Shown here: positions 1 to 64,000 of the stretch, one piece after another | How the letters are laid out: the number at the start of each line of letters is the position of its first letter | How positions within the stretch are numbered: the first letter of the stretch is position 1 | Source of the DNA: Flavobacterium stagni | GTDB lineage: Bacteria; Bacteroidota; Bacteroidia; Flavobacteriales; Flavobacteriaceae | Length of the DNA stretch: 64,000 nt | Direction of reading: 5' to 3' | Assembly (NCBI RefSeq): GCF_004122105.1 | Contig: NZ_SBKN01000001.1 | Location: 558,001-622,000 of the forward strand | Notes under the pieces: generated by a model | Database searches by the model: none | Told to the model about the DNA's origin: nothing | The model's input: the letters and a program-made list of their open reading frames with translations, nothing else | Program-made: the position numbers and the translations under genes

Positions 1-194
1 TCAAACAATGTTCTTCTTCCATCGGTATGTGAAATGTAATCTTCACTCTCGTAATAAGAAGGTAATTTTTCTAAACTGGGTTGGGGATGCGTCACTAAAA
101 TTTCATATTGTTCATCCAACCATAATTCAAAAACTTCTCCTGAAACGGAATGGTCTTTAACTTTTAAAACTAATTTATCTTTTGAAAAATTCAT
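1..194 (-). CDS. N-terminal part of a class I SAM-dependent methyltransferase (runs off the left edge)
   Basis: The frame opens with ATG at 194 and stays open to base 1, giving about 64 residues. The visible N-terminus (MNFSKDKLVLKVKDHSVSGE, later YYESEDYISHTDG) resembles the start of a methyltransferase that I recall lying next to mnmG in flavobacteria. The SAM-binding motifs would be outside the window, so the function is inferred from family memory. The gene lies downstream of mnmG on the same strand, separated by a parS palindrome. Confidence 0.6.
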   Translation of the reverse strand, partial: MNFSKDKLVLKVKDHSVSGEVFELWLDEQYEILVTHPQPSLEKLPSYYESEDYISHTDGRRTLF

Positions 195-227
195 TTAAAC
201 TTAGTATTGGTAAGGGTTTACGCCTTA

Positions 228-243
228 TGTTTCACGTGAAACA
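228..243. promoter_or_regulatory. parS: parS centromere site 1 (ParB-binding palindrome)
   Basis: TGTTTCACGTGAAACA is a perfect 16-base palindrome identical to the canonical bacterial parS consensus bound by ParB/Spo0J. It starts one base past the mnmG stop codon (244-246 on the complement), in the gap before the methyltransferase. Two further parS-type sites follow within 2 kb, which makes a chance match unlikely. Confidence 0.85.
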
Positions 244-2112
244 TTATCGTCCCATGTATATTAATAATATTGAAATGTCTGCGGGTGATACGCCACTAAT
301 TCGTGAAGCTTGTGAAATGGTTACGGGTCGAATAGCTGTCAACTTCTGCTTTGCTTCAATGGATAAGGAGTGAACTTTATAAAAATCGAAATTATCCGGA
401 ATTTTCATTTCCTCTAATCGCGTTAATTTCTCTGCATTATTTCGTTCTTTCTCAATATAACCCGAATATTTTAATTGGATTTCGGCTTGTTCTACAATTT
501 CTGCGTCCAATTGATTTTCTTTTACGTAGTCGCTAACTTTAGTGAAACGTAAAATATCATCCAAATCAATTTGCGGACGAGAAAAGACTTTGAACATTCG
601 ATCTGTTTGGTTCATTGGAGTGCTCCCTTTCTCTTCCAAAATTGGATTAGCTTCTTCGGGAGTAATACTCGTTTCTTTAAAATAATCCAACATCGCATTA
701 CTTTTAGAAAACTTCTCTTCCATGCGGTGTAATCGTTCATCGGACGCTAATCCAATAGCATGTGATTTGGGCGTTAAACGAAAATCGGCGTTATCTTGGC
801 GCAACAAAGTACGATACTCTGCGCGTGAAGTAAACATTCGGTACGGCTCTTCTGTCCCTTTGGTTATTAAATCATCTATCAATACACCAATATAAGCTTC
901 ATCTCTTTTCAGTATGAGCGGTTCTTTTTCATGCACTTTTAGATGTGCATTGATACCCGCCATAATTCCCTGGGAGGCGGCTTCTTCATAACCTGTAGTT
1001 CCGTTGATTTGACCTGCAAAATAAAGATTGTCCACCAACTTTGTTTCCAACGTATGTTTTAACTGTGTGGGTGGAAAATAATCGTATTCGATGGCGTAAC
1101 CCGGACGGAAGAATTTCACATTTTCAAATCCTTCAACAGTACGAAGCGCTTTGTATTGAATATCCTCTGGCAATGAAGTAGAAAAACCATTGACATAGAC
1201 TTCTACAGTGTTCCAACCCTCAGGTTCGACAAATAATTGGTGACGGTCTTTATCTGCAAAACGGTTGATTTTATCTTCAATTGAAGGGCAATATCTCGGA
1301 CCTAAACTTTTAATTCGACCATTGAACATAGGTGAACGATCAAATCCGTCTCTTAAAATAGCATGAACCTCTGGTGAAGTATAGGTCACATGACAAAGAC
1401 GTTGTTGTTGTAATGGTGAAGTTACATTAGAATAAGAAAATTTATCTGGATTAACATCGCCAGGCTCTTCTCTCATCTTTGAATAATCCAGTGAACGACC
1501 ATCAACCCTTGGTGGCGTTCCAGTTTTCATTCGCCCCGCTTCAAAACCAAATTGAATTAAATCCTCGGTAATACCTGTAGCTGCACTTTCTCCTGCTCTT
1601 CCACCACCGAATTGTTTCTCACCAATATGAATCAAACCATTTAAGAAAGTACCGTTTGTCAATACAACTGCTTTTGCTTTAATTTCAATTCCTAGCGCAG
1701 TACGCACACCTTCAATTCTGCCGTTCTTAACAATGAGCCCTTTAATCATCTCTTGATAGAAATCAAGATTGGGTGTGTGTTCCAACATTAATCGCCATTC
1801 TTCAGAAAAACGCATACGGTCGGATTGCACGCGTGGCGACCACATCGCTGGACCTTTAGACTTATTCAGCATTTTAAACTGAATAACCGATTTGTCTGAA
1901 ACAATACCCGAATAACCGCCAAGCGCATCAATTTCACGAACGATTTGACCTTTGGCAATTCCACCCATAGCAGGGTTACAAGACATTTGGGCAATGTTTT
2001 GTAAACTCATGGTCACCAAAAGCGTTTTGCTTCCCAAATTTGCAGCAGCGGCAGCAGCCTCGCAACCTGCGTGACCTGCGCCAACAACTATAACATCATA
2101 CGTTGTAAACAT
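244..2112 (-). CDS. mnmG: tRNA uridine-5-carboxymethylaminomethyl modification enzyme MnmG (GidA)
   Basis: Full-length (622 aa) FAD- and NADH-dependent enzyme that, with MnmE, installs the cmnm5 group on wobble U34 of several tRNAs. The N-terminal Rossmann FAD motif GAGHAGCEAA is at residues 11-20, followed by the conserved SCNPAMGGIAKGQ segment at about 44-56. Both GidA signatures are present: GPRYCPSIEDKINRF in the middle and AGQINGTTGYEEAASQG in the C-terminal half. The C-terminal helical region is the MnmE/tRNA-binding domain of the family. The gene is flanked on both sides by parS palindromes. mnmG is often near the origin in bacteria, which fits the parS sites. Confidence 0.97.
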   Translation of the reverse strand: MFTTYDVIVVGAGHAGCEAAAAAANLGSKTLLVTMSLQNIAQMSCNPAMGGIAKGQIVREIDALGGYSGIVSDKSVIQFKMLNKSKGPAMWSPRVQSDRMRFSEEWRLMLEHTPNLDFYQEMIKGLIVKNGRIEGVRTALGIEIKAKAVVLTNGTFLNGLIHIGEKQFGGGRAGESAATGITEDLIQFGFEAGRMKTGTPPRVDGRSLDYSKMREEPGDVNPDKFSYSNVTSPLQQQRLCHVTYTSPEVHAILRDGFDRSPMFNGRIKSLGPRYCPSIEDKINRFADKDRHQLFVEPEGWNTVEVYVNGFSTSLPEDIQYKALRTVEGFENVKFFRPGYAIEYDYFPPTQLKHTLETKLVDNLYFAGQINGTTGYEEAASQGIMAGINAHLKVHEKEPLILKRDEAYIGVLIDDLITKGTEEPYRMFTSRAEYRTLLRQDNADFRLTPKSHAIGLASDERLHRMEEKFSKSNAMLDYFKETSITPEEANPILEEKGSTPMNQTDRMFKVFSRPQIDLDDILRFTKVSDYVKENQLDAEIVEQAEIQLKYSGYIEKERNNAEKLTRLEEMKIPDNFDFYKVHSLSIEAKQKLTAIRPVTISQASRISGVSPADISILLIYMGR

Positions 2113-2125
2113 ATTTATGTTTTAA

Positions 2126-2141
2126 TGTTCCACGTGGAACG
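2126..2141. promoter_or_regulatory. parS: parS-like site 2
   Basis: TGTTCCACGTGGAACG carries the perfect 14-base core GTTCCACGTGGAAC, a parS variant known from several bacteria; only the last outer base differs from the symmetric 16-mer. It lies in the 55-bp gap between ybeY and mnmG, 14 bp upstream of the mnmG start, so a bound ParB could also affect mnmG expression (inference). Confidence 0.78.
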
Positions 2142-2167
2142 TAATTGTAAAAATTCTCTAGATAGTT

Positions 2168-2587
2168 TTATTGTTCCACGTGGAACAATAAAATTGACTC
2201 ATTTTCTTTAGTGCGCATCAAAACACTTTCTTCTTCTGATTTATCTTTATAACCACAATAATGAAGGACTCCGTGTGCCATTACACGTAACAATTCATTA
2301 TGAAAAGTTACTTTAAAATCATGGGCGTTTTCTAGCACACGATCAATTGAAATGAAAATATCACCATGTAGTTCATTTGCTACAGAATAATCAAAGCTAA
2401 TGATGTCGGTGTAATAATCATGGTTTAAGTATTTTTGATTAATGTCTAGAAGATATTCATCATCACAAAACACATAATTAATTTCACCTTCTTGCTTGTT
2501 TTCAGTAATAATAATTTGCTGAATCCAACGCTCATAATCTGATTCGTTTTCTAAAAGAAAATCAGTTTCGTAATTAAAACTAATCAT
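2168..2587 (-). CDS. ybeY: Endoribonuclease YbeY (rRNA maturation factor)
   Basis: A 139-aa single-domain metalloprotein involved in 16S rRNA 3'-end maturation and ribosome quality control. The motif HGVLHYCGYKD is at residues 105-115. The first two zinc-ligand histidines (H105, H109) are present, but the third ligand position of the classic HxxxHxxxxxH motif is Asp115, which I recall as common in Bacteroidota homologues. Its start overlaps the end of the DUF4175 gene by 8 bases, implying translational coupling. The last codons, ending in HVEQ, are written through the third parS palindrome, so this coding end and a centromere site share DNA. Confidence 0.93.
   Translation of the reverse strand: MISFNYETDFLLENESDYERWIQQIIITENKQEGEINYVFCDDEYLLDINQKYLNHDYYTDIISFDYSVANELHGDIFISIDRVLENAHDFKVTFHNELLRVMAHGVLHYCGYKDKSEEESVLMRTKENESILLFHVEQ
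2172..2187. promoter_or_regulatory. parS: parS site 3, inside the 3' end of ybeY
   Basis: TGTTCCACGTGGAACA is a perfect 16-base palindrome of the GTTCCACGTGGAAC parS type. It lies 31 bases from site 2 and within the last codons of ybeY, so its sequence also encodes the FHVEQ tail of the protein. The close spacing of sites 2 and 3 suits cooperative ParB loading. Confidence 0.82.
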
Positions 2588-5500
2588 TGGTTTTCAAATA
2601 TTCTTGAACCTTTCGGTCGTAATTAGCCCGCAAAGGTAAGGTTTGTCTATTTAATATCTCAATGCTGTGTAAATATTCCTGTAATCGTGGAGGAATAGTG
2701 GTAGCAGTATTTGAAAAATCCTTTTTATTCGTTTCAGATTGGCGCTTCTTTTCTTCCCCTTGTTGTTGAATTGCTTTTTGTAATTTCAGCATTTCATATT
2801 TTAGATTAAGCATTCGTTGAAGCACTTCATTGTCGAAACCTTTATTTAATAATTGCTTTTCAATGGCTTTCATTTGATTCAAGGCATTTTGTCCTTGCCC
2901 GCCTACACCTTGTTTGTTTAACTCTTTTTCTAAAGCTTCACGCAATTGTTGCTGTTCTTTGAAGATTTCCATAATGGCTCGGGCGTCGCCTTCACCGTCT
3001 TGTCCTTCTTCCCCATTTCCATTTCCTTGACCTGAACCATTTGGCTGACCATTCTGTCCTTGTTTCCCTTGACCTTCTTTGGAGCCTGGTTTTTCTCCTG
3101 CTTTACCCTGACCTTCTTTACCACCTGGTTTTTGTCCTTTGTCTCCTTCTTTACCCTCACCTGGCTTTTGACCTTTCTTCAAACCTTGTTTCATTTTTTC
3201 ACCCAACCCTTCTTGTTTTTGAATAATGTCAGGTAACTGCATGCCTTGACCTTGACCCGGCTTTGGTTTTCCTTTTCCAGAACCCGCCATAGACATCGAC
3301 ATTTGCATGCCATTTAAAATACTAGCTAACATATCCGCTAATTTATTAGAAGAAGAAACAGAAAATTGTTGGTGGGATGTTCCTTTTGAAACATTGGAGT
3401 CTGCTAATGTTTCGAGTGCTTTGTCAATGTTGTATTGAACATTCCCCACTTCTTTGGTAATGTCTTCTGCAATTTTTGGATTGCGAAGTGACATCGCAAA
3501 AAGGCTATCATCAACGTGTTTAAACTGTAATTTTAAATCTTGTTGGATTTTAAGGTACTTATTGAAGGAAGGCGCACCCCTTTTCATACCTTTAAAATTC
3601 TTCATTACTTCTTCTTGGGAAAAGGAATAAGCAACAAGATTGTCTATAATTTGACGGAGCATATCAATATCCTCATCCATTTGTTCCATTTCACTGGATT
3701 CCATAGAAGCACCCATATCCATGCTCATTTGTTTCATTTTTTGAGCAGCACTTTTCTGTTTTGGTTTGGCTCCAGCTTTTGAATTTTTCTCTAACTGCTC
3801 TTTGGCTTGTTGCAATTCCTTTTCAATGTTTTGCTCAGCAGCCTCCGTTTTGGGTAAATCCAAAGGTGATTTTAATTCTTTATTTTCTTTGTCTAATTCG
3901 TCTAATTCCTTCTGTAACGCATCAAACTCTTTGTTAATTACATCTTGTTTGTCCGAGGAATTTTCTTTGTCGTTTTCTGCTAACTTATCTTGTTTTTCAG
4001 AAAGTTTATCCAATTTTTCAGCGATTTGTTCAGCTTTCTTTTCAACATAATATTTTTTTGTAAGCTCAACCAATTGTTGCAAATTCTTCGTTTGATTCTT
4101 GGACTGTTGTTTTAACTGATCCATTTTTTCAAACAATTCCTCCTTCTGAATTTTCTCATTCAACTTTTGAAGTTCGTCAAGTAACTTTTTATTTTTCTCA
4201 AAATCTTTGTCAACTTTCTCTAAACGTTCTTTGAGTAAATCTTTTGTTTCATCTTTCTTATCCGTTTTCACCTTGTCAAGATTATCCTTCATTTTTTCAG
4301 CAAACTCTTTCATCATTTCATCTTGCTTCTTTTGCTTTTGGATGAAATCGTTAACCTTTTGCTGTTCTTTAAATTCAAGACTTTCTTTTTCTTTGCCCAT
4401 CTTTTGCAGTTTATCCATTTCATTAAACTGCTTTTCTTGGGTTTTAAGCGACTTTTCTAAAGAATTGATGTTCTCGTTCTGTTGTTGTAGTAATTGGTCT
4501 TCTTTTTCGCTTTCTGTGCTTTCACGATGGGTAAAAACCATAGATTTTGAAGACTTATAGTTATGAATAGCGTCATTATCAAAAACTTCAAAATAATATT
4601 CATACGGAACACCAACTTGAATGGATAAATCACCAGGAAAAGTATAAATAAAACGATCGTAAACGTCTCTTTTCACCGGAATGGTTCCACGTTTAACCGC
4701 ATTGGGATTGTTTTTAGGATAATAGACCACTTGCAATTTGGTTAACCCATGATCATCGCCTACTTGACCTAATAAATACCCTTTGTCAATTTTTAAACTA
4801 TCGGGTGCATTACCAACAGTAATTGTTGGGTATTGATCTGTTATGACCGAAATATGATAATTTAATTTCTCATAATTCGCTACTTTATCATTGGAGGTAA
4901 ATATTTGGTAATCTGTATTTTGTACTATATTCTTAGCCAAAGAAAACGTATTTTCGTTTTTGGAAAAAGGGGTTTTTTGTGTACCGTTAAACCACATCAC
5001 TTGCTGTGTAGCGAGCGTTTGCATGTGCCAAGTAACTTGCGTTCCTTCAGGTACAATGGCGTTACCCGTACCTTTTACTACTTCTGTTTTTTTATTCAAA
5101 TAAGATGGGAACCGCAAAACCATTTCAAAATTTGCAATCGAAGGAACGGTAACCACATCTAAGGTGTACGATTTGGATTGAACTGCGTTAGCTTCTAAAT
5201 GAAATTCGAGAGCTGACTTGGGTTTTGGAATTACAAATTGAAAAGTGCCAACGCCGGTTGATTCCATAAAATAACTTTCATCACCAATAAAAATCATAGC
5301 ATTTTCAGGAACTACTTTCCCTTGCGTTTTCACGTGAAGCACAAAATCTTTGTTTTGTTCCGTTTGTAAGTTCGGGTTCGTAATTACAAAAGCAAAAGGT
5401 GCGGGTGGCGTAAATTGTTGACGGTAATTGATAACACGATTAAAACTCTGGGACAAGACTTCGCTTTTACCACTTAAAAAAAAGAACAACACCAATAAAA

Positions 5501-5981
5501 TTGGGATGGCAGCCAGAGGAATATATTTCTTATTGGCAGAGAAATCTATGGCTTTTGTAAAAGGAATGGGCTGTAGATTGGCTGCTTTTTGTTCGATTGA
5601 AGCCAATAAAAGTTCCGAAGTATTGGTGTCTTGGGCTAATTGTAGAAAATTAGTAAGCTTATCCCCTACTTCATTGAAATGATTTCCAATAATTTGAGAA
5701 GCTTGGGTATAATCAATTCCTTTTTGGAGTTTGAATAATTTGAAAAGAGGAAATAGAATATATCGTACTAAAAGAAAAAATTCGACGCCCAAAAACAATA
5801 CAAACAAAACAGTTCGAGCAGCTGGTTTCAACCAAAGAAAATATTCAATACACAAGGTAAACAAGAAATACAAGAGTCCGAGACCCACAAAAAACAAGGA
5901 GCCACGCACCAATTCATTGGTGTAAAACTTCTTAATAAAGTGTTCTAATTTCTGATAAATTACCCCTGAATGATCAGTCAT
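2580..5981 (-). CDS. DUF4175 family membrane-anchored coiled-coil protein
   Basis: An 1133-aa protein of a family frequent in Bacteroidota, function unknown. Three hydrophobic segments near the N-terminus (about residues 26-48, 52-75 and 152-169) anchor it in the inner membrane. A beta-rich, presumably periplasmic region follows to about 490. Then comes a long charged region rich in Lys, Glu and Gln (about 490-760) that should form extended coiled coil, and a low-complexity Gly/Gln/Lys linker at about 900-1000 with repeats such as GQGKAGEKPG. It is the first gene of a run with ybeY and mnmG. The length and layout suggest a structural or envelope role, but I see no catalytic motif. Confidence 0.85.
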   Translation of the reverse strand: MTDHSGVIYQKLEHFIKKFYTNELVRGSLFFVGLGLLYFLFTLCIEYFLWLKPAARTVLFVLFLGVEFFLLVRYILFPLFKLFKLQKGIDYTQASQIIGNHFNEVGDKLTNFLQLAQDTNTSELLLASIEQKAANLQPIPFTKAIDFSANKKYIPLAAIPILLVLFFFLSGKSEVLSQSFNRVINYRQQFTPPAPFAFVITNPNLQTEQNKDFVLHVKTQGKVVPENAMIFIGDESYFMESTGVGTFQFVIPKPKSALEFHLEANAVQSKSYTLDVVTVPSIANFEMVLRFPSYLNKKTEVVKGTGNAIVPEGTQVTWHMQTLATQQVMWFNGTQKTPFSKNENTFSLAKNIVQNTDYQIFTSNDKVANYEKLNYHISVITDQYPTITVGNAPDSLKIDKGYLLGQVGDDHGLTKLQVVYYPKNNPNAVKRGTIPVKRDVYDRFIYTFPGDLSIQVGVPYEYYFEVFDNDAIHNYKSSKSMVFTHRESTESEKEDQLLQQQNENINSLEKSLKTQEKQFNEMDKLQKMGKEKESLEFKEQQKVNDFIQKQKKQDEMMKEFAEKMKDNLDKVKTDKKDETKDLLKERLEKVDKDFEKNKKLLDELQKLNEKIQKEELFEKMDQLKQQSKNQTKNLQQLVELTKKYYVEKKAEQIAEKLDKLSEKQDKLAENDKENSSDKQDVINKEFDALQKELDELDKENKELKSPLDLPKTEAAEQNIEKELQQAKEQLEKNSKAGAKPKQKSAAQKMKQMSMDMGASMESSEMEQMDEDIDMLRQIIDNLVAYSFSQEEVMKNFKGMKRGAPSFNKYLKIQQDLKLQFKHVDDSLFAMSLRNPKIAEDITKEVGNVQYNIDKALETLADSNVSKGTSHQQFSVSSSNKLADMLASILNGMQMSMSMAGSGKGKPKPGQGQGMQLPDIIQKQEGLGEKMKQGLKKGQKPGEGKEGDKGQKPGGKEGQGKAGEKPGSKEGQGKQGQNGQPNGSGQGNGNGEEGQDGEGDARAIMEIFKEQQQLREALEKELNKQGVGGQGQNALNQMKAIEKQLLNKGFDNEVLQRMLNLKYEMLKLQKAIQQQGEEKKRQSETNKKDFSNTATTIPPRLQEYLHSIEILNRQTLPLRANYDRKVQEYLKTND

Positions 5982-6073
5982 GGTGAATAGATTGTTAATA
6001 ACCGCTAAAAATACAAAAATTGCGAAACATCAAAAGTTAAATAATTGCCAAGTCAGGAATGGAAAAACTGAAC

Positions 6074-6081
6074 TATCTTTG
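6074..6081 (+). promoter_or_regulatory. Promoter -7 element for gltX
   Basis: TATCTTTG matches the Bacteroidota housekeeping -7 consensus TAnnTTTG exactly. It lies 16 bases before the gltX start codon, implying a very short leader. I see no clear TTTG -33 element at ideal spacing. Confidence 0.65.
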
Positions 6082-6096
6082 CCAAAAATTTGACCT

Positions 6097-7605
6097 ATGT
6101 CTCGACCTGTACGCGTGCGTTTTGCACCTAGTCCGACTGGACCTTTACATATTGGCGGTGTTCGCACAGCTTTGTTTAATTATTTGTTTGCTAAAAAACA
6201 TAACGGTACTTTCTATTTACGCATAGAAGACACCGATCAGAATCGGTTTGTTCCTGGTGCGGAAGCTTATATTTTTGAAGCCTTGGAGTGGTTAGGAATC
6301 GCTCCTGATGAAACGGTTGGTAAAAATGAAAAGTTTGGCCCCTACCGTCAAAGTGAACGCAAACCGTTGTATAAACAATATGCCGATCAGTTGATTCAAT
6401 CCGGTTGGGCGTATTATGCGTTTGATACCGCTGAAGCGTTAGATCAACACCGTAAAGAGCATGAGGCACAAGGGAAAACGTTTATTTATAATTGGCATAA
6501 TCGGGAAAAATTAGATACTTCTTTAGTTTTATCAAAAGAAGAAACAGAACAACGAATTGCTTCAGGTGAAGCCTATGTGATTCGATTTAAAACTCCTGTG
6601 AATGAAATTTTGGAATTACACGATATCATTCGTGGCGATTTAAAATTTGACACTAATCTTTTGGATGATAAAGTATTGTTCAAAAGTGACGGCATGCCAA
6701 CGTACCATTTGGCGAATATTGTCGATGATCATTTAATGGAAACCTCGCATGTGATTCGTGGTGAAGAATGGTTACCTTCCCTCCCACTGCATCATTTATT
6801 GTACAAAGCTTTTGGTTGGGAAGCCCCTGAATTTGCCCATTTGCCATTAATTTTAAAACCGGTTGGAAATGGTAAATTATCCAAACGCGATGGTGACAAA
6901 CTAGGGTTTCCTGTTTTTCCTTTAAACTGGACAGACCCCGCCACAGGAGAAGTTTCTTCGGGTTATCGTGAAAAAGGATTTTTCCCAGAAGCCGTGGTGA
7001 ATTTCCTGGCTTTATTGGGTTGGAATGATGGAACTGATCAGGAAATTTTCAACTTGGATGAGTTATGTCAAAAATTTGATTTAGGCCGTGTACACAAATC
7101 GGGAGCTAAATTTGATCCGGAAAAAAATAAATGGTTCAATCACCATTATTTGCAAGTACAATCCGATTCTTCTTTGGCAGCTTCTTTTGAATTTGAGTTA
7201 AAAGAGAAAGGAATACAAACAGCAATCGATTTAACTCGAATTGTGGGAATGATTAAAGAACGCGCTCATTTTGTGACTGAATTCTGGGAATTAGCCGATT
7301 ATTTTTTTGTGGCACCAACAACGTATGATGAAAAAGCAGCCAAGAATTGGAAAGAAGATACACCTTCGCTTTTAAATCAAGCTTATGAAGTGATGTGTCA
7401 AGTGCAACCCTTTGAATCCGTTGCTATTGAAAACGAATTAAAAACATGGATGAACGCCAATGAAATCGGGATGGGTAAAATAATGCAACCTTTGCGATTA
7501 AGCCTGGTAGGAGCTTTAAAAGGACCGCACTTGTTTGATATCATAGAAATTTTAGGCCCAAAAGAAGTAGGTCAACGCATTCAAAACGCCATAAATACCT
7601 TATAA
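6097..7605 (+). CDS. gltX: Glutamate--tRNA ligase (GluRS)
   Basis: A 502-aa class Ic aminoacyl-tRNA synthetase that charges tRNA-Glu. The HIGH signature appears as HIGG at residues 18-21 within FAPSPTGPLHIGG. The KMSKS loop is KLSKR at 260-264. Length and both motifs fit bacterial discriminating GluRS. It stands alone on the plus strand, with its own TATCTTTG promoter just upstream and a bidirectional hairpin terminator immediately after the stop. Confidence 0.97.
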   Translation: MSRPVRVRFAPSPTGPLHIGGVRTALFNYLFAKKHNGTFYLRIEDTDQNRFVPGAEAYIFEALEWLGIAPDETVGKNEKFGPYRQSERKPLYKQYADQLIQSGWAYYAFDTAEALDQHRKEHEAQGKTFIYNWHNREKLDTSLVLSKEETEQRIASGEAYVIRFKTPVNEILELHDIIRGDLKFDTNLLDDKVLFKSDGMPTYHLANIVDDHLMETSHVIRGEEWLPSLPLHHLLYKAFGWEAPEFAHLPLILKPVGNGKLSKRDGDKLGFPVFPLNWTDPATGEVSSGYREKGFFPEAVVNFLALLGWNDGTDQEIFNLDELCQKFDLGRVHKSGAKFDPEKNKWFNHHYLQVQSDSSLAASFEFELKEKGIQTAIDLTRIVGMIKERAHFVTEFWELADYFFVAPTTYDEKAAKNWKEDTPSLLNQAYEVMCQVQPFESVAIENELKTWMNANEIGMGKIMQPLRLSLVGALKGPHLFDIIEILGPKEVGQRIQNAINTL

Positions 7606-7610
7606 ATAAA

Positions 7611-7637
7611 AAGCCCCGACAAATTATCGGGGCTTTA
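7611..7637. terminator. Bidirectional terminator between gltX and a convergent gene
   Basis: A 10-bp perfect stem, AAAGCCCCGA with TCGGGGCTTT, closes a loop of about 7 bases. Flanking A and T tracts on both sides suit termination in both directions. It sits between the gltX stop and the stop of the minus-strand gene ending at 7639. Confidence 0.85.
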
Positions 7638-7638
7638 T

Positions 7639-8262
7639 TTATTTTGATGTTTTGCAATCATGATAAGTTGGATCTTCAAATAAATTCAATACATTGGTTA
7701 AACCCTCCCTAGGTTTATCGTAATATTTAAACTGTTCTAAAAAATCGGTGCAATCTGGAAAATTTTCAGTAATCATAGCCCGTAAACCATCTCTTATAAT
7801 CGTATCGTCCTGAATAATATTTGGACGAGAACAATTAAATGACTGATAGACTGAATTGTCACTATTTAATACATATGCGTTAAAATAAGTGGTTCCTGAA
7901 TTACCATAATAGTAAGTGTAAGAATAAGAAATTAACTTTTTTGTATTACTTTCTGCTAATACACTATATACCTTATATTCCTCAGTATTCCACAAATCAA
8001 ATGATTGAAATCGATAATCTTCAAGAACAGCATAATCGAAATCTTTGAAAGCCAACGATTTTGAAAATAATTGCCCCGAGCTTGTTTTGAAAGTTACTTT
8101 ATTTTTTTCTATATTTAAATCAAATGATTTCGGGATAATAGTCGTTTTATTTCCTTCTTTATCCACAACATAACTATCTTGTGCATTTGCCGTTAAACAA
8201 ATCAAAAAGAAAAAAAAACAAAGGTTATTGGTATTCTTGAATTTAAAAAAGAAGTTGTTCAT
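7639..8262 (-). CDS. Exported protein of unknown function
   Basis: A 207-aa protein not recognised. The N-terminus has a hydrophobic stretch (NLCFFFFLICLTANAQD, about residues 13-29) that looks like a Sec signal peptide cleaved after ANA. The mature part is Tyr/Phe/Asn-rich, with three Cys residues (one midway, two near the C-terminus) and no enzymatic motif I can name. It is convergent with gltX and downstream of another exported protein on the same strand, from which it is separated by a strong terminator. It may therefore have its own promoter, but I find no clear TAnnTTTG upstream. Confidence 0.7.
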   Translation of the reverse strand: MNNFFFKFKNTNNLCFFFFLICLTANAQDSYVVDKEGNKTTIIPKSFDLNIEKNKVTFKTSSGQLFSKSLAFKDFDYAVLEDYRFQSFDLWNTEEYKVYSVLAESNTKKLISYSYTYYYGNSGTTYFNAYVLNSDNSVYQSFNCSRPNIIQDDTIIRDGLRAMITENFPDCTDFLEQFKYYDKPREGLTNVLNLFEDPTYHDCKTSK

Positions 8263-8322
8263 GTTTAAATTTTGGCTATAGAAAACAATACTATTAAATA
8301 TTACAAAACACTAAATTAAAAA

Positions 8323-8342
8323 ACCCCGAATTAATTCGGGGT
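8323..8342 (-). terminator. Terminator downstream of the 325-aa exported protein
   Basis: ACCCCGAATTAATTCGGGGT is a perfect 20-base palindrome. In the minus-strand direction a run of T residues follows, making a good intrinsic terminator for the gene ending at 8352. Confidence 0.8.
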
Positions 8343-8351
8343 AGTTTCTAT

Positions 8352-9329
8352 CTATTTTTTTTCAATTTTTTTAGCTAAATCCCTAAAATCTTTTGATTTA
8401 ATGTTGTAAGATCCATAATCTCGTAGTGAACAGAGTACAGCTCCAGTTTTGGAATGTACTACAAATACATTCTTTTTGCCATTAATTTGTCCATATTGCA
8501 GATAATAAAAATCTTCCCCTTCTAAAATTTTATCATCAAGATCCAAGTCATCTATAAATTCATACGGATACGGATAATCTTCTATCAATTCATCTTCTTT
8601 ATGTTCTTTTCCTTCTGTTCTAGATAAAGAATTATAATGAACTTTAACGCTATTTGGAATAAACAACTTTTGTTTTTCAAGTACTTTTATTTTATCCTTA
8701 TCAACGGTTTCTATAAATGTGTTTAAAAATTCATTTTTTTTCAAACCATCATTAACCATTTGAAAATAATTTTTGATAAAGCCTAAAGAATAATTTATAA
8801 ATAAATGAGGGTTTGATGGGCTAGCATCTTTATCTAAACTACGTTGTTTGACACTTGGTGTAAAAAATATAGCGGCAACTGCATGAGAATCATAAATCTC
8901 ATTGCCATTACTTCTTACCTTCTTAAATTTATTTGTTCTGAAATAAAAAAAGTTAAATAAATAACCTGATCCATTTCCTTTGCTGTTAGTCATACCAAAA
9001 GACCTAGTTAAAAACTCACAGTAATTAACTCGATTTCTGTTGTATTTATCTGCTTTTTGTTCTTCAGTAAGGTTCTTGAATTCCGTTTGAGTAAAAATCT
9101 CGTAAGGAGTACAATTCCAAACCTCAGAAATAATGGATGTATATTGTCGTGTAGTAAAATTATCCGGTAAGACAAAAATTGTTTTCTTAGATAAGAATAA
9201 ATCAACAATTTCTTTTTCATTAGGTTCAGGCTCAGAATCTAATAAATTATCTGCTGCTGCAACCATAACCTGACTTTGGACACTGAACAAGGCGAATACA
9301 GAAAAGGCGAGTAAAAAAAACTTTTTCAT
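8352..9329 (-). CDS. Exported protein of unknown function (325 aa)
   Basis: Start chosen at ATG 9329 rather than the upstream ATG at 9365: from 9329 the protein begins MKKFFLLAFSVFALFSVQSQ, a textbook Sec signal peptide, and the upstream choice would overlap the next gene. The mature protein is rich in Lys, Asn and Phe. Near the end it has YYLQYGQINGKKNVFVVHSK, a beta-strand pattern; no known domain is recognised. It lies 10 bp downstream of a predicted outer-membrane beta-barrel gene on the same strand, so the two are probably co-transcribed. Confidence 0.72.
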   Translation of the reverse strand: MKKFFLLAFSVFALFSVQSQVMVAAADNLLDSEPEPNEKEIVDLFLSKKTIFVLPDNFTTRQYTSIISEVWNCTPYEIFTQTEFKNLTEEQKADKYNRNRVNYCEFLTRSFGMTNSKGNGSGYLFNFFYFRTNKFKKVRSNGNEIYDSHAVAAIFFTPSVKQRSLDKDASPSNPHLFINYSLGFIKNYFQMVNDGLKKNEFLNTFIETVDKDKIKVLEKQKLFIPNSVKVHYNSLSRTEGKEHKEDELIEDYPYPYEFIDDLDLDDKILEGEDFYYLQYGQINGKKNVFVVHSKTGAVLCSLRDYGSYNIKSKDFRDLAKKIEKK

Positions 9330-9339
9330 GATTAATGAT

Positions 9340-10005
9340 TTATAAATTGAAAACAACCTGCGCATTGATTGTTCCGAGATTTCCTTTAAAATTCTCTGTA
9401 TTGTTCAGCGCGGTAAGATCAGTATTCTTATTGAGCTTATTGAATAAATTGGTAAATCCATACTGATAAAAAGCAACCAAGCGAACCACTTTAGTACCAC
9501 CCGATACACCGAAATAAAAAGCTCCACCAATAGTAGAAACATCCAACACATCTTTAGCCCGAATAGGAGCTTCTGTGACATTATTGTATTTAATCACATT
9601 ATTTTCAGCCGATTTATTTACCGATAATTTTCCATTGACTTGTAAAACCGGCCCAAAATCGATGGAAACATGATCTTGAATTACATTATAACTGAATAAT
9701 AAACGAATTTGAACCCCTTGTAAACTGAATTCTGTTTCACGGGTTTCAATTCCATTTTTTCCCAACGAAAAATTACTTTCAAAAAATTGCATTCCGTAAA
9801 TCATGCTCCAATTGTTGTAATAATTTCCACGTACAGACAATCCGCCTGCAAATCCGTTTCCTGGCTTGGAATCAAAGGTTGAGGAATAAATAGTACAATT
9901 GGAAATACCGCCTGAAATCCCTATTCGATTTCCATCGCGATATCCGTATTGTCCAAAGGAAAATAAAGAGGTTGCAAGAACGCAAACAAAAAGTAAGTTT
10001 TTCAT
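9340..10005 (-). CDS. Predicted outer-membrane beta-barrel protein
   Basis: A 221-aa protein with a signal peptide (MKNLLFVCVLATSLFSFGQ) and then alternating aromatic and polar strands, glycine-rich turns and a C-terminal strand ending VVFNL. This is typical of small PorT-like or OMP_b-brl barrels of Bacteroidota. Phrases such as GGISNCTIYSS and FYFGVSGGTKVVRLVAFYQYG fit transmembrane beta hairpins. A TATGTTTG promoter element lies just upstream on the minus strand. The substrate or partner cannot be read from the sequence. The adjacent exported 325-aa protein may act with it. Confidence 0.75.
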   Translation of the reverse strand: MKNLLFVCVLATSLFSFGQYGYRDGNRIGISGGISNCTIYSSTFDSKPGNGFAGGLSVRGNYYNNWSMIYGMQFFESNFSLGKNGIETRETEFSLQGVQIRLLFSYNVIQDHVSIDFGPVLQVNGKLSVNKSAENNVIKYNNVTEAPIRAKDVLDVSTIGGAFYFGVSGGTKVVRLVAFYQYGFTNLFNKLNKNTDLTALNNTENFKGNLGTINAQVVFNL

Positions 10006-10021
10006 TGTAAAAAATTTGTAA

Positions 10022-10029
10022 CAAACATA
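10022..10029 (-). promoter_or_regulatory. Promoter -7 element for the beta-barrel gene
   Basis: On the minus strand this reads TATGTTTG, an exact TAnnTTTG match, 17 bases upstream of the start codon at 10005. Confidence 0.5.
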
Positions 10030-10071
10030 CAGTATTCCCGTATAACAAGCATCTAATCCTAAAAAAATATT

Positions 10072-11046
10072 ATGAATCCAATTCTTATTGTTGTTTTAGT
10101 CTTCGGACTGTTTTTGTTTTTAGCCTGTTTTTTTACGGTAAAACAGCAAACCTCTGTGGTCATTGAACGTTTCGGGAAATTCCACAGTATTCGTAACTCG
10201 GGGTTACAATTGAAAATTCCGGTAATTGATCGTATTGCCGGTCGGGTAAATTTACGTATCCAACAATTGGATGTCATTATCGAAACCCAAACCAAAGACA
10301 ATGTGTTTGTAAAAATGAAAGTTTCGGTACAATTTAAAGTGATTCAAGAACATGTGTACGAAGCCTTTTATAAACTGGAATTTCCGCATGATCAAATTAC
10401 CGCTTACGTTTTTGACGTTGTGCGTGCTGAAGTGCCTAAATTAATCTTGGATGATGTTTTTGTCCGTAAAGATGATATTGCGATCGCTGTAAAACGCGAA
10501 TTGAATGAAGCCATGATGGCGTATGGATATGATATTATCAACACCTTAGTCACTGATATTGACCCGGATATTCAAGTGAAAAACGCGATGAACCGTATCA
10601 ATGCCGCTGAACGTGAAAAAGTAGCAGCTGAATTTGAAAGTGAAGCACAACGTATTCGAATCGTTGCAAAAGCCAAAGCAGAAGCCGAAAGTAAACGATT
10701 ACAAGGTCAAGGTATTGCTGATCAACGTCGTGAAATCGCAAAAGGTTTGGTGGAAAGTGTGGAAGTTTTGAATAAAGTGGGGATTAACTCGCAAGAAGCT
10801 TCTGCTTTGATTGTAGTTACCCAACACTATGACTCATTACAAGCAATTGGTGCAGATACCAACAGTAACTTAATCTTATTACCAAATTCACCACAAGCAG
10901 CTACTGATATGTTGAATAACATGGTAGCGAGTTTTGCCGCGAGTAACCAAATTGGGGAACAATTGAAAAACCAAAAGAAGAAAGTAAAAGACAACGATAA
11001 CAAATCATCGTTAGATTACAATCCAAGTGATACTTCTGGAGAATAA
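10072..11046 (+). CDS. SPFH/Band 7 family membrane scaffold protein (stomatin/QmcA-like)
   Basis: A 324-aa protein with one N-terminal membrane helix (about residues 3-24) and an SPFH domain (about 24-200, including ERFGKFHSIRNSGLQLKIP and DPDIQVKNAMNRINAAEREK). An Ala/Glu-rich coiled-coil region (about 180-235) drives oligomerisation, and a charged tail follows. The family organises membrane microdomains and often partners with membrane proteases. No NfeD partner is adjacent, which favours the stomatin/QmcA type. It is transcribed alone, convergent with the DUF6327-like cassette. Confidence 0.88.
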   Translation: MNPILIVVLVFGLFLFLACFFTVKQQTSVVIERFGKFHSIRNSGLQLKIPVIDRIAGRVNLRIQQLDVIIETQTKDNVFVKMKVSVQFKVIQEHVYEAFYKLEFPHDQITAYVFDVVRAEVPKLILDDVFVRKDDIAIAVKRELNEAMMAYGYDIINTLVTDIDPDIQVKNAMNRINAAEREKVAAEFESEAQRIRIVAKAKAEAESKRLQGQGIADQRREIAKGLVESVEVLNKVGINSQEASALIVVTQHYDSLQAIGADTNSNLILLPNSPQAATDMLNNMVASFAASNQIGEQLKNQKKKVKDNDNKSSLDYNPSDTSGE

Positions 11047-11064
11047 TCAAAAAAAGGAATAAAA

Positions 11065-11086
11065 AAAGAGGCTTAATCGCCTCTTT
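11065..11086. terminator. Bidirectional terminator between the SPFH gene and the DUF6327-like gene
   Basis: Stem AAAGAGGC / GCCTCTTT with a 6-base loop is flanked by A and T tracts. The minus-strand stop codon at 11073-11075 lies inside the loop, so the hairpin overlaps the end of that gene. Confidence 0.8.
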
Positions 11087-11327
11087 TTCTGTTTATAAAC
11101 CATTGTATAAAATACGGAAAAGCTATTTTTAAAACGGTACCAACCGTACCCGAAAAAACATTCTTATACAGCCAACCTACATAGGAAACCGTTTCAGTTG
11201 GGAAAATAGCTTCCTTCGCATTTTGAATATTTAATGCAGCTTTTCGATAATAAAGTTCGCGCTCTACCTTTAACACTTCTAAATCGCGATCGATTTCTGC
11301 ATAGGATCGGTATTTTTTTATAGCCAT
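11073..11327 (-). CDS. Small DUF6327-like protein
   Basis: An 84-aa protein. The N-terminal half is charged and helical (YAEIDRDLEVLKVERELYYRK) and the C-terminal half is amphipathic to hydrophobic (FSGTVGTVLKIAFPYFIQWF). It resembles the small flavobacterial DUF6327 family as I remember it. It is the last gene of a three-gene cassette with a holin-X-like membrane protein and a YtxH-type protein, spaced by 2 bp and a 1-bp overlap. An envelope or stress role is inferred only from these neighbours. Confidence 0.65.
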   Translation of the reverse strand: MAIKKYRSYAEIDRDLEVLKVERELYYRKAALNIQNAKEAIFPTETVSYVGWLYKNVFSGTVGTVLKIAFPYFIQWFINRKRGD

Positions 11328-11329
11328 AG

Positions 11330-11680
11330 TTAATCGTTAAAAAAGATTTCAGAAAATCGTTCCAGTAAGGGACCTTCAACAATTTTGTCTTTGATTTGAA
11401 AGATTAAAACCGCTAAAATCAAATAAATTCCGGCCACACTTAAAAATCCTAAAGCATAGGAATGCATCCACTCACCTAGCGCTAATGCTCCTGCTATGGA
11501 TATGAAAAATAACATGACCAACAAACACAAACCCATCAAAACAAACTTTACAATCATTGTTGTCGATTGCATAGCCACTTTAAAGCCCCAAAGTTTGTAG
11601 TATTCTAAAGTTGAGTCGACATACTTTTTTGCGTTTTCTTGAAATTCTTCGGTTTGTTCTTTGATTTCGTCAAAAGGCAT
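11330..11680 (-). CDS. Phage-holin-like (holin-X/DUF1469 type) membrane protein
   Basis: A 116-aa protein with a charged N-terminal amphipathic helix (about 1-30) and two membrane helices (about 46-72 and 78-100), ending in a short cytoplasmic tail. This is the layout of the putative actinobacterial holin-X family, which despite its name is a common chromosomal envelope protein and not a sign of a prophage. The start codon overlaps the stop of the YtxH gene by one base, indicating coupled translation. Confidence 0.75.
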   Translation of the reverse strand: MPFDEIKEQTEEFQENAKKYVDSTLEYYKLWGFKVAMQSTTMIVKFVLMGLCLLVMLFFISIAGALALGEWMHSYALGFLSVAGIYLILAVLIFQIKDKIVEGPLLERFSEIFFND

Positions 11681-12009
11681 TATTTCTGAAATTTAGCATT
11701 TTGCTGTTTTAACTCGGCTAACTTTTGTTCCAAATAAGTAATGGCTTCTTCTGCTTTGTAACTCGATTTAGAAAGTAGATCATCCATAGACGATTTTAAA
11801 TCCGTTTTGGTTTGATCGAATTTTTCTTTCGCCTCCTCTTCGACCGATTGAAATTTTTGTTTCAAATCATCTTTCAAATCATCGAGATTGTCTTTTATTT
11901 TTTTACGGGTTTCCGAACCTTTGTCGGGAGCAAATAAAATTCCGAGTCCGACCCCAATCGCCGCACCCAAAAGTAATGCAACTAACCCTTCACTATTTCT
12001 ATTGGACAT
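11680..12009 (-). CDS. YtxH domain-containing protein
   Basis: A 109-aa protein with an N-terminal glycine-rich membrane segment (ALLLGAAIGVGLGILFAP, about residues 11-28) followed by a long Lys/Glu/Asp-rich helix. This is the signature arrangement of the YtxH/general-stress family. It is first in the three-gene cassette. Members are often stress-induced in other bacteria; nothing upstream here shows the regulator. Confidence 0.82.
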   Translation of the reverse strand: MSNRNSEGLVALLLGAAIGVGLGILFAPDKGSETRKKIKDNLDDLKDDLKQKFQSVEEEAKEKFDQTKTDLKSSMDDLLSKSSYKAEEAITYLEQKLAELKQQNAKFQK

Positions 12010-12239
12010 ATGTTTCTATTTTTATGTACTTAAAATTACAAAAAAAGAAACAGAAGCTATGTTAAGACCCTATTAAAGTATAAAAATTGAATACAAGCGT
12101 TTTCTCAAACGTTCATAAGATAACCTATAAAAGTACTTGTCTTATATTTAAAAATGGCTTAGAATTAATTTATAAAAGTCAATTTTAATAAGGAATTCTA
12201 ATATTTATTAAATTTATTATAAGAAATACCAATAATAAG

Positions 12240-12264
12240 AAAACCCGCTGTAGTTGCGGGTTTT
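12240..12264 (-). terminator. glnS terminator
   Basis: Stem AAACCCGC / GCGGGTTT with a 7-base loop, followed on the minus strand by a T-rich tract. It lies 23 bp past the glnS stop. The rest of the 12010-12286 gap is AT-rich with no other feature I can support. Confidence 0.82.
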
Positions 12265-12286
12265 CTATCAATATAATCAATACTAA

Positions 12287-13972
12287 TTATTCTTTACTTT
12301 CAATCTTAGCCCAAGTATCACGAAGACCTACTGTTTTGTTAAAAACTAATTTTTCAGCAGTTGAATCACTATCGACACAAAAATAGCCTAACCGTTGAAA
12401 CTGATACTGGGTTCCTGGTTGTGCATTTTTCAAACTGGGTTCCATATACCCTGTAATCACTTGTAAGGAATTGGGATTGATGTAGGTTTTGAAATCTACT
12501 TCTTTATCACCATCTGGATTTTCATGAGTGAATAAACGATCGTAAACACGAACTTCCGCTTCCAAAGCATGGGTTGTAGAAACCCAATGAATGGTTCCTT
12601 TAACCTTACGCATACTGGCTTCAGTACCACTACCCGACTTACTATCAGCATCATACGTACAATGAATCTCAGTAATATTTCCTGCTGCATCTTTCACCAC
12701 GCTCTCACCTTTAATGATGTAGGCATTTTTTAAACGAACTTCGGTTCCTAAAGTCAAACGGAAAAATTTCTTATCCGCTTCTTCTTTAAAGTCATCACGC
12801 TCGATATACAACTCCTTCCCAAAAGGTAATTGACGATAAGTCATTACTTCAGCTTCCGGATTATTTTCGGCATCCAACCATTCTTCTTGACCTTCAGGAT
12901 AGTTGGTAATTACCAATTTCACCGGATTTAAAACGGCCATTACACGATCGGTAGTTTTATTTAATTCTTCACGAACGCAGAATTCTAACAACGAAACATC
13001 AATCAAATTGGTGCGTTTTGCAATTCCAATGGTCTTTGCAAAATTACGAATCGCCATCGGTGGATAGCCTCTACGACGCATTCCTGAAATGGTACTCATC
13101 CGTGGATCATCCCAACCTGTAACATGTTTCTCTTCCACCAATTGTAGTAATTTACGTTTAGAAACTACGGTATGAGATAAGTTTCTACGTGCAAATTCAC
13201 GTTGTTTGGGACGCACTTTGGTTTCATCATAAATTTGATCCAAAAACCAATCATACAATTCACGATGCGGCAAGAATTCGAGAGTACACAACGAGTGTGA
13301 AATTTGTTCCAAATAATCGCTTTCTCCATGTGCCCAATCGTACATTGGATAGATACACCAATCGTTGCCTGTACGGTGATGGTGTTCATGCATAATGCGA
13401 TAGATAATCGGATCACGCATCAACATATTGGAAGAGGTCATATCAATTTTTGCCCGTAAAACGTGGGTTCCTTTTGGGAATTCCCCTTGCTTCATTCGGG
13501 TAAATAAATCCAAATTTTCTTCTATGGAACGATTACGAAAGGGTGATTCTGTACCGGGTTGTGTAGGTGTCCCTTTTTGTTTTGCCATCTCTTCAGAAGA
13601 TTGGCTGTCCACATAGGCTTTTCCTTTTTGAATCAATTCAACCGCCCAATCGTACAACTGCTGGAAATAATCAGAAGCATAGCATTCACGATCCCATTGG
13701 TATCCAAGCCATTGCACATCGCGTTTAATCGCATCGACATATTCTTGCTCCTCTTTGGACGGATTGGTATCATCAAAACGCAAATTAACTGGCGCATTGT
13801 AATCCAAACCTAATCCAAAATTCAAACAAATCGCACTGGCGTGACCCACATGCAAATAGCCATTGGGTTCCGGCGGAAAACGAAAACGAAGTTTATCATT
13901 TGATAATCCATTAGTTAAATCGTCTTCAATGATTTGCTCGATAAAATTGAGTGATTTTTCCTCGGTTGACAT
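12287..13972 (-). CDS. glnS: Glutamine--tRNA ligase (GlnRS)
   Basis: A 561-aa class Ic synthetase. The HIGH motif is HVGH at residues 41-44 within PPEPNGYLHVGHA, and the KMSKS loop is VSKRK at about 270-274. The C-terminal part has the two beta-barrel anticodon-binding domains of GlnRS. A genuine GlnRS beside a standard GluRS in the same window means Gln-tRNA is charged directly. A TATCTTTG promoter lies 20 bases upstream and a strong terminator follows. Confidence 0.97.
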   Translation of the reverse strand: MSTEEKSLNFIEQIIEDDLTNGLSNDKLRFRFPPEPNGYLHVGHASAICLNFGLGLDYNAPVNLRFDDTNPSKEEQEYVDAIKRDVQWLGYQWDRECYASDYFQQLYDWAVELIQKGKAYVDSQSSEEMAKQKGTPTQPGTESPFRNRSIEENLDLFTRMKQGEFPKGTHVLRAKIDMTSSNMLMRDPIIYRIMHEHHHRTGNDWCIYPMYDWAHGESDYLEQISHSLCTLEFLPHRELYDWFLDQIYDETKVRPKQREFARRNLSHTVVSKRKLLQLVEEKHVTGWDDPRMSTISGMRRRGYPPMAIRNFAKTIGIAKRTNLIDVSLLEFCVREELNKTTDRVMAVLNPVKLVITNYPEGQEEWLDAENNPEAEVMTYRQLPFGKELYIERDDFKEEADKKFFRLTLGTEVRLKNAYIIKGESVVKDAAGNITEIHCTYDADSKSGSGTEASMRKVKGTIHWVSTTHALEAEVRVYDRLFTHENPDGDKEVDFKTYINPNSLQVITGYMEPSLKNAQPGTQYQFQRLGYFCVDSDSTAEKLVFNKTVGLRDTWAKIESKE

Positions 13973-13991
13973 AGAAATTTCTTAATTTTAG

Positions 13992-13999
13992 CAAAGATA
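13992..13999 (-). promoter_or_regulatory. Promoter -7 element for glnS
   Basis: Reads TATCTTTG on the minus strand, an exact TAnnTTTG match 20 bases from the start codon. The adjoining 14005-14042 segment contains near-direct repeats of CGTCAATTTG and sits between the divergent glnS and folB genes. Confidence 0.62.
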
Positions 14000-14063
14000 T
14001 GTTTAATTCGTCAAATCGTCAATTTGAAAATTCGTCAATTTGCTATTTGGCACCGAAATAAAA

Positions 14064-14423
14064 ATGGGAACAATTAAATTACAAAACATCCGTACATTTT
14101 CTTATCATGGATGTTTAACCGAAGAATCAAAAATTGGTAGTGATTACCGTGTGGATTTAGAAGTCAAAACCGATTTACGAAAGTCTGCACAAACCGATGA
14201 ATTAGCGGATACGGTGGATTATGTATTACTCAATCGTATAGTTGTAGAAGAAATGGCGATTCGTTCAAAATTACTGGAACACGTGGCGCAACGCATCATT
14301 CAACGTATTTTTAAAGAAATTCCCGCCGTTTCTCGCATTCTTTTAGCGGTTTCTAAACTCAATCCACCCATTGGTGGCGATGTAGAAGCCGTTACCATAG
14401 AAATGGAAGAATACCGTAGTTAA
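14064..14423 (+). CDS. folB: Dihydroneopterin aldolase
   Basis: A 119-aa folate-pathway enzyme converting 7,8-dihydroneopterin to 6-hydroxymethyl-dihydropterin and glycolaldehyde. Start set at ATG 14064 (MGTIKLQNIRTFSYHGCL); a TTG eight codons earlier is less likely. The conserved pattern of a Tyr-His-Gly early on, E20, TVDYVLLN in the middle, LLEHVAQRI and the Lys in VSKLNPPIGG fits FolB. It is divergent from glnS and followed by tRNA-Cys. Confidence 0.9.
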   Translation: MGTIKLQNIRTFSYHGCLTEESKIGSDYRVDLEVKTDLRKSAQTDELADTVDYVLLNRIVVEEMAIRSKLLEHVAQRIIQRIFKEIPAVSRILLAVSKLNPPIGGDVEAVTIEMEEYRS

Positions 14424-14476
14424 GAGAAAGGAAGTCAGTAAACTAAAGAAGATTCCCAATAATTTGGGTTAGGGAA

Positions 14477-14509
14477 TTTGGATATTGCATTTTTTTTACT
14501 TTATCTTTG
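14477..14509 (+). promoter_or_regulatory. Promoter of tRNA-Cys (-33 and -7 elements)
   Basis: TTTG at 14477-14480 and TATCTTTG at 14502-14509 are separated by 21 bases, close to the Bacteroidota TTTG/TAnnTTTG arrangement. The -7 element ends 15 bases before the tRNA 5' end. Confidence 0.65.
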
Positions 14510-14524
14510 CTACCCTCAACAAAG

Positions 14525-14595
14525 GGCGTCGTGGCCGAGCGGCTAGGCATCGGTCTGCAAAACCGCGTACCCCGGTTCGAATCCGGGCGATGCCT
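14525..14595 (+). tRNA. tRNA-Cys (anticodon GCA)
   Basis: A 71-nt cloverleaf. Acceptor stem GGCGTCG pairs with CGATGCC (one G-T pair), the anticodon loop contains GCA flanked as CTGCAAA, the T-arm is CCCGG-TTCGAAT-CCGGG, and the discriminator base is T(U), as expected for cysteine. CCA is not encoded. It is the intact founder of the decayed repeat array that follows at 14644-14934. Confidence 0.95.
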
Positions 14596-14603
14596 CTTCC
14601 AAA

Positions 14604-14632
14604 AACCTCTCAGAAATGGGAGGTTTTTTTTA
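14604..14632 (+). terminator. tRNA-Cys terminator
   Basis: Stem AACCTCTC / GGGAGGTT (one T-G pair) with loop AGAAAT, followed by a T run. The same hairpin is repeated behind each decayed tRNA copy downstream. In the last two copies the 5' arm has become AACGGCTC, which breaks the middle of the stem. Confidence 0.85.
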
Positions 14633-14643
14633 TTGGAAAAAAT

Positions 14644-14934
14644 GATTACAAAACCGCGTAATCGGTTCTCCCGATGTTTCGGGACGGGCGATGCCTCTTA
14701 CAAAAAACCTCTCAGAAATGGGAGGTTTTTTTTATTGAAATAATAATCATTACAAAACCGCGTACTCGGTTCTCCCGAAGTTTCGGGACGGGCGATGCCT
14801 CTTGAAAAAACGGCTCAGAAATGGGAGGTTTTTTTATTGGAAAAAATGATTACAAAACCGCATACTCGGTTCTCCCGAAACTTCGGGACGGGCGATGCCT
14901 CTTCCAAAAACGGCTCAGAAATGGGAGGTTTTTT
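14644..14934 (+). repeat. Tandem array of three decayed tRNA-Cys 3'-half copies, each with a palindrome in the T-loop
   Basis: Three units start near 14644, 14749 and 14849, spaced by about 104 and 100 bases. Each repeats the tRNA-Cys anticodon-arm 3' side (CAAAACCGCGTA or CAAAACCGCATA), the T-arm 3' strand plus acceptor 3' strand and flank (CGGGCGATGCCTCTT), and the hairpin CTCAGAAATGGGAGGTTTTTT. In place of the normal T-loop each carries a 14-base palindrome: CCCGATGTTTCGGG (14670-14683), CCCGAAGTTTCGGG (14774-14787) and CCCGAAACTTCGGG (14874-14887). The GCA anticodon and all 5' tRNA parts are missing, so none can be a tRNA. Confidence 0.85.
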
Positions 14935-14950
14935 GGAAATTAGGTAATTA

Positions 14951-15661
14951 TTAATTGGAATTTGAAACAGAATCAAGCGGTTTACTGATTCCTAAATGTT
15001 GTTCGATCATTTTCTTTTCGTTTGGGAAAAACCCTTGAACGATTAAAAAACTTCCGAAAATCATTAGGATAACGCTGATTACCCGCTTAATCTTATAAAT
15101 ATTTTTTGGTGTCAATCGTGATTTTAATTGTTTGGCAACTAAAATCTTTAAAATATCTACGGCAAAATAAGTAACAATAATGGTAGCTATAAACAGAATA
15201 ATTCGGTTGGTTTCCATGTTCAGTTTGGGTCCGAACACGATAATCACACCCATCCAAAACGCCAATACACCAATATTGATAAAATTCAAAAAGAACCCTT
15301 TAAAAAATAAACCTAAGTAGTTATTTTTCTGAATATTATCTTCTTCTACTTGTTCTTCTTCCTGCTTTTTTTGAAAATTTTTCTTCTCTTTGATAAACGA
15401 AATAATTCCGTAAACCAACATTAAAATACCACCAAAAACAAACAAAACAGGGTCATCTTTGAGTCGCTCTAAAATTTGATTTGTACTAAAATAGGCTATT
15501 AGAATAAATACAAAATCACCAAATACCACTCCGGCATCAAATACCATTGCCGCACGAAATCCCTTGGTAATACTGGTTTCTAATAAAACGAAAAATACAG
15601 GCCCAATTGTAAAGGCTAATAAAAATCCCCAGGGTATGGCAGCAAGTATATCGTTTAACAT
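14951..15661 (-). CDS. LysE-family amino-acid/metabolite exporter
   Basis: Start placed at ATG 15661 (MLNDILAAIPWGFLLAFTIGPVFF), which begins directly with the first membrane helix; the upstream ATG at 15715 would add a non-membrane extension. The 236-aa product has about six hydrophobic segments and the family's N-terminal GP-x-F pattern (IGPVFFVLLETSITKG). A charged Lys/Glu loop (about residues 104-126) splits it into halves, as in LysE/RhtB exporters. The substrate is not predictable. The gene ends just after the tRNA-Cys repeat array, on the opposite strand. Confidence 0.82.
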   Translation of the reverse strand: MLNDILAAIPWGFLLAFTIGPVFFVLLETSITKGFRAAMVFDAGVVFGDFVFILIAYFSTNQILERLKDDPVLFVFGGILMLVYGIISFIKEKKNFQKKQEEEQVEEDNIQKNNYLGLFFKGFFLNFINIGVLAFWMGVIIVFGPKLNMETNRIILFIATIIVTYFAVDILKILVAKQLKSRLTPKNIYKIKRVISVILMIFGSFLIVQGFFPNEKKMIEQHLGISKPLDSVSNSN

Positions 15662-15754
15662 GAATAGGGTTTGGTTGAAATAAGAAAGGAAGTAAAGATA
15701 TTTCTTTTCGGACAAAATCCAAAAAATACCCTTACTTCCTTAATAAGTCTACAC

Positions 15755-16420
15755 TTATTTTACTTGACGAATGGTTCCGCCAGCAATCGTCTTTTCATTG
15801 ATCTGTTTCGGATTCCCATAAATTGAAATGGTTCCACCAGCTCTAATTTTTGCATCTACCAAATCTGTGGCATAAATAGCGGCATCACCACCAGCATTTC
15901 CCGTAATTGTTGTTTGTTCGGTAACCAATTTTTCAGCTTGATACACACCGCCTGAATTCACAATAACCTCTTGATTTTTCGCTTTTCCAGATAATGTTAC
16001 TTGGGAACCATTAGCAGTACGCGCTGATAATTTTGAAACCTCTAAAGTTAAATCCACCTGTGCTCCTTCTTTGGCAATTAAATCAAAAAGCATCGCTTTA
16101 ATTGTAGTTTCGCAACTGATATGCGATCCTTCATTGGCTTCCACTGCTTCTAATTTTTTAAAATATACAGTAGCTGATATGCCATCACCTGAAAGCATTT
16201 TCGTCAAAGGCATCCGAATTTTTAATTCGCCATTTTTATTAACGACTTCAACTTCATTGGCATCACCACCAGACAAAATAACTTTGTTTTCATTCCCTTG
16301 AACCAACATTACATCAATTTGATCAAAGGCGGTTACTTTGGTAAAATCACCTACTTTTTTTTCAATTTGTGCAAAAGCTAACGAACTGAAAGCTAAAGCA
16401 ATTACAAATATTTTTTTCAT
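15755..16420 (-). CDS. Head-GIN domain (DUF2807) exported protein
   Basis: A 221-aa protein with a signal peptide (MKKIFVIALAFSSLAFAQ) followed by a repetitive beta-helix-like region. Turn motifs such as EGAQVDLTLEV, ANGSQVTLSG and AGGDAAIYATDL, and a final GGTIRQVK, are typical of putative auto-transporter adhesin head-GIN proteins of Bacteroidota. Function is unknown, presumably periplasmic or at the cell surface. It lies 17 bp downstream of rnr on the same strand and may be co-transcribed. Confidence 0.85.
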   Translation of the reverse strand: MKKIFVIALAFSSLAFAQIEKKVGDFTKVTAFDQIDVMLVQGNENKVILSGGDANEVEVVNKNGELKIRMPLTKMLSGDGISATVYFKKLEAVEANEGSHISCETTIKAMLFDLIAKEGAQVDLTLEVSKLSARTANGSQVTLSGKAKNQEVIVNSGGVYQAEKLVTEQTTITGNAGGDAAIYATDLVDAKIRAGGTISIYGNPKQINEKTIAGGTIRQVK

Positions 16421-16437
16421 GCTATTACGATTTGGAG

Positions 16438-18618
16438 TTATTCATTTTTTCGCAAATAGGTAAAGTCCAATTGTTTTTTTACCAAATCTGCATTTTTAAC
16501 TTTAACGAAAACTTCGTCACCTAATTGTAATAAACCTTTGTACATTTCACCTACGTAGGCATATTGTTTCTCGTCAAAAACGTAGTAATCTTCTTTGATG
16601 TCGCGCACACGAACCATGCCTTCACATTTATTTTCCACAATTTCGACATAAATTCCCCATTCGGTAACTCCTGAAATTACCCCTAAGAATTCCTGATCCA
16701 TGTGGTCTTTCATATACTTCACCTGCATGTATTTCACAGAATCCCGTTCAGCATTGGCTGCTAAAATTTCCATATCGGTGGAATGCTCACATTTTTCTTC
16801 AAATTCCTCTTCATTTACACTCTTTCCACCATCCAAATAATGTTGCAACAAACGATGCGCCATGACATCAGGATAACGACGAATAGGCGAAGTAAAATGA
16901 CTGTAATAATCAAATGCTAATCCGTAATGTCCAATGTTTTCGGTAGAATAGCGGGCCTTACTCATCGCACGAATCGCTAAAGTATCCACCAAATTCTGTT
17001 CTTTACGACCGTTAACTTCAGCCAACAAATCATTCAAGGATTTTGAAATCGTTTGTTTTGTCTTGAAATTAATCGAATAGCCAAACTTCGAAATCACGGA
17101 TTGCAACCCAATTAATTTATCTTCATTGGGTTCGTCGTGAATACGATAAATAAAGGTTTTCTTTTGTTTCCCAATGAATTCAGCCACTTTTCGGTTGGCC
17201 AACAACATGAATTCTTCAATTAAGAAATTGGCATCTTTGGAAACCTTGAAATACACACCAGTCGGTTCATCATTTTCATTCAAATTGAATTTAACTTCCA
17301 CTTTATCAAATGAAATCGCTCCGGCTGCCATTCGTTTTTGACGCATAATTTGCGCTAAATCTTGCATTTTTAAAATCGCTTCCACAATAGGAGCTGGGAC
17401 TTGATAATCTTTACCAGTTAATGAAGTTTTAGCCGGAATTACATCCGACTTTGTTTCAATGATATGCTGGGCTTCTTCGTAGGCAAAACGTTGATCGGAA
17501 TAAATCACCGTTCGACCAAACCATTGATTCACCAGTTCCACTTTGTTATTCAATTCAAATACCGCTGAAAACGTATATTTCTCTTCATGTGGACGTAACG
17601 AACAGGCAAAATTAGACAAGACTTCAGGCAACATGGGAACCACACGATCCACTAAATACACCGAAGTTGCGCGTTTATAGGCTTCATCATCCAAAATGGT
17701 TCCTTCTTTCACATAATGCGAAACATCCGCAATATGCACACCAATTTCATAATTTCCGTTGGCTAACACTTGAAACGACAAGGCATCGTCAAAGTCTTTG
17801 GCATCTCTCGGGTCAATCGTAAACGTGAGAATGTCACGCATATCGCGACGTTTTGCAATTTCAGCTTCGGTAATGGTCGTATCAATTTTATTCGCATAAG
17901 CATCGACTTCAATCGGAAAATCATAGGGGAGACCGTATTCGGCTAAAATCGCATGAATTTCAGTGTTGTGTTCACCGGGTTTTCCAAGCACTTTTATAAC
18001 CGAACCAAAAGGAGAATCGGCTTTTTTAGGCCAATCTTCCAAACGAACCAAAACTACATCGCCATGCTCTGCATCGTTTAATTTATTTTTCGGAATAAAA
18101 ATATCCGTGTACATTTTGGCATTCGCTGTAGTCACAAAACCAAAATTCTTTTGTACATCGACTACTCCAACGAATTCCATTTTGGCGCGTTCCAAGATTT
18201 CAACGACTTCCGCTTCTGGTTTTCGAGAAGCGCGTTTATTATAAACATACACTTTTACACGATCACCATCCAAGGCATGATTCAAATTCACAAACGGAAT
18301 AAATACATCGTCTTCCAATTCGTCACAAACAAAATATCCCGTTTTGCGGGAAGTCATGTCGACAACACCTTCGTAGTATTCTTTACTACTGGATTGTACA
18401 AGATACTTCCCAGGTTCAGTTTCAATAATCAGTTTTTGTGACGCTAAGATTTTAAGATCTTTGATAATCTCGTTGCGACTTTTGGTATCATTCAATTCTA
18501 AAATCGCAGCAATCTGTTTGTAGTTAAAAGGCTTATTCGGATTCTTAGATAAAATTTTAAAGATTTTTTCGGAAAAGGTTTTGTTCTTTTTCCCGAACTT
18601 TTTTGGGTTTTTAGGCAT
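16438..18618 (-). CDS. rnr: Ribonuclease R (RNase II/RNB family 3'-5' exoribonuclease)
   Basis: 726 aa. Order: N-terminal winged-helix region (about 1-70), two cold-shock RNA-binding domains (about 70-230), the RNB catalytic domain with the metal-binding aspartates in DPRDAKDFDD at residues 269-278, and a C-terminal S1 domain (about 640-720). It degrades structured RNA and takes part in RNA quality control. It is the last large minus-strand gene before the strand switch at 19 kb. Confidence 0.96.
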   Translation of the reverse strand: MPKNPKKFGKKNKTFSEKIFKILSKNPNKPFNYKQIAAILELNDTKSRNEIIKDLKILASQKLIIETEPGKYLVQSSSKEYYEGVVDMTSRKTGYFVCDELEDDVFIPFVNLNHALDGDRVKVYVYNKRASRKPEAEVVEILERAKMEFVGVVDVQKNFGFVTTANAKMYTDIFIPKNKLNDAEHGDVVLVRLEDWPKKADSPFGSVIKVLGKPGEHNTEIHAILAEYGLPYDFPIEVDAYANKIDTTITEAEIAKRRDMRDILTFTIDPRDAKDFDDALSFQVLANGNYEIGVHIADVSHYVKEGTILDDEAYKRATSVYLVDRVVPMLPEVLSNFACSLRPHEEKYTFSAVFELNNKVELVNQWFGRTVIYSDQRFAYEEAQHIIETKSDVIPAKTSLTGKDYQVPAPIVEAILKMQDLAQIMRQKRMAAGAISFDKVEVKFNLNENDEPTGVYFKVSKDANFLIEEFMLLANRKVAEFIGKQKKTFIYRIHDEPNEDKLIGLQSVISKFGYSINFKTKQTISKSLNDLLAEVNGRKEQNLVDTLAIRAMSKARYSTENIGHYGLAFDYYSHFTSPIRRYPDVMAHRLLQHYLDGGKSVNEEEFEEKCEHSTDMEILAANAERDSVKYMQVKYMKDHMDQEFLGVISGVTEWGIYVEIVENKCEGMVRVRDIKEDYYVFDEKQYAYVGEMYKGLLQLGDEVFVKVKNADLVKKQLDFTYLRKNE

Positions 18619-18721
18619 ACTTCATATTCTTTTACGGTTGAAAATTACGAAATACTATTCAGTTCCTTCAGTAAAAAAGAAGTTTTAATAGGAATATAAC
18701 ATTTGCATTTTGGTTTTCCTG

Positions 18722-18729
18722 TACCTTTG
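18722..18729 (+). promoter_or_regulatory. Promoter -7 element for the DUF2007 gene
   Basis: TACCTTTG, exact TAnnTTTG match 21 bases before the start codon, with a TTTG at 18702-18705 as a possible -33 element. Confidence 0.55.
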
Positions 18730-18749
18730 AACTACTGCAATGTATTCTT

Positions 18750-18983
18750 ATGACGGACTTTATCACGATTGCTATCTTTCATTTACCACAAGAAACCTAC
18801 ATTCTCAAAACCCTTTTGGAACGGGAAAATATTCCTCACTTTTTTGAAAACGAAACCATCGTTTCTGTCGATCCTTTTGCGAGTATCGCTTTGGGTGGCA
18901 TCAAACTCAAAGTCCATCCCGACGATCAAGAACGAACACAACAGTTAATTGACAATCTCAACAATCCGTTACATATCGTTTAA
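18750..18983 (+). CDS. DUF2007 domain small protein (putative signal-transducing protein)
   Basis: A 77-aa protein with the DUF2007 pattern: an N-terminal strand, a helix (ETYILKTLLERENIPHFF), a strand with variable loop (VDPFASIALGGIKLKV) and a final helix (DDQERTQQLIDNL). The family has a ferredoxin-like fold resembling PII-type or ACT folds; no biochemical role is established to my knowledge. It lies immediately left of the proposed origin and has its own promoter. Confidence 0.8.
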   Translation: MTDFITIAIFHLPQETYILKTLLERENIPHFFENETIVSVDPFASIALGGIKLKVHPDDQERTQQLIDNLNNPLHIV

Positions 18984-19504
18984 AATCTATTTTTTAAAAT
19001 CAAAGGTTTTCAACAACTACTAAAAACAAAAAAAACATTCTTTTAATTTTTAAAAATTTATGATGGTTATTATAGGGTGTTGATAATGGTGAAAACTTTT
19101 GTTGCTTTTATTTTTTTGAAAACTTATCCAAACTTTTACACGGATATTAACACATTTTAAAAATGGTAAAAGGCTTAAAATGAATAAAATTTTGGTTTTT
19201 ATTAACAGTTGTCAACAACCAAAAATGAAGTTCTTTTTTTGAAAACTTTTAAAACGAAAATCTGTTGAAAAACCCATTTTAGATGTCAATAATTTTTCCA
19301 AAAAAAGCCAAAAGTTTATTTGTATTTCTCGTTTCAATTTTAGCTTATAAAAATTTGTTTGCACCTCTAAAAAAGTTCCCATTTTCTATTTTAAATTATT
19401 AACAATTCGTGTTAATTTAAAGTTAACTGAAAATCAGCGTATTGTAAAATACTATTAACAGCTGTAAAAATCAATTTTTTAAAGTATTGAAAATCAGTAA
19501 TTTA
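18984..19504. other. oriC: Candidate chromosomal replication origin (oriC): 521-bp AT-rich non-coding region
   Basis: The only intergenic region above 300 bp here. It is strongly AT-rich and without a convincing ORF. It contains TGTTGATAA (19078-19086, one mismatch to the DnaA box on the complement) and TTATCCAAA (19124-19132, one mismatch on the plus strand), with weaker TTTTCAACA-type sites at 19007-19015 and 19263-19271. TGAAAACTTWT occurs three times in the same direction (19090, 19117, 19240) and TGAAAATCAG twice (19428, 19488). Genes to the left are mainly minus strand and to the right mainly plus strand, and three parS sites lie 17-19 kb away. No perfect TTATCCACA box and no dnaA are present, so this remains a candidate. 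Confidence 0.55.
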
Positions 19505-20029
19505 TTAAAATTTCATCGAATCCCGAAAATCCTTAATGTCCTGATCCAGAATTTTGTAGTCCAGTTTTCCACCTCTTTTTTTAAGATGCTCCAAAATCAC
19601 AAAACTGCGTTCAATTTTGAGCTGTGAATTTTTAATTTTATTAATCAAATGTATCAGCGTTCGCTGTTTTCCAGGTGTCAATTTATGAAACCAATCACTC
19701 CCTTCCGGATCACTAAATAATACCTCCCGAAATTCCTCCGAAATCTCCATTCCGTATTCGGAATTGTCCACTTCCAATCGCACCTGAATCCAATCGCCCA
19801 AAACCATTCCGTGTTGTTTTAAAATCGCTTGATTTAATAAGATAAAATGGTAGCCGTCTTTTGGCATCATCCCTGAATGAATTCGCAACGTTTGATTCAA
19901 ATAACAAATTACACGCTTGTCTTTACACTGAGCGTTCAGGGTTTCAAAAATCGGTTGTGGAATTTTAAAATGCGGTCCGTAACCGACTGAACTCGCTTCA
20001 AATGACTCCAATAACGCTTCGAATTCCAT
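19505..20029 (-). CDS. YdeI/OmpD-associated (DUF1905 plus OmdA) family protein
   Basis: 174 aa. The N-terminal part (about 1-95; FETLNAQCKDKRVICYLN, HFILLNQAILKQHGMVLGDWI) looks like a DUF1905-type beta-barrel domain. The C-terminal part (EEFREVLFSDPEGSDWFHKLTPGKQRTLIHLINKI) matches the YdeI/OmdA helical domain. Function is not established. It is divergent from rpiB, with a minus-strand TACCTTTG promoter 17 bases upstream of its start. Confidence 0.75.
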   Translation of the reverse strand: MEFEALLESFEASSVGYGPHFKIPQPIFETLNAQCKDKRVICYLNQTLRIHSGMMPKDGYHFILLNQAILKQHGMVLGDWIQVRLEVDNSEYGMEISEEFREVLFSDPEGSDWFHKLTPGKQRTLIHLINKIKNSQLKIERSFVILEHLKKRGGKLDYKILDQDIKDFRDSMKF

Positions 20030-20045
20030 CCTTAGAAGTTTTTTT

Positions 20046-20053
20046 CAAAGGTA
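20046..20053 (-). promoter_or_regulatory. Promoter -7 element for the YdeI-like gene
   Basis: Reads TACCTTTG on the minus strand, an exact TAnnTTTG match. It pairs divergently with the rpiB promoter only 24 bases away. Confidence 0.55.
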
Positions 20054-20077
20054 GTAGCTGCCCGTAGCATTATTCCC

Positions 20078-20085
20078 TAACTTTG
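20078..20085 (+). promoter_or_regulatory. Promoter -7 element for rpiB
   Basis: TAACTTTG, exact TAnnTTTG match 32 bases before the rpiB start codon. Confidence 0.58.
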
Positions 20086-20117
20086 TCAAAAGAAATAAAC
20101 AACACAATCAACAACCC

Positions 20118-20549
20118 ATGAAAATTTCAATTGGCAATGACCACGCCGGACCCGAGTACAAAAAAGCAATTGTAGACTATTTAACTGCACAAGGACACGA
20201 AGTCACCAACCATGGAACCGATACCTTTGACAGTGTCGATTATCCTGATTTTGGTCACCCTGTAGCTACTGATGTTGAACAAGGCCATGCCGATTTCGGA
20301 ATTGTAATCTGCGGTTCGGGCAATGGAATCAATATGACGGTGAATAAACACCAAGGCATTCGCGCCGCCTTGTGTTGGACCAAAGAAATTGCCGCTTTAG
20401 CACGCCAACATAACGATGCTAATATTATCAGTATTCCCGCGCGTTTTACCGCCATTCCGCAAGTAATCGAAATGGTCGATACCTTTTTAAAAACACCTTT
20501 TGAAGGCGGACGTCACCAAAACCGCGTTCAAAAAATCGCCTGTTCATAA
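20118..20549 (+). CDS. rpiB: Ribose-5-phosphate isomerase B (RpiB/LacAB family)
   Basis: A 143-aa enzyme interconverting ribose-5-phosphate and ribulose-5-phosphate in the non-oxidative pentose phosphate pathway. The substrate-binding DHAG is at residues 8-11, and the catalytic Cys65 with the phosphate loop is in ICGSGNGINM. His99 in RQHNDANI fits the conserved C-terminal His. It heads a plus-strand run with a small membrane protein (1 bp later) and a zinc transporter. Confidence 0.94.
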   Translation: MKISIGNDHAGPEYKKAIVDYLTAQGHEVTNHGTDTFDSVDYPDFGHPVATDVEQGHADFGIVICGSGNGINMTVNKHQGIRAALCWTKEIAALARQHNDANIISIPARFTAIPQVIEMVDTFLKTPFEGGRHQNRVQKIACS

Positions 20550-20550
20550 C

Positions 20551-20880
20551 ATGCTTAACCAACTCCAAACCGTTCCAAAAGTTATCTTGGCCACACGCTT
20601 AACCGCGCTGGTTACATTCGCATTGGGAACGGTTTTGATGTTGTCGTTTTATTATAACCCTGTGGGTGGTGTCATTTACTTATCATTATTTTACATCATC
20701 TCCATGTTGTTTTTAAACAGCTATTTTGCAGTGCGATTACTCCAACTCTTTATTGTAGAATCCAATGCCCGTCCCCTAATTTTAAAAACATGGGGAATTC
20801 TTTTACTCAATATTCCCGTTGGCTATTTTTATATCCAATGGGGTTTGGAAATCTACCAAAACGCAACTCCTGTTAATTAA
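20551..20880 (+). CDS. Small integral membrane protein of unknown function
   Basis: Start set at ATG 20551 (MLNQLQTVPKVIL), one base after the rpiB stop; an ATG at 20500 would overlap rpiB by 50 bases in another frame. The 109-aa product has three hydrophobic helices (about 22-40, 42-65 and 80-98) and no known motif. Tight packing between rpiB and the cation transporter suggests one transcript. Confidence 0.75.
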   Translation: MLNQLQTVPKVILATRLTALVTFALGTVLMLSFYYNPVGGVIYLSLFYIISMLFLNSYFAVRLLQLFIVESNARPLILKTWGILLLNIPVGYFYIQWGLEIYQNATPVN

Positions 20881-20882
20881 CC

Positions 20883-21788
20883 ATGGAAACCCATTCCCAC
20901 ATCCATAAACACGAAGTCAAGGGGAAAAATCTGGGGTTGTCCATTATCCTAAATCTTACTATTACCATCGCACAAGCCATTGGCGGATGGCTTTCAGGAA
21001 GTTTAGCATTGCTCTCCGATGCGCTTCACAATTTTTCCGACGTACTCACGCTAATCTTCAGTTGGATTGCCCATCGTTTAGCCCATAAAAAAGCAACACA
21101 ACGCGCTACTTTTGGCTACAAACGGGCCGAACTCATCGCCGCTTTTGTCAATGCGGCTACCCTTATTATCGTTGCAATATTCCTGATTTACGGTTCGATT
21201 CACCGTTTTTTCCATCCCGAAAAAGTAGTATCAGAAACCGTAATTTGGCTCGCCTTACTTGGCATTGCTGTCAACGGTATTTCAGCTTTTGCCCTGCAAA
21301 AAGATGCCGCCCATAATTTAAATATGAAATCGGCTTACCTGCATTTGTTCACTGATATGATGGCTTCTGTGGCGGTTTTAGCCGGCGGACTCCTCATGAA
21401 ATTCTTCAATTGGTATTGGGTGGATAGTGTGTTGTCCTTCGGAATTTCGATCTACTTAATCATTGTCGGCGGAAAATTACTGCTCGAATCGACCCAAATG
21501 CTCATGCTGTTTACCCCAAAATCCATAGACATAAAATCAGTCACCGCCGATATCGAAGCGATTGCAGGTATAAAAACCGTTCATCATGTGCACGTTTGGA
21601 GTCTCAACGATGACGAGCACCACCTCGAAGCGCATATCGATTGTACCCATGATATTTCGATTCAGGCGTTTAACCAACTTTTGGATCAAATCGAACAGCT
21701 GCTTTTGGAAAAATATAACATCAATCATTGTACGATTCAGCCTGAGTTTCGCCGCCACGATTCCAAAGAAACCATCGTTCAAGATTAA
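20883..21788 (+). CDS. Cation diffusion facilitator, zinc-type (CzcD/ZitB-like)
   Basis: A 301-aa exporter with six membrane helices and a cytoplasmic C-terminal metallochaperone-like domain (about 205-300, VHHVHVWSLNDDEHHLEAHI). The transport site reads H49-x3-D53 in the second helix (LSDALHNFSD) and H154-x3-D158 in the fifth (HLFTD), the His2Asp2 set typical of Zn/Cd carriers. A His-rich N-terminus (HSHIHKH) supports metal binding. It would expel Zn2+ from the cytoplasm. It lies 2 bp after the small membrane protein gene. Confidence 0.9.
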   Translation: METHSHIHKHEVKGKNLGLSIILNLTITIAQAIGGWLSGSLALLSDALHNFSDVLTLIFSWIAHRLAHKKATQRATFGYKRAELIAAFVNAATLIIVAIFLIYGSIHRFFHPEKVVSETVIWLALLGIAVNGISAFALQKDAAHNLNMKSAYLHLFTDMMASVAVLAGGLLMKFFNWYWVDSVLSFGISIYLIIVGGKLLLESTQMLMLFTPKSIDIKSVTADIEAIAGIKTVHHVHVWSLNDDEHHLEAHIDCTHDISIQAFNQLLDQIEQLLLEKYNINHCTIQPEFRRHDSKETIVQD

Positions 21789-21793
21789 TTTTT

Positions 21794-21930
21794 GGGCGTA
21801 TCCCCTCGGAAAAAACTTCAGGGGAACCCTTTGTTTTTCCTCACGGCCGGGCCATTGGGAGTCGCTTCCCTCGTAACCTCGGGAGAGCTCCAACAATCCC
21901 GCTGTCCCTTACGCGGCTTCCTGCTCCTTT
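21794..21930. repeat. GC-rich intergenic element, possible flavobacterial dispersed repeat
   Basis: The 223-bp gap before tex is abruptly GC-rich compared with its surroundings. It starts GGGCGTATCCCCTCGG, continues through CGGCCGGGCC and CTCGGGAGAGCTCC, and ends CAATCCCGCTGTCCCTTACG. From memory, elements of this style (GGGCGT-TCCC start, CAATCCC-ACGC end) recur between genes in Flavobacterium genomes; I cannot verify that here. No ORF in it is convincing. A second element of similar style is at 59264-59400. Confidence 0.5.
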
Positions 21931-22011
21931 TCACGTTTGATTTCCCTTCCTATTTTCTTTTTCAAATTCTGTTTTTCCCGTACATTTAGCGTCCTAGAAT
22001 TAAAGATTACT

Positions 22012-24144
22012 ATGACGTCTATTCAGTTTATACAAAACCAATTACAACTTCCTGCTACCGCAGTCAAAGGGATAGAAGCTACTCTCCAACTCCTTTCCGA
22101 GGATTGTACCATTCCCTTTATCGCCCGTTACCGTAAAGACAAAACGGGTAATTTGGATGAGGTCGTGATCGAATCCATTGCCAAACTCAATAAACAGTTT
22201 GCCGAAATTTTAAAACGCAAGGAAAGCGTATTGAACTCGATTGAGGAACAAGGACAATTGAGTCCGGACCTCAAAACCAAAATCGAGAACAGTTTCGATC
22301 TGCAGGAAATCGAGGATTTGTATTTACCCTATAAAAAGAAGAAAAAAACCAAAGCCGATGTGGCGCGTGAAAACGGTCTCGAACCCTTAGCCAAAATCAT
22401 CATGTCCCAGAACACGGACGACGTGGAATATTTGGCCTCCAAATACCTCAATAAAAATGTAGTCAACGAAGACGAAGCTTTGCAAGGAGCGCGCGACATT
22501 ATCGCCGAATGGATCAATGAAAATATCTATGTGCGTAAAAATCTGCGCCGAATGTTTCAACGCAAAGCAAGCATCACCACCAAAGTCGCCAAAGGCAAAG
22601 AAAACGAGGAAAATGCACAGAAGTTTTCCCAGTATTTCGATTGGTCCGAACCGATTTCCAAAGCACCTTCTCACCGTTTATTGGCCATGTTGCGCGCCGA
22701 AGCCGAAGGTTATATTAAATTCAATGTTGCTATCGAAAAAGAAGAAGCACTGGAATTCATTGAAGAAGCCATCATCAAACGCAATAACGATACAACTCAC
22801 CATTTGGAATTGGCCATCAAAGACAGTTATAAACGACTGTTGGAACCCGCTATTTCGAATGAAGTGTTGCAAGAAGCCAAATTGAAAGCCGATAGCAAAG
22901 CAATTGATGTGTTTTCAGAAAATTTACGTCAGCTCCTTTTAGCGCCACCATTGGGAGAAAAACGAGTCTTGGCAATCGATCCGGGTTTTCGTACCGGTTG
23001 TAAAATCGTTTGTTTAGACGAGCAAGGCGACTTGTTGTACAACGAAACCATTTATCCCCATGCGCCGCAAAACGAAACAGCCATGGCGATGAAAAAAGTC
23101 AAATCGATGGTCAATGCCTACAACATTGAAGCGATTTCCATCGGTAACGGTACGGCGAGTCGGGAAACCGAATTTTTCATCAAAAAAATTGCATTTGAAA
23201 AACCGGTGCAAGTTTTTGTAGTATCCGAAGCCGGTGCTTCGGTATATTCAGCGAGTAAAATCGCCCGGGAAGAATTTCCCAATTACGATGTTACTGTACG
23301 GGGTTCGGTATCCATCGGTCGCCGTTTGTGTGATCCATTAGCGGAGTTGGTAAAAATTGATCCCAAGTCGATAGGAGTAGGGCAGTACCAACACGATGTG
23401 GACCAAACAAAATTGAAAGAAGAATTGGATAATACGGTCATGCGCTGCGTGAATTCAGTGGGGATCAACATCAATACCGCGAGTAAAGCCTTATTGAGCT
23501 ATGTGAGCGGCATCGGAGAAAAAATGGCCGAAAACATTGTCAAATTTCGTTCTGAAAATGGGCCTTTTGAAGACCGCAATCAATTAAAAAAAGTACCGCG
23601 TTTGGGCGATAAAGCGTTTCAACAAGCAGCAGCTTTTATCCGAATTAAAGACGGTAAAAACCCGTTGGATAATTCAGCTGTGCATCCCGAATCGTACAAA
23701 GTTGTGGAGAAAATGGCCAAAGATTTAGGAATTCAAGTGGGCGAACTCATTGCCAATAAACCCAAAATTGCCCAAATCAAACCTGAAAACTACGTGAATG
23801 ACACGGTCGGAATTTTAGGCGTAAAAGATATTTTAAAAGAATTAGAAAAACCGGGCTTAGATCCGCGAAAAGCCGCGAAAGTCTTTGAATTTGATCCCAA
23901 TGTAAAATCCATTACCGATTTACGTTCAGGGATGATTTTACCCGGCATTGTCAATAACATCACCGCTTTTGGTTGTTTTGTTGACGTCGGGATAAAGGAA
24001 AGTGGCTTGGTTCATATTTCCCAACTCAAAGCAGGTTTTGTTTCCGATGTGAATGAAGTCGTTAAAATGCACCAGCATGTGCAAGTGAAAGTCGTTGAGG
24101 TGGACGAAGTCCGAAAACGCATTCAACTCACCATGGTATTATAA
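22012..24144 (+). CDS. tex: Tex family S1 RNA-binding protein (transcription accessory protein)
   Basis: Start set at ATG 22012 (MTSIQFIQNQLQLPATAVKG), where Tex homology begins; the upstream in-frame ATG at 21937 lies in the GC-rich intergenic element. The 710-aa protein shows the Tex order: helical N-terminal region (with FIARYRKDKTGNLDE), YqgF/RNase H-like domain (RVLAIDPGFRTGCKIVCLDE, about 325-450), helix-hairpin-helix repeats (ININTASKALLSYVSGIGEKMAENI, LKKVPRLGDKAFQQAAAF) and a C-terminal S1 domain (GIVNNITAFGCFVDVGIKESGLVHISQL). It binds nucleic acid and is linked to transcription and RNA processing. Confidence 0.95.
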   Translation: MTSIQFIQNQLQLPATAVKGIEATLQLLSEDCTIPFIARYRKDKTGNLDEVVIESIAKLNKQFAEILKRKESVLNSIEEQGQLSPDLKTKIENSFDLQEIEDLYLPYKKKKKTKADVARENGLEPLAKIIMSQNTDDVEYLASKYLNKNVVNEDEALQGARDIIAEWINENIYVRKNLRRMFQRKASITTKVAKGKENEENAQKFSQYFDWSEPISKAPSHRLLAMLRAEAEGYIKFNVAIEKEEALEFIEEAIIKRNNDTTHHLELAIKDSYKRLLEPAISNEVLQEAKLKADSKAIDVFSENLRQLLLAPPLGEKRVLAIDPGFRTGCKIVCLDEQGDLLYNETIYPHAPQNETAMAMKKVKSMVNAYNIEAISIGNGTASRETEFFIKKIAFEKPVQVFVVSEAGASVYSASKIAREEFPNYDVTVRGSVSIGRRLCDPLAELVKIDPKSIGVGQYQHDVDQTKLKEELDNTVMRCVNSVGININTASKALLSYVSGIGEKMAENIVKFRSENGPFEDRNQLKKVPRLGDKAFQQAAAFIRIKDGKNPLDNSAVHPESYKVVEKMAKDLGIQVGELIANKPKIAQIKPENYVNDTVGILGVKDILKELEKPGLDPRKAAKVFEFDPNVKSITDLRSGMILPGIVNNITAFGCFVDVGIKESGLVHISQLKAGFVSDVNEVVKMHQHVQVKVVEVDEVRKRIQLTMVL

Positions 24145-24149
24145 TAAAA

Positions 24150-24180
24150 AAACCCGAACTCTTTTGAATTCGGGTTTTTT
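24150..24180 (+). terminator. tex terminator
   Basis: Stem AACCCGAA / TTCGGGTT followed by a T run, directly after the tex stop. Confidence 0.85.
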
Positions 24181-24319
24181 GTTTTCGTCGCAAGTGTGCT
24201 AATGGTTGTTTTTGTTAGGATTCGTTGTATGAGACAATCCGCGTGGCAAATAATGATTTCTTTTTCATAGCAATCTTTTTTAAGATGCGTAACGTTGAAA
24301 AAGGTTGCGTGTTAATTTC

Positions 24320-24350
24320 AAAAAAAATCACCGCAAAAATAGCGGTGATT
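24320..24350 (-). terminator. Terminator of the tatA operon
   Basis: Stem ATCACCGC / GCGGTGAT with a 7-base loop, followed on the minus strand by a long T run. It lies 28 bp past the stop of the 46-aa gene. Confidence 0.8.
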
Positions 24351-24377
24351 CTAATGTTTTAAAATTCAGCGGATTGA

Positions 24378-24518
24378 TTAGCGTTTTTCTTCCTCCTGCA
24401 TACGTTTTAAATACCCTGATTTTTTTCCCATAAAATAGCCAATGATAAAACTGACAATAATTGGAGCGACAAAAAGGATAAATAAAAGAATAATTTCAGT
24501 AGGTCCCACGCGTTCCAT
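24378..24518 (-). CDS. 46-aa single-pass membrane protein, TatA neighbour with a TatA-like N-terminus
   Basis: Begins MERVGPTEIILLF, echoing the adjacent TatA ([13 protein letters not shown]). It has one membrane helix (about residues 8-30, IILLFILFVAPIIVSFIIGYF) and a basic/acidic tail (GKKSGYLKRMQEEEKR). It lacks the FGGKKIPEL hinge that defines TatA. It lies 15 bp downstream of tatA on the same strand, ahead of a good terminator, so it is very probably translated from the same message. The role is unknown; it may be a degenerate TatA duplicate or a membrane microprotein. Confidence 0.7.
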   Translation of the reverse strand: MERVGPTEIILLFILFVAPIIVSFIIGYFMGKKSGYLKRMQEEEKR

Positions 24519-24533
24519 AGGCTAGTATTTTAA

Positions 24534-24710
24534 TTATTTTGCTTCCTCTTTGGAATCTTCTTTCGCTTTGTCTTCTCCTTTAGCAGCGTCTTTAAATTCT
24601 TTAACACCCGCTCCTAAACCTTTCATTAATTCTGGAATTTTTTTACCTCCAAATAAAAGTAAAACAACGACTAAAATGACGATCCATTCGGTTGGTCCCA
24701 TTCTTCCCAT
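24534..24710 (-). CDS. tatA: Twin-arginine translocase subunit TatA/TatE
   Basis: 58 aa. Short N-terminal periplasmic piece, transmembrane helix (about 8-20, [13 protein letters not shown]), the diagnostic [14 protein letters not shown] hinge and amphipathic helix at about 20-33, and a charged Lys/Glu tail. TatA oligomers form the protein-conducting element of the Tat pathway for folded proteins. tatC is not in the window. A TACCTTTG promoter is at 24759-24766 on the minus strand. A second ATG at 24701 (MGPTEW) could also serve as start. Confidence 0.9.
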
Positions 24711-24758
24711 AGTATTGATATTTTGTGCTTTCGCAGTTTTTTAATTCTAATAAGGTAA

Positions 24759-24766
24759 CAAAGGTA
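24759..24766 (-). promoter_or_regulatory. Promoter -7 element for tatA
   Basis: Reads TACCTTTG on the minus strand, about 48 bases upstream of the tatA start. Confidence 0.52.
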
Positions 24767-24854
24767 AATAAAAAAAGTAACGGGTTGTGTTTTAAGGATA
24801 AGATTTCACGTTAAAGTTCGTTAATCCCTTACCGTTATCTCCCGTCACATTTGT

Positions 24855-24862
24855 TATATTTG
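24855..24862 (+). promoter_or_regulatory. Promoter -7 element for the 168-aa membrane protein gene
   Basis: TATATTTG, exact TAnnTTTG match 18 bases before the start at 24881. Confidence 0.55.
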
Positions 24863-24880
24863 TGAAATTAATCGCGATTT

Positions 24881-25387
24881 ATGTCGGCTAAAAAACTCAA
24901 GAAAAAAGAACGTCTCAAGAAACATTTGTTTACCAAAAACAGATTGGTCATTTTGAACGACGAAACCTTCGAAGAACTTTTTTCATTACGACTCACCTTA
25001 ATGAATGTTTTTGTGGTGGCAGGAGTAGGAGCCATTCTTATCATCTTTGTAACCACTTTCATCATTGCGTTTACACCACTTCGCGAATACATTCCGGGTT
25101 ATCCTTCAACCGAGTTAAAGCGGAATGCCACAGAATTAGCACTGAAATCCGATTCATTGGAGTTTGCCATCAAAAAAAATGAAGCGTATTTGCAATCGAT
25201 TCAAAAGGTATTGAATGGGAATTTAGAATATGCCAAAGTCAACAAAGATTCGATATTAGCTATTGCTGTCGACACTTTACCCGATTTACAATTGACGCCA
25301 AGTGAGAAGGAATTGGAATTGCGGAAGGAAGTTGAATCGGAGGAAAAATTGGCAAAAGAGAAAACGAATAAAAAAGGCAAAAAATAA
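24881..25387 (+). CDS. Single-pass membrane protein resembling the N-terminus of flavobacterial M23 peptidases, without the peptidase domain
   Basis: 168 aa. Basic cytoplasmic start (SAKKLKKKERLKKHLF), then RLVILNDETFEELFSLRLTLMNVFV, one membrane helix (about 45-65) and TPLREYIPGYPST, followed by a helical periplasmic part and a Lys/Glu tail ending KKGKK. I recall this N-terminal arrangement from longer flavobacterial proteins annotated as M23 peptidases; here no LytM HxxxD/HxH motif follows. The stop overlaps the GH3 start by one base (TAATG), so it is translationally coupled to that gene. Confidence 0.65.
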   Translation: MSAKKLKKKERLKKHLFTKNRLVILNDETFEELFSLRLTLMNVFVVAGVGAILIIFVTTFIIAFTPLREYIPGYPSTELKRNATELALKSDSLEFAIKKNEAYLQSIQKVLNGNLEYAKVNKDSILAIAVDTLPDLQLTPSEKELELRKEVESEEKLAKEKTNKKGKK

Positions 25388-26874
25388 TGTCATTAAAGTC
25401 CCTAGCAGCAAAAATTTTTGCCCATAAAATTCATAATGACACTCAGAAATGGGCGCAACGGCCCGTGGAAACCCAACAAAAGGTGTTTCGTGATTTGATT
25501 CGCCAAGCTCAAACTACCGCTTTTGGAAAAGACCATCATTTTGATCAAATACACTCCCATGCCGATTTTGTAAAACACGTTCCCATTCGGGATTATGAAC
25601 AATTAAAATCGTATGTAGACCGCGTTGTTCAAGGAGAAGAAAATGTACTATGGAAAGGAAAACCCTTGTATTTTGCCAAAACATCGGGGACAACATCGGG
25701 TGCAAAATATATTCCCTTAACCAAAGAATCCATGCCGTTTCATATTCAAGCGGCGCGAAATGCGATTCTCAGTTATATCCACGAAACAGGGAATGCCGAT
25801 TTTGTCGATGGAAAAATGATTTTCCTGCAAGGGAGTCCGAAGCTCGAAATGAAAAACGGTATTCAGTTGGGCCGACTTTCAGGAATCGTGGCTCATTATG
25901 TTCCAAACTATTTGCAACGCAACCGCTTACCCAGTTGGGAAACCAACTGCATTGACGATTGGGAGACCAAAGTGGATGCCATTGTTCAAGAGACCATTAC
26001 TCAGAATATGAGTGTGATTTCAGGGATTCCAAGTTGGGTGCAAATGTATTTTGAAAAATTAGTCCAAACCGCCGGTAAACCTGTAGGGGAGTTGTTTCCC
26101 AACTTTAATTTATTCATTTATGGCGGTGTGAACTATGAACCCTATCGCGCCAAATTTGAACAGTTAATGGGGCGAAAAGTTGATGCGATCGAACTCTTTC
26201 CCGCTTCGGAAGGGTTTTTTGCGTATCAAGATTCCCAAAAAGAAAAAGGCATGTTGTTGCTCTTGAATTCGGGTATCTTTTATGAATTTGTCAAAGCGGA
26301 TGAATTTTTTAACGCAAATCCAAGAAGGTATACCATCGGCGAAGTGGAGTTGGGTATCAATTATGTGATGTTGCTTTCGACCAATGCGGGTTTGTGGTGT
26401 TATAATATTGGGGATACTGTTCAATTCACCAGTTTGTCGCCGTATCGTGTCATTGTTTCGGGTCGTATCAAACATTTTATTTCGGCTTTTGGCGAACATG
26501 TAATTGGTAAAGAAGTAGAGGAAGCCTTGCGCCAATCGGTGGAAGGAACGACTGTTCGAATCAACGAATTTACAGTAGCTCCCCAAATCACTCCTAAAGA
26601 AGGATTGCCGTATCATGAATGGTTGATTGAATTTGAAAATGCTCCCGAGGATTTGAATGCTTTCGCTTTAAAAATCGACCAAGCCATGCGCCAACAAAAT
26701 GTGTATTATGACGATTTGATTACCGGAAATGTACTCCGAACCGTTGTGATTACTCCTGTTGTATCCAATGGTTTTCAAACCTATATGAAGTCCATCGGGA
26801 AATTGGGTGGACAAAATAAATTACCCCGATTAGCCAACGACCGTACTATTGCGGATCAATTGCCCCTACTATGA
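25387..26874 (+). CDS. GH3-family acyl-adenylating protein
   Basis: 495 aa, covering the length of the GH3 auxin-responsive-promoter family. The ATP-binding motif is in YFAKTSGTTSGAKYIPLT (about residues 97-114), and further GH3 segments are FIYGGVNYEPY, ELFPASEGFFAYQ and YNIGDTVQFTSLSPYRVIVSGRIKHFISAFGEHV. Plant members adenylate carboxylic acids and conjugate them to amino acids; bacterial substrates are largely unknown. It overlaps both neighbours by 1-4 bases, so it belongs to a compact operon. Confidence 0.9.
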   Translation: MSLKSLAAKIFAHKIHNDTQKWAQRPVETQQKVFRDLIRQAQTTAFGKDHHFDQIHSHADFVKHVPIRDYEQLKSYVDRVVQGEENVLWKGKPLYFAKTSGTTSGAKYIPLTKESMPFHIQAARNAILSYIHETGNADFVDGKMIFLQGSPKLEMKNGIQLGRLSGIVAHYVPNYLQRNRLPSWETNCIDDWETKVDAIVQETITQNMSVISGIPSWVQMYFEKLVQTAGKPVGELFPNFNLFIYGGVNYEPYRAKFEQLMGRKVDAIELFPASEGFFAYQDSQKEKGMLLLLNSGIFYEFVKADEFFNANPRRYTIGEVELGINYVMLLSTNAGLWCYNIGDTVQFTSLSPYRVIVSGRIKHFISAFGEHVIGKEVEEALRQSVEGTTVRINEFTVAPQITPKEGLPYHEWLIEFENAPEDLNAFALKIDQAMRQQNVYYDDLITGNVLRTVVITPVVSNGFQTYMKSIGKLGGQNKLPRLANDRTIADQLPLL

Positions 26875-27743
26875 AAAAGCTCCTATTTATCCTCCTATTG
26901 CCACTATTTGCGGCAGCACAAATCAAAGGAATTGTCAAAGATAGTTTGACCAATCAACCCATTCCGTATGTTAATATTTGGGTTGAAGGCGAACAAATCA
27001 GCGGAACGACTGAAGACAACGGGACTTTTCAATTGCCACAAACCGGAAAGGGAACTTTTTTAGTTTTTACATCGGTAGGTTATGTAAAAAAACGCGTTCC
27101 TTTTGCAGAAGCCGCTACCGTTCACTTACAACCGGACGAGTATATTTTGCAAGAAGTGACCATTTCTGGCCAAAAGAGCACCAAAGAATTGGAAATCGGA
27201 ATTCGGAAAAACACAGCTTATCAAGCGTTTGATAACGGACCTAAAATTGAAACGAAGTTTTTCCCTTATTTAGATGCTTATAAAAAAACGAAATACATCA
27301 AGAAAGTCAGGATTCAAACCGACAGTAAATTGGATTCCGCTTTGGTGAAATTGCATTTTTATACAGTCGATGAAAACGGATATCCCGGCAAAGAGTTGTT
27401 GAAAAAAGATTTGATTATTGCGGTAAAAAATGGAGTTACCAATATGAAAGTGGATATATCCGATTACCATTTGGTGATGCCGAAATCGGGAGTATTTGTA
27501 GGGTATGAAAAATTATTGATTGAACGGAATAAGATTGAAAAAAATATAACCGATCCGAATTCAGGGAATACGAGAGTGCAACGTACCTATTTTCCATTCA
27601 TTTTGTATTGTTTTGTAGAAAGTGAAGCACAATTTGTGTATTCGGGTGGAAAATGGGTGAAAAAAACGCCCGCCAGTGAAGGTTCAGATAATCAAAAGAT
27701 AACAGTTTTTGAACCGGCAATTAACCTGATTTTATCGAACTAA
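26871..27743 (+). CDS. Exported carboxypeptidase-regulatory-like domain protein
   Basis: 290 aa. Signal peptide (MKKLLFILLLPLFAAAQ), then a carboxypeptidase D regulatory-like Ig-type domain (GIVKDSLTNQPIPYVNIWVEG through VTISGQ, about 18-100), as found at the N-terminus of TonB-dependent receptors, but no plug or barrel follows. The C-terminal 170 residues form an uncharacterised beta-rich region (VRIQTDSKLDSALVKLHFYT). The start overlaps the GH3 stop by 4 bases (ATGA). Likely periplasmic or outer-membrane associated. Confidence 0.78.
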   Translation: MKKLLFILLLPLFAAAQIKGIVKDSLTNQPIPYVNIWVEGEQISGTTEDNGTFQLPQTGKGTFLVFTSVGYVKKRVPFAEAATVHLQPDEYILQEVTISGQKSTKELEIGIRKNTAYQAFDNGPKIETKFFPYLDAYKKTKYIKKVRIQTDSKLDSALVKLHFYTVDENGYPGKELLKKDLIIAVKNGVTNMKVDISDYHLVMPKSGVFVGYEKLLIERNKIEKNITDPNSGNTRVQRTYFPFILYCFVESEAQFVYSGGKWVKKTPASEGSDNQKITVFEPAINLILSN

Positions 27744-27755
27744 CGCCAAAATCAC

Positions 27756-27763
27756 TACCTTTG
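27756..27763 (+). promoter_or_regulatory. Promoter -7 element for the DUF6909 gene
   Basis: TACCTTTG, exact TAnnTTTG match 22 bases before the ATG at 27785. This promoter may also drive the start of the polysaccharide operon, since the next genes follow with almost no gaps. Confidence 0.6.
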
Positions 27764-27784
27764 CGGGTTAGTAAAAATATTTTA

Positions 27785-29476
27785 ATGAAAGAAATTAAAA
27801 ACATTTCGCGCTCCAGAGCGCAAGAGTCCTCGGCAGCTATCGAGCGACTGTACATTACAATGCGTCATTTATTCAACCGTGGTTTTTACAAACCGATGGG
27901 TGTTTCCGGCGACACATTACGAGAAGCTTTATTACAGCTTCGCCCCGAAATTTACGGCAGTATTGCCGATGAGAAAGTAGAATTAAACGGTCTACTTTAT
28001 GTGATTGAACGTTTACCTATTGGTATTGAAGAGTGTCGTTACATCAACTTAACTTCGGATGAAGGCTATTCTAAATCCCATTTTAAACCAATTATTCCAC
28101 CTAAGCGTCGTCGCAATTGTTACCGCATTGATGACGAACAGATGAATGTGGAAATCACCCGTGGACGTTCGGATATCTATGACATTTTAACCCATTTGAC
28201 ATTTATTTTCATCGAATCGCACAAGATTAAAGATCGCGTGTTGTTGGATGATATTGAAGTAGAAGTTACGCGGGATTGGCAAAAAATCGAACAAGTTGTT
28301 TTACAAGGCAAAAAATTGACCCAAATTGAAAAAGAAGTGGCAATTTCTCATGCCGCCAATGTTTTGGGACGTAGTTTTTCAGAAGTGCTTGATATTTATG
28401 ATGCGTTTGCGATTCCAGAAAAACCAGATCGTTTTATCCATGTGATTTATTGGTTAGGAAAATTAGCCATTGAAGAAATTGTAGACAACAATAAACGTAC
28501 GATTACATTCAGTCCAATACTAAGAGAGCGTTTAGGACACCATATCCACGGAGAGATTTGGGCCAATACGATCAAACGTACTTTGGATGAAAACGGGTTA
28601 ATTACTCGTCCGATTCACATTATTAGTGCGAATATGCACAGTGTGATGAATTCCATTTATGCACAATGTGTTTTAGGTGCAAAATACAAAGACAAATCCG
28701 AATATGCGATTTATGAAGACTTGAGTGCTTCTGAAAATAAGGAATTGCGCAAGAAAGTGGAAGAATATGCCTTGAAAAACGGGATGATTTCAATGCCCGA
28801 CACCTCAGGAACCAATATTGATGTACAGTTGTTTGATACGGCAAAAATCGATTGGAAAAAATCCAATTTCCCCAAAGCGAAGATGCAAGGCGAAGCACCT
28901 GTAATTATTGTGATGGATTATGCGTTTGGAGAGCAAGCATTTGAAACGATAGACGAACTTTTGAAACCCTATAAAACTTCAGGAAAAGAGAAGGTTTTAC
29001 TTAATGTAGAATCGGTTTCTATCATGGGTAAAGCGGGGATTCTTGAGGGAGGAAAAGGCGATATTATGATTCCGAATGCCCACATCAACGAGGGAACAGC
29101 GGACAACTATCCTTTTGACAACGAATTGACTAAAGAATTGTTTGAAGGTCACGGCATTCCTGTTTACGCAGGTCCGATGATTACAGTACTCGGAACGTCA
29201 TTACAGAATAAAGATTTGTTGAAATTTTTCCACGAATCCACTTGGGGTGCTATTGGATTGGAAATGGAAGGCGCTTATTATCAAAAAGCCATTCAATCGG
29301 CTTCGCGCATTCGTAAAAGCATCAATCCTAATGTAAAAGTTCGCTATGCGTATTATGCATCTGATAATCCTTTAGAGACAGGAAGCACGCTAGCATCAGG
29401 AGGATTAGGTACTACAGGTGTTAAACCTACTTATTTGATTACGATAAAAATTTTAGAACAATTATTTAACCTATAA
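27785..29476 (+). CDS. DUF6909 family protein with a nucleoside-phosphorylase-like C-terminal region
   Basis: Start taken at ATG 27785 (MKEIKNISRSRAQESS); a TTG at 27761 overlaps the promoter. The 563-aa protein matches a conserved flavobacterial family as I remember it, function unassigned. The C-terminal third reads like the PNP/UDP phosphorylase superfamily: GGKGDIMIPNA, GPMITVLGTS, the ribose-binding-type GLEMEGAYYQKA and an Asp in YYASDNPLETG at the place of the catalytic Asp. AMP nucleosidase and MTA/SAH nucleosidase share this fold. The N-terminal about 300 residues are unrecognised. It lies 4 bp before the Wzz-like gene. Confidence 0.72.
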   Translation: MKEIKNISRSRAQESSAAIERLYITMRHLFNRGFYKPMGVSGDTLREALLQLRPEIYGSIADEKVELNGLLYVIERLPIGIEECRYINLTSDEGYSKSHFKPIIPPKRRRNCYRIDDEQMNVEITRGRSDIYDILTHLTFIFIESHKIKDRVLLDDIEVEVTRDWQKIEQVVLQGKKLTQIEKEVAISHAANVLGRSFSEVLDIYDAFAIPEKPDRFIHVIYWLGKLAIEEIVDNNKRTITFSPILRERLGHHIHGEIWANTIKRTLDENGLITRPIHIISANMHSVMNSIYAQCVLGAKYKDKSEYAIYEDLSASENKELRKKVEEYALKNGMISMPDTSGTNIDVQLFDTAKIDWKKSNFPKAKMQGEAPVIIVMDYAFGEQAFETIDELLKPYKTSGKEKVLLNVESVSIMGKAGILEGGKGDIMIPNAHINEGTADNYPFDNELTKELFEGHGIPVYAGPMITVLGTSLQNKDLLKFFHESTWGAIGLEMEGAYYQKAIQSASRIRKSINPNVKVRYAYYASDNPLETGSTLASGGLGTTGVKPTYLITIKILEQLFNL

Positions 29477-29480
29477 TAGC

Positions 29481-30452
29481 ATGAGTACAACTCCACAGTC
29501 TACTGGCGAAAAAGAGATTGATTTGTTTGAGATGAAAGATAATTTTGGAAGTCTAACTTCTGGGATTACAAAAAGAGCCGTTCAATTCATTTCGTTTTTT
29601 ATCAATAATCGAAAAAAAATAATCCTGTTTTTTGTCATAGGTATTGTCTTGGGTACAGGCGCTGATTATATAACGAAATCCTATACTACACAAGTAATCG
29701 TTACCCCAAATTTTGGAAGTAATGATTATTTGTATTCCAAAGTTGATTTAATCAATTCTAAAATTATTCAAGGGGATACTGTTTTTTTGAAAAATGTAGT
29801 GGGTATTAAAGAGCCTAAGAAAGTGGCTGAAGTAACTGTAAAACCGATTACCGACATCTATCGTTTTATTGAAAATCGCCCCGATAATTTTGAATTGATT
29901 CGGTTAATGTCTGAGGATGCTGACATTAAGAAAATTATTGAAGATAAAGTGACGAGTAAGAATTACCCGATCCATGAAATTTTAATTGTTACCGCAAAAC
30001 CTACAACCAAAGATAAAGTGGTTACCCCGATTTTGAATTTTGTAAATCAATCGGATTATTTCAAAAGACTTCAAGTGATAAACATTCAGAATGTTAAAAA
30101 TAAAATCAAAGCCAATGATTTGATAATCAAGCAGATTGACGGGGTTCTTAATAGTTTTTCAAATGGAGTTAATGGAAATCAAAAAAGTGACAAGCTCGTT
30201 TATTTTAATGAAAACACACAATTAAATGATATTATTAAATCAAAGAATGATTTGGTAATTGAGCAAGGAAATCATAAAATTGTATTAGTAAACTACGAAA
30301 AAATTATCAAAGAGATCAACACTTCTCTGAACTTAAAAAACACAAGTGGTTTAAGCGGCAAATTAAAGTTGGTATTCCCATTTTTATTTGTGTTAATTTT
30401 CACCACCTTCCGCTTTTTCAAGAAGATTTATAAACTTCAAGCTAAAAAATAA
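29481..30452 (+). CDS. Wzz-like chain-length/co-polymerase candidate membrane protein
   Basis: 323 aa with one membrane helix near the N-terminus (about 48-66, [18 protein letters not shown]), a large periplasmic middle with predicted helices and a second membrane helix near the C-terminus (about 302-318), then a short basic tail. This two-helix layout is that of Wzz/PCP polysaccharide co-polymerases. Direct coupling to rmlA (1-base overlap) supports this, but no classic Wzz signature is clear, so the assignment is inferred. Confidence 0.6.
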
Positions 30453-31315
30453 TGAAAGGCATCATACTTGCCGGAGGTTCTGGCACACGATTACACCCGT
30501 TGACATTAGCTGTTTCAAAACAGTTAATGCCCATTTATGATAAACCGATGATTTATTATCCGTTATCTACTTTGATGTGGTCGGGAATTCGTGAAATACT
30601 TATTATTTCAACACCACATGATTTACCATTATTCCAGCAACTGTTGGGGGATGGTTCTCGTTTAGGGTGTCGATTTGAATATGCGGTTCAAGAACATCCC
30701 AACGGTTTGGCAGAAGCTTTCATTATTGGTAAAGAATTTGTCGGAAATGACAAAGTAGCTTTGATTTTGGGCGACAATATCTTTTATGGGACAGGATTAG
30801 CTGAGTTATTGCAAACCAATAATGATCCTGAAGGAGGTATTATTTATGCGTATCATGTTCAAGATCCAGAGCGTTACGGTGTGGTTGATTTTGATAAAGA
30901 GGGAAATGTACTTTCAATTGAGGAAAAACCAGAACATCCTAAATCCAATTATGCCGTACCGGGAATTTATTTCTATGATAATTCGGTGCTGGATATCGCT
31001 GCCAACATTCAACCGAGTCCACGTGGTGAATTAGAAATTACCGATGTCAATAAAGAATATTTAAAACAAGGCAGATTAAAAGTGAGCATTCTTGACCGAG
31101 GAACGGCTTGGTTAGATACAGGAACATTTCCGTCGTTAATGCAAGCGGGTCAATTTGTTCAGGTGATCGAAGAACGCCAAGGTTTAAAAATTGGCGCCAT
31201 TGAAGAAGCGGCTTTTAAAATGGGTTATATCGATGCTCATCAATTGGAAACCATCGCTCAACCGCTATTGAAGAGTGGTTATGGCGTTCATTTGATGTCA
31301 CTTTTAGAACGATAA
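30452..31315 (+). CDS. rmlA: Glucose-1-phosphate thymidylyltransferase
   Basis: A 287-aa nucleotidyltransferase making dTDP-glucose from dTTP and glucose-1-phosphate, the first step to dTDP-L-rhamnose. The signature [11 protein letters not shown] is at residues 8-18 and the conserved [17 protein letters not shown] follows at about 24-40. Sugar-binding ENIF-type motifs appear as LGDNIFYG and EEKPEHPKS. It is followed at 1 bp by rmlC. Length and motifs fit RmlA well. Confidence 0.96.
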
Positions 31316-31316
31316 T

Positions 31317-31868
31317 ATGGAGTGTATTCAAACGGAATTAGAAGGCGCTTTTATCCTTGATCCAAAAATAATTCGGGATGAACGGGGTTATTTTATGGAA
31401 AGTTTTAACGAACAAACCTTTGAAAGAATTACAGGTCAACACGTACATTTTGTACAAGACAATCAATCCTATTCTTCCAAAGGAGTATTGAGAGGGTTAC
31501 ATTACCAATGCGGTGAACATGCTCAAGCTAAACTCGTACGCGTATTGCAAGGCGAAGTTTGGGATGTCGCCGTCGATATTCGCCCGGATTCACCTACGTT
31601 TGGCAAACATGTTGGCGTCTTATTAAGTGGAGAAAACCAAAAGCAATTTTTTATTCCTCGCGGATTTGCCCATGGATTTATAGTACTCAGTGATACCGCT
31701 ACTTTTTTCTATAAATGTGATAATTATTACAACAAAGAAAGCGAAGGAGGAATTATTTATAATGATGCTGAAATCGGAATCGATTGGCAAATGGGAAAAG
31801 ATACTTTAATTATCTCTGATAAAGACAAAGCTTTGCCTGATTTTAAAAACGCACGTAACGTATGGTAA
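31317..31868 (+). CDS. rmlC: dTDP-4-dehydrorhamnose 3,5-epimerase
   Basis: A 183-aa cupin epimerase of the dTDP-rhamnose pathway. The catalytic His62 is in RGLHYQ (59-64). The conserved VWDVAVDIRPDSPTFGKHV strand carries the partner Asp, and IPRGFAHGF completes the active-site region. It overlaps rmlD by 7 bases. Confidence 0.96.
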   Translation: MECIQTELEGAFILDPKIIRDERGYFMESFNEQTFERITGQHVHFVQDNQSYSSKGVLRGLHYQCGEHAQAKLVRVLQGEVWDVAVDIRPDSPTFGKHVGVLLSGENQKQFFIPRGFAHGFIVLSDTATFFYKCDNYYNKESEGGIIYNDAEIGIDWQMGKDTLIISDKDKALPDFKNARNVW

Positions 31869-32722
31869 TAGTAGTCACTGGAGCTGCGGGTCAGTTGGGT
31901 CAATCGTTGCAGCATGTGGCTCAAAAATTCACCGATATTGAATGGGTGTTTTGCGATTCTGCCACCCTTGATATTACCGATGCGTCTTCAACACAAGAAT
32001 TATTTTTACAGAAAAAACCGAATTACTGCATCAATGCTGCGGCATATACCGCTGTAGATAAAGCCGAATCTGAACCAGAGAAAGCGTATTTAATTAATGC
32101 TATGGGTCCGGAAAATTTGGCTAAAATTTGTGCTGAGATTGGGACCATTTTAGTTCATATATCTACCGATTTTGTTTTTGACGGCACCCAAACGACACCC
32201 TATGCAGAAACAGCTCCTACGGCTCCACTTGGCGTTTACGGCGCGAGTAAATTAGCCGGGGAATTGGCAATTCAACAGCATGGAAACGCTTATTATATTA
32301 TTCGAACTTCCTGGGTTTATTCTCCCTTTGGGAATAATTTTATGAAGACGATGTTGCGATTAGCTGCGGAACGCGACAGTTTGTCCATTGTAAATGATCA
32401 AATTGGAACACCAACTAACGCCTTAGATTTAGCGGCTGTGTTGATTGAATTAATTCAAAAAGACAGTGCTATGGAGGTTCATCCTTATGGGATTTATCAC
32501 TATAGCAATGAAGGGCAATGCAGTTGGTATGATTTTGCCAAAGCCATTTTTGAAAAAAATTCAACAGCTATTTCTGTTCAACCTATAACTACCGATCAAT
32601 TTCCTACACCAGCAAAACGTCCCGCCTACAGTGTAATGGATAAGGCAAAAATTAAAAAGAATTTTAACATTGCGATTTTAGATTGGAAGGAAAGTTTGTT
32701 TAGTATAGAATCAAATTCTTAA
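31862..32722 (+). CDS. rmlD: dTDP-4-dehydrorhamnose reductase
   Basis: A 286-aa short-chain reductase completing dTDP-L-rhamnose. NAD(P)-binding GAAGQLG is at residues 7-13, the STDFVFDG strand at 101-108 and the catalytic Tyr126-x3-Lys130 in VYGASKLAGE. The upstream dehydratase RmlB that should make its pathway intermediate is not in the window. The gene is followed by an AT-rich 86-bp gap and then a methyltransferase. Confidence 0.95.
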   Translation: MVIVVTGAAGQLGQSLQHVAQKFTDIEWVFCDSATLDITDASSTQELFLQKKPNYCINAAAYTAVDKAESEPEKAYLINAMGPENLAKICAEIGTILVHISTDFVFDGTQTTPYAETAPTAPLGVYGASKLAGELAIQQHGNAYYIIRTSWVYSPFGNNFMKTMLRLAAERDSLSIVNDQIGTPTNALDLAAVLIELIQKDSAMEVHPYGIYHYSNEGQCSWYDFAKAIFEKNSTAISVQPITTDQFPTPAKRPAYSVMDKAKIKKNFNIAILDWKESLFSIESNS

Positions 32723-32808
32723 AATTTTTGTTCTATTCTTTTTCTAATTTTCTAATAGTTATATTTACATTTTTAATAGTATTAATTGCCATTGCATATC
32801 TTTTTTAA

Positions 32809-33570
32809 ATGGATTTATCTGAATTTTCAAGGCTGGAAGACAAAGCCAACTACCAAAGACACCCGTGGGAAACATCAAGAAAGAATGTGCTCCATACCTT
32901 TTTAAAACAATCCAAAATATCTTTTCCAGTGGACAGAATTGTTGATATTGGTAGTGGTGATGCCTATGTTATTCATACGTTGGTAGATAAGAATTTGTCG
33001 AAAGAATATTTTGCAATTGATATTGAATATACACCTGATGTCATTCAACAATTGAAAAGTAACAATAACAACAGTGCTGTTAACTACTACAAAACAATTC
33101 AAGAATTCAACGAAACAGAACAAAAAGAGGACAACACCTTGTATTTGTGCATGGATGTCTTGGAACATCTTGAAGATGAGAAAGTCATTTTAGATCATTT
33201 ACACTCAAGAAACAGAAAAGCCCATTATTTTTTTGCTGTACCAGCCTTTCAGTCGGTTTTTTCAAGTCATGATGTTCTTTTAGGGCATTACAGACGCTAT
33301 ACGTTACCTCAGTTGAAAAAGGTTTTGGAGTCCAATGGTTTTACAATATTGGACGAAGGTTATTATTTTTTCACCCTATTGATATTTAGAAATCTCGATA
33401 AGTTGTTGAAAAAAGATAAAAAAGAATCCATCGACAATTGGGGTGCCGGGAAATTCAAAACAGGATTGATAAATGCAATGCTATCTATTGATTTTCGTAT
33501 TACCTTACTCATGAAAAAAATAGGAATTAAGATTCCGGGTCTTTCTTGTTATTGTTTATGTGTAAAATAG
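32809..33570 (+). CDS. Class I SAM-dependent methyltransferase
   Basis: 253 aa. The SAM-binding glycine motif is in VDIGSGDAYVIHTL (about 46-59), followed by an acidic strand end (AIDIEYTP) and the motif II-type LYLCMDVLEHLEDE (about 114-127). The C-terminal part (HYRRYTLPQLKKVLESNGF) is typical of Methyltransf_11/23-type sugar or lipid methyltransferases. It probably methylates a glycan or lipid intermediate. It overlaps the next glycosyltransferase gene. Confidence 0.82.
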   Translation: MDLSEFSRLEDKANYQRHPWETSRKNVLHTFLKQSKISFPVDRIVDIGSGDAYVIHTLVDKNLSKEYFAIDIEYTPDVIQQLKSNNNNSAVNYYKTIQEFNETEQKEDNTLYLCMDVLEHLEDEKVILDHLHSRNRKAHYFFAVPAFQSVFSSHDVLLGHYRRYTLPQLKKVLESNGFTILDEGYYFFTLLIFRNLDKLLKKDKKESIDNWGAGKFKTGLINAMLSIDFRITLLMKKIGIKIPGLSCYCLCVK

Positions 33571-34271
33571 CCATTTTAATTCCGTGTTATAACGAAGAAT
33601 TGCGATTAGATTTGCAGTCGGTTGATACATTAATAGATCATTCTGACCTGCAAATATATTTCGTAAATGATGGCAGTACAGATAAAACGGTTGAAGTAAT
33701 TTCTAAAATTATAGCGCAATATCCAACCCGATGTACATTGCTTGATTACTCAAAAAATTCGGGCAAAGCCAATGCCGTTTATACTGCAATTAATGCGATT
33801 AATAATCAAAATAGTTACGATTATATTGGCTACTTTGATGCTGATTTTTCAACACCGGCAACAGAGATTATTCGTCTCAAAGAGGAAGTAAAACAACTTC
33901 AACCGTCATTACTTATCGGTTCAAGAATATTGTTACTCAATTCCGGAATTAAAAGAAAGTTTTACCGACATATTATTGGGCGAGTCATTGTTACGTTGAT
34001 CAATTTTAAATTCAAATTAGGTATTTACGATACCCAATGTGGGGCCAAGTTTTTCAGTTCCAAAATCATTTCAGAAGGGTTTGATACACCCTTTAATACT
34101 TCATGGCTTTTTGATGTTGAATTGTTTATCCGACTGAAAAAAAAGGGACTTTTAGAACATGGAAGGGAAGTGCCCATTTTTAATTGGAGAGATGTTGAAG
34201 GCTCTAAACTGACTTGGAAATCTGTATTTAAAATAGTAAGAGAGTTAACCCTGCTTTTTCGAAAATATTAA
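33558..34271 (+). CDS. Family 2 glycosyltransferase, dolichyl-phosphate-glucosyltransferase-like
   Basis: Start set at ATG 33558 (MCKIAILIPCYNEELRL), overlapping the methyltransferase by 13 bases. The 237-aa GT-A enzyme has IPCYNEE near the N-terminus, the NDGSTDKT nucleotide-binding loop at about 33-40, and the DADFS metal-binding DxD-type motif at about 90. No C-terminal membrane helices are evident. This subgroup usually transfers a sugar to a polyprenyl phosphate, which would feed the adjacent multi-pass DUF6311 protein. Confidence 0.85.
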   Translation: MCKIAILIPCYNEELRLDLQSVDTLIDHSDLQIYFVNDGSTDKTVEVISKIIAQYPTRCTLLDYSKNSGKANAVYTAINAINNQNSYDYIGYFDADFSTPATEIIRLKEEVKQLQPSLLIGSRILLLNSGIKRKFYRHIIGRVIVTLINFKFKLGIYDTQCGAKFFSSKIISEGFDTPFNTSWLFDVELFIRLKKKGLLEHGREVPIFNWRDVEGSKLTWKSVFKIVRELTLLFRKY

Positions 34272-34275
34272 TCCT

Positions 34276-36393
34276 ATGAATTTAAATTCAAAAATAGTTA
34301 CCACGTTATTTCTCACATTTGTATCGATCCTTTTATTTGCGTTGGTTTTCGGTATTAAAGCTTTAAATCCTACAGAGATAGCTTGGTTAATGGATGTTCA
34401 TCACGATTGGGGAACGCATTATTTGGGCTGGGCTTTTTATCGTGGAGATGAATGGAGTTTCCCTTTAGGAACTATTCATAGTTATAATTATCCAGTAGGA
34501 ACAAATGTTGGATTTACTGATTCTATTCCGCTTTTAGCGATTCCTTTCAAATTGTTTGCGAGTCTATTGCCAGAGGAATTTCAGTACTTTGGAATTTGGT
34601 TGCTCGCTTGCTTTTATTTGAATGGGTATTTTACAATTAAGATATTGGACAACTATAAAATTGATCGAAAGTATTCCTTTTTTATAGCCGTTTTAATGAT
34701 ATGTAGTCCAATTTTGATTTTCAGAAGCTTACACCCTGCATTGTGTGCGCACTGGTTATTACTGGCTTCTATTTATTATTATGGAAAAAAATCGACTCCG
34801 AGTAATGTATTTCAAATAAACAGAAATCAAATAATTATCCTGGTATTAAGTGGTTTTATTAACCCCTACTTGACAGCTATGGTTATTGGATTTAATGTAA
34901 TTTTACCTTTAAAACAGGTTTTTATTGATAAATCAATTCCTTTAAAAAAAGGGATAATATTTCCAATAGCCGCTTTTTTATTACTGATCATTTCCTGGAT
35001 ATTTATTGGATTAATCAATTTTAATCAATCAGCAAATTTAGCCTCTGTTGATGATTATAATAATTATAGTTTGAATCTTAATGCATTGTATAATGGTAGA
35101 GGATTTTCAGCCTTTTTTCCTGACCTACCCATCTATAATCCCATGCAATACGAAGGATTTGCCTATTTAGGTATGGGAGTGATGGTTTTAATTGGACTTG
35201 GACTATTTACTCTATTCTTCTTTAAAATGAGTATTAGAAATGTATTAAAAACCTATTCTTTCCTTTTAATTCTTGGTTTCGGAATGGTTTTATTTGCCTT
35301 AACCAACAAAGTTTCATACGGAAATAAAATAATATTTGATTTTACCATTTCAGGATACTATGAGCTTTTATACCAGACATTTAGAGCTTCTGGTCGTTTT
35401 GTATGGCCGATGTATTATGTAGTGATAATTAGTTTTTCAATACTATTTATCAAGTCAAGATTCAACACCACTTTTAAAATGGTGTTATTAGGAATTATTG
35501 TCTGTATCCAGTTATATGATATAAAAACCTTAATAACCTATAGAAATTTAAAGTTTGGTTCGTATGACACTCCTTTAAACGATGAACTCTGGGGTAATAT
35601 TTTTAAATCCTTTGATGGAACCATCGTTTATCCTCCTTTTAATTATAACTACAGTCAGACCTACCCAATGGATTACCAAGACCTTTGTTACTTATCTTTA
35701 AAAGAGCGAAAACCAATTTCAAATGCCTATGTTGCTCGTACCGATGTCGCCAAAACCGAATCGTTTAAGATGAATTTGGAAGGGCAACTCAGTAGTGGCA
35801 CGATTGAGGATAAACAATTATTCATTACAACGAAACCTAATATTGTAGCTTTTGGCCAGTTATTACATGACAAAAAAGTGCGAATTAAAAAAATAGATGG
35901 ATTCTATATTGTTTACGGAACGTCACAAGATAACGCATTAAAAAATGTTATAAACTTTTCTGAACAAGACAATAAATTCCAAGATTCATTGTATCAGCTT
36001 TACCAAAAAACAATAAAAGATGAGTTGGTTCAACTCAATGAAAAATTGACTGACAATGGACAAGTCAAGTTTAATTTAGATAGTTATAATGTGTCTAATT
36101 CCATGATCCAAGTTCGAGGTTGGGCAATGGAAAACGAAGCAAAAGATACCCAGAAGGATTCTGTTTTTATGGTATTAAGCAATGCGAAAACTAATTATCT
36201 TTTTTATGTAAAAAAAGAGGACAGAGGGGATTTAGTTACAGCATTCCACAACGAGAAGTTAATTGGGTCGGGTTTTAACGGCTCCATTAATTATAACAAA
36301 GTCCCGAAAGGGAACTTTCAATTAGGCGTATTAATCAAAAAACCGTCCCAAACGAAGTATTATGTAAAAACCGATAAAACCATTCAAAATTGA
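34276..36393 (+). CDS. DUF6311-type multi-pass membrane protein (putative GT-C glycosyltransferase)
   Basis: 705 aa with about eleven hydrophobic helices over the first 430 residues and a soluble C-terminal part. Early acidic/aromatic loops (MDVHHDWGTHYLGWAFYRGDEW) resemble the first periplasmic loop of GT-C enzymes, where the catalytic acid sits. It follows the GT2 polyprenyl-glycosyltransferase by 4 bp, a pairing typical of glycan decoration systems. DUF6311 naming is from memory. The base composition is visibly more AT-rich than the core genes, as is common in exchanged polysaccharide loci. Confidence 0.72.
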   Translation: MNLNSKIVTTLFLTFVSILLFALVFGIKALNPTEIAWLMDVHHDWGTHYLGWAFYRGDEWSFPLGTIHSYNYPVGTNVGFTDSIPLLAIPFKLFASLLPEEFQYFGIWLLACFYLNGYFTIKILDNYKIDRKYSFFIAVLMICSPILIFRSLHPALCAHWLLLASIYYYGKKSTPSNVFQINRNQIIILVLSGFINPYLTAMVIGFNVILPLKQVFIDKSIPLKKGIIFPIAAFLLLIISWIFIGLINFNQSANLASVDDYNNYSLNLNALYNGRGFSAFFPDLPIYNPMQYEGFAYLGMGVMVLIGLGLFTLFFFKMSIRNVLKTYSFLLILGFGMVLFALTNKVSYGNKIIFDFTISGYYELLYQTFRASGRFVWPMYYVVIISFSILFIKSRFNTTFKMVLLGIIVCIQLYDIKTLITYRNLKFGSYDTPLNDELWGNIFKSFDGTIVYPPFNYNYSQTYPMDYQDLCYLSLKERKPISNAYVARTDVAKTESFKMNLEGQLSSGTIEDKQLFITTKPNIVAFGQLLHDKKVRIKKIDGFYIVYGTSQDNALKNVINFSEQDNKFQDSLYQLYQKTIKDELVQLNEKLTDNGQVKFNLDSYNVSNSMIQVRGWAMENEAKDTQKDSVFMVLSNAKTNYLFYVKKEDRGDLVTAFHNEKLIGSGFNGSINYNKVPKGNFQLGVLIKKPSQTKYYVKTDKTIQN

Positions 36394-36429
36394 AATTTAG
36401 AATAGACTATCATACTTTAAAAAAATAAT

Positions 36430-36437
36430 TACATTTG
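36430..36437 (+). promoter_or_regulatory. Promoter -7 element for the lipoprotein gene
   Basis: TACATTTG, exact TAnnTTTG match 16 bases before ATG 36453, showing that this gene can be expressed apart from the surrounding glycan operon. Confidence 0.58.
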
Positions 36438-36452
36438 CAAAAAAAATTAACA

Positions 36453-36998
36453 ATGAAAGCAAAACATTTCTTAGCTATTGCGTTATTAGGATTTACAGTT
36501 TTATCTTGTAAAAATGAGGAATCAAAATCGGAAGAATCCGTTCAAGAAGTTGTAAGTAATCGTTTTAAAATCACGTTGAATGCTACTGTTAAAAAAGACG
36601 ATGATTTCCAAGTATATTACAAAGATGTAAATGATCCTAGCGTACCATTTTCTGAAGATAAATCGATATATGTTGCTGTAAAAGGAAGTGAAACACCTCA
36701 AGATATTGTTTTTGAATTGCCTGAAGGAGCAAAACCATTGACTTTACGAATGGATTTTGGATTGAAAAAAGATTTGGGTGACATCACCGTAAATCGTTTC
36801 TCAGTAGAATACAAAGGAAAAAGAATCGATGCGGCGGGACCGACTTTCTTTGATTATTTCCGCCCGGATGATTCTTTTGTTAAGGTTGATAAAGCAACTT
36901 CAAAAATAAGTCCGATTGTCGCAAAAGATGGAAACTATGACCCAATGATGTTTTCTGTAGAAAGCTTTGACCAACAATTGGCACAATTAGTAAAATAA
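36453..36998 (+). CDS. Small lipoprotein of unknown function
   Basis: Start set at ATG 36453 (MKAKHFLAIALLGFTVLSCKN); a TTG at 36435 lies on the promoter. The 181-aa product has a lipobox with Cys19 and an acidic linker (KNEESKSEESVQE), then a beta-rich domain. Phrases such as NATVKKDDDFQVYY, VYVAVKG-like strands, LRMDFGLKKDLGDITVNRF and FFDYFRPDDSF have a carbohydrate-binding-module or jelly-roll flavour (inference). It has its own promoter and a strong terminator, so it is an independent unit inside the polysaccharide locus. Confidence 0.8.
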   Translation: MKAKHFLAIALLGFTVLSCKNEESKSEESVQEVVSNRFKITLNATVKKDDDFQVYYKDVNDPSVPFSEDKSIYVAVKGSETPQDIVFELPEGAKPLTLRMDFGLKKDLGDITVNRFSVEYKGKRIDAAGPTFFDYFRPDDSFVKVDKATSKISPIVAKDGNYDPMMFSVESFDQQLAQLVK

Positions 36999-37018
36999 GA
37001 ATTTGTCACTTAAATAAT

Positions 37019-37052
37019 AAGCCATAATCTATCCCAGATTATGGCTTTTTTA
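37019..37052 (+). terminator. Terminator after the lipoprotein gene
   Basis: A 12-bp stem, AAGCCATAATCT / AGATTATGGCTT, closes a 4-base loop and is followed by a T run. Confidence 0.88.
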
Positions 37053-37105
37053 TAAATAGTAACAACATATCGCTTTCCTCAGTCATTAGAATTTAAAGGA
37101 AAGAA

Positions 37106-37177
37106 ATGCACACAATGTACATTCTGTTAAAGAAACAGAAACCGTATTATTACAAGCCCAGTAGTTATGAAAAATAA
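37106..37177 (+). CDS. Possible 23-aa micro-ORF between two terminators
   Basis: ATG at 37106 is preceded by AAAGGAAAGAA, a plausible ribosome-binding site, and opens a 23-codon frame (MHTMYILLKKQKPYYYKPSS...). It is followed 10 bp later by a second hairpin terminator. The product is basic and Tyr-rich. No homologue is recognised. It may be a leader peptide, a microprotein or a relic of a longer gene; expression is unproven. Confidence 0.3.
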   Translation: MHTMYILLKKQKPYYYKPSSYEK

Positions 37178-37187
37178 CGTAATTTAG

Positions 37188-37209
37188 CCACCTGAGGGTG
37201 GTTTTTTTA
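37188..37209 (+). terminator. Second terminator, upstream of the flippase gene
   Basis: Stem CCACC / GGTGG with loop TGAG, followed by seven T residues. It lies only about 30 bp before the wzx start, so it could act as an attenuator for the downstream glycan operon (inference). Confidence 0.7.
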
Positions 37210-37239
37210 TAATGACTCCCTATGGGCAAACAGACGTAG

Positions 37240-38511
37240 ATGAATCTCGAGAAAATAAGTCATTTTATACGCAGCAAAAAAGCATGGGATTTTTTGATTT
37301 ATGGTTTTGGACAAGCCGTAAATTTAATTAGTCCTGTAATAATCGTTCCGTATGTGATTTTTGTCTGCGGAGAAGCCGGTTTGGGTAAAATTGGCGTCGG
37401 ATTTTCATTCGCACTTTTAGTGAATGTCTGGGTTGATTACGGTTCTTACATCAACGGAACACGAGAAATAGCAACTAACACCTATAATAAAGATAAAATC
37501 GAAGAACGGTTTTTGACGATTTATGGGGCGAAATTTATGCTCTTGTGTTTCTTTTTATTGCTTGCCGCTCTAATTATTTCAACCGTCCCATTTTTTCGTG
37601 TCGATCGCACCCAATTACTGCTGAGTTTGGTGATGGTAGTAGGTCAATTTTTAAATCCGACCTGGTTTCTTCAAGGCATGCAAAATTTTGTGTGGATTAC
37701 AGTAATCAATATTCTTTCCAAAGGAATATATATTGCTGGAGTTCTGCTCTTCGTTAATCAGTCGAATGACTACATTTATGTCAATTTTTTTAATGGAATA
37801 GGGCTAATCATTCCTTCGTTAATCGGCATCATTTATCTTATTCAAAAACATCAGTTTAACCTTCGTAAATTCAAATTTGCATCCTCCATTCAATTAATAC
37901 GCGACGAATTTTCACTTACCCTTTCGCAGGTATTTTTTGCCGCATATCAATTTGCACCCGTCATGATTGTGAGCTATTTCTGTGGAAATTTTGTGGCAGG
38001 ACAATACCGTGTTATCGAACATATTGTGATGATTTTTCGAACTTATTTGCAAACATTTTTTAATTTCATTTATCCCGAAATTTGTGTGCAAATCGATAAA
38101 GATAAATCAAACGGTTTCCAGTTTTGGCTAAAAGTAAACGGAATTAATTATCTAGTTGTATTCGTTTTGGTCGCTGTAATATTCTTTAATACTCCGATAA
38201 TTTTACAGTTCTTCAAAGTCAATGCCCACGATATTACAGTATTGAGTTCGTATTTTAAACTCGGTTTAGTCCTACCTATACTTATGGGATTGACCTTTGC
38301 TGTTCGTCAATTAATGTTTGCCTATAATTCCAGTTATTATTACGTTAGAATTACCATTTTGGCCACCATAGCCTATCTTTTTTTAATGATCTTCTTGTTA
38401 AAACAAATGGGGTTGTCGGGTGCTTTTATCGCTACAATTATGATTGAAATATTCATTATTATTTCCTACTTTGTAATCCTTAAAAAAATGGATTCAAAAA
38501 AGTCGTTATGA
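37240..38511 (+). CDS. wzx: Wzx-type oligosaccharide flippase
   Basis: A 423-aa polytopic protein with about twelve hydrophobic helices and the typical MATE/PST flippase N-terminus (FLIYGFGQAVNLISPVIIVPYVI, here in pieces) with VDYGSYINGTREIA in an early loop. It should flip the undecaprenyl-diphosphate-linked repeat unit to the periplasm. It is the first gene of a tightly overlapping run; the next start overlaps its stop by 4 bases. Confidence 0.87.
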   Translation: MNLEKISHFIRSKKAWDFLIYGFGQAVNLISPVIIVPYVIFVCGEAGLGKIGVGFSFALLVNVWVDYGSYINGTREIATNTYNKDKIEERFLTIYGAKFMLLCFFLLLAALIISTVPFFRVDRTQLLLSLVMVVGQFLNPTWFLQGMQNFVWITVINILSKGIYIAGVLLFVNQSNDYIYVNFFNGIGLIIPSLIGIIYLIQKHQFNLRKFKFASSIQLIRDEFSLTLSQVFFAAYQFAPVMIVSYFCGNFVAGQYRVIEHIVMIFRTYLQTFFNFIYPEICVQIDKDKSNGFQFWLKVNGINYLVVFVLVAVIFFNTPIILQFFKVNAHDITVLSSYFKLGLVLPILMGLTFAVRQLMFAYNSSYYYVRITILATIAYLFLMIFLLKQMGLSGAFIATIMIEIFIIISYFVILKKMDSKKSL

Positions 38512-39773
38512 CCTTAAATTTCACAGAGAATTCCTTTCTTACCAAATTGTTATACACCTTATGTGTTTTGGTTTTGTTGCTTAACAGTTACGAAACCACT
38601 TTTGTTGTTTGGGGATTCACGGCTTTTATAACTTTACGAAAAAAGTATTCCGTTACTTTTTTACGATTACAATTGCTATTGGGTTTAGTTATCCTTGTGG
38701 CTTTGTTCAGTGCACAGTTTACGGCTCATAAATCCTATGTGTATTTCAAGGATATCAGTTATTTGCTCAAACCTATGCTTGGTTTGGCTGTGGGGTATAA
38801 CATCTGCAAAATAAACGGGAAACGATTTTTTTCAACCGCCTTGTATGCAGGAGTTTTATTAGCCATCATTCATATTTTAACCATCCTTGTTTGCTTTTTT
38901 ATTTTTAAAATAACCACGATGCACTTGTTGCGTCACTACGGCGGTTATTTTAACGATTATGAAATCTATACATTGGTGTTGTTGATTTTTTCCAAAGAAT
39001 TTCAAATCAAAATCAATCCCAAAACTCGCTTGATTTTTATCGTATTACTTTCCATTTCTGCCTTTTTGTATTTGGCCCGAACCAACATGATTCAGTTTGT
39101 TGTTTTGATCATGGCCATTAAAGGATATTTTATTTTAAACGCCAAAAACATCAAATATTTAATCTCGGTTAGCGCCATTGTTTTGGCCGCTTATGCTGCT
39201 ATTTATTATTCCAATCCGTCAAGAAAAGGCGAGGGGCTTGAAGCGTTTTTGTATAAAATAAAAATTGCCCCAATTGAATCTTTCAAGACCAAAATCAATG
39301 AAGAAGATTGGAAAGATTTTAACGATAATTACCGCTCATTTGAAAATATAATCACAGTTCGCCAAGTTACTGATAGAGGTTTTCCAACCATTTTAATTGG
39401 TAAAGGAATGGGCTCTACTATTGATCTTGGCAGGGAAATGTGGACCAATGACCAAGAGTTTATTCGTTATGTTCCCGAATTACACAATACCTACATGACG
39501 ATGTATCTCAAAGCCGGGTTAATCGGTGTTTTTTTAACCGTGTTATTTATGGTCTATTTGGGTAAAATGAAAGTTACCTCAGACCCGCTAGTTTATCAAC
39601 TTAATTTGTTATTATTAGGAAGCGCTATCTTTCTTATTGTCTCCAATTGGGTGTTTTTAGGTCTGTATTTAAAGTTAGATAATAAATCCTTAATCCTAGG
39701 TTTTTTAATTGCTTATCGAGAAATCTTAATGAATTCAAAAGCGACTCCAATTACTGAAAAAAATGAGTACTAG
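38508..39773 (+). CDS. O-antigen polymerase/ligase-type membrane protein (Wzy candidate 1)
   Basis: A 421-aa polytopic protein with ten or more hydrophobic helices and a large periplasmic loop (about 245-335) containing PELHNTYMTMYLKAGLIG. An HN-containing loop before the last helices is the usual Wzy/WaaL signature. It probably polymerises repeat units. It sits between the flippase and a glycosyltransferase, overlapping both. Confidence 0.75.
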   Translation: MTLNFTENSFLTKLLYTLCVLVLLLNSYETTFVVWGFTAFITLRKKYSVTFLRLQLLLGLVILVALFSAQFTAHKSYVYFKDISYLLKPMLGLAVGYNICKINGKRFFSTALYAGVLLAIIHILTILVCFFIFKITTMHLLRHYGGYFNDYEIYTLVLLIFSKEFQIKINPKTRLIFIVLLSISAFLYLARTNMIQFVVLIMAIKGYFILNAKNIKYLISVSAIVLAAYAAIYYSNPSRKGEGLEAFLYKIKIAPIESFKTKINEEDWKDFNDNYRSFENIITVRQVTDRGFPTILIGKGMGSTIDLGREMWTNDQEFIRYVPELHNTYMTMYLKAGLIGVFLTVLFMVYLGKMKVTSDPLVYQLNLLLLGSAIFLIVSNWVFLGLYLKLDNKSLILGFLIAYREILMNSKATPITEKNEY

Positions 39774-40884
39774 AATAAAAATATTTGTAGACTGTCATGT
39801 GTTCGATTATGGATTTCAAGGTTCGCGAACCTACATCCAAGGTCTCTATGCAGAATTAATAAAAAACAAGTCGTATGATTTTTATTTTGCGGCAACAGAT
39901 GTGGAAAACTTAGCCAAGAGTTTTGACAAAGCAGACAATGTTTTCTTTGTCAAATATAAATTGAAAAGTAAATTCTTTAGGTTACTTTTCGACATACCGT
40001 TTCTCATAAAAAAGTTAAAAATTGATTACGCGCATTTTCAATATATCGTTCCTCCGATCAAAATGTGTCGTTACATCGATTCCTTGCACGACATATTATT
40101 TTTAGAAAAGAGAGAATATTTTCCATTATTAAACCGAATACAGAACGCTATTTTGTTTCGATTAAGCGGTAAGTTTTCAGAATTAATATTAACGGGCTCT
40201 CATTTTTCTAAAAACAGCATTGAAAAACACTTCAAATTGAACAATGTGGCCGTTACAGTTTATGGAGTTGAAGATTTGTTTTTTGAAAAATTTGACCGGA
40301 ACGAACAGCAACAACAGGTAAAGGATAAGTTCGGTTATAAAAACTACATTCTTTACATTTCGAGACATGAACCCAGAAAAAATCATTATCTCTTACTGAA
40401 ATCATTCGTGGATTTACAACTACATCACAGCAGCGATTTAGTACTCATTGGCGATGTAACCTTTCACGATCCAAAGTTTGATCAATTGTATCAATCCTTA
40501 AGTCCGGAAATTAAAAGTAAGATTCATCTATTAAATAAGGTCCCGTATTCTGATTTGATTTTAATTTTACGTGGCGCTACAGTAGCGGTTTATCCTTCCC
40601 TTGCAGAAGGGTATGGTTTGCCACCGTTGGAATCGGCAGCTGCGGGAATTCCAACCCTTTGTTCTAATGCCACGTCTATGGCTGAATTTGATTTTTTTGG
40701 CGACGATTTTTTTGACCCATTAAATGAGGAAGAATTTAAAATCAAATTAGCCGATAAAATATCCAATCCTAATCCTGAAAAGGCATTAGAAATGTCTAAA
40801 TTAGTGGCCGAAAAGTACAATTGGAAAGTAGCCTCTGAGGCTTACCTTGCAATACTACAAGCTGATATTAGTAAAAGAAAGTAA
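39763..40884 (+). CDS. Family 4 glycosyltransferase
   Basis: A 373-aa GT-B enzyme. The C-terminal half has [21 protein letters not shown] and the donor-binding motif [32 protein letters not shown] (in pieces), with the E-x7-E pattern of retaining GT4 enzymes. The N-terminal acceptor domain starts [22 protein letters not shown]. Acceptor and donor sugars are unknown. The stop is coupled to the gmd start by one base. Confidence 0.88.
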
Positions 40885-41918
40885 TGAAGAATGCAATTAT
40901 AACCGGAATTACCGGTCAAGATGGAGCGTATTTAACCCAGTTATTGTTAGAAAAAGGGTATCGCGTATTTGGAACATACCGTCGTTCAAGTTCGATGAAC
41001 TTTTGGCGTTTGGAAGAATTAGGCGTGGTTAATCACCCCAATCTAACACTGGTTGAATTTGATTTGAATGATATTACTTCTTGTATTCGACTACTTGAAT
41101 CTTGTCAACCCGACGAATTTTATAATTTGGCAGCTCAAAGTTTTGTTGGTGTTTCTTTTGACCAACCTATTTATACAGCGCAAGCATCAGGAATTGGCGC
41201 TTTAAACATCTTAGAAGCCATTCGTTTGGTAAATAAAAAAATAAAGTTTTACCAAGCTTCTACCTCGGAAATGTTTGGGAAAGTACAAGAAATTCCCCAA
41301 ACTGAAAACACCCCGTTTTACCCGAGAAGTCCGTATGGTTTTGCCAAATTGTTTGCCCATTGGGCGACCGTCAATTATCGTGAAAGTTACGATATGTTTG
41401 CAGTGAGCGGTATTTTATTTAATCACGAATCACCGTTACGCGGTAAAGAATTTGTTACCCGAAAAATTACCGATACCGTTGCAAAAATTCATTTAGGAAT
41501 GGCGCAAACTTTGGAATTGGGTAATTTAGATGCACAACGCGATTGGGGATTTGCTGGCGAATATGTGGAAGGTATGTACAAAATGCTTCAATCCAATGAG
41601 GCCGATTCTTTTGTACTGTCTACAAATCAAACCCAATCGGTTCGAAGATTTGTAGAAATTGCTTTTGAAAATATTGAAATTACGATAGATTGGAAAGGGG
41701 AAGGTGCGCTTGAAAAAGGCTACTGTGCTACCACAGGCAAAGAATTAGTTTCTATTAATCCCAAATATTACCGCCCTGCAGAAGTGGATTTATTAATTGG
41801 AAATGCGCAAAAAGCAAAAGATCTTTTGGGTTGGATTCCGAAAACCTCTCTTCACGAGTTGTGTTCGATGATGGTTCAAGCCGACCTGACACGCAATCAA
41901 CATGGAAAATCATTCTAA
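40884..41918 (+). CDS. gmd: GDP-mannose 4,6-dehydratase
   Basis: 344 aa. The cofactor motif [10 protein letters not shown] is at residues 8-17, NADP recognition is in TYRRSS (31-36), and the catalytic Tyr151-x3-Lys155 is in [12 protein letters not shown], with Thr/Ser/Glu in ASTSEMFG at about 125-132. It makes GDP-4-keto-6-deoxymannose, the substrate for the reductase encoded next (17-base overlap). Length and motifs are standard. Confidence 0.96.
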
Positions 41919-42792
41919 AACCATATTAATCACTGGAATCACTGGCTTTACAGGTGTTTATTTAAAAAAACATTTAGAAGGCAAAGGCTATCGTGTGGTA
42001 GGTTTTTCCAATTCAAAAAGTGATGATCCCACTATTTTTCATTGCGATTTAACTCAGCCGGACCAAGTTCAAGAAGTTATCACCCAACTTTCTCCTGACT
42101 ATGTTGTACATCTAGCGGCCATTTCATTTGTGCAACATCCAGTGACTTTGGATTTTTATGAAGTGAATGTTTTAGGAACACAAAACGTGTTAAAAGCCTG
42201 CTTGAATTTAACCAAACCCGTAACTAAGATTCTTTTAGCTAGTAGTGCAACCGTTTACGGGAATCAAATCGGGAGTGAATACCATGAATCCATGAATCCT
42301 AATCCAGTGAATCACTATGGAATCAGTAAATTAGCTATGGAACAAGTGGGTAAAATGTATTGGGAACAATTGCCCATTTTAATGGTTCGTCCCTTTAATT
42401 ATACCGCTCCAGGACAAGAATCCCATTTTGTGATTCCAAAAATTGCAGCTGCTTTTACATCTAAAGCACCTCAATTAGAATTGGGTAACTTGGACGTCTA
42501 TCGTGAATACAATGGTGTGAATTATGTAGTTGAAGTTTATGAACGACTCCTATTTTCAGAGGTTACGCAAGAGATTGTAAATGTGTGTTCAGGGAAAATG
42601 CACTCGTTGCATGAAATCTTAGATCTATTTTCAAAAATCACAGGTCATCAACCCCAGATTTCAATCAATCCACAGTTTGTGCGACCGAATGAAATCCAAT
42701 ATTTATGTGGTTCGGTTCAAAAGTTAAAACTACTCATTGAACTCCCCACTAATAATGATTTAAGAGAATTGCTGACTTCATTCGTCAACTAA
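41902..42792 (+). CDS. rmd: NAD(P)-dependent reductase, probably GDP-6-deoxy-D-mannose (D-rhamnose) reductase
   Basis: A 296-aa extended SDR with [10 protein letters not shown] near the N-terminus (about 12-21) and Tyr-x3-Lys in [12 protein letters not shown]. Its position after gmd, and its single-domain reductase type rather than a Fcl/WcaG epimerase-reductase, favour Rmd giving GDP-D-rhamnose. GDP-talose or another deoxyhexose cannot be excluded. The start codon lies inside the end of gmd. Confidence 0.75.
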
Positions 42793-42929
42793 ATTATTGA
42801 TTTTTAGTTAATCAATTTCGTAATAATCAGCTGAATCATCGGGTCTTTAAATTTTTAATTTTAGATGTTTCCTCTATTTTCTTGTTTAAAAAAATGAAAA
42901 TAATGTTATTAATTCTGAAAGAATACGAG

Positions 42930-42937
42930 TAATTTTG
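42930..42937 (+). promoter_or_regulatory. Promoter -7 element for the DUF1972 glycosyltransferase gene
   Basis: TAATTTTG, exact TAnnTTTG match 20 bases before the start at 42958. It lies in the 165-bp AT-rich gap that divides the plus-strand glycan genes into two transcription units. Confidence 0.55.
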
Positions 42938-42957
42938 TATCCCTGAATAAAATAAAC

Positions 42958-44073
42958 ATGAAAATCGCCATTTTCGGTACCCGTGGAATTCCAAATCATT
43001 ATGGGGGATTCGAACAATTTGCAGAGTATTTCTCTGTTTTTTTAGCCGAAAAAGGTCACGAAGTAGTTGTCTACAATTCCCACAACCATCCGTATCAAGA
43101 ACAACATTTCAAAGGGGTTCAAATCGTACATTGTTATGATCCTGAATACCGCATTGGAACGGCCGGTCAATTCATCTATGATTTGAATTGTATCTTGGAT
43201 ATGCGCAAACGCAATTTTGATATTATATTACAACTCGGTTATACGAGCAGTTCCATTTGGCATTTTTTATTGCCAAAAAAAGCAATGATTATCACCAACA
43301 TGGATGGTTTGGAATGGAAGCGAACGAAATATTCTAAAAGCGTTCAACAGGTGTTGCTTTATGCAGAGAAATTAGCGGTAAAGAGTAGCGATTATTTAAT
43401 TTCAGATTCGATAGGAATTCAAAAATACCTTCAAACCAAATACCAAAAGCCTTCGGAATATATTGCTTATGGCGCCCATCTATTTGAACAACCCGACGAA
43501 ACCGTACTCTCAAAATACGACTTAGAAGCCTATAATTACCACATGATACTTGCCCGATTAGAACCCGAGAATAGTATTGAAATTATTTTGGATGGTGTTG
43601 CGAAAAGTAGCGATGAACAGCCGGTTTTGGTCATTGGAAATCATAATACGGCATTTGGTAATTATCTAAAAACCAAATACAAAGATTGCTCTAAAATTCG
43701 TTTCATAGGAGCCGTTTATGACATCAATCAACTGAACAATTTGCGGTATTTTTCCAACTTGTATTTTCATGGGCATACTGTTGGCGGAACCAATCCTTCG
43801 TTGCTAGAAGCCATGGCCTCAAAAGCCCTTATTGTGGCGCATAACAACGAGTTTAATGCAGCAATTTTAAAAGAAAATGCGTTTTATTTTACATCGGCAG
43901 AAGATGTAAATAAAATACTAATTGAAACCAAAAAAAGTGATAACTTGCAGAAAATTGCAAATAATTTTGAGGCAATAGCCAACGAATTCAATTGGGAGAT
44001 TATTAATGGCAAATATGCTCACTTTTTTGAAGAATGTTTTTCCAAAGGAGTTAACGGGAAAACGGAATTATAA
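42958..44073 (+). CDS. DUF1972 glycosyltransferase (rhamnosyltransferase-like, GT-B)
   Basis: 371 aa. The DUF1972 N-terminus is unmistakable: IFGTRGIPNHYGGFEQFAEYFS. The C-terminal nucleotide-sugar domain has YHMILARLEPENSIEIIL and HGHTVGGTNPSLLEAMASKALIVAH (in parts). Relatives transfer rhamnose onto a lipid-linked glycan, which fits the dTDP- and GDP-deoxyhexose genes nearby. The next gene overlaps its 3' end by 68 bases. Confidence 0.87.
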   Translation: MKIAIFGTRGIPNHYGGFEQFAEYFSVFLAEKGHEVVVYNSHNHPYQEQHFKGVQIVHCYDPEYRIGTAGQFIYDLNCILDMRKRNFDIILQLGYTSSSIWHFLLPKKAMIITNMDGLEWKRTKYSKSVQQVLLYAEKLAVKSSDYLISDSIGIQKYLQTKYQKPSEYIAYGAHLFEQPDETVLSKYDLEAYNYHMILARLEPENSIEIILDGVAKSSDEQPVLVIGNHNTAFGNYLKTKYKDCSKIRFIGAVYDINQLNNLRYFSNLYFHGHTVGGTNPSLLEAMASKALIVAHNNEFNAAILKENAFYFTSAEDVNKILIETKKSDNLQKIANNFEAIANEFNWEIINGKYAHFFEECFSKGVNGKTEL

Positions 44074-45310
44074 TGAAATACTGCTTACTCTAGTAGCTGT
44101 CGCTATACCCACTAAATATATTTTCATTAGCTTGGCATTAATGCTTTATGTGGTATATGCATGCTATTCTGGGATTCGATATAAAACATTTGTTTTTAAA
44201 AAAGCTTTAGTTATTCCAGTAGTATTTTATGGGATCATGTGTCTTTCTCTTTTTTGGACGCGGGATAAAGCGTTAACGCTTTCTGGATTGCAAAAAGAAT
44301 TGCCTTTTTTGTTTGTTCCAATTGCCATGATGATGACACCAAGATTTTCAAAGGATTCCATCAATCGAATTCTTAGAAATTATAGTTGGTTTATGGTAAT
44401 ATACGCACTCGTTTTTATTTTTCGTGCTTTGCTTCGTTTTATCATAACTCAAGATACTTCTGTTTTTTTCTACCATAATTTGGTTACCAACGATTTAAAT
44501 GCCATATATATCTCTATTTTCGCTTCGTTAGGATTACTCTATTTTGTGGCTAAGAATGACCAAAAAACGGCAACCAAAGCCGCGTCCGTGATTCTATTTT
44601 TATTCGTGCTTTTACTTTCTTCTAAAAGTATAATAACCATTGACGTCATCCTCATTATAGCGTTTTACGCTTTTTTTGCAGAAATACCTAAAAGTATTAA
44701 AACGGTTACCATTATCTCAGTAATCACCTTTGTTGTCTGTTCTTTTGTGTTTGTAAAACAAGTAAGAGAACGCTTTTTGATTGAATATGAAACCGCTTTT
44801 GTAGACAATACTATTAATACCAAAATTGGGAATGGCAATGTCTACAACATTAGTTTGCACCAAGCATGGACACAAGATAAATTTGAGCAAAATCACTTTT
44901 TCCCAGGTACTGCCTTGCGGGTTTTTCAAGTGAGGGTTTTCACAGAATTATTAGTTGAACATGCAATTTTATGGACGGGTTTTGGCCTTGAAGCTTCACA
45001 AGAGCAAATAAAAAGCAAAACGCAGCAATATGGATTGTACGGGAATTACGGCGATTTCAATTACCACAATCAATATGTACAGACTTTTTCTGATTTAGGG
45101 ATTTTCGGATTTTTATGTGTTCTCATCATGGTGGTTTGGAATTGTAAAAATGCATTTATTTCAAAAGATTTTCTTCATATAGCTTTCTCTATTACTATGA
45201 TAATCCTATTTTTGTCTGAATCATTTTTCTGCAGACAACGCGGTATAGTATTTTTCATATTGCTCTACTGTTTATTTCAAAATGCAGAAGTGAAAATTTC
45301 AAAAAAATGA
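44006..45310 (+). CDS. O-antigen ligase/polymerase family membrane protein (Wzy/WaaL candidate 2)
   Basis: A 434-aa polytopic protein with about ten helices and a large periplasmic loop after about residue 250, ending in [19 protein letters not shown], the HN(Q/x)Y-type motif of the Wzy_C/O-antigen ligase family. The start at 44006 has a GGGAG sequence just upstream but overlaps the previous gene by 68 bases; ATG 44015 is an alternative. No later ATG precedes the first helices. Confidence 0.78.
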
Positions 45311-46290
45311 AGAGAATTTTAATCACTGGAGCAGCGGGTTTTTTGGGGTCCCACCTTTGTGATCGTTTTATATCGGAAGGCTACTTTGTGATTGGAATGG
45401 ACAATTTAATTACAGGGGATTTAAAAAACATCGAACATCTTTTTAAAGAATCTAATTTTGAGTTTTATCATCACGATGTGACCAAATTTGTTCATGTTCC
45501 AGGGGAATTAGATTATATCCTTCATTTTGCTTCACCGGCAAGTCCGATAGATTATTTAAAAATCCCGATTCAAACCTTAAAAGTAGGTTCGCTGGGCACC
45601 CACAATTTATTAGGATTGGCTCGCGTAAAGAAAGCCCGTATTTTAATTGCATCCACTTCTGAAGTTTATGGTGATCCACTAGTGCACCCGCAAACCGAAG
45701 ATTATTACGGAAATGTCAATACCATTGGACCACGTGGCGTTTATGATGAAGCCAAACGTTTTCAAGAATCCATCACTATGGCTTACCATACTTTTCATGG
45801 TGTGGAAACCCGTATTGTACGCATATTTAACACTTATGGTCCACGCATGCGACTGAACGATGGTCGTGTGATTCCAGCGTTTATTGGTCAAGCTTTGCGC
45901 GGTGAAGACCTTACCATTTTTGGTGACGGACACCAAACCCGTTCGTTTTGTTATGTAACAGATCAGGTGGAAGGGATTTATCGCTTATTATTATCGGACT
46001 ATCATTTACCTGTTAACATTGGGAATCCAGACGAAATTACCATTAAAGACTTTGCCGAAGAAATCATAAAATTAACTGGGACAACCCAAAAGATTGTTTA
46101 CAGACCATTACCCGAAAACGATCCGTTGCAACGTCAACCCGATATTACTAAAGCTAAAGAAATTTTGGGTTGGGAGCCTAAAGTGGGTCGCGCTGAAGGA
46201 ATGAAACGCACCTATGATTATTTCAAATCGTTATCCAGCGAAGAACTTCTACGCGAAGACCACAAGGATTTTTCGAAATATATTATTTAA
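45307..46290 (+). CDS. UDP-glucuronate decarboxylase-like NAD-dependent SDR
   Basis: 327 aa. The NAD motif [10 protein letters not shown] is at residues 8-17, the UXS-type SPASPIDY at 76-83, the TSE triad in [10 protein letters not shown] and Tyr146-x3-Lys150 in [11 protein letters not shown], followed by [10 protein letters not shown]. This set fits UDP-xylose synthases, which convert UDP-glucuronate to UDP-xylose. No UDP-glucose dehydrogenase is in the window to supply the substrate. It overlaps both neighbours by 1-4 bases. Confidence 0.85.
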
Positions 46291-47642
46291 TGAAGCCAAA
46301 AGTAGGTAGATATTCGGGGTACTTAAGACCCTTTACATATGCCTTCGACTGGGCAGTTATCAATGTATTGGCGTATTTTTTACTGCCAGACGAATTTATA
46401 TCGCTCTACTTTTCTTTTTTTATATCCTTTTGTTGGTTTATCATCGCTATCAACACCGATTTTTATGAAGTGTACCGCTTTACCAAAGTGGTTTCGATAT
46501 TTAATAAAATCGTCAAGCAATTTTCCTTATTTACAATAATCTGTTTTGCTTTTTCTGGGTTTTATTCCAAGACTACTGCTTCAGTTGAGATTCTTCACTA
46601 CATTGTAACCTCGGTAGTTGTCATCACTTTTTTCAAACTTTCTATATTTTATTTACTTCGAAAATACCGCACATTATTTGGAGGGAATTACCGAAGAGTT
46701 GTAATTATCGGAAATGGTAAATCGGTTCCATTATTGGAAGAGTTTTTTAATAACAATCCCGATTATGGATACAAATTAGAACATTCTTTTGATTTAATAG
46801 AAGATAAGAAGCAACAAATAGAATCGTGTTTGGAATATGTTCAAACTCAAAACATTGACGAAATTTATTGTTCCCTTCATGATTTAGCCAATACTTACGT
46901 CAATCAAATCATTGATTTTTCTGATAATAATCTTAAAGTATTAAAGTTTTTACCCGACAACAATGAGATTTTTACCAAGAATCTGAAGTTTGAATACTAC
47001 GGTTATATTCCTGTAGCTTCGCTTCGAAATATTCCTTTGGATGAGTCGCTCAATAAATTTGTAAAACGATCTTTTGACATCCTCTTTTCTCTTTTTGTCA
47101 TCATTGGACTGTTATCTTGGTTAACGCCAATCATTGGTTTGTTAATCAAACTAGAATCCAAAGGCCCCATCTTTTTTAAACAAAAAAGAAATGGTTTGAA
47201 TTACGAGGAATTTGATTGCTATAAATTCCGTTCCATGCGCCCCAATGATTTTGCGAATTCCAAACAGGTTTCCAAAAATGACCCCAGGATAACTCGATTG
47301 GGATCTTTTTTGCGTAAAACCAGTTTGGATGAATTGCCTCAGTTTTTTAATGTCTTATTAGGTGATATGTCTGTCGTAGGGCCGCGTCCCCACATGATTA
47401 GTGAAACAGAGCGATTTGCGCAAAATGTCGATAAATTCATGGTGCGCCATTTTGTTAAACCGGGTATCACGGGATTAGCTCAAACACATGGTTTTCGCGG
47501 TGAAGTGGAAACCGATAAAGACATCATTTATCGTGTGAAATATGATATTTTCTATTTGGAAAACTGGTCGCTTCTCTTGGACTTAAAAATTATATTTTTG
47601 ACTGTGATTAATGCCGTAAAAGGCGAGGAAAAGGCATATTAA
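46290..47642 (+). CDS. Polyprenyl-phosphate hexose-1-phosphate transferase (WcaJ/WbaP type, initiating)
   Basis: 450 aa. Four N-terminal membrane helices (to about 125), a Rossmann-like CoA-binding_3-type domain (RRVVIIGNGKSVPLL), a fifth hydrophobic segment (about 263-290) and the C-terminal bacterial sugar transferase domain. Conserved segments are KRSFDILFSL, FFKQKRNG, YKFRSM, TRLGSFLRKTSLDELPQFFNVL, GDMSVVGPRP and KPGITGLAQ. It should load the first sugar phosphate onto undecaprenyl phosphate to begin the repeat unit. Its stop overlaps the convergent gene by 4 bases. Confidence 0.93.
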   Translation: MKPKVGRYSGYLRPFTYAFDWAVINVLAYFLLPDEFISLYFSFFISFCWFIIAINTDFYEVYRFTKVVSIFNKIVKQFSLFTIICFAFSGFYSKTTASVEILHYIVTSVVVITFFKLSIFYLLRKYRTLFGGNYRRVVIIGNGKSVPLLEEFFNNNPDYGYKLEHSFDLIEDKKQQIESCLEYVQTQNIDEIYCSLHDLANTYVNQIIDFSDNNLKVLKFLPDNNEIFTKNLKFEYYGYIPVASLRNIPLDESLNKFVKRSFDILFSLFVIIGLLSWLTPIIGLLIKLESKGPIFFKQKRNGLNYEEFDCYKFRSMRPNDFANSKQVSKNDPRITRLGSFLRKTSLDELPQFFNVLLGDMSVVGPRPHMISETERFAQNVDKFMVRHFVKPGITGLAQTHGFRGEVETDKDIIYRVKYDIFYLENWSLLLDLKIIFLTVINAVKGEEKAY

Positions 47643-48823
47643 AAGACATCATTGGCAAGTAAGCTTTTTACTTGTTTTTCAATGTCAAAGGTCTGTTTTG
47701 CTTGAATAAAAATTTTCGATTTCATTTCTTCCAATTTTTCTTTCGTTAGCAAATCAATTGCTTTTAATTGAGCATTCATTGCATCATAATCACCCACAGG
47801 AACGACCCAGCCCATATTGTTTTCAAGTACAATGTTTTCTCCTTCGCCACCCCCAAAATACAAAATAGGAAAACCCAAACTGCCGTATTCAAATATTTTT
47901 GAAGGAACCGAACCATAAATGCGCGTCGTTAAAGGGACAATGGCGATATCAAATCGTTTTAAGGTTTCATGTAATTCACTCCGTTCCATCATACCATGAA
48001 AAAAAATGGGCTGCTCGGGATGAGCATTTAGATAGTTTTCAATTTCATTTTTTTCAGCACCATCGCCAAAGATATGTAGCTCAATACGCGTTCCCGTTAA
48101 TTCAATAGTTCGGCACAAATCAAAAACACCTTGTGCAACGCCTAAAAGTCCGGCGTAAAAGATTTTTATTGTAGGCTCTTGGGTGGTAACTAGTTCTAAG
48201 TTTGACACCGCATGATCGGGAAAATTGCGGTACAAATAGCCTTTTTTATCGGGAAATAAGGTATGAACGTGATCGAGGATTTCCTGAGATTGACCTAACA
48301 GTAACGTCGCTTTTTTGTATATAAAACGCTCCATAAAAAGGGAGATTTTATGCGAAAACGAACCCTTTTTCAGCGCATTTAATTCTATAGCCGCCAAAGG
48401 CCACAAATCGGAGACATTCAAGATGATTTTTTTTCTTTTTAAAGAAAGTACAGCGACTGATAAAAACGACAATAATAACGGCGGTGACTGGACAACTACT
48501 TTCTTCGGTGTTTTTTTGAACAGTAAAAACAACACTAAAAACGTTGAAAATGAAAGAATGGACAAGATCCGCTTGAGAATGTTTTTGCTATTACTGGGAT
48601 AAATCCAAAGGCGTTTTACCCGAATCCCTTTTTGGTTTTCCGTTACAGAAAATTTTCCTTTGTATTCTGGGAATAGTTCTCCTTTGGGATAATTCCCTAA
48701 CGGACATAAAACGGTAACATTACACTGGTTTTTTTGAAGTTGCAACGCCATTTGTTCAATACGATTGGCTGCCGCTCCTTTTTCTGGAGGATAATAATTG
48801 GAAATAATGAGTATATCCTGCAT
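47639..48823 (-). CDS. Family 4 glycosyltransferase (WbuB-like)
   Basis: Start taken at ATG 48823 (MQDILIISNYYPPEKGAAANRI), the canonical GT4 N-terminus; an upstream ATG at 48880 lies inside wecB. 394 aa, with IFYAGLLGVAQGVFDLCRTI and the donor motif region IYGSVPSKIFEYGSLGFPILYFGGGEGE (in parts). WbuB-type enzymes add N-acetylfucosamine or similar amino sugars. Its start overlaps the wecB stop by one base, so the two are translationally coupled. Confidence 0.86.
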   Translation of the reverse strand: MQDILIISNYYPPEKGAAANRIEQMALQLQKNQCNVTVLCPLGNYPKGELFPEYKGKFSVTENQKGIRVKRLWIYPSNSKNILKRILSILSFSTFLVLFLLFKKTPKKVVVQSPPLLLSFLSVAVLSLKRKKIILNVSDLWPLAAIELNALKKGSFSHKISLFMERFIYKKATLLLGQSQEILDHVHTLFPDKKGYLYRNFPDHAVSNLELVTTQEPTIKIFYAGLLGVAQGVFDLCRTIELTGTRIELHIFGDGAEKNEIENYLNAHPEQPIFFHGMMERSELHETLKRFDIAIVPLTTRIYGSVPSKIFEYGSLGFPILYFGGGEGENIVLENNMGWVVPVGDYDAMNAQLKAIDLLTKEKLEEMKSKIFIQAKQTFDIEKQVKSLLANDVF

Positions 48824-49914
48824 TAGATTTCTTTTTGCAACAAAATTTCGATAATTCGCTCCGATGCTTTGCCATCCCATAAGTCGGGAATCCCCGCCTT
48901 TTTCATTCCATTTTGAAGAAAAGTGGTATAGGTTTCCACTAATTTTTCAACTCTTGTACCTACTAAATGATTGGTCCCCACGGAAATAGTTTCAGGTCGT
49001 TCGGTGTTATTGCGTAAAGTAAAACAAGGGATTCCCAATACGGTGGTTTCCTCTGAAATTCCACCACTATCCGTGATGACCGTAAAACTATTAGCTACCA
49101 AATACATAAAGTTCAAATAGCCTTGCGGTTCAATAAAAACAATATTTTTAGTTTTTAATTGACGTTCACCCAATATGGCTTTGGTGCGCGGATGAATAGG
49201 AAAAATGATCTTTTTCCCTTGGGCTAATTGATCAATGCCTTCTAATAAATTAACCAACGAATCTTCTTCATCTACATTCGCAGGACGGTGTAAAGTGAGA
49301 ATGATATAATTTCCTTTTTCCAATCCCATGTCCGACCAAAAAGTGGGTTGTTCAAAGCGATGTTGGTTTTGGTATAAGGTATCAATCATAACATTACCTA
49401 CAAAATGAACCTGTTCTGGATTTGCTCCAAAACGAATCAAATTATCAGTTGCGGATGTTGAGGTGGTAAAGAAATAATCGGTAATACTGTCGGTAACAAT
49501 TCGGTTGATTTCTTCCGGCATGGTCATATCCCCCGAACGAATGCCCGCTTCGACGTGGGTTACCTTGATATTCATTTTTTTGGCGACAATCGTACAGGCC
49601 ATGGTCGAATTCACATCACCAACAACCAAAACCAAATCGGTTGGATTTTCCAATAATTCTTGTTCGAAAGCCACCATAATATTCGCTGTTTGCACCGATT
49701 GTGACCCGCTTTTTACTTCGAGATTTGCATTGGGTTTGGGGATATTCAGCTCTTCAAAAAACGTATCGCTGAGGTTTTTATCATAATGTTGACCGGTATG
49801 CACCAAACGATAGGAGAGTGGAGCTCCCGCTTTTTGTTTTTGTTCGATCGCCCGAATAATCGGAGCAATTTTGATGAAATTGGGTCGTGCACCAGCAACG
49901 ATAGTAATTTTCAT
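48823..49914 (-). CDS. wecB: UDP-N-acetylglucosamine 2-epimerase (non-hydrolysing)
   Basis: A 363-aa enzyme giving UDP-ManNAc. Conserved N-terminus AGARPNFIKIAPII at about 7-20, allosteric/active-site regions THVEAGIRSGDMTMPEEINR and LTLHRPANVDEEDSL, and the C-terminal TDSGGISEETTVLGIPCFTLRNNTERPETI (in parts) with the UDP-binding Ser/Glu pair. It is transcribed toward the GT4 gene, opposite to the main glycan operon, and lies 3 bp downstream of the broken ORF6N gene. Confidence 0.94.
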   Translation of the reverse strand: MKITIVAGARPNFIKIAPIIRAIEQKQKAGAPLSYRLVHTGQHYDKNLSDTFFEELNIPKPNANLEVKSGSQSVQTANIMVAFEQELLENPTDLVLVVGDVNSTMACTIVAKKMNIKVTHVEAGIRSGDMTMPEEINRIVTDSITDYFFTTSTSATDNLIRFGANPEQVHFVGNVMIDTLYQNQHRFEQPTFWSDMGLEKGNYIILTLHRPANVDEEDSLVNLLEGIDQLAQGKKIIFPIHPRTKAILGERQLKTKNIVFIEPQGYLNFMYLVANSFTVITDSGGISEETTVLGIPCFTLRNNTERPETISVGTNHLVGTRVEKLVETYTTFLQNGMKKAGIPDLWDGKASERIIEILLQKEI

Positions 49915-49917
49915 AAT

Positions 49918-50436
49918 TTAATTTTTATAACCAATGGGTTTTCTGGTAGTAGGTTGAGTATCGCTTAGCTCGTCCAAATACGAAAACACCAATTCAATAT
50001 TTTTATCGTGGTTGTCCACTTTTTGTTCCAAATGCTGGATTTTCTCATGCAATTCCGAATGGTCTAAAATCCATTGCCGCATTTGTGTAAACAAACGCAT
50101 AATTTGAATATTCACCGAAATAGCTTGATCGGAATGAATGACACTTGAAAGCATGAGTATTCCGTGTTCGGTGAACGCCATCGGGGCGTGACGTAATCCC
50201 ATTTTTAATGATTTGGAAGACGCAAATTGCTACCTCCAATCCTGGAATTCCTCATCCGTTAATACGAACATAAAATCTTCTGGGAATCGAGAAAGATTTC
50301 GTTTAACGGCTTCTTTTAATCGTTTCGTTTCAATTCCATACAATTGGGCCAAATCGCGATCCAATAGTACTTTTTGGTTCCGAATAACATAAATTTTATC
50401 CAGCACCGTTTCATTCGGGCGCATAGGTGTTTGCAT
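49918..50436 (-). pseudogene. ORF6N-domain gene interrupted by one in-frame amber codon
   Basis: Two halves of an ORF6N DNA-binding-domain protein lie in the same reading frame. The first (50436 to 50233) gives 68 residues with [25 protein letters not shown] and [15 protein letters not shown]. The second, after TAG at 50230-50232, continues QFASSKSLKMGLRHAPMAFTEHGILMLSS and a C-terminal helix. With one residue in place of TAG the whole is a normal-length family member (about 172 codons). There is no frameshift. Either a point nonsense mutation has inactivated it or the stop is read through; ATG 50202 could also restart the C-terminal half. Confidence 0.8.
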
Positions 50437-50464
50437 AGGCGAAGAATTAATTAGTTATTTTGGT

Positions 50465-51775
50465 TTATATCAAGGAAACAAATTGCTTTAGCTTCCCACT
50501 TTTACTTCGAACTAATTTTTCTTTTCGAGAAAAATGAAAGGTAAGTCCCGATTCCAAATAGGTTTCAATCGCTTTTTCTATGTCTTTTATTTGAGATTCA
50601 GTTAAGGCGATCCGACTCACATATTCGATTTCAAATGTATCAATTTTGGTTTGTTTTATCACAAATTCTTGCACATTTCCATCGTCTTCAATAATGCTTT
50701 TGGTAACGTAATAGAAAGTAAGCCCCGGCGATTTTTTTCCACTGGGTAAAATAGCAATATCATTAGTTCGCCCAATTAGTTTTTTTAATATCGGTTTTTG
50801 AGGTGTACTTTTTTCATCCAAAACCCCAATATCTCCAATATCATAGCGAATAAACGGGTGGGCTTTGTTATATAATGATGTAATCACAACCCGACCCTCT
50901 TGACCGTTAGGCACCGGATTGTCTTTTTCGTCCAAAATCTCCACAAATAACGTTTCCGCATTTACTTGCCATTCCCCATCAGGATTTTGAAACGCAATTA
51001 AATCCAATTCGGAAGCGCCATATTCATTGACGGTTGGAATCCCAAATTGTTTTTCTAAAAGGAGTTTATCTTCGGGAAACAGCATTTCAGAAGTCACTAC
51101 ACAACATTTAAGAGTAGGACAAACTTCTTTTAAAATGATATTTTTTTGTTGTAAAAATTTGGCAAACAAAACAATCGAACTGGTGTAGCCATTGATGTTG
51201 TCAAACTTTTTTCTTCGAAAGGTTTCCAAAACTTCTTCTAACACTTTATCAGACAAATCAAAAATAGGAAACCGATATCTACCGCTGATGAAATCCTTGA
51301 AGCGCTCTTTAGCATAACCTAATTTGTCCAACGGAATCCCATAAAAACGCGCTTGATAGGAGCGATTAAAATCAATACCAAATTGACCAAATTGATAAAT
51401 GATATTCGACCAAGTTAACGCATGAGTCAATTTGTCTTTCGCAAAAATGAATGGATCACCACTGGACCCCGAAGTTTTGTTGATATAAACGTTTTTTAAT
51501 GTATATCCCTTAGATAAGCGGTCAATCAATGGTTTTTGAAAATGCTTTTTGGTCATCACCGGCAGACTGTTCCAATCCGTAAGGGAAAGATGTGCCGTTA
51601 ACTCTTTGTAAAGAGGATTATTAGATTGATGAAAAGTAACGATGTTTTTCTTTTTTTGTTCCAAGATATTGGCATAGTTTTCTTTTTTCTCTGCTATAAT
51701 TTCTGTGTACAGCTGATGGGCTTTACGCATGGGAAAGCCATTAATTTTTAAGGAAAGACTAAATAATCCAAACAT
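50465..51775 (-). CDS. Phenylacetate--CoA ligase/CapK-like adenylating protein
   Basis: Start taken at ATG 51775 (MFGLFSLSLKINGFPM), as the earlier frame opening at 51799 lies in the preceding terminator. 436 aa of the AMP-forming acyl-adenylate superfamily: P-loop-like NKTSGSSGDPFIFAKD (about residues 101-116), ASELDLIAFQ, TSLYNKAHPFIRYDIGD and LIGRTND. CapK-type members occur in capsule loci and probably activate an acyl or amino-acid decoration. The position at the edge of the polysaccharide genes supports that reading. Confidence 0.82.
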   Translation of the reverse strand: MFGLFSLSLKINGFPMRKAHQLYTEIIAEKKENYANILEQKKKNIVTFHQSNNPLYKELTAHLSLTDWNSLPVMTKKHFQKPLIDRLSKGYTLKNVYINKTSGSSGDPFIFAKDKLTHALTWSNIIYQFGQFGIDFNRSYQARFYGIPLDKLGYAKERFKDFISGRYRFPIFDLSDKVLEEVLETFRRKKFDNINGYTSSIVLFAKFLQQKNIILKEVCPTLKCCVVTSEMLFPEDKLLLEKQFGIPTVNEYGASELDLIAFQNPDGEWQVNAETLFVEILDEKDNPVPNGQEGRVVITSLYNKAHPFIRYDIGDIGVLDEKSTPQKPILKKLIGRTNDIAILPSGKKSPGLTFYYVTKSIIEDDGNVQEFVIKQTKIDTFEIEYVSRIALTESQIKDIEKAIETYLESGLTFHFSRKEKLVRSKSGKLKQFVSLI

Positions 51776-51790
51776 AATACAACAAAAAAG

Positions 51791-51811
51791 GGCCGACAAA
51801 TTGCCAGCCCT
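51791..51811 (-). terminator. Terminator of the T9SS cargo gene
   Basis: On the minus strand a GGGC...GCCC hairpin with internal GGCAA/TTGTC pairing is followed by TTTTTTG. It lies between the stop at 51833 and the CapK-like start. Confidence 0.75.
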
Positions 51812-51832
51812 AAAAATAGTATTTTCTAGTGA

Positions 51833-53152
51833 TTAATTCTTGATTACTTTAATAGTTTCAGAACGATCACCTGATTTAATTTCAAAGAAATAAACACCCG
51901 GAGATAAAGAAGAAATATCCATAGTGTTTTCTAAGTTATTGAAGTTTTTAGTAAACATTGATTTACCTTCAACATTCATAACGTTTACTGTATACGAATC
52001 CGATGAATCAGAAGATAAAGTTACTTGTGATGTCGCTGGATTTGGGAAAACTTTAAATTTAGAGCTAGCAAAAGTTGAATTTGCTAATGATCCGCCAAAT
52101 TTGAAGATACCTCCACTTGTAGAGCTATCATTGTAGCCACCACACCATCCTGTTGTAGCATTTAAAAATGCACTAACACCACGTTGGTTCCCTGAATCGA
52201 TAGTAGTCCAAGTTACGCCGTTATCAGCACTGAAAGCAGATCCGCTACCGCCTGTAGTTGTTCCTGCACCAGTAGCAACAATAATATTTGAGTTGGGTAC
52301 AGCGCTTAATAAACGATAAGTCCCAGTAAATGGAGTTCCTGATGACCAAGTAGTTCCACCGTCTGTTGTTGTGTAAAAGGTATAAGTTGTACCTACTGTT
52401 TTTAACATGAACCCATTCGTTGTAGAACTAAAATCCAAACGTGCACTTTGAGCCGTTCCTCCAAAATCAGTAACGGGTGCTTGAGAAACAGACCAAGTAA
52501 CACCTTGGTCAGTTGATTTTAAGATACGACCTTTATTGGTAACTAACCAAACTGTATTTCCAATTGCTTTGTTACCATTATTATAGCCATACTCACCATT
52601 TGTTGGATTTGGAATATTAGCACCAGGAACTAAAGTCCAAGTTGCACCACCATTAGTAGTTCTATAAATTTCAAACTCCCCGTTGATTGGGTCGCCGGCA
52701 CTAATACCATTGTTTGCATCAAAAAAGTGAACATAGTTTACAAACGATGATGCATTGGTATATCCTAGCGGATTTTGTTGTGTCCAGCTTTGACCACCAT
52801 CTTGCGTTTTGTAAATTACACTTCCCTGACCTGTAGTTCCATTTACGGCACTAACCCAAGCTGTAGTCCCATTTATTGCTGAAATATTGTTAATTCCCAA
52901 CAAAGAATCACCCACATCAATAATGCCTGGAGTCCAAGTTAAACCACCGTCTGTAGTTTTAGTGAATTCTTGTACGTTTTCTCCAGCCCCAGACCCATCA
53001 AAAGCAAGCCCCCAAACTGTGTTTGCATCAACAATTTCAATATCGCTAATACCTCTGGATAATACGATAAAACCCGTAGCTTGAGGATTCCAAGATTGTG
53101 CGAAACTTAAGGCTGAAAAGCCAATAAAAAAAGAGAGTAAAGTTTTTTTCAT
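51833..53152 (-). CDS. Secreted Ycf48/BNR-repeat protein with a T9SS type A sorting domain
   Basis: 439 aa. Signal peptide MKKTLLSFFIGFSALSFAQ, then a beta-propeller built from Asp-box-like repeats (KTTDGGLTWT, KTQDGGQSWT, RTTNGGATWT, KSTDQGVTWS, TTTDGGTTWS) like Ycf48/sortilin propellers. The C-terminal about 75 residues form a type IX secretion sorting domain (KVFPNPATSQVTL, then VYFFEIKSG and the final KVIKN). It is exported by T9SS to the cell surface or medium. The ligand is unknown. A minus-strand TAAATTTG promoter and a terminator make it a single-gene unit. Confidence 0.9.
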   Translation of the reverse strand: MKKTLLSFFIGFSALSFAQSWNPQATGFIVLSRGISDIEIVDANTVWGLAFDGSGAGENVQEFTKTTDGGLTWTPGIIDVGDSLLGINNISAINGTTAWVSAVNGTTGQGSVIYKTQDGGQSWTQQNPLGYTNASSFVNYVHFFDANNGISAGDPINGEFEIYRTTNGGATWTLVPGANIPNPTNGEYGYNNGNKAIGNTVWLVTNKGRILKSTDQGVTWSVSQAPVTDFGGTAQSARLDFSSTTNGFMLKTVGTTYTFYTTTDGGTTWSSGTPFTGTYRLLSAVPNSNIIVATGAGTTTGGSGSAFSADNGVTWTTIDSGNQRGVSAFLNATTGWCGGYNDSSTSGGIFKFGGSLANSTFASSKFKVFPNPATSQVTLSSDSSDSYTVNVMNVEGKSMFTKNFNNLENTMDISSLSPGVYFFEIKSGDRSETIKVIKN

Positions 53153-53178
53153 AGGATTCTATTAGAATGATTTAATAT

Positions 53179-53186
53179 CAAATTTA
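53179..53186 (-). promoter_or_regulatory. Promoter -7 element for the T9SS cargo gene
   Basis: Reads TAAATTTG on the minus strand, matching TAnnTTTG, 27 bases upstream of the start codon. Confidence 0.5.
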
Positions 53187-53242
53187 GGGGAATTAATTTG
53201 AAACTAAAATTAATGGGACTTATTTTTTTAATTTTAAACAAG

Positions 53243-53250
53243 TATTTTTG
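53243..53250 (+). promoter_or_regulatory. Promoter -7 element for purD
   Basis: TATTTTTG, matching TAnnTTTG, 18 bases before the ATG at 53269. Confidence 0.55.
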
Positions 53251-53268
53251 CAGCCAAAACAACACAAC

Positions 53269-54543
53269 ATGACTATTTTACTTCTTGGATCGGGCGGGAG
53301 AGAACATGCTCTGGCTTGGAAAATGCTTCAAAGCACCTATTGTTCACAATTATTTGTTGCCCCAGGTAACGCGGGAACAGCTACTATTGCCACAAATGTT
53401 GATTTAAATCCGAATGATTTTCCCGCAGTGAAACAATTTTGCCTCGATCATCAAGTGGCTATGGTTGTGGTGGGACCCGAAGACCCTTTGGTGAATGGCA
53501 TCTATGATTTTTTTAAAAACGATCCAACTTTAGCTGCAATTCCTGTGATTGGTCCGTCAAAAGAAGGCGCGCAATTGGAAGGAAGTAAAGAATACGCTAA
53601 ACAGTTTTTGGTTCGCCACAACATTCCCACCGCACGTTATGAAAGTTTTACACCCGAAACAGTCGATCAAGGTTGTGCTTTTTTGGAAACTTTAACGGCT
53701 CCGTATGTGCTGAAAGCAGATGGTCTAGCCGCAGGTAAGGGTGTTTTGATACTCTCCGATTTAGAAGAAGCCAAAACGGAATTGCGCAATATGTTGGTGC
53801 ATGCCAAATTTGGAACCGCTAGTGCGAAAGTAGTCATCGAAGAATTTTTGAGCGGCATCGAATTGAGTTGTTTTGTCTTGACCGATGGGAAAAGTTATAA
53901 AATACTCCCCACAGCCAAAGATTACAAACGTATTGGGGAAGGTGATACCGGTCTAAATACCGGTGGAATGGGTGCCGTATCTCCCGTACCTTTTGCTAAT
54001 GCGGAATTCATGGAAAAAGTGGAGACACGTATTGTAAAACCTACGATTGCAGGATTACAACAAGAGAATATTGAATACAAAGGTTTCGTGTTTATCGGTT
54101 TGATCAAAGTCGGAAACGATCCTTATGTGATTGAATACAATGTGCGCATGGGCGATCCCGAAACCGAAGTGGTTATGCCTCGTTTACAATCGGATTTGGT
54201 GGACATCTTTACTGCCATCGCGCATCAAAAATTGGATGAAATCGAATTAGCGATAGATCCACGAAGTGCTACTACTATCATGGTTGTTTCTGGTGGGTAT
54301 CCGGAAGATTATGAAAAAGGGAAAGTCATTACAGGACTGGAAATTGTAACCGACTCTATTGTATTTCATGCCGGCACAACAATTCAAGAAAGTCAAGTGG
54401 TGTCAAATGGAGGTCGCGTTTTAGCGGTAACTTCTTATGGAGAGACGTACCAAGAAGCCATAAAAAAATCTTACCAAAATATAGCGAAACTACATTTTGA
54501 TAAGATGTATTTTAGAAAAGATATCGGTTTCGACTTATTTTAA
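53269..54543 (+). CDS. purD: Phosphoribosylamine--glycine ligase (GAR synthetase)
   Basis: Start set at ATG 53269 (MTILLLGSGGREHALAWKML); an earlier TTG at 53248 falls on the promoter. The 424-aa ATP-grasp enzyme catalyses the second step of purine synthesis. N-terminal GSGGREHA, the B-domain ATP-binding PYVLKADGLAAGKGVLIL, the family signature RMGDPETEVVMPRL and the C-terminal domain are all present. It is convergent with the DUF6341-like gene, overlapping it by 9 bases. Confidence 0.96.
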   Translation: MTILLLGSGGREHALAWKMLQSTYCSQLFVAPGNAGTATIATNVDLNPNDFPAVKQFCLDHQVAMVVVGPEDPLVNGIYDFFKNDPTLAAIPVIGPSKEGAQLEGSKEYAKQFLVRHNIPTARYESFTPETVDQGCAFLETLTAPYVLKADGLAAGKGVLILSDLEEAKTELRNMLVHAKFGTASAKVVIEEFLSGIELSCFVLTDGKSYKILPTAKDYKRIGEGDTGLNTGGMGAVSPVPFANAEFMEKVETRIVKPTIAGLQQENIEYKGFVFIGLIKVGNDPYVIEYNVRMGDPETEVVMPRLQSDLVDIFTAIAHQKLDEIELAIDPRSATTIMVVSGGYPEDYEKGKVITGLEIVTDSIVFHAGTTIQESQVVSNGGRVLAVTSYGETYQEAIKKSYQNIAKLHFDKMYFRKDIGFDLF

Positions 54544-54774
54544 GAACGAGTGAGCCGTAGTATCTTGGTTTTCTTCGTTATTCTTTTGGTGAATCTGTAA
54601 TTGTTTACACCAGTAAACAACATAGTATCCACAAATGATAATGGCTACCCAACTAATGATGTTAGCGCCCCACCATCCCCAGTAACCTTTCAATTCTAAC
54701 GCACGAAAAGCGTCTAGAGGTTTGAAAAGAAAGTCTACGAAAAGTGATTGTATTGCTTCGAAAAATGCTTTCAT
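54535..54774 (-). CDS. DUF6341-like small membrane protein
   Basis: 79 aa with one membrane helix (about 36-54, GANIISWVAIIICGYYVVYW), an N-terminal amphipathic segment (FFEAIQSLFVDFLFKPLDAFRALEL) and a charged tail ending ENQDTTAHSFLK. It matches a small flavobacterial family that I remember beside DUF6427 and upp. No function is known. Divergent from the DUF6427 gene, with TACTTTTG at 54802-54809 on the minus strand as the probable promoter. Confidence 0.75.
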   Translation of the reverse strand: MKAFFEAIQSLFVDFLFKPLDAFRALELKGYWGWWGANIISWVAIIICGYYVVYWCKQLQIHQKNNEENQDTTAHSFLK

Positions 54775-54801
54775 TTTTAAACAAGTGTTATATTTACACG
54801 C

Positions 54802-54809
54802 ACAAAAGT
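54802..54809 (-). promoter_or_regulatory. Promoter -7 element for the DUF6341-like gene
   Basis: Reads TACTTTTG on the minus strand, a TAnnTTTG match about 27 bases from the start. On the plus strand TATATTTA near 54788 is a weaker candidate for the divergent DUF6427 gene. Confidence 0.42.
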
Positions 54810-54822
54810 ATAAAATATCCTC

Positions 54823-55752
54823 ATGTTTACAAGTATTTTTAAAAAATCTACACCGATAAATTACAGTCTCATCGTCTTGAGTACGTTGGTGTTTTATTTT
54901 TTATACCATTTTCGTGTGGGATTATCTATTCCTGGGTGGATGGGAATGGCTGAAAAAGTAGGCGATTTGGTCTTGATTTTTGCTTCTTTGTTTTTAACCA
55001 ATTTCATTGTAAAAAAGAACACATTAACGAAAGACAGTTCATTTACCATCTACTTCTACCTCGTTTTTTTGTTGTTTTTTCCGAAAATTTGGGGTGATAT
55101 ACGGTTGTTATTTGCCAATTTCTTTATTCTCTTAACCTTACGCAGACTCGTTTCCTTGCAAACCTTAAAGTCGCCCAAAGAGAAAATATTTGATGCCTGT
55201 TTATGGGTATTTGTCGCGAGTTTGTTTCAATTCTGGGCAGTTCTGTTTGTACTCTTAGTATACATTTCTATTGTTTTCCATGTATCCCGTGATTTTCGCA
55301 ATTGGTTGATTCCCTTTGTGGCTTTTTTTATTGTGGGAATGATTTTTTCAGCTTATTCCCTAGCCATTGCGCCAGGGTCGCTAACCCATTATTTGCAACA
55401 AGAAACGATCAACTATCAATTGGACTATTTTCAAAATCAAAATGAAAATATTGCTTTTTCTATGTTTGTGGTTGCGGTGCTTTTTTTCTTTATTCCCTAT
55501 ATCGTAACCATAACAAACAAACCCTTGAACTTGCAGGCTTCTCATAAAAAGATTGCCTTTGCCCTAGTTTTTGGCGGAATATTATTTGCTATTTCGACTC
55601 CCAAAAGCAATGAATTATTAGTGTTCATGATTTTTCCAATGGCTGTAATGGCTTCAAATATGGTGGAGTATATGCAGAGTAATTTGCAACGTGAACTCGT
55701 TTTGATTCTTACACTTGCTTGCGGTTTGTTCGCTTTTTTTAGTCAGTTATAA
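54823..55752 (+). CDS. DUF6427-like multi-pass membrane protein
   Basis: 309 aa with about eight to nine hydrophobic helices and few polar loops. It resembles the flavobacterial DUF6427 family as I remember it; the layout is reminiscent of polysaccharide or beta-carotene-type membrane proteins, but no catalytic motif is visible. Its end overlaps the convergent upp stop by 6 bases. Conservation of this gene beside upp and the DUF6341-like gene is a family-context argument, not evidence of function. Confidence 0.75.
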   Translation: MFTSIFKKSTPINYSLIVLSTLVFYFLYHFRVGLSIPGWMGMAEKVGDLVLIFASLFLTNFIVKKNTLTKDSSFTIYFYLVFLLFFPKIWGDIRLLFANFFILLTLRRLVSLQTLKSPKEKIFDACLWVFVASLFQFWAVLFVLLVYISIVFHVSRDFRNWLIPFVAFFIVGMIFSAYSLAIAPGSLTHYLQQETINYQLDYFQNQNENIAFSMFVVAVLFFFIPYIVTITNKPLNLQASHKKIAFALVFGGILFAISTPKSNELLVFMIFPMAVMASNMVEYMQSNLQRELVLILTLACGLFAFFSQL

Positions 55753-56400
55753 TTTACTGCCGTACGCCAAGTCACCCGCGTCACCCAATCCCGGAACGAT
55801 GTAGTTTTTCTCGTTGAGTCGATCATCTAAAGCGGCCACCCATAAATGACAGTTTTTAGGTAAATTTTCTTCCAAATAGGCAATTCCTTCTGGGGCAGCA
55901 ATCACAACAGCAATATGAATTTCTTTGGGTTTTTGTTCCAAATGCAATTTGTTTAGTACTGCAACAATCGATTGCCCTGTGGCTAACATTGGGTCAATCA
56001 AAATTAAATTTTTACCATCAAAAGAAGGCGCTGCTTGGTATTCCACCAAAATTTCAAACGCATCATCGTTATTGTAATGATGACGATAAGCCGAAACAAA
56101 ACCATTTTCTGCAGCATCAAAAAAGTTCATAAATCCTTGATGTAACGCCAAACCAGCACGAAGAATGGAACACAGCACGACATTGTCTGCAACAGTAGTC
56201 GTATGCTTAATTCCTAGTGGCGTTTGTACGTCAATGGCTTTGTATTCTAATGTTTTACTCAGCTCATATGCCATGATTTCTCCAATGCGTTCAATGTTTT
56301 TTCGAAAGCGCATACTGTCATTTTGAATTGACACATCGCGAATTTGCGCCAAAAAATGATTCAAAATACTGTTCTGTTCGGAGATATAGTGGATGTGCAT
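55747..56400 (-). CDS. upp: Uracil phosphoribosyltransferase
   Basis: A 217-aa salvage enzyme making UMP from uracil and PRPP. The PRPP-binding motif LIDPMLATGQSI is at residues 134-145 (the usual GGS is GQS here), with CSILRAGLALHQGF at about 77-90 and the C-terminal uracil-binding YIVPGLGDAGDLAYG. It is divergent from the DUF4254 gene; a minus-strand TTACTTTG at 56421-56428, one mismatch to consensus, is a likely promoter. Confidence 0.94.
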   Translation of the reverse strand: MHIHYISEQNSILNHFLAQIRDVSIQNDSMRFRKNIERIGEIMAYELSKTLEYKAIDVQTPLGIKHTTTVADNVVLCSILRAGLALHQGFMNFFDAAENGFVSAYRHHYNNDDAFEILVEYQAAPSFDGKNLILIDPMLATGQSIVAVLNKLHLEQKPKEIHIAVVIAAPEGIAYLEENLPKNCHLWVAALDDRLNEKNYIVPGLGDAGDLAYGSKL

Positions 56401-56440
56401 AGGAAGGTGAATTTGTGTGTCAAAGTAACGGTATAAAAAC

Positions 56441-56448
56441 TATCTTTG
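56441..56448 (+). promoter_or_regulatory. Promoter -7 element for the DUF4254 gene
   Basis: TATCTTTG, exact TAnnTTTG match 17 bases before the start at 56465. Confidence 0.58.
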
Positions 56449-56464
56449 CAAAAAAACCAACGAT

Positions 56465-57070
56465 ATGTTTGCAGCATTTGCATTTCCCATTTTTGAACAA
56501 TGTATCCGTGATTATCACGTAATTGATGATGTATATCAACCCACATTGAATCCTTACGAAAAAGGTTCGATCGAATATTTATTGTATGCGAAAAACTGGG
56601 TGGATACCGTGCAATGGCATTATGAAGATATTATTCGTGATCCCCAAATTGATCCGGTTGCCGCCTTGGATTTAAAGCGTAAAATTGACGCTTCCAATCA
56701 GGTGCGAACCGATATGGTGGAATATATTGACAGTTATTTTCTTCAAAAATACAAAGATGTAACAGTAAAATCCGACGCGAAGATTAATACCGAAAGTCCG
56801 GCTTGGGCGATTGACCGTTTGTCAATTTTGGCATTGAAAATTTACCACATGAACGAAGAAGCAACAAGAACGGATGCTTCTGACGATCACCGTGCCAAAT
56901 GTCAAGAGAAGTTAAATGTGTTGTTGGATCAAAAAAACGACATGTATACGTCCATCAATGAATTGTTGACCGATATTGAAAACGGGGACAAATACATGAA
57001 AGTGTACAAACAAATGAAAATGTACAACGACGAGGATTTGAATCCGGTGTTGTACCAGTCCAAAAAATAA
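56465..57070 (+). CDS. DUF4254 domain protein
   Basis: A 201-aa helical soluble protein with conserved charged and Trp residues (NWVDTVQWHYEDIIRDPQ, AWAIDRLSILALKIYHMNEEA, KCQEKLNVLLDQKNDMYTSINELL), matching DUF4254. No signal peptide or catalytic motif is seen. The stop is immediately followed by the TTG start of a GT9 glycosyltransferase gene, so the two are co-translated. This suggests a role in lipopolysaccharide core or lipid A glycosylation, by context only. Confidence 0.82.
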   Translation: MFAAFAFPIFEQCIRDYHVIDDVYQPTLNPYEKGSIEYLLYAKNWVDTVQWHYEDIIRDPQIDPVAALDLKRKIDASNQVRTDMVEYIDSYFLQKYKDVTVKSDAKINTESPAWAIDRLSILALKIYHMNEEATRTDASDDHRAKCQEKLNVLLDQKNDMYTSINELLTDIENGDKYMKVYKQMKMYNDEDLNPVLYQSKK

Positions 57071-58123
57071 TTGGCACAAAAGACCAAACATATTGCGGTA
57101 TTTCGTCTTTCTGCGATGGGCGATGTAGCCATGACCGTTCCGGTAATATTGGCACTCATCAAACAACATCCCGAAGTTAAAATTACCGTAGTTTCGCGTT
57201 CTTTTTTTAAACCGATATTCGAACAAATTCCCGAACTTAACTTTCTGTCGGTGCATACGCATCACCGACACAAAGGATTTTTGGGAATTTTTCGTTTGTA
57301 CCGTGATTTAAAAGCCTTGGGCGTTGATGAAATCGCCGATTTGCACAATGTTTTGCGTTCAAAAATGATTCGATTTTTATTTCGAATGCAAGGCAAAAAA
57401 ACGGCGTTTACCGATAAAGGACGAGAAGAGAAAAAACAATTGACCCGATTGCAAATCAAGACGATTGCACCGTTGAAAACGATGACGCAACGTCACGTAG
57501 ATACCTTTAAGCAATTGGGATATACGATCCATTTTGATTCGAGTTGGCATTTGCCAAAACAAACTTTATCTCGTGCGGTGAGCGAATTTACCGGCGCTAA
57601 AACCAGACCGTGGATAGGCATTGCCCCTTTCGCACAACATGCGGCTAAAACCTATCCCATCGATTTAATGCAACAAGTCATTGAAGGCTTGGTCCATCAA
57701 AATGTTCAGGTTTTTTTATTGGGCGGAGGTCGTCACGAAGCGGAAATATTGGAAAAAATGGCGCAAATGGGTTCCAACATCAAGAACATGGCGAATAAAG
57801 TGTCGTTTGAACACGAACTGGAATTGATCTCTAATCTTGATTTGATGGTATCTATGGATAGCGGTAATGCGCATCTAGCCGCTTTGTATGGCGTGGATAC
57901 CATTACTTTATGGGGCGCCACACACCCATTTGCAGGTTTTGCACCCTATGGCCAACCTGAAGAAAATTGCTTGGTGGCTGATCGCGAGCAATTCCCGTTT
58001 TTACCTACTTCGATTTACGGAAATCGCGTAGTTCCGGGTTATGAAGATGCCATGCGTACCATCACGCCAGCACAAATCCTCCAAAAAATAAATTCCAACC
58101 TCAATAAAGCGATTGGAATTTAA
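57071..58123 (+). CDS. Family 9 glycosyltransferase (LPS heptosyltransferase-like)
   Basis: 350 aa, starting with TTG at 57071 directly after the DUF4254 stop; the next residues KTKHIAVFRLSAMGDVAMTVPVI form the usual GT9 N-terminus, so the TTG start is well placed. The C-terminal ADP-heptose-binding region has WIGIAPFAQHAAKTYP, LLGGGRHE and the motif MDSGNAHLAALYGVDTITLWGATHP (in parts). It probably adds a heptose or similar sugar to the LPS inner core. Confidence 0.88.
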   Translation: MAQKTKHIAVFRLSAMGDVAMTVPVILALIKQHPEVKITVVSRSFFKPIFEQIPELNFLSVHTHHRHKGFLGIFRLYRDLKALGVDEIADLHNVLRSKMIRFLFRMQGKKTAFTDKGREEKKQLTRLQIKTIAPLKTMTQRHVDTFKQLGYTIHFDSSWHLPKQTLSRAVSEFTGAKTRPWIGIAPFAQHAAKTYPIDLMQQVIEGLVHQNVQVFLLGGGRHEAEILEKMAQMGSNIKNMANKVSFEHELELISNLDLMVSMDSGNAHLAALYGVDTITLWGATHPFAGFAPYGQPEENCLVADREQFPFLPTSIYGNRVVPGYEDAMRTITPAQILQKINSNLNKAIGI

Positions 58124-58144
58124 AAAAGTATTGTTTTTTATTTT

Positions 58145-59191
58145 TTAGATGTCGTCAAAATCCACTACAATTTCTGGTGTAGTAGGATGCGCTTGACATG
58201 TTAAGATTAATCCTTCTGCCACTTCACCATCCGTTAGAATCGCATTTTTCTTCATCGTTGCGGCTCCTTTTTTCACACGAGCCAAACAACTACTGCAAAT
58301 GCCACCTTGGCAAGAATACGGCGCATCAATACCGTGTTTTAATGCCGCTTCCAAAATGGTTTGTTTCTGACTCATTTCAAAAGTTGCTTCTTCATCATCA
58401 ACGGTCAATGTAATTTGAGTATGGCCTTCACCGGTTGGAGCAGCTCCACCTTCTGAAGAAGTGGTGAACAATTCAAACTTGATGCTTTTCTCTGGCACAT
58501 TGTGCTCTTTCAAGGTAGCAGAAACGGTGTTGATCATTTCCTCTGGGCCGCACAAATAGAATTTAGCAAACTCTTTTTCTTTGTGTTTGTTGTTTAAAAC
58601 AAAGTTGACTACCGATTTGTCAATGCGTCCAAACAACTCACTTTCGTTGGTTTGGCTGTATACATAATGTACAAAGAAACGTCCGACATATTGGTTGAGC
58701 AATTGTTGCAATTCGTCATGAAAAATGGTTTCGGCGGCTGACTTATTTCCGTAAACCAACACAAAGCTGCTTTGCGGTTCACTTTCTAAAACCGATTTTA
58801 AAATGGAAAGCGCAGGCGTGATTCCGCTGCCGGCTACAAACGCTGCATAGTTACGTTGACGGTCGCTTTGGGGTTCGAACGTAAATTTTCCTTCGGGGGT
58901 TCCTACTTCCAAAACATCGCCAACTTTTAAATTTTTGTTGGCAAATTGCGAGAACAAACCGTATTTCACGGCTTTTACCGCAATGCGCAATTCCCCACTT
59001 TTAGGCGCGGCGCAAATGGAATAGGCTCGACGGATATCTTGACCGTCTAAGGTTAATTTTAAATTCACATATTGACCCGCTACAAATTGGTAAGCAGATT
59101 GTAATTCAGAGGGAACTTGAAATGCAATAGAAACGGCTTGTGCGGTTTCGCGTTTGATTTCTTTGATGACAAGTTTATAAAAAGTGGACAT
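58145..59191 (-). CDS. PaaE-like ferredoxin-NAD(P)H oxidoreductase with C-terminal 2Fe-2S domain
   Basis: Start taken at ATG 59191 (MSTFYKLVIKEIKRETAQAVS); 76 extra upstream codons would run through a GC-rich intergenic element. The 348-aa protein has an FAD-binding barrel (RRAYSICAAP, about 53-62), an NAD-binding domain (AAFVAGSGITPALSIL, FYLCGPEEMI) and a plant-type ferredoxin domain with C-x4-C-x2-C in YSCQGGICSSC and a fourth Cys in ILTCQ. This is the PaaE architecture, but no other paa gene is near, so the redox partner is unknown. Confidence 0.86.
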   Translation of the reverse strand: MSTFYKLVIKEIKRETAQAVSIAFQVPSELQSAYQFVAGQYVNLKLTLDGQDIRRAYSICAAPKSGELRIAVKAVKYGLFSQFANKNLKVGDVLEVGTPEGKFTFEPQSDRQRNYAAFVAGSGITPALSILKSVLESEPQSSFVLVYGNKSAAETIFHDELQQLLNQYVGRFFVHYVYSQTNESELFGRIDKSVVNFVLNNKHKEKEFAKFYLCGPEEMINTVSATLKEHNVPEKSIKFELFTTSSEGGAAPTGEGHTQITLTVDDEEATFEMSQKQTILEAALKHGIDAPYSCQGGICSSCLARVKKGAATMKKNAILTDGEVAEGLILTCQAHPTTPEIVVDFDDI

Positions 59192-59263
59192 TTTATTATT
59201 TTTTGGCAAAGGTACGAAGAGAAACTGGGAAGACAAATGGATAACAATCAAAAGTAATGCGAC

Positions 59264-59400
59264 GTCTTTCAATCCCGTTACCCCGCGGTAGGGATTGCAG
59301 TGGAAAGCCCGCAAGCGAGGAACGAGTGCGGACTTGAAACGGAAAGCCCGACGGCAGCTTGGTGCAAGATAGAAGCAGAAAATTTGATCTGCCGGACCGC
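59264..59400. repeat. GC-rich intergenic element, second copy of the style seen at 21794
   Basis: This stretch in the 265-bp gap is GC-rich against an AT-rich background. It contains an imperfect palindrome AATCCCGTTACC / GGTAGGGATT (59272-59297) and repeats GGAAAGCCCG twice (at about 59300 and 59340). On the complement it reads TCGGGCTTTCCG ... GGGCTTTCCACTGCAATCCC, a pattern I remember between genes in several Flavobacterium genomes. ORFs drawn through it are not credible. Its mobility or function is unknown. Confidence 0.5.
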
Positions 59401-59456
59401 CCAAGTTGTAACAAAACAAGAAACTTGTAAACTAATTCTGAAAAACCTAACAAACC

Positions 59457-60926
59457 ATGATTCGTCGTTTTCTCTCTTTGGAATGGAAATCGTTTAGCCG
59501 TTCGGCCTCGTTCCAAACCAATTTAGCCTTAAAGATTTTGATGGGAATTGGAGCCCTTTACTTTATTGGGTGCTTTCTCATTATGGGTTTGGCGGTGTAT
59601 CCTATTTTGAAAGAACAAGGATATAATCCGGTGCAAACTATCAATCGTGCCCTAATTTATTATTTGGTATTGGATTTATTCATCCGTTATTTTCTGCAGA
59701 AAATGCCGGTGATGAATATTCGACCGATGATGATTTTGCCGATGAAGAAAAGTACGGTTGTTCACTTTTTATTGGGGAAAACTTTCTTTTCGTTTTTTAA
59801 TGTTTTGCATGCCTTTTTCTTTTTGCCGTTTACGATTATGATGTTGTACAAAGGCGAAGCACCGTTGTCGGCATTGAGTTGGTGGCTGGCGATGTGGGCG
59901 TTGATTTACGTCAATAACTTTGTAAATGTATTGATTAATAATAAAGATGCGGTTTTTTATCCTGTTGCGGCCTTGGTTTTAGGGTCGGCCGTAGCGCAAT
60001 ATTACGGGTATTTTGATTTGACCCAATGGACGGCACCGTTCTTTCAAGCCTTGTTTGATCAACCGTATTTGGTGGTGATTCCTTTGGCGGTTTTGGCGCT
60101 GTTGTATTGGGCAACGTTCCGCTTTTTCTATCATGAAATGCATTTGGATGAAAAATTGGCTTCGAAATCGGAAATTGCCAAAACCGAAGATTTCTCATGG
60201 CTCAACCAATTTGGTACGTTAGGTACGTTTTTGAAAAACGACCTGCGCCTGTTGAAACGCAACAAACGTTCGCGCACAACAATCATAATGAGCGTGTTGT
60301 TTATTGCGTATGGGTTATTGTTTTACACGAATTCAATTGAAGCCTACAAAGCGCCCGCGTTTCAAATGTTTGCCGCTATCTTCTGTACGGGCGGATTCTT
60401 GTTCACCTTTGGGCAGTTTGTGCCAAGTTGGGACAGCGCTTACTATCCGTTGATGATGAGTCAGAACATCCAATACCGTGATTATTTGATGTCGAAATGG
60501 TGGTTGATGGTGATTGCTACGTTTGTTTCTACGATTGTCGCTTCCTTCTATTTGTATTTTGGATGGGATGTATATAAAATGATTTTGGTAGGTGCTGTAT
60601 TCAATATGGGCTTCAACGCGCATTTGGTTTTATTGGGCGGGGCATTTGTCAAAACGCCGATTGATCTAACAACGAGCAAGCAAGCTTTTGGCAACAAACA
60701 AGCGTTCAATGCCAAAACCATGCTGATTTCGCTGCCCAAAATGTTGTTACCAATGGTGTTGTATTCGATTGGGTATTACACGCATTCTTCCGATTTGGGC
60801 GTACTTTTAGTCTTGGCAGCCGGAATTTTAGGCTTCGCCTTCCGTGACAAAGTATTTACTAGAATTGAACGCATTTATAAAACAGAAAAGTACGCAACGA
60901 TTGCGGCTTATAAACAAAAAGCATAA
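59457..60926 (+). CDS. DUF5687 family ABC-type membrane protein
   Basis: 489 aa with about eleven to twelve hydrophobic helices. It opens MIRRFLSLEWKSFSRSASF, as in DUF5687 proteins, with conserved RPMMILPMKKSTVVHFLLGK and a cytoplasmic loop TFLKNDLRLLKRNKRSRTT. It lies 19 bp before an ABC ATPase gene, so it is the presumed permease of a two-component ABC exporter. The substrate is unknown. Confidence 0.85.
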   Translation: MIRRFLSLEWKSFSRSASFQTNLALKILMGIGALYFIGCFLIMGLAVYPILKEQGYNPVQTINRALIYYLVLDLFIRYFLQKMPVMNIRPMMILPMKKSTVVHFLLGKTFFSFFNVLHAFFFLPFTIMMLYKGEAPLSALSWWLAMWALIYVNNFVNVLINNKDAVFYPVAALVLGSAVAQYYGYFDLTQWTAPFFQALFDQPYLVVIPLAVLALLYWATFRFFYHEMHLDEKLASKSEIAKTEDFSWLNQFGTLGTFLKNDLRLLKRNKRSRTTIIMSVLFIAYGLLFYTNSIEAYKAPAFQMFAAIFCTGGFLFTFGQFVPSWDSAYYPLMMSQNIQYRDYLMSKWWLMVIATFVSTIVASFYLYFGWDVYKMILVGAVFNMGFNAHLVLLGGAFVKTPIDLTTSKQAFGNKQAFNAKTMLISLPKMLLPMVLYSIGYYTHSSDLGVLLVLAAGILGFAFRDKVFTRIERIYKTEKYATIAAYKQKA

Positions 60927-60945
60927 CGATTAAACTTCTTACCTC

Positions 60946-61644
60946 ATGATACAAGTTCAACAATTGACCAAGATGTACGCAAATGGCGTAAAAGTATTAG
61001 ACATTACGAATTTAGATATCCCAAAAGGCCAAAGTTTTGGTTTGGTGGGAAATAACGGAGCGGGAAAAACCACGTTCTTCAGTTTGTTACTCGATTTGAT
61101 TCAGCCAAGTTCGGGTTATGTGAAAAACAATGGTATTCAAGTGAATACCAGCGAGGCTTGGAAACCGACGACGGCTGCTTTCTTAGATGAAAGTTTTTTA
61201 ATTGGGTATTTAACCGCGGAAGAATATTTTTATTTCATTGGCGAATTGCGTGGTCAAAATAAAGCGGATGTGGATGCTTTATTGGCGAAGCATGAAGATT
61301 TTTTCAATGGTGAAATTTTAAATAAGAAGAAATATTTGCGCGATTTATCGAAAGGAAACCAAAAGAAAGTCGGCATCATTGCCACGTTAATTGGCAATCC
61401 GGAAGTAATCATTTTGGACGAACCTTTTGCCAATTTGGACCCCACAACGGTGAATCGTTTGAAAAAAATTATTAAAGAATTGGCGGAAGATCCTAATGTA
61501 ACTGTGTTGGTGTCGAGTCACGACTTGGTCCATACCGTTGAGGTTTGTAACCGCATTGTGGCGTTGCATTTGGGTGAAGTAGTGAAAGACATCCAAACAT
61601 CTCCAGAAACCTTAAAAGAATTGGAAGAATTTTTTGCCGTATAA
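60946..61644 (+). CDS. ABC transporter ATP-binding protein
   Basis: A 232-aa single nucleotide-binding domain. Walker A GNNGAGKTT at residues 35-43, signature LSKGNQKKV at 134-142 (a variant of LSGGQ with Lys), Walker B VIILDEP at 154-160 with the D-loop NLDP, and the switch His in SSHDL. It energises the DUF5687 permease encoded just upstream. Confidence 0.93.
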   Translation: MIQVQQLTKMYANGVKVLDITNLDIPKGQSFGLVGNNGAGKTTFFSLLLDLIQPSSGYVKNNGIQVNTSEAWKPTTAAFLDESFLIGYLTAEEYFYFIGELRGQNKADVDALLAKHEDFFNGEILNKKKYLRDLSKGNQKKVGIIATLIGNPEVIILDEPFANLDPTTVNRLKKIIKELAEDPNVTVLVSSHDLVHTVEVCNRIVALHLGEVVKDIQTSPETLKELEEFFAV

Positions 61645-61665
61645 ATAATCAAAAAGCGAATGGAT

Positions 61666-61702
61666 AACTACCCTGAAAGTGAAGGCTTTTGGGGTAGTTT
61701 CG
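61666..61702 (+). terminator. Terminator after the ABC ATPase gene
   Basis: AACTACCC pairs with GGGTAGTT, with a further inner pairing AAAG / CTTT, followed by TTCGTTTT. It is a reasonable intrinsic terminator before the sprE-like gene. Confidence 0.65.
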
Positions 61703-61810
61703 TTTTAAAAAACCGCGTATTTTTTTTCACTTTACAAAAAGAAGCGTATTTTTACCCGTTATATATACTAAAAGCGCCATTCTGCAGTTAGTTACAAAAA
61801 CGTTTTTGCA

Positions 61811-64000
61811 TTGAAAACCACAACCAAAACCTATATATTTTTCCTTGGAATAGCTGCTTTTTTGGTCGCTTGTTCGACTAAGAAGGATACCTTTATTCAC
61901 CGTCAAAACCACCGATTAAGTACGAAATACAATATTTTGTACAATGGAGGAAATTCTTTGAACCAAGGTGTAGTGGACTTGCGTTCGCAATACAAGGATA
62001 ATTTCTGGGAAATTTTGCCGGTAGAACGCATGCAAGTTACGGAAGATAAAATGCTTCCGGGCGAAACGAAGAACCCTAATTTTGAGCGTGCGGAAACCAA
62101 AGCGACCAAAGCGATTCAGAAACACTCCATGAACATTGACGGCTCTGAACGCAATCCGCAAATGGATGAAGCGCATTTAATGTTGGGTCAGGCGCGGTAT
62201 TACGAACAGCGGTTTGTTCCGGCTTTGGAGGCATTCAATTATGTGTTATACAAATACCCACAAAGTGATAAAATCAATTTGGTAAAAATTTGGCGGGAAA
62301 AGACCAACATGCGTTTGGAAAACGACGAAATGGCGGTCAATAACTTGCGCAAACTTTTGAAAGAAATCAAGTTCAAAGACCAAGTTTTTGCGGATGCCAA
62401 TGCCACTTTAGCCCAAGCGTTTATCAATTTAAAAGAGACGGATAGTGCCATTGCTAAATTGCGTATCGCGATTGATTTCACGGAACTTAATGAAGAAAAA
62501 GCCCGCTACCGTTTTATTACGGGACAGTTGTATGAAGAGCGCGGTCAATTGGATAGCGCCAATGTGATGTACCAACAAGTAATCGATATGAATCGCAAAG
62601 CGGCGCGTCAATATGTAATTCAAGCTCATGCGCGTCAAGCCAAACAATTCAATCCCAAAAAAGGAGATACGATTGCGTTTTTGGAGAAATTCAATGATTT
62701 ATTGAAAGACAGAGAAAATCGTCCGTATTTGGATGTGTTAAACCATCAAATGGGATTGTTTTACGATAAAGTAAATAAACCCGAGCAGGCTAAAAAGTTT
62801 TATAATAAATCCTTGAAATCCAAACCCCAAGATCAATATTTGATTGCATCCAATTACCGCAATTTGGGGGAGATTTATTTTAATGATGCCAAATATGTGA
62901 CGGCAGGAAAGTATTACGACAGCACGTTGACCGTCCTGAATCCGCGTACACGGGAGTTCCGTTTAATAACGAAAAAGAAAGACAATTTAAAAGATGTCAT
63001 CAAGTTTGAAGGGATAGCCCAACGCAACGACAGTATTTTAAAATTGGCGGCCATGTCACCCGAAGCCCGTGAAGCTTTTTTCCAAAAACACATTGACAAT
63101 TTGAAAAAGCAGGAAGCGGAGATGAAGGCGATGATGGAGAAATTGGCGAAAGAAAAAGCCGCCATTGCTGCGAATGAAGAACAAGGAAAAGACATGAAAC
63201 AGGGAACTGCAGAAGGCAAGAAAACAGTCATTGCTCCTGTAAGTTCGAGCTTGGAATCGAGTTCTTTTTACTTCTATAACGCAACAACCGTTGAAATGGG
63301 TAAATTAGAATTTACCAAAAAATGGGGGAAACGAGCCTATGGTGAAAATTGGCGTTGGTCCAAAGGGAATACCACAAAAGGCGCCAATGCTTCGGATGAC
63401 CCAGAAAATGATACTGCTGATAACCCCGAAAAAGACGATACAAAAACGGTTAATCCACAACATACCACGGCTTTTTATATCAAACAATTGCCAACAGATG
63501 CCAAAGTCTTGGACAGCTTAGCCAAAGAACGCAATTTTGCCTATTACCAGTTGGGGGTGATTTACAAAGAGAAATTTAAAGAATACAAACGCGCTTCGGA
63601 CAAGTTGGAACAACTCCTCAAAAACAATCCGGAGGAGCGCTTGGTACTGCCAAGTTTGTACAACTTATACAAGATTTACGAAATCATTGAACCGTCCAAA
63701 GCAGCGGCCATGAAGTCCCGTATTATTTCAGAGTATCCCGATTCTCGATACGCTCAAATTTTGTTAGGAAAAACAGCCGATGACGCGATTGCTTCTTCTC
63801 CTGAAGCCACGTATGATGCGTTTTACAAAGAATTTGAAGCAGGGAAATACCGCGAATTATTGCCCAAAACCAATCAAGCTATTGAGCAGTTTACGGGAGA
63901 GGAAATGTTACCCAAATTTGAATTGCTAAAAGCACAATTACAAGGGAAATTAATTGGTTTGGCCGAATATAAAAAGGCATTGAATTATGTGGCACTGACC
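61811..64000 (+). CDS. sprE: SprE/PorW-like TPR lipoprotein of the type IX secretion and gliding machinery (partial, runs off the right edge)
   Basis: The frame opens at TTG 61811 after a stop at 61769 with no ATG between, and stays open to the window end (730 codons). It starts MKTTTKTYIFFLGIAAFLVAC, a lipoprotein signal with Cys21, then STKKDTFIHRQNHRLSTKYNILYNGG. TPR-like helices follow (HLMLGQARYYEQRFVPALEAFNYVLYKYP, ATLAQAFINLKETDSAIAKLRI, in parts), then a charged coiled coil and more repeats. This matches SprE of Flavobacterium johnsoniae and PorW of Porphyromonas, needed for T9SS. The name is by recognition, not search. Confidence 0.82.
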   Translation, partial: MKTTTKTYIFFLGIAAFLVACSTKKDTFIHRQNHRLSTKYNILYNGGNSLNQGVVDLRSQYKDNFWEILPVERMQVTEDKMLPGETKNPNFERAETKATKAIQKHSMNIDGSERNPQMDEAHLMLGQARYYEQRFVPALEAFNYVLYKYPQSDKINLVKIWREKTNMRLENDEMAVNNLRKLLKEIKFKDQVFADANATLAQAFINLKETDSAIAKLRIAIDFTELNEEKARYRFITGQLYEERGQLDSANVMYQQVIDMNRKAARQYVIQAHARQAKQFNPKKGDTIAFLEKFNDLLKDRENRPYLDVLNHQMGLFYDKVNKPEQAKKFYNKSLKSKPQDQYLIASNYRNLGEIYFNDAKYVTAGKYYDSTLTVLNPRTREFRLITKKKDNLKDVIKFEGIAQRNDSILKLAAMSPEAREAFFQKHIDNLKKQEAEMKAMMEKLAKEKAAIAANEEQGKDMKQGTAEGKKTVIAPVSSSLESSSFYFYNATTVEMGKLEFTKKWGKRAYGENWRWSKGNTTKGANASDDPENDTADNPEKDDTKTVNPQHTTAFYIKQLPTDAKVLDSLAKERNFAYYQLGVIYKEKFKEYKRASDKLEQLLKNNPEERLVLPSLYNLYKIYEIIEPSKAAAMKSRIISEYPDSRYAQILLGKTADDAIASSPEATYDAFYKEFEAGKYRELLPKTNQAIEQFTGEEMLPKFELLKAQLQGKLIGLAEYKKALNYVALT

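Follow-up and report, generated by a model that had tools for sequence, protein, structure and literature searches.

Mobile elements of bacteria are well known to settle at tRNA genes. The rtT/tyrT repeats of E. coli are arranged in tandem behind a tRNA gene and include part of its 3' end; to our knowledge, they are found at a single locus and without a nuclease. REP palindromes are associated with RAYT transposases, and we know of no link between UPF0213 or SLX1-type GIY-YIG proteins and tRNA copies. SegB of phage T6 is a GIY-YIG homing endonuclease that cuts within tRNA genes; its preferred motif, RAWTSGAAC, was present at 23 of 83 sites and is helpful but not strictly required, and the enzyme causes a segment with tRNA genes to be amplified in tandem (PMC13096335). 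In the literature searched, this study was the only relevant one (PMC13096335); no description was found of cassettes such as those reported here, nor of homing nucleases that target tRNA genes on bacterial chromosomes.

The window analysed here is a stretch of 64,000 nucleotides of Flavobacterium stagni (contig NZ_SBKN01000001.1, positions 558,001 to 622,000), in which an intact tRNA-Cys gene is followed by an array of three units of about 100 bp. The features of this locus, in window coordinates, are as follows.

14525 to 14596, forward strand: intact tRNA-Cys, anticodon GCA (ARAGORN; Rfam RF00005, 56.4 bits)
14575 to 14583, forward strand: T-loop GTTCGAATC of the intact tRNA-Cys, fitting GTTCSAWTY, the reverse complement of the SegB motif RAWTSGAAC (PMC13096335)
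14604 to 14631, forward strand: terminator hairpin of tRNA-Cys (by eye)
about 14649 to 14698, forward strand: copy 1, tRNA-Cys from the anticodon loop to the 3' end, T-loop swapped (from the sequence)
14669 to 14684, no strand assigned: palindrome TCCCGA-TGTT-TCGGGA replacing GAATC in copy 1 (from the sequence; exact match)
14705 to 14735, forward strand: copied terminator of unit 1, both arms intact (by eye)
about 14753 to 14802, forward strand: copy 2, 3' part of tRNA-Cys, T-loop swapped (from the sequence)
14773 to 14788, no strand assigned: palindrome TCCCGA-AGTT-TCGGGA in copy 2 (from the sequence; exact match)
about 14853 to 14902, forward strand: copy 3, 3' part of tRNA-Cys, T-loop swapped (from the sequence)
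14873 to 14888, no strand assigned: palindrome TCCCGA-AACT-TCGGGA in copy 3 (from the sequence; exact match)
14905 to 14935, forward strand: copied terminator of unit 3, left arm decayed (by eye)

The arrangement given in a preliminary description of this DNA, a tRNA-Cys followed by three partial copies of about 100 bp with their terminator, was confirmed in the sequence, by ARAGORN and by Rfam. Each copy extends from the last base of the anticodon to the 3' end of the tRNA and is followed by a terminator-like stretch, and the palindromes are spaced 104 and 100 bp apart. The reported replacement of the T-loop by CCCGA-N4-TCGGG was present in 3/3 copies, where GGTTC-GAATC-C of the tRNA has become GGTTC-TCCCGA-N4-TCGGGA-C; a 16-nt palindrome, located exactly in each copy, thereby replaces five bases (tRNA positions 57-61), and TTC is retained. 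The palindrome centres differ (TGTT, AGTT and AACT) between kept arms, as had been claimed, and the decay noted in the terminator of the last two units was found as a change of the left arm from CCTCTC to CGGCTC. The 5' strand of the T-stem, ACCCCGG in the tRNA, reads AATCGG, ACTCGG and ACTCGG in the copies; because it is changed in all three, the T-stem of the copies is not intact. No ORF of at least 80 aa lies between 14596 and 14951, and an Rfam scan of the window at gathering scores matched tRNA alone, with no match to the rtT RNA model. Like the rtT/tyrT repeats, the window array consists of tandem repeats with the 3' part of a tRNA; unlike them, arrays of its kind occur at several loci and have nuclease-linked relatives. 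The palindrome resembles REP elements in being short, with constant arms and a variable centre, but shows no GTAG or CGTC tag by eye, and its position is tied to tRNA arms.

The tRNA-Cys gene lies between an upstream gene that we take to be folB-like and a downstream gene that is presumably LysE-like. A search of related genomes for the array behind tRNA-Cys, suggested in the preliminary description, found it in independent assemblies of relatives: in other genomes and named assemblies, the number of such units at the tRNA-Cys locus ranges from 1 to 6, and the gene upstream is mostly the same. In one relative (G037, locus L011), the same genes lie upstream and downstream, and the tRNA, terminator and downstream gene are directly consecutive with no array. 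An assembly artefact was judged unlikely because the loci of relatives, in independent assemblies of related genomes rather than of the strain itself, carry units in varying number and G037 carries none. A remnant of the attachment site of an integrase element was rejected as an account of the window array; no integrase lies between the tRNA and the copies, and the copies extend into the terminators, beyond the usual att core.

The palindrome TCCCGANNNNTCGGGA was also sought elsewhere, and it was found at 29 places in the same 3.18-Mb genome, compared to 0 for a reversed control pattern, so that its recurrence exceeds chance; it was likewise found at many isotypes in Bacteroidota assemblies. 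Twelve of the 29 exact palindromes lie within partial tRNA copies (Cys 3, Arg(TCT) 5, Leu(TAG) 2, Phe 2), and the other 17 lie outside tRNA copies, several being terminator-like and several in short degenerate intergenic repeats by eye. At L038, L040, L043, L044, L050, L177, L179 and L180 of this genome, the palindrome is found inside degenerate intergenic repeats (AAATTCC-, AAACTC- or GATTTGG-like). A scan that ignored the palindrome and used the final 12 nt of 37 other tRNA contexts in the genome revealed five copies behind Arg, two behind Phe and one each behind Pro and Thr, with 1 match in the upstream control; the Thr copy has a longer hairpin and the Pro copy has none. The Leu array is located about 12.8 kb from tRNA-Leu(TAG), and between them lies an island in which an integrase-like ORF was identified by eye (L223, G000:C11:987000-990600).

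The named genomes were scanned for GGTTCTCCCGANNNNTCGGGAC, which yielded at least 119 stretches, with 160 matches among those listed. Among these listed matches, 90/160 (in 64/119 loci) precede a 3' tail that matches a same-strand tRNA located no more than 2.5 kb upstream, 22/160 have an upstream same-strand tRNA with a non-matching tail, and 48/160 have no same-strand tRNA within 2.5 kb upstream, 22 of the 48 being near the start of the locus. Bacteroidota account for 151/160 of the matches listed, and the isotypes among them include Cys (20), Phe (16), Ala (12), Tyr (9), Met (8) and Pro (8). Exact TTCTCCCGANNNNTCGGGAC was present in 11/296 sampled genomes of the phylum, the genome of the window being among the 11. 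In Bacteroidales, an intergenic element, GGTTCTCCCGA-N4-TCGGGAC followed by AGGCTATC/AAGCTATC-like bases, was observed at L054, L061, L066, L069, L076, L092, L115, L122 and L125, with no tRNA near it at those nine loci; these palindrome matches of Bacteroidales lacking a tRNA link are a different thing. Other loci, among them tRNA clusters (L096, L109, L110 and L067) and L060, hold tRNA-like genes in which T- or D-loops are exchanged for CCGA hairpins (positions by eye), and at L060 a full-length T-loop-swapped tRNA-Ala lies upstream of an intact tRNA-Ala. At L055 and L077, the same palindrome is also present in the loop of the terminator hairpin behind swapped tRNA-Phe copies.

Behind tRNA-Phe in the genome of the window, the unit is 368 bp long, is present twice, and contains an ORF of about 95 aa encoding a GIY-YIG nuclease, which is broken by a frameshift in the second unit. 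PF01541 scored above its curated cut-off in 3/3 cassette proteins scanned, and the Y, YxG-type, R, H and E columns were invariant among 11 aligned cassette ORFs; the catalytic residues of GIY-YIG enzymes are thus found in the gene-bearing relatives, and the window array itself has no ORF. The best profile matches of the nuclease among solved structures were UPF0213 proteins (1zg2, 1.3e-8; 1ywl, 7.8e-8), followed by SLX1 (7cq2, 6.1e-4), placing UPF0213 and SLX1-type GIY-YIG proteins nearest to it by structure profile. With the Phe-type nuclease of this genome as query, tblastn found no match at E 1e-3 among 50,697 phage records, and 3 cassette proteins had no PHROG match.

A nuclease profile was built from 11 ORFs taken from palindrome loci and searched without any palindrome criterion; it matched 106/246 genomes of the order, a count that also takes in general GIY-YIG genes. 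Over all loci examined, 108/181 distinct ORF matches have a same-strand tRNA upstream at a distance of no more than 450 bp (Met 24, Phe 22, Ala 13, Arg 13, Asn 12, Val 9, Pro 3 and others), 60/181 have no upstream tRNA in the locus, and 13/181 have a tRNA farther away. Among the loci from the ORF-profile searches, the figure was 74/132, against a chance expectation of less than 1 by our rough estimate, where part of the set came from genomes pre-chosen by an array or terminator DNA match and 40 stretches were picked by hand from match lists. In the order-wide profile search, 23 of the 27 best-scoring loci (duplicates removed) had the ORF within this distance behind a same-strand tRNA. The full cassette, located behind a tRNA gene and its terminator, consists of a nuclease gene of about 95 aa, a partial copy of the same tRNA and a copied terminator. 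Cassettes occur in tandem, with up to seven copies at a period of about 381 bp (G371), and gene-bearing and gene-less units are mixed within the arrays of L258 and L260; the existence of such mixed arrays ties the gene-less array of the window to the nuclease cassettes, and this kinship is well supported.

At tRNA-Cys, a nuclease ORF was present in 0/29 contexts examined, of which 17 had a detected palindrome copy and three had little downstream DNA. A strong match to the Phe-type nuclease was absent from 4/5 other genomes with Cys arrays, three of the four being less than 90% complete and one (G097) 99%. A correlation of the array with any GIY-YIG gene is without power, as 26/27 same-genus genomes tested have some match. 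For tRNA-Ala(GGC), two distinct allele types were observed across L344-L373 and the cassette loci, with possible ORFs flagged by a loose motif at L367 and L369. The 12 cassette loci compared all carry one of these allele types, which is seen in 5/29 other loci and is confounded with clade.

In the cassette copy, one arm or loop, and sometimes two, is exchanged for a hairpin, and the part exchanged (T-loop, anticodon arm or variable region) differs with the nuclease lineage. A non-native hairpin with a tRNA-matching 3' flank was found in the partial copy of 86/108 cassettes, usually of CCG type in tRNA-gene copies behind the nuclease, and 22/108 showed none in this test, which demanded perfect arms, drew part of its loci by their palindrome, and probably includes a few A/T-rich hairpins that arose by chance. 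The main swap position is the T-loop for Phe and the anticodon arm for Ala, Arg, Val and Pro (some with a second hairpin); Met is swapped at the T-loop or the anticodon arm, and Asn at the variable region, the T arm or the anticodon arm. In the anticodon type, the entire 17-nt arm is replaced by a hairpin of 15-20 nt. When pairing was not required, these anticodon swaps had 4.31/6 pairs, compared to a shuffled mean of 3.52 and maximum of 4.15 over 1000 shuffles (n=26, anchored on the tRNA flanks, some misanchored). Furthermore, the outer arm pairs change in step between lineages (TCCCGA/TCGGGA, CCCCGA/TCGGGG, CTCCGA/TCGGAG); in the T-loop copies, the arms hardly vary and most loci were chosen by their palindrome, which makes the covariation test uninformative there.

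Nuclease lineage matches both tRNA isotype and swap position. On a tree of 79 nucleases, from which copies above about 90% identity were removed and which has few columns and many unresolved forks, isotype required 17 changes, whereas shuffles averaged 53.3; for hairpin position (68 rows), 14 changes were required compared to 30.4, with 0/500 shuffles as low in either case. Inside Met alone, position required 3 changes, reached by 11/500 shuffles, and inside Asn alone also 3, reached by 10/500. In these tree tests, including those within Met and Asn, the position of the swap thus tends to track the nuclease and not the tRNA alone.

Altogether, the window array is probably a gene-less form, non-autonomous or decayed, of a tRNA-parasitic GIY-YIG nuclease cassette of Bacteroidota. 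The role of the hairpin and the actual mobility of the cassettes are matters on which we infer the following. The nuclease would cut the tRNA gene where its copies carry the swap, and the copy and terminator would serve as homology arms that no longer contain the cut site; repair of the break between direct repeats could then insert, multiply or delete units, comparable to the amplification driven by SegB in phage. The published SegB motif corresponds to the T-loop on the opposite strand and overlaps the bases lost from the copies (PMC13096335); the GAATC lost in the window is the 3' part of its complement, GTTCSAWTY. In the genome of the window, the sole tRNA-linked nuclease found, that of tRNA-Phe, belongs to the T-loop type. 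So do the gene-less arrays with the palindrome (Cys, Arg and Leu), for which reason these arrays may have been made in trans by the Phe-type enzyme, or may be relics. The preliminary description had suggested that a tRNA insertion site gave rise to the duplication and that a hairpin may be under selection; both pointed in the right direction, but the GIY-YIG nuclease cassettes and the published cleavage motif at the swapped bases were missed. Its other readings, as small RNAs, a protein-binding array or a transcription-braking array, gained no support in this analysis. Against the cassette reading, it should be noted that the intact tRNA-Cys keeps its presumed cut site, and that a destroyed site alone does not account for the recurrence of the same CCGA hairpin. 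Also counting against it are the lack of the ORF in the 29 tRNA-Cys contexts examined, the four genomes with Cys arrays but no strong Phe-type match, the 17 exact palindromes located outside tRNA copies, and the 22 cassettes that showed no hairpin.

The hairpin could instead be a substrate, CCG-N-CGG hairpins being recognised by the small SLX1-like nuclease or by a host protein, with each unit carrying its own cleavage or regulatory site from which growth of the array starts. We regard this as rather unlikely, even though CCGA- or CCGC-ending hairpins recur at different tRNA positions in different lineages, the outer arm pairs covary (TC/GA, CC/GG, CT/AG) under a hairpin test that demanded perfect arms, and the structure profile matches include SLX1, a structure-specific nuclease; a free-standing site need neither follow the nuclease lineage in its position, as the hairpin does, nor remove bases of the motif preferred by SegB, as the T-loop-type hairpin does. 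The palindrome might instead be a separate mobile element that invades dispensable hairpin loops in tRNA copies and terminators, the nuclease genes being bystanders in tandem repeats, and its presence in the terminator loops of L055 and L077, in intergenic repeats of the window's genome and, within tRNA clusters, in tRNA-like genes of full length would agree with this. Such an origin is improbable, as it accounts neither for the correspondence between nuclease lineage, isotype and swap position nor for anticodon swaps that end at arm borders, and on these two grounds the palindrome alone was rejected as the sole cause. Ordinary decay, in which slippage duplication behind the tRNA terminator was followed by drift with no element involved, would fit a window array without an ORF and with decayed later terminators, but is very improbable and largely contradicted because the exact swap recurs, identical at many isotypes and genera, and a nuclease gene lies in the unit elsewhere.

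If the array is read as a gene-less nuclease cassette, the cassettes may provisionally be filed with the tRNA-linked GIY-YIG homing elements by their presumed way of working. SegB, a free-standing enzyme of a T-even phage tRNA cluster, resembles them in being a GIY-YIG enzyme linked to tRNA genes, with a T-loop motif and tandem amplification, but is a phage gene for which the accessible part of the study reports no arm-swapped partial tRNA copies (PMC13096335); the cassettes differ from it in their size of about 95 aa, their presence in bacterial genomes and their match to one tRNA isotype. More tentatively, they might constitute a new category of mobile element, a minimal nuclease cassette for one tRNA gene with a precise arm swap as its marker, in which the hairpin replaces the arm that the nuclease reads, so that the element would write its own target position, and gene-less arrays would spread or persist in trans. 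The cassettes point to a little-noticed family of tRNA-gene parasites, and offer an example from nature of a nuclease whose gene persists next to an essential gene that it probably cuts. Dozens of natural combinations of nuclease, isotype and swap position form a set for reading the target choice of GIY-YIG enzymes of about 95 aa, and the cassettes could explain many of the partial tRNA genes in Bacteroidota assemblies.
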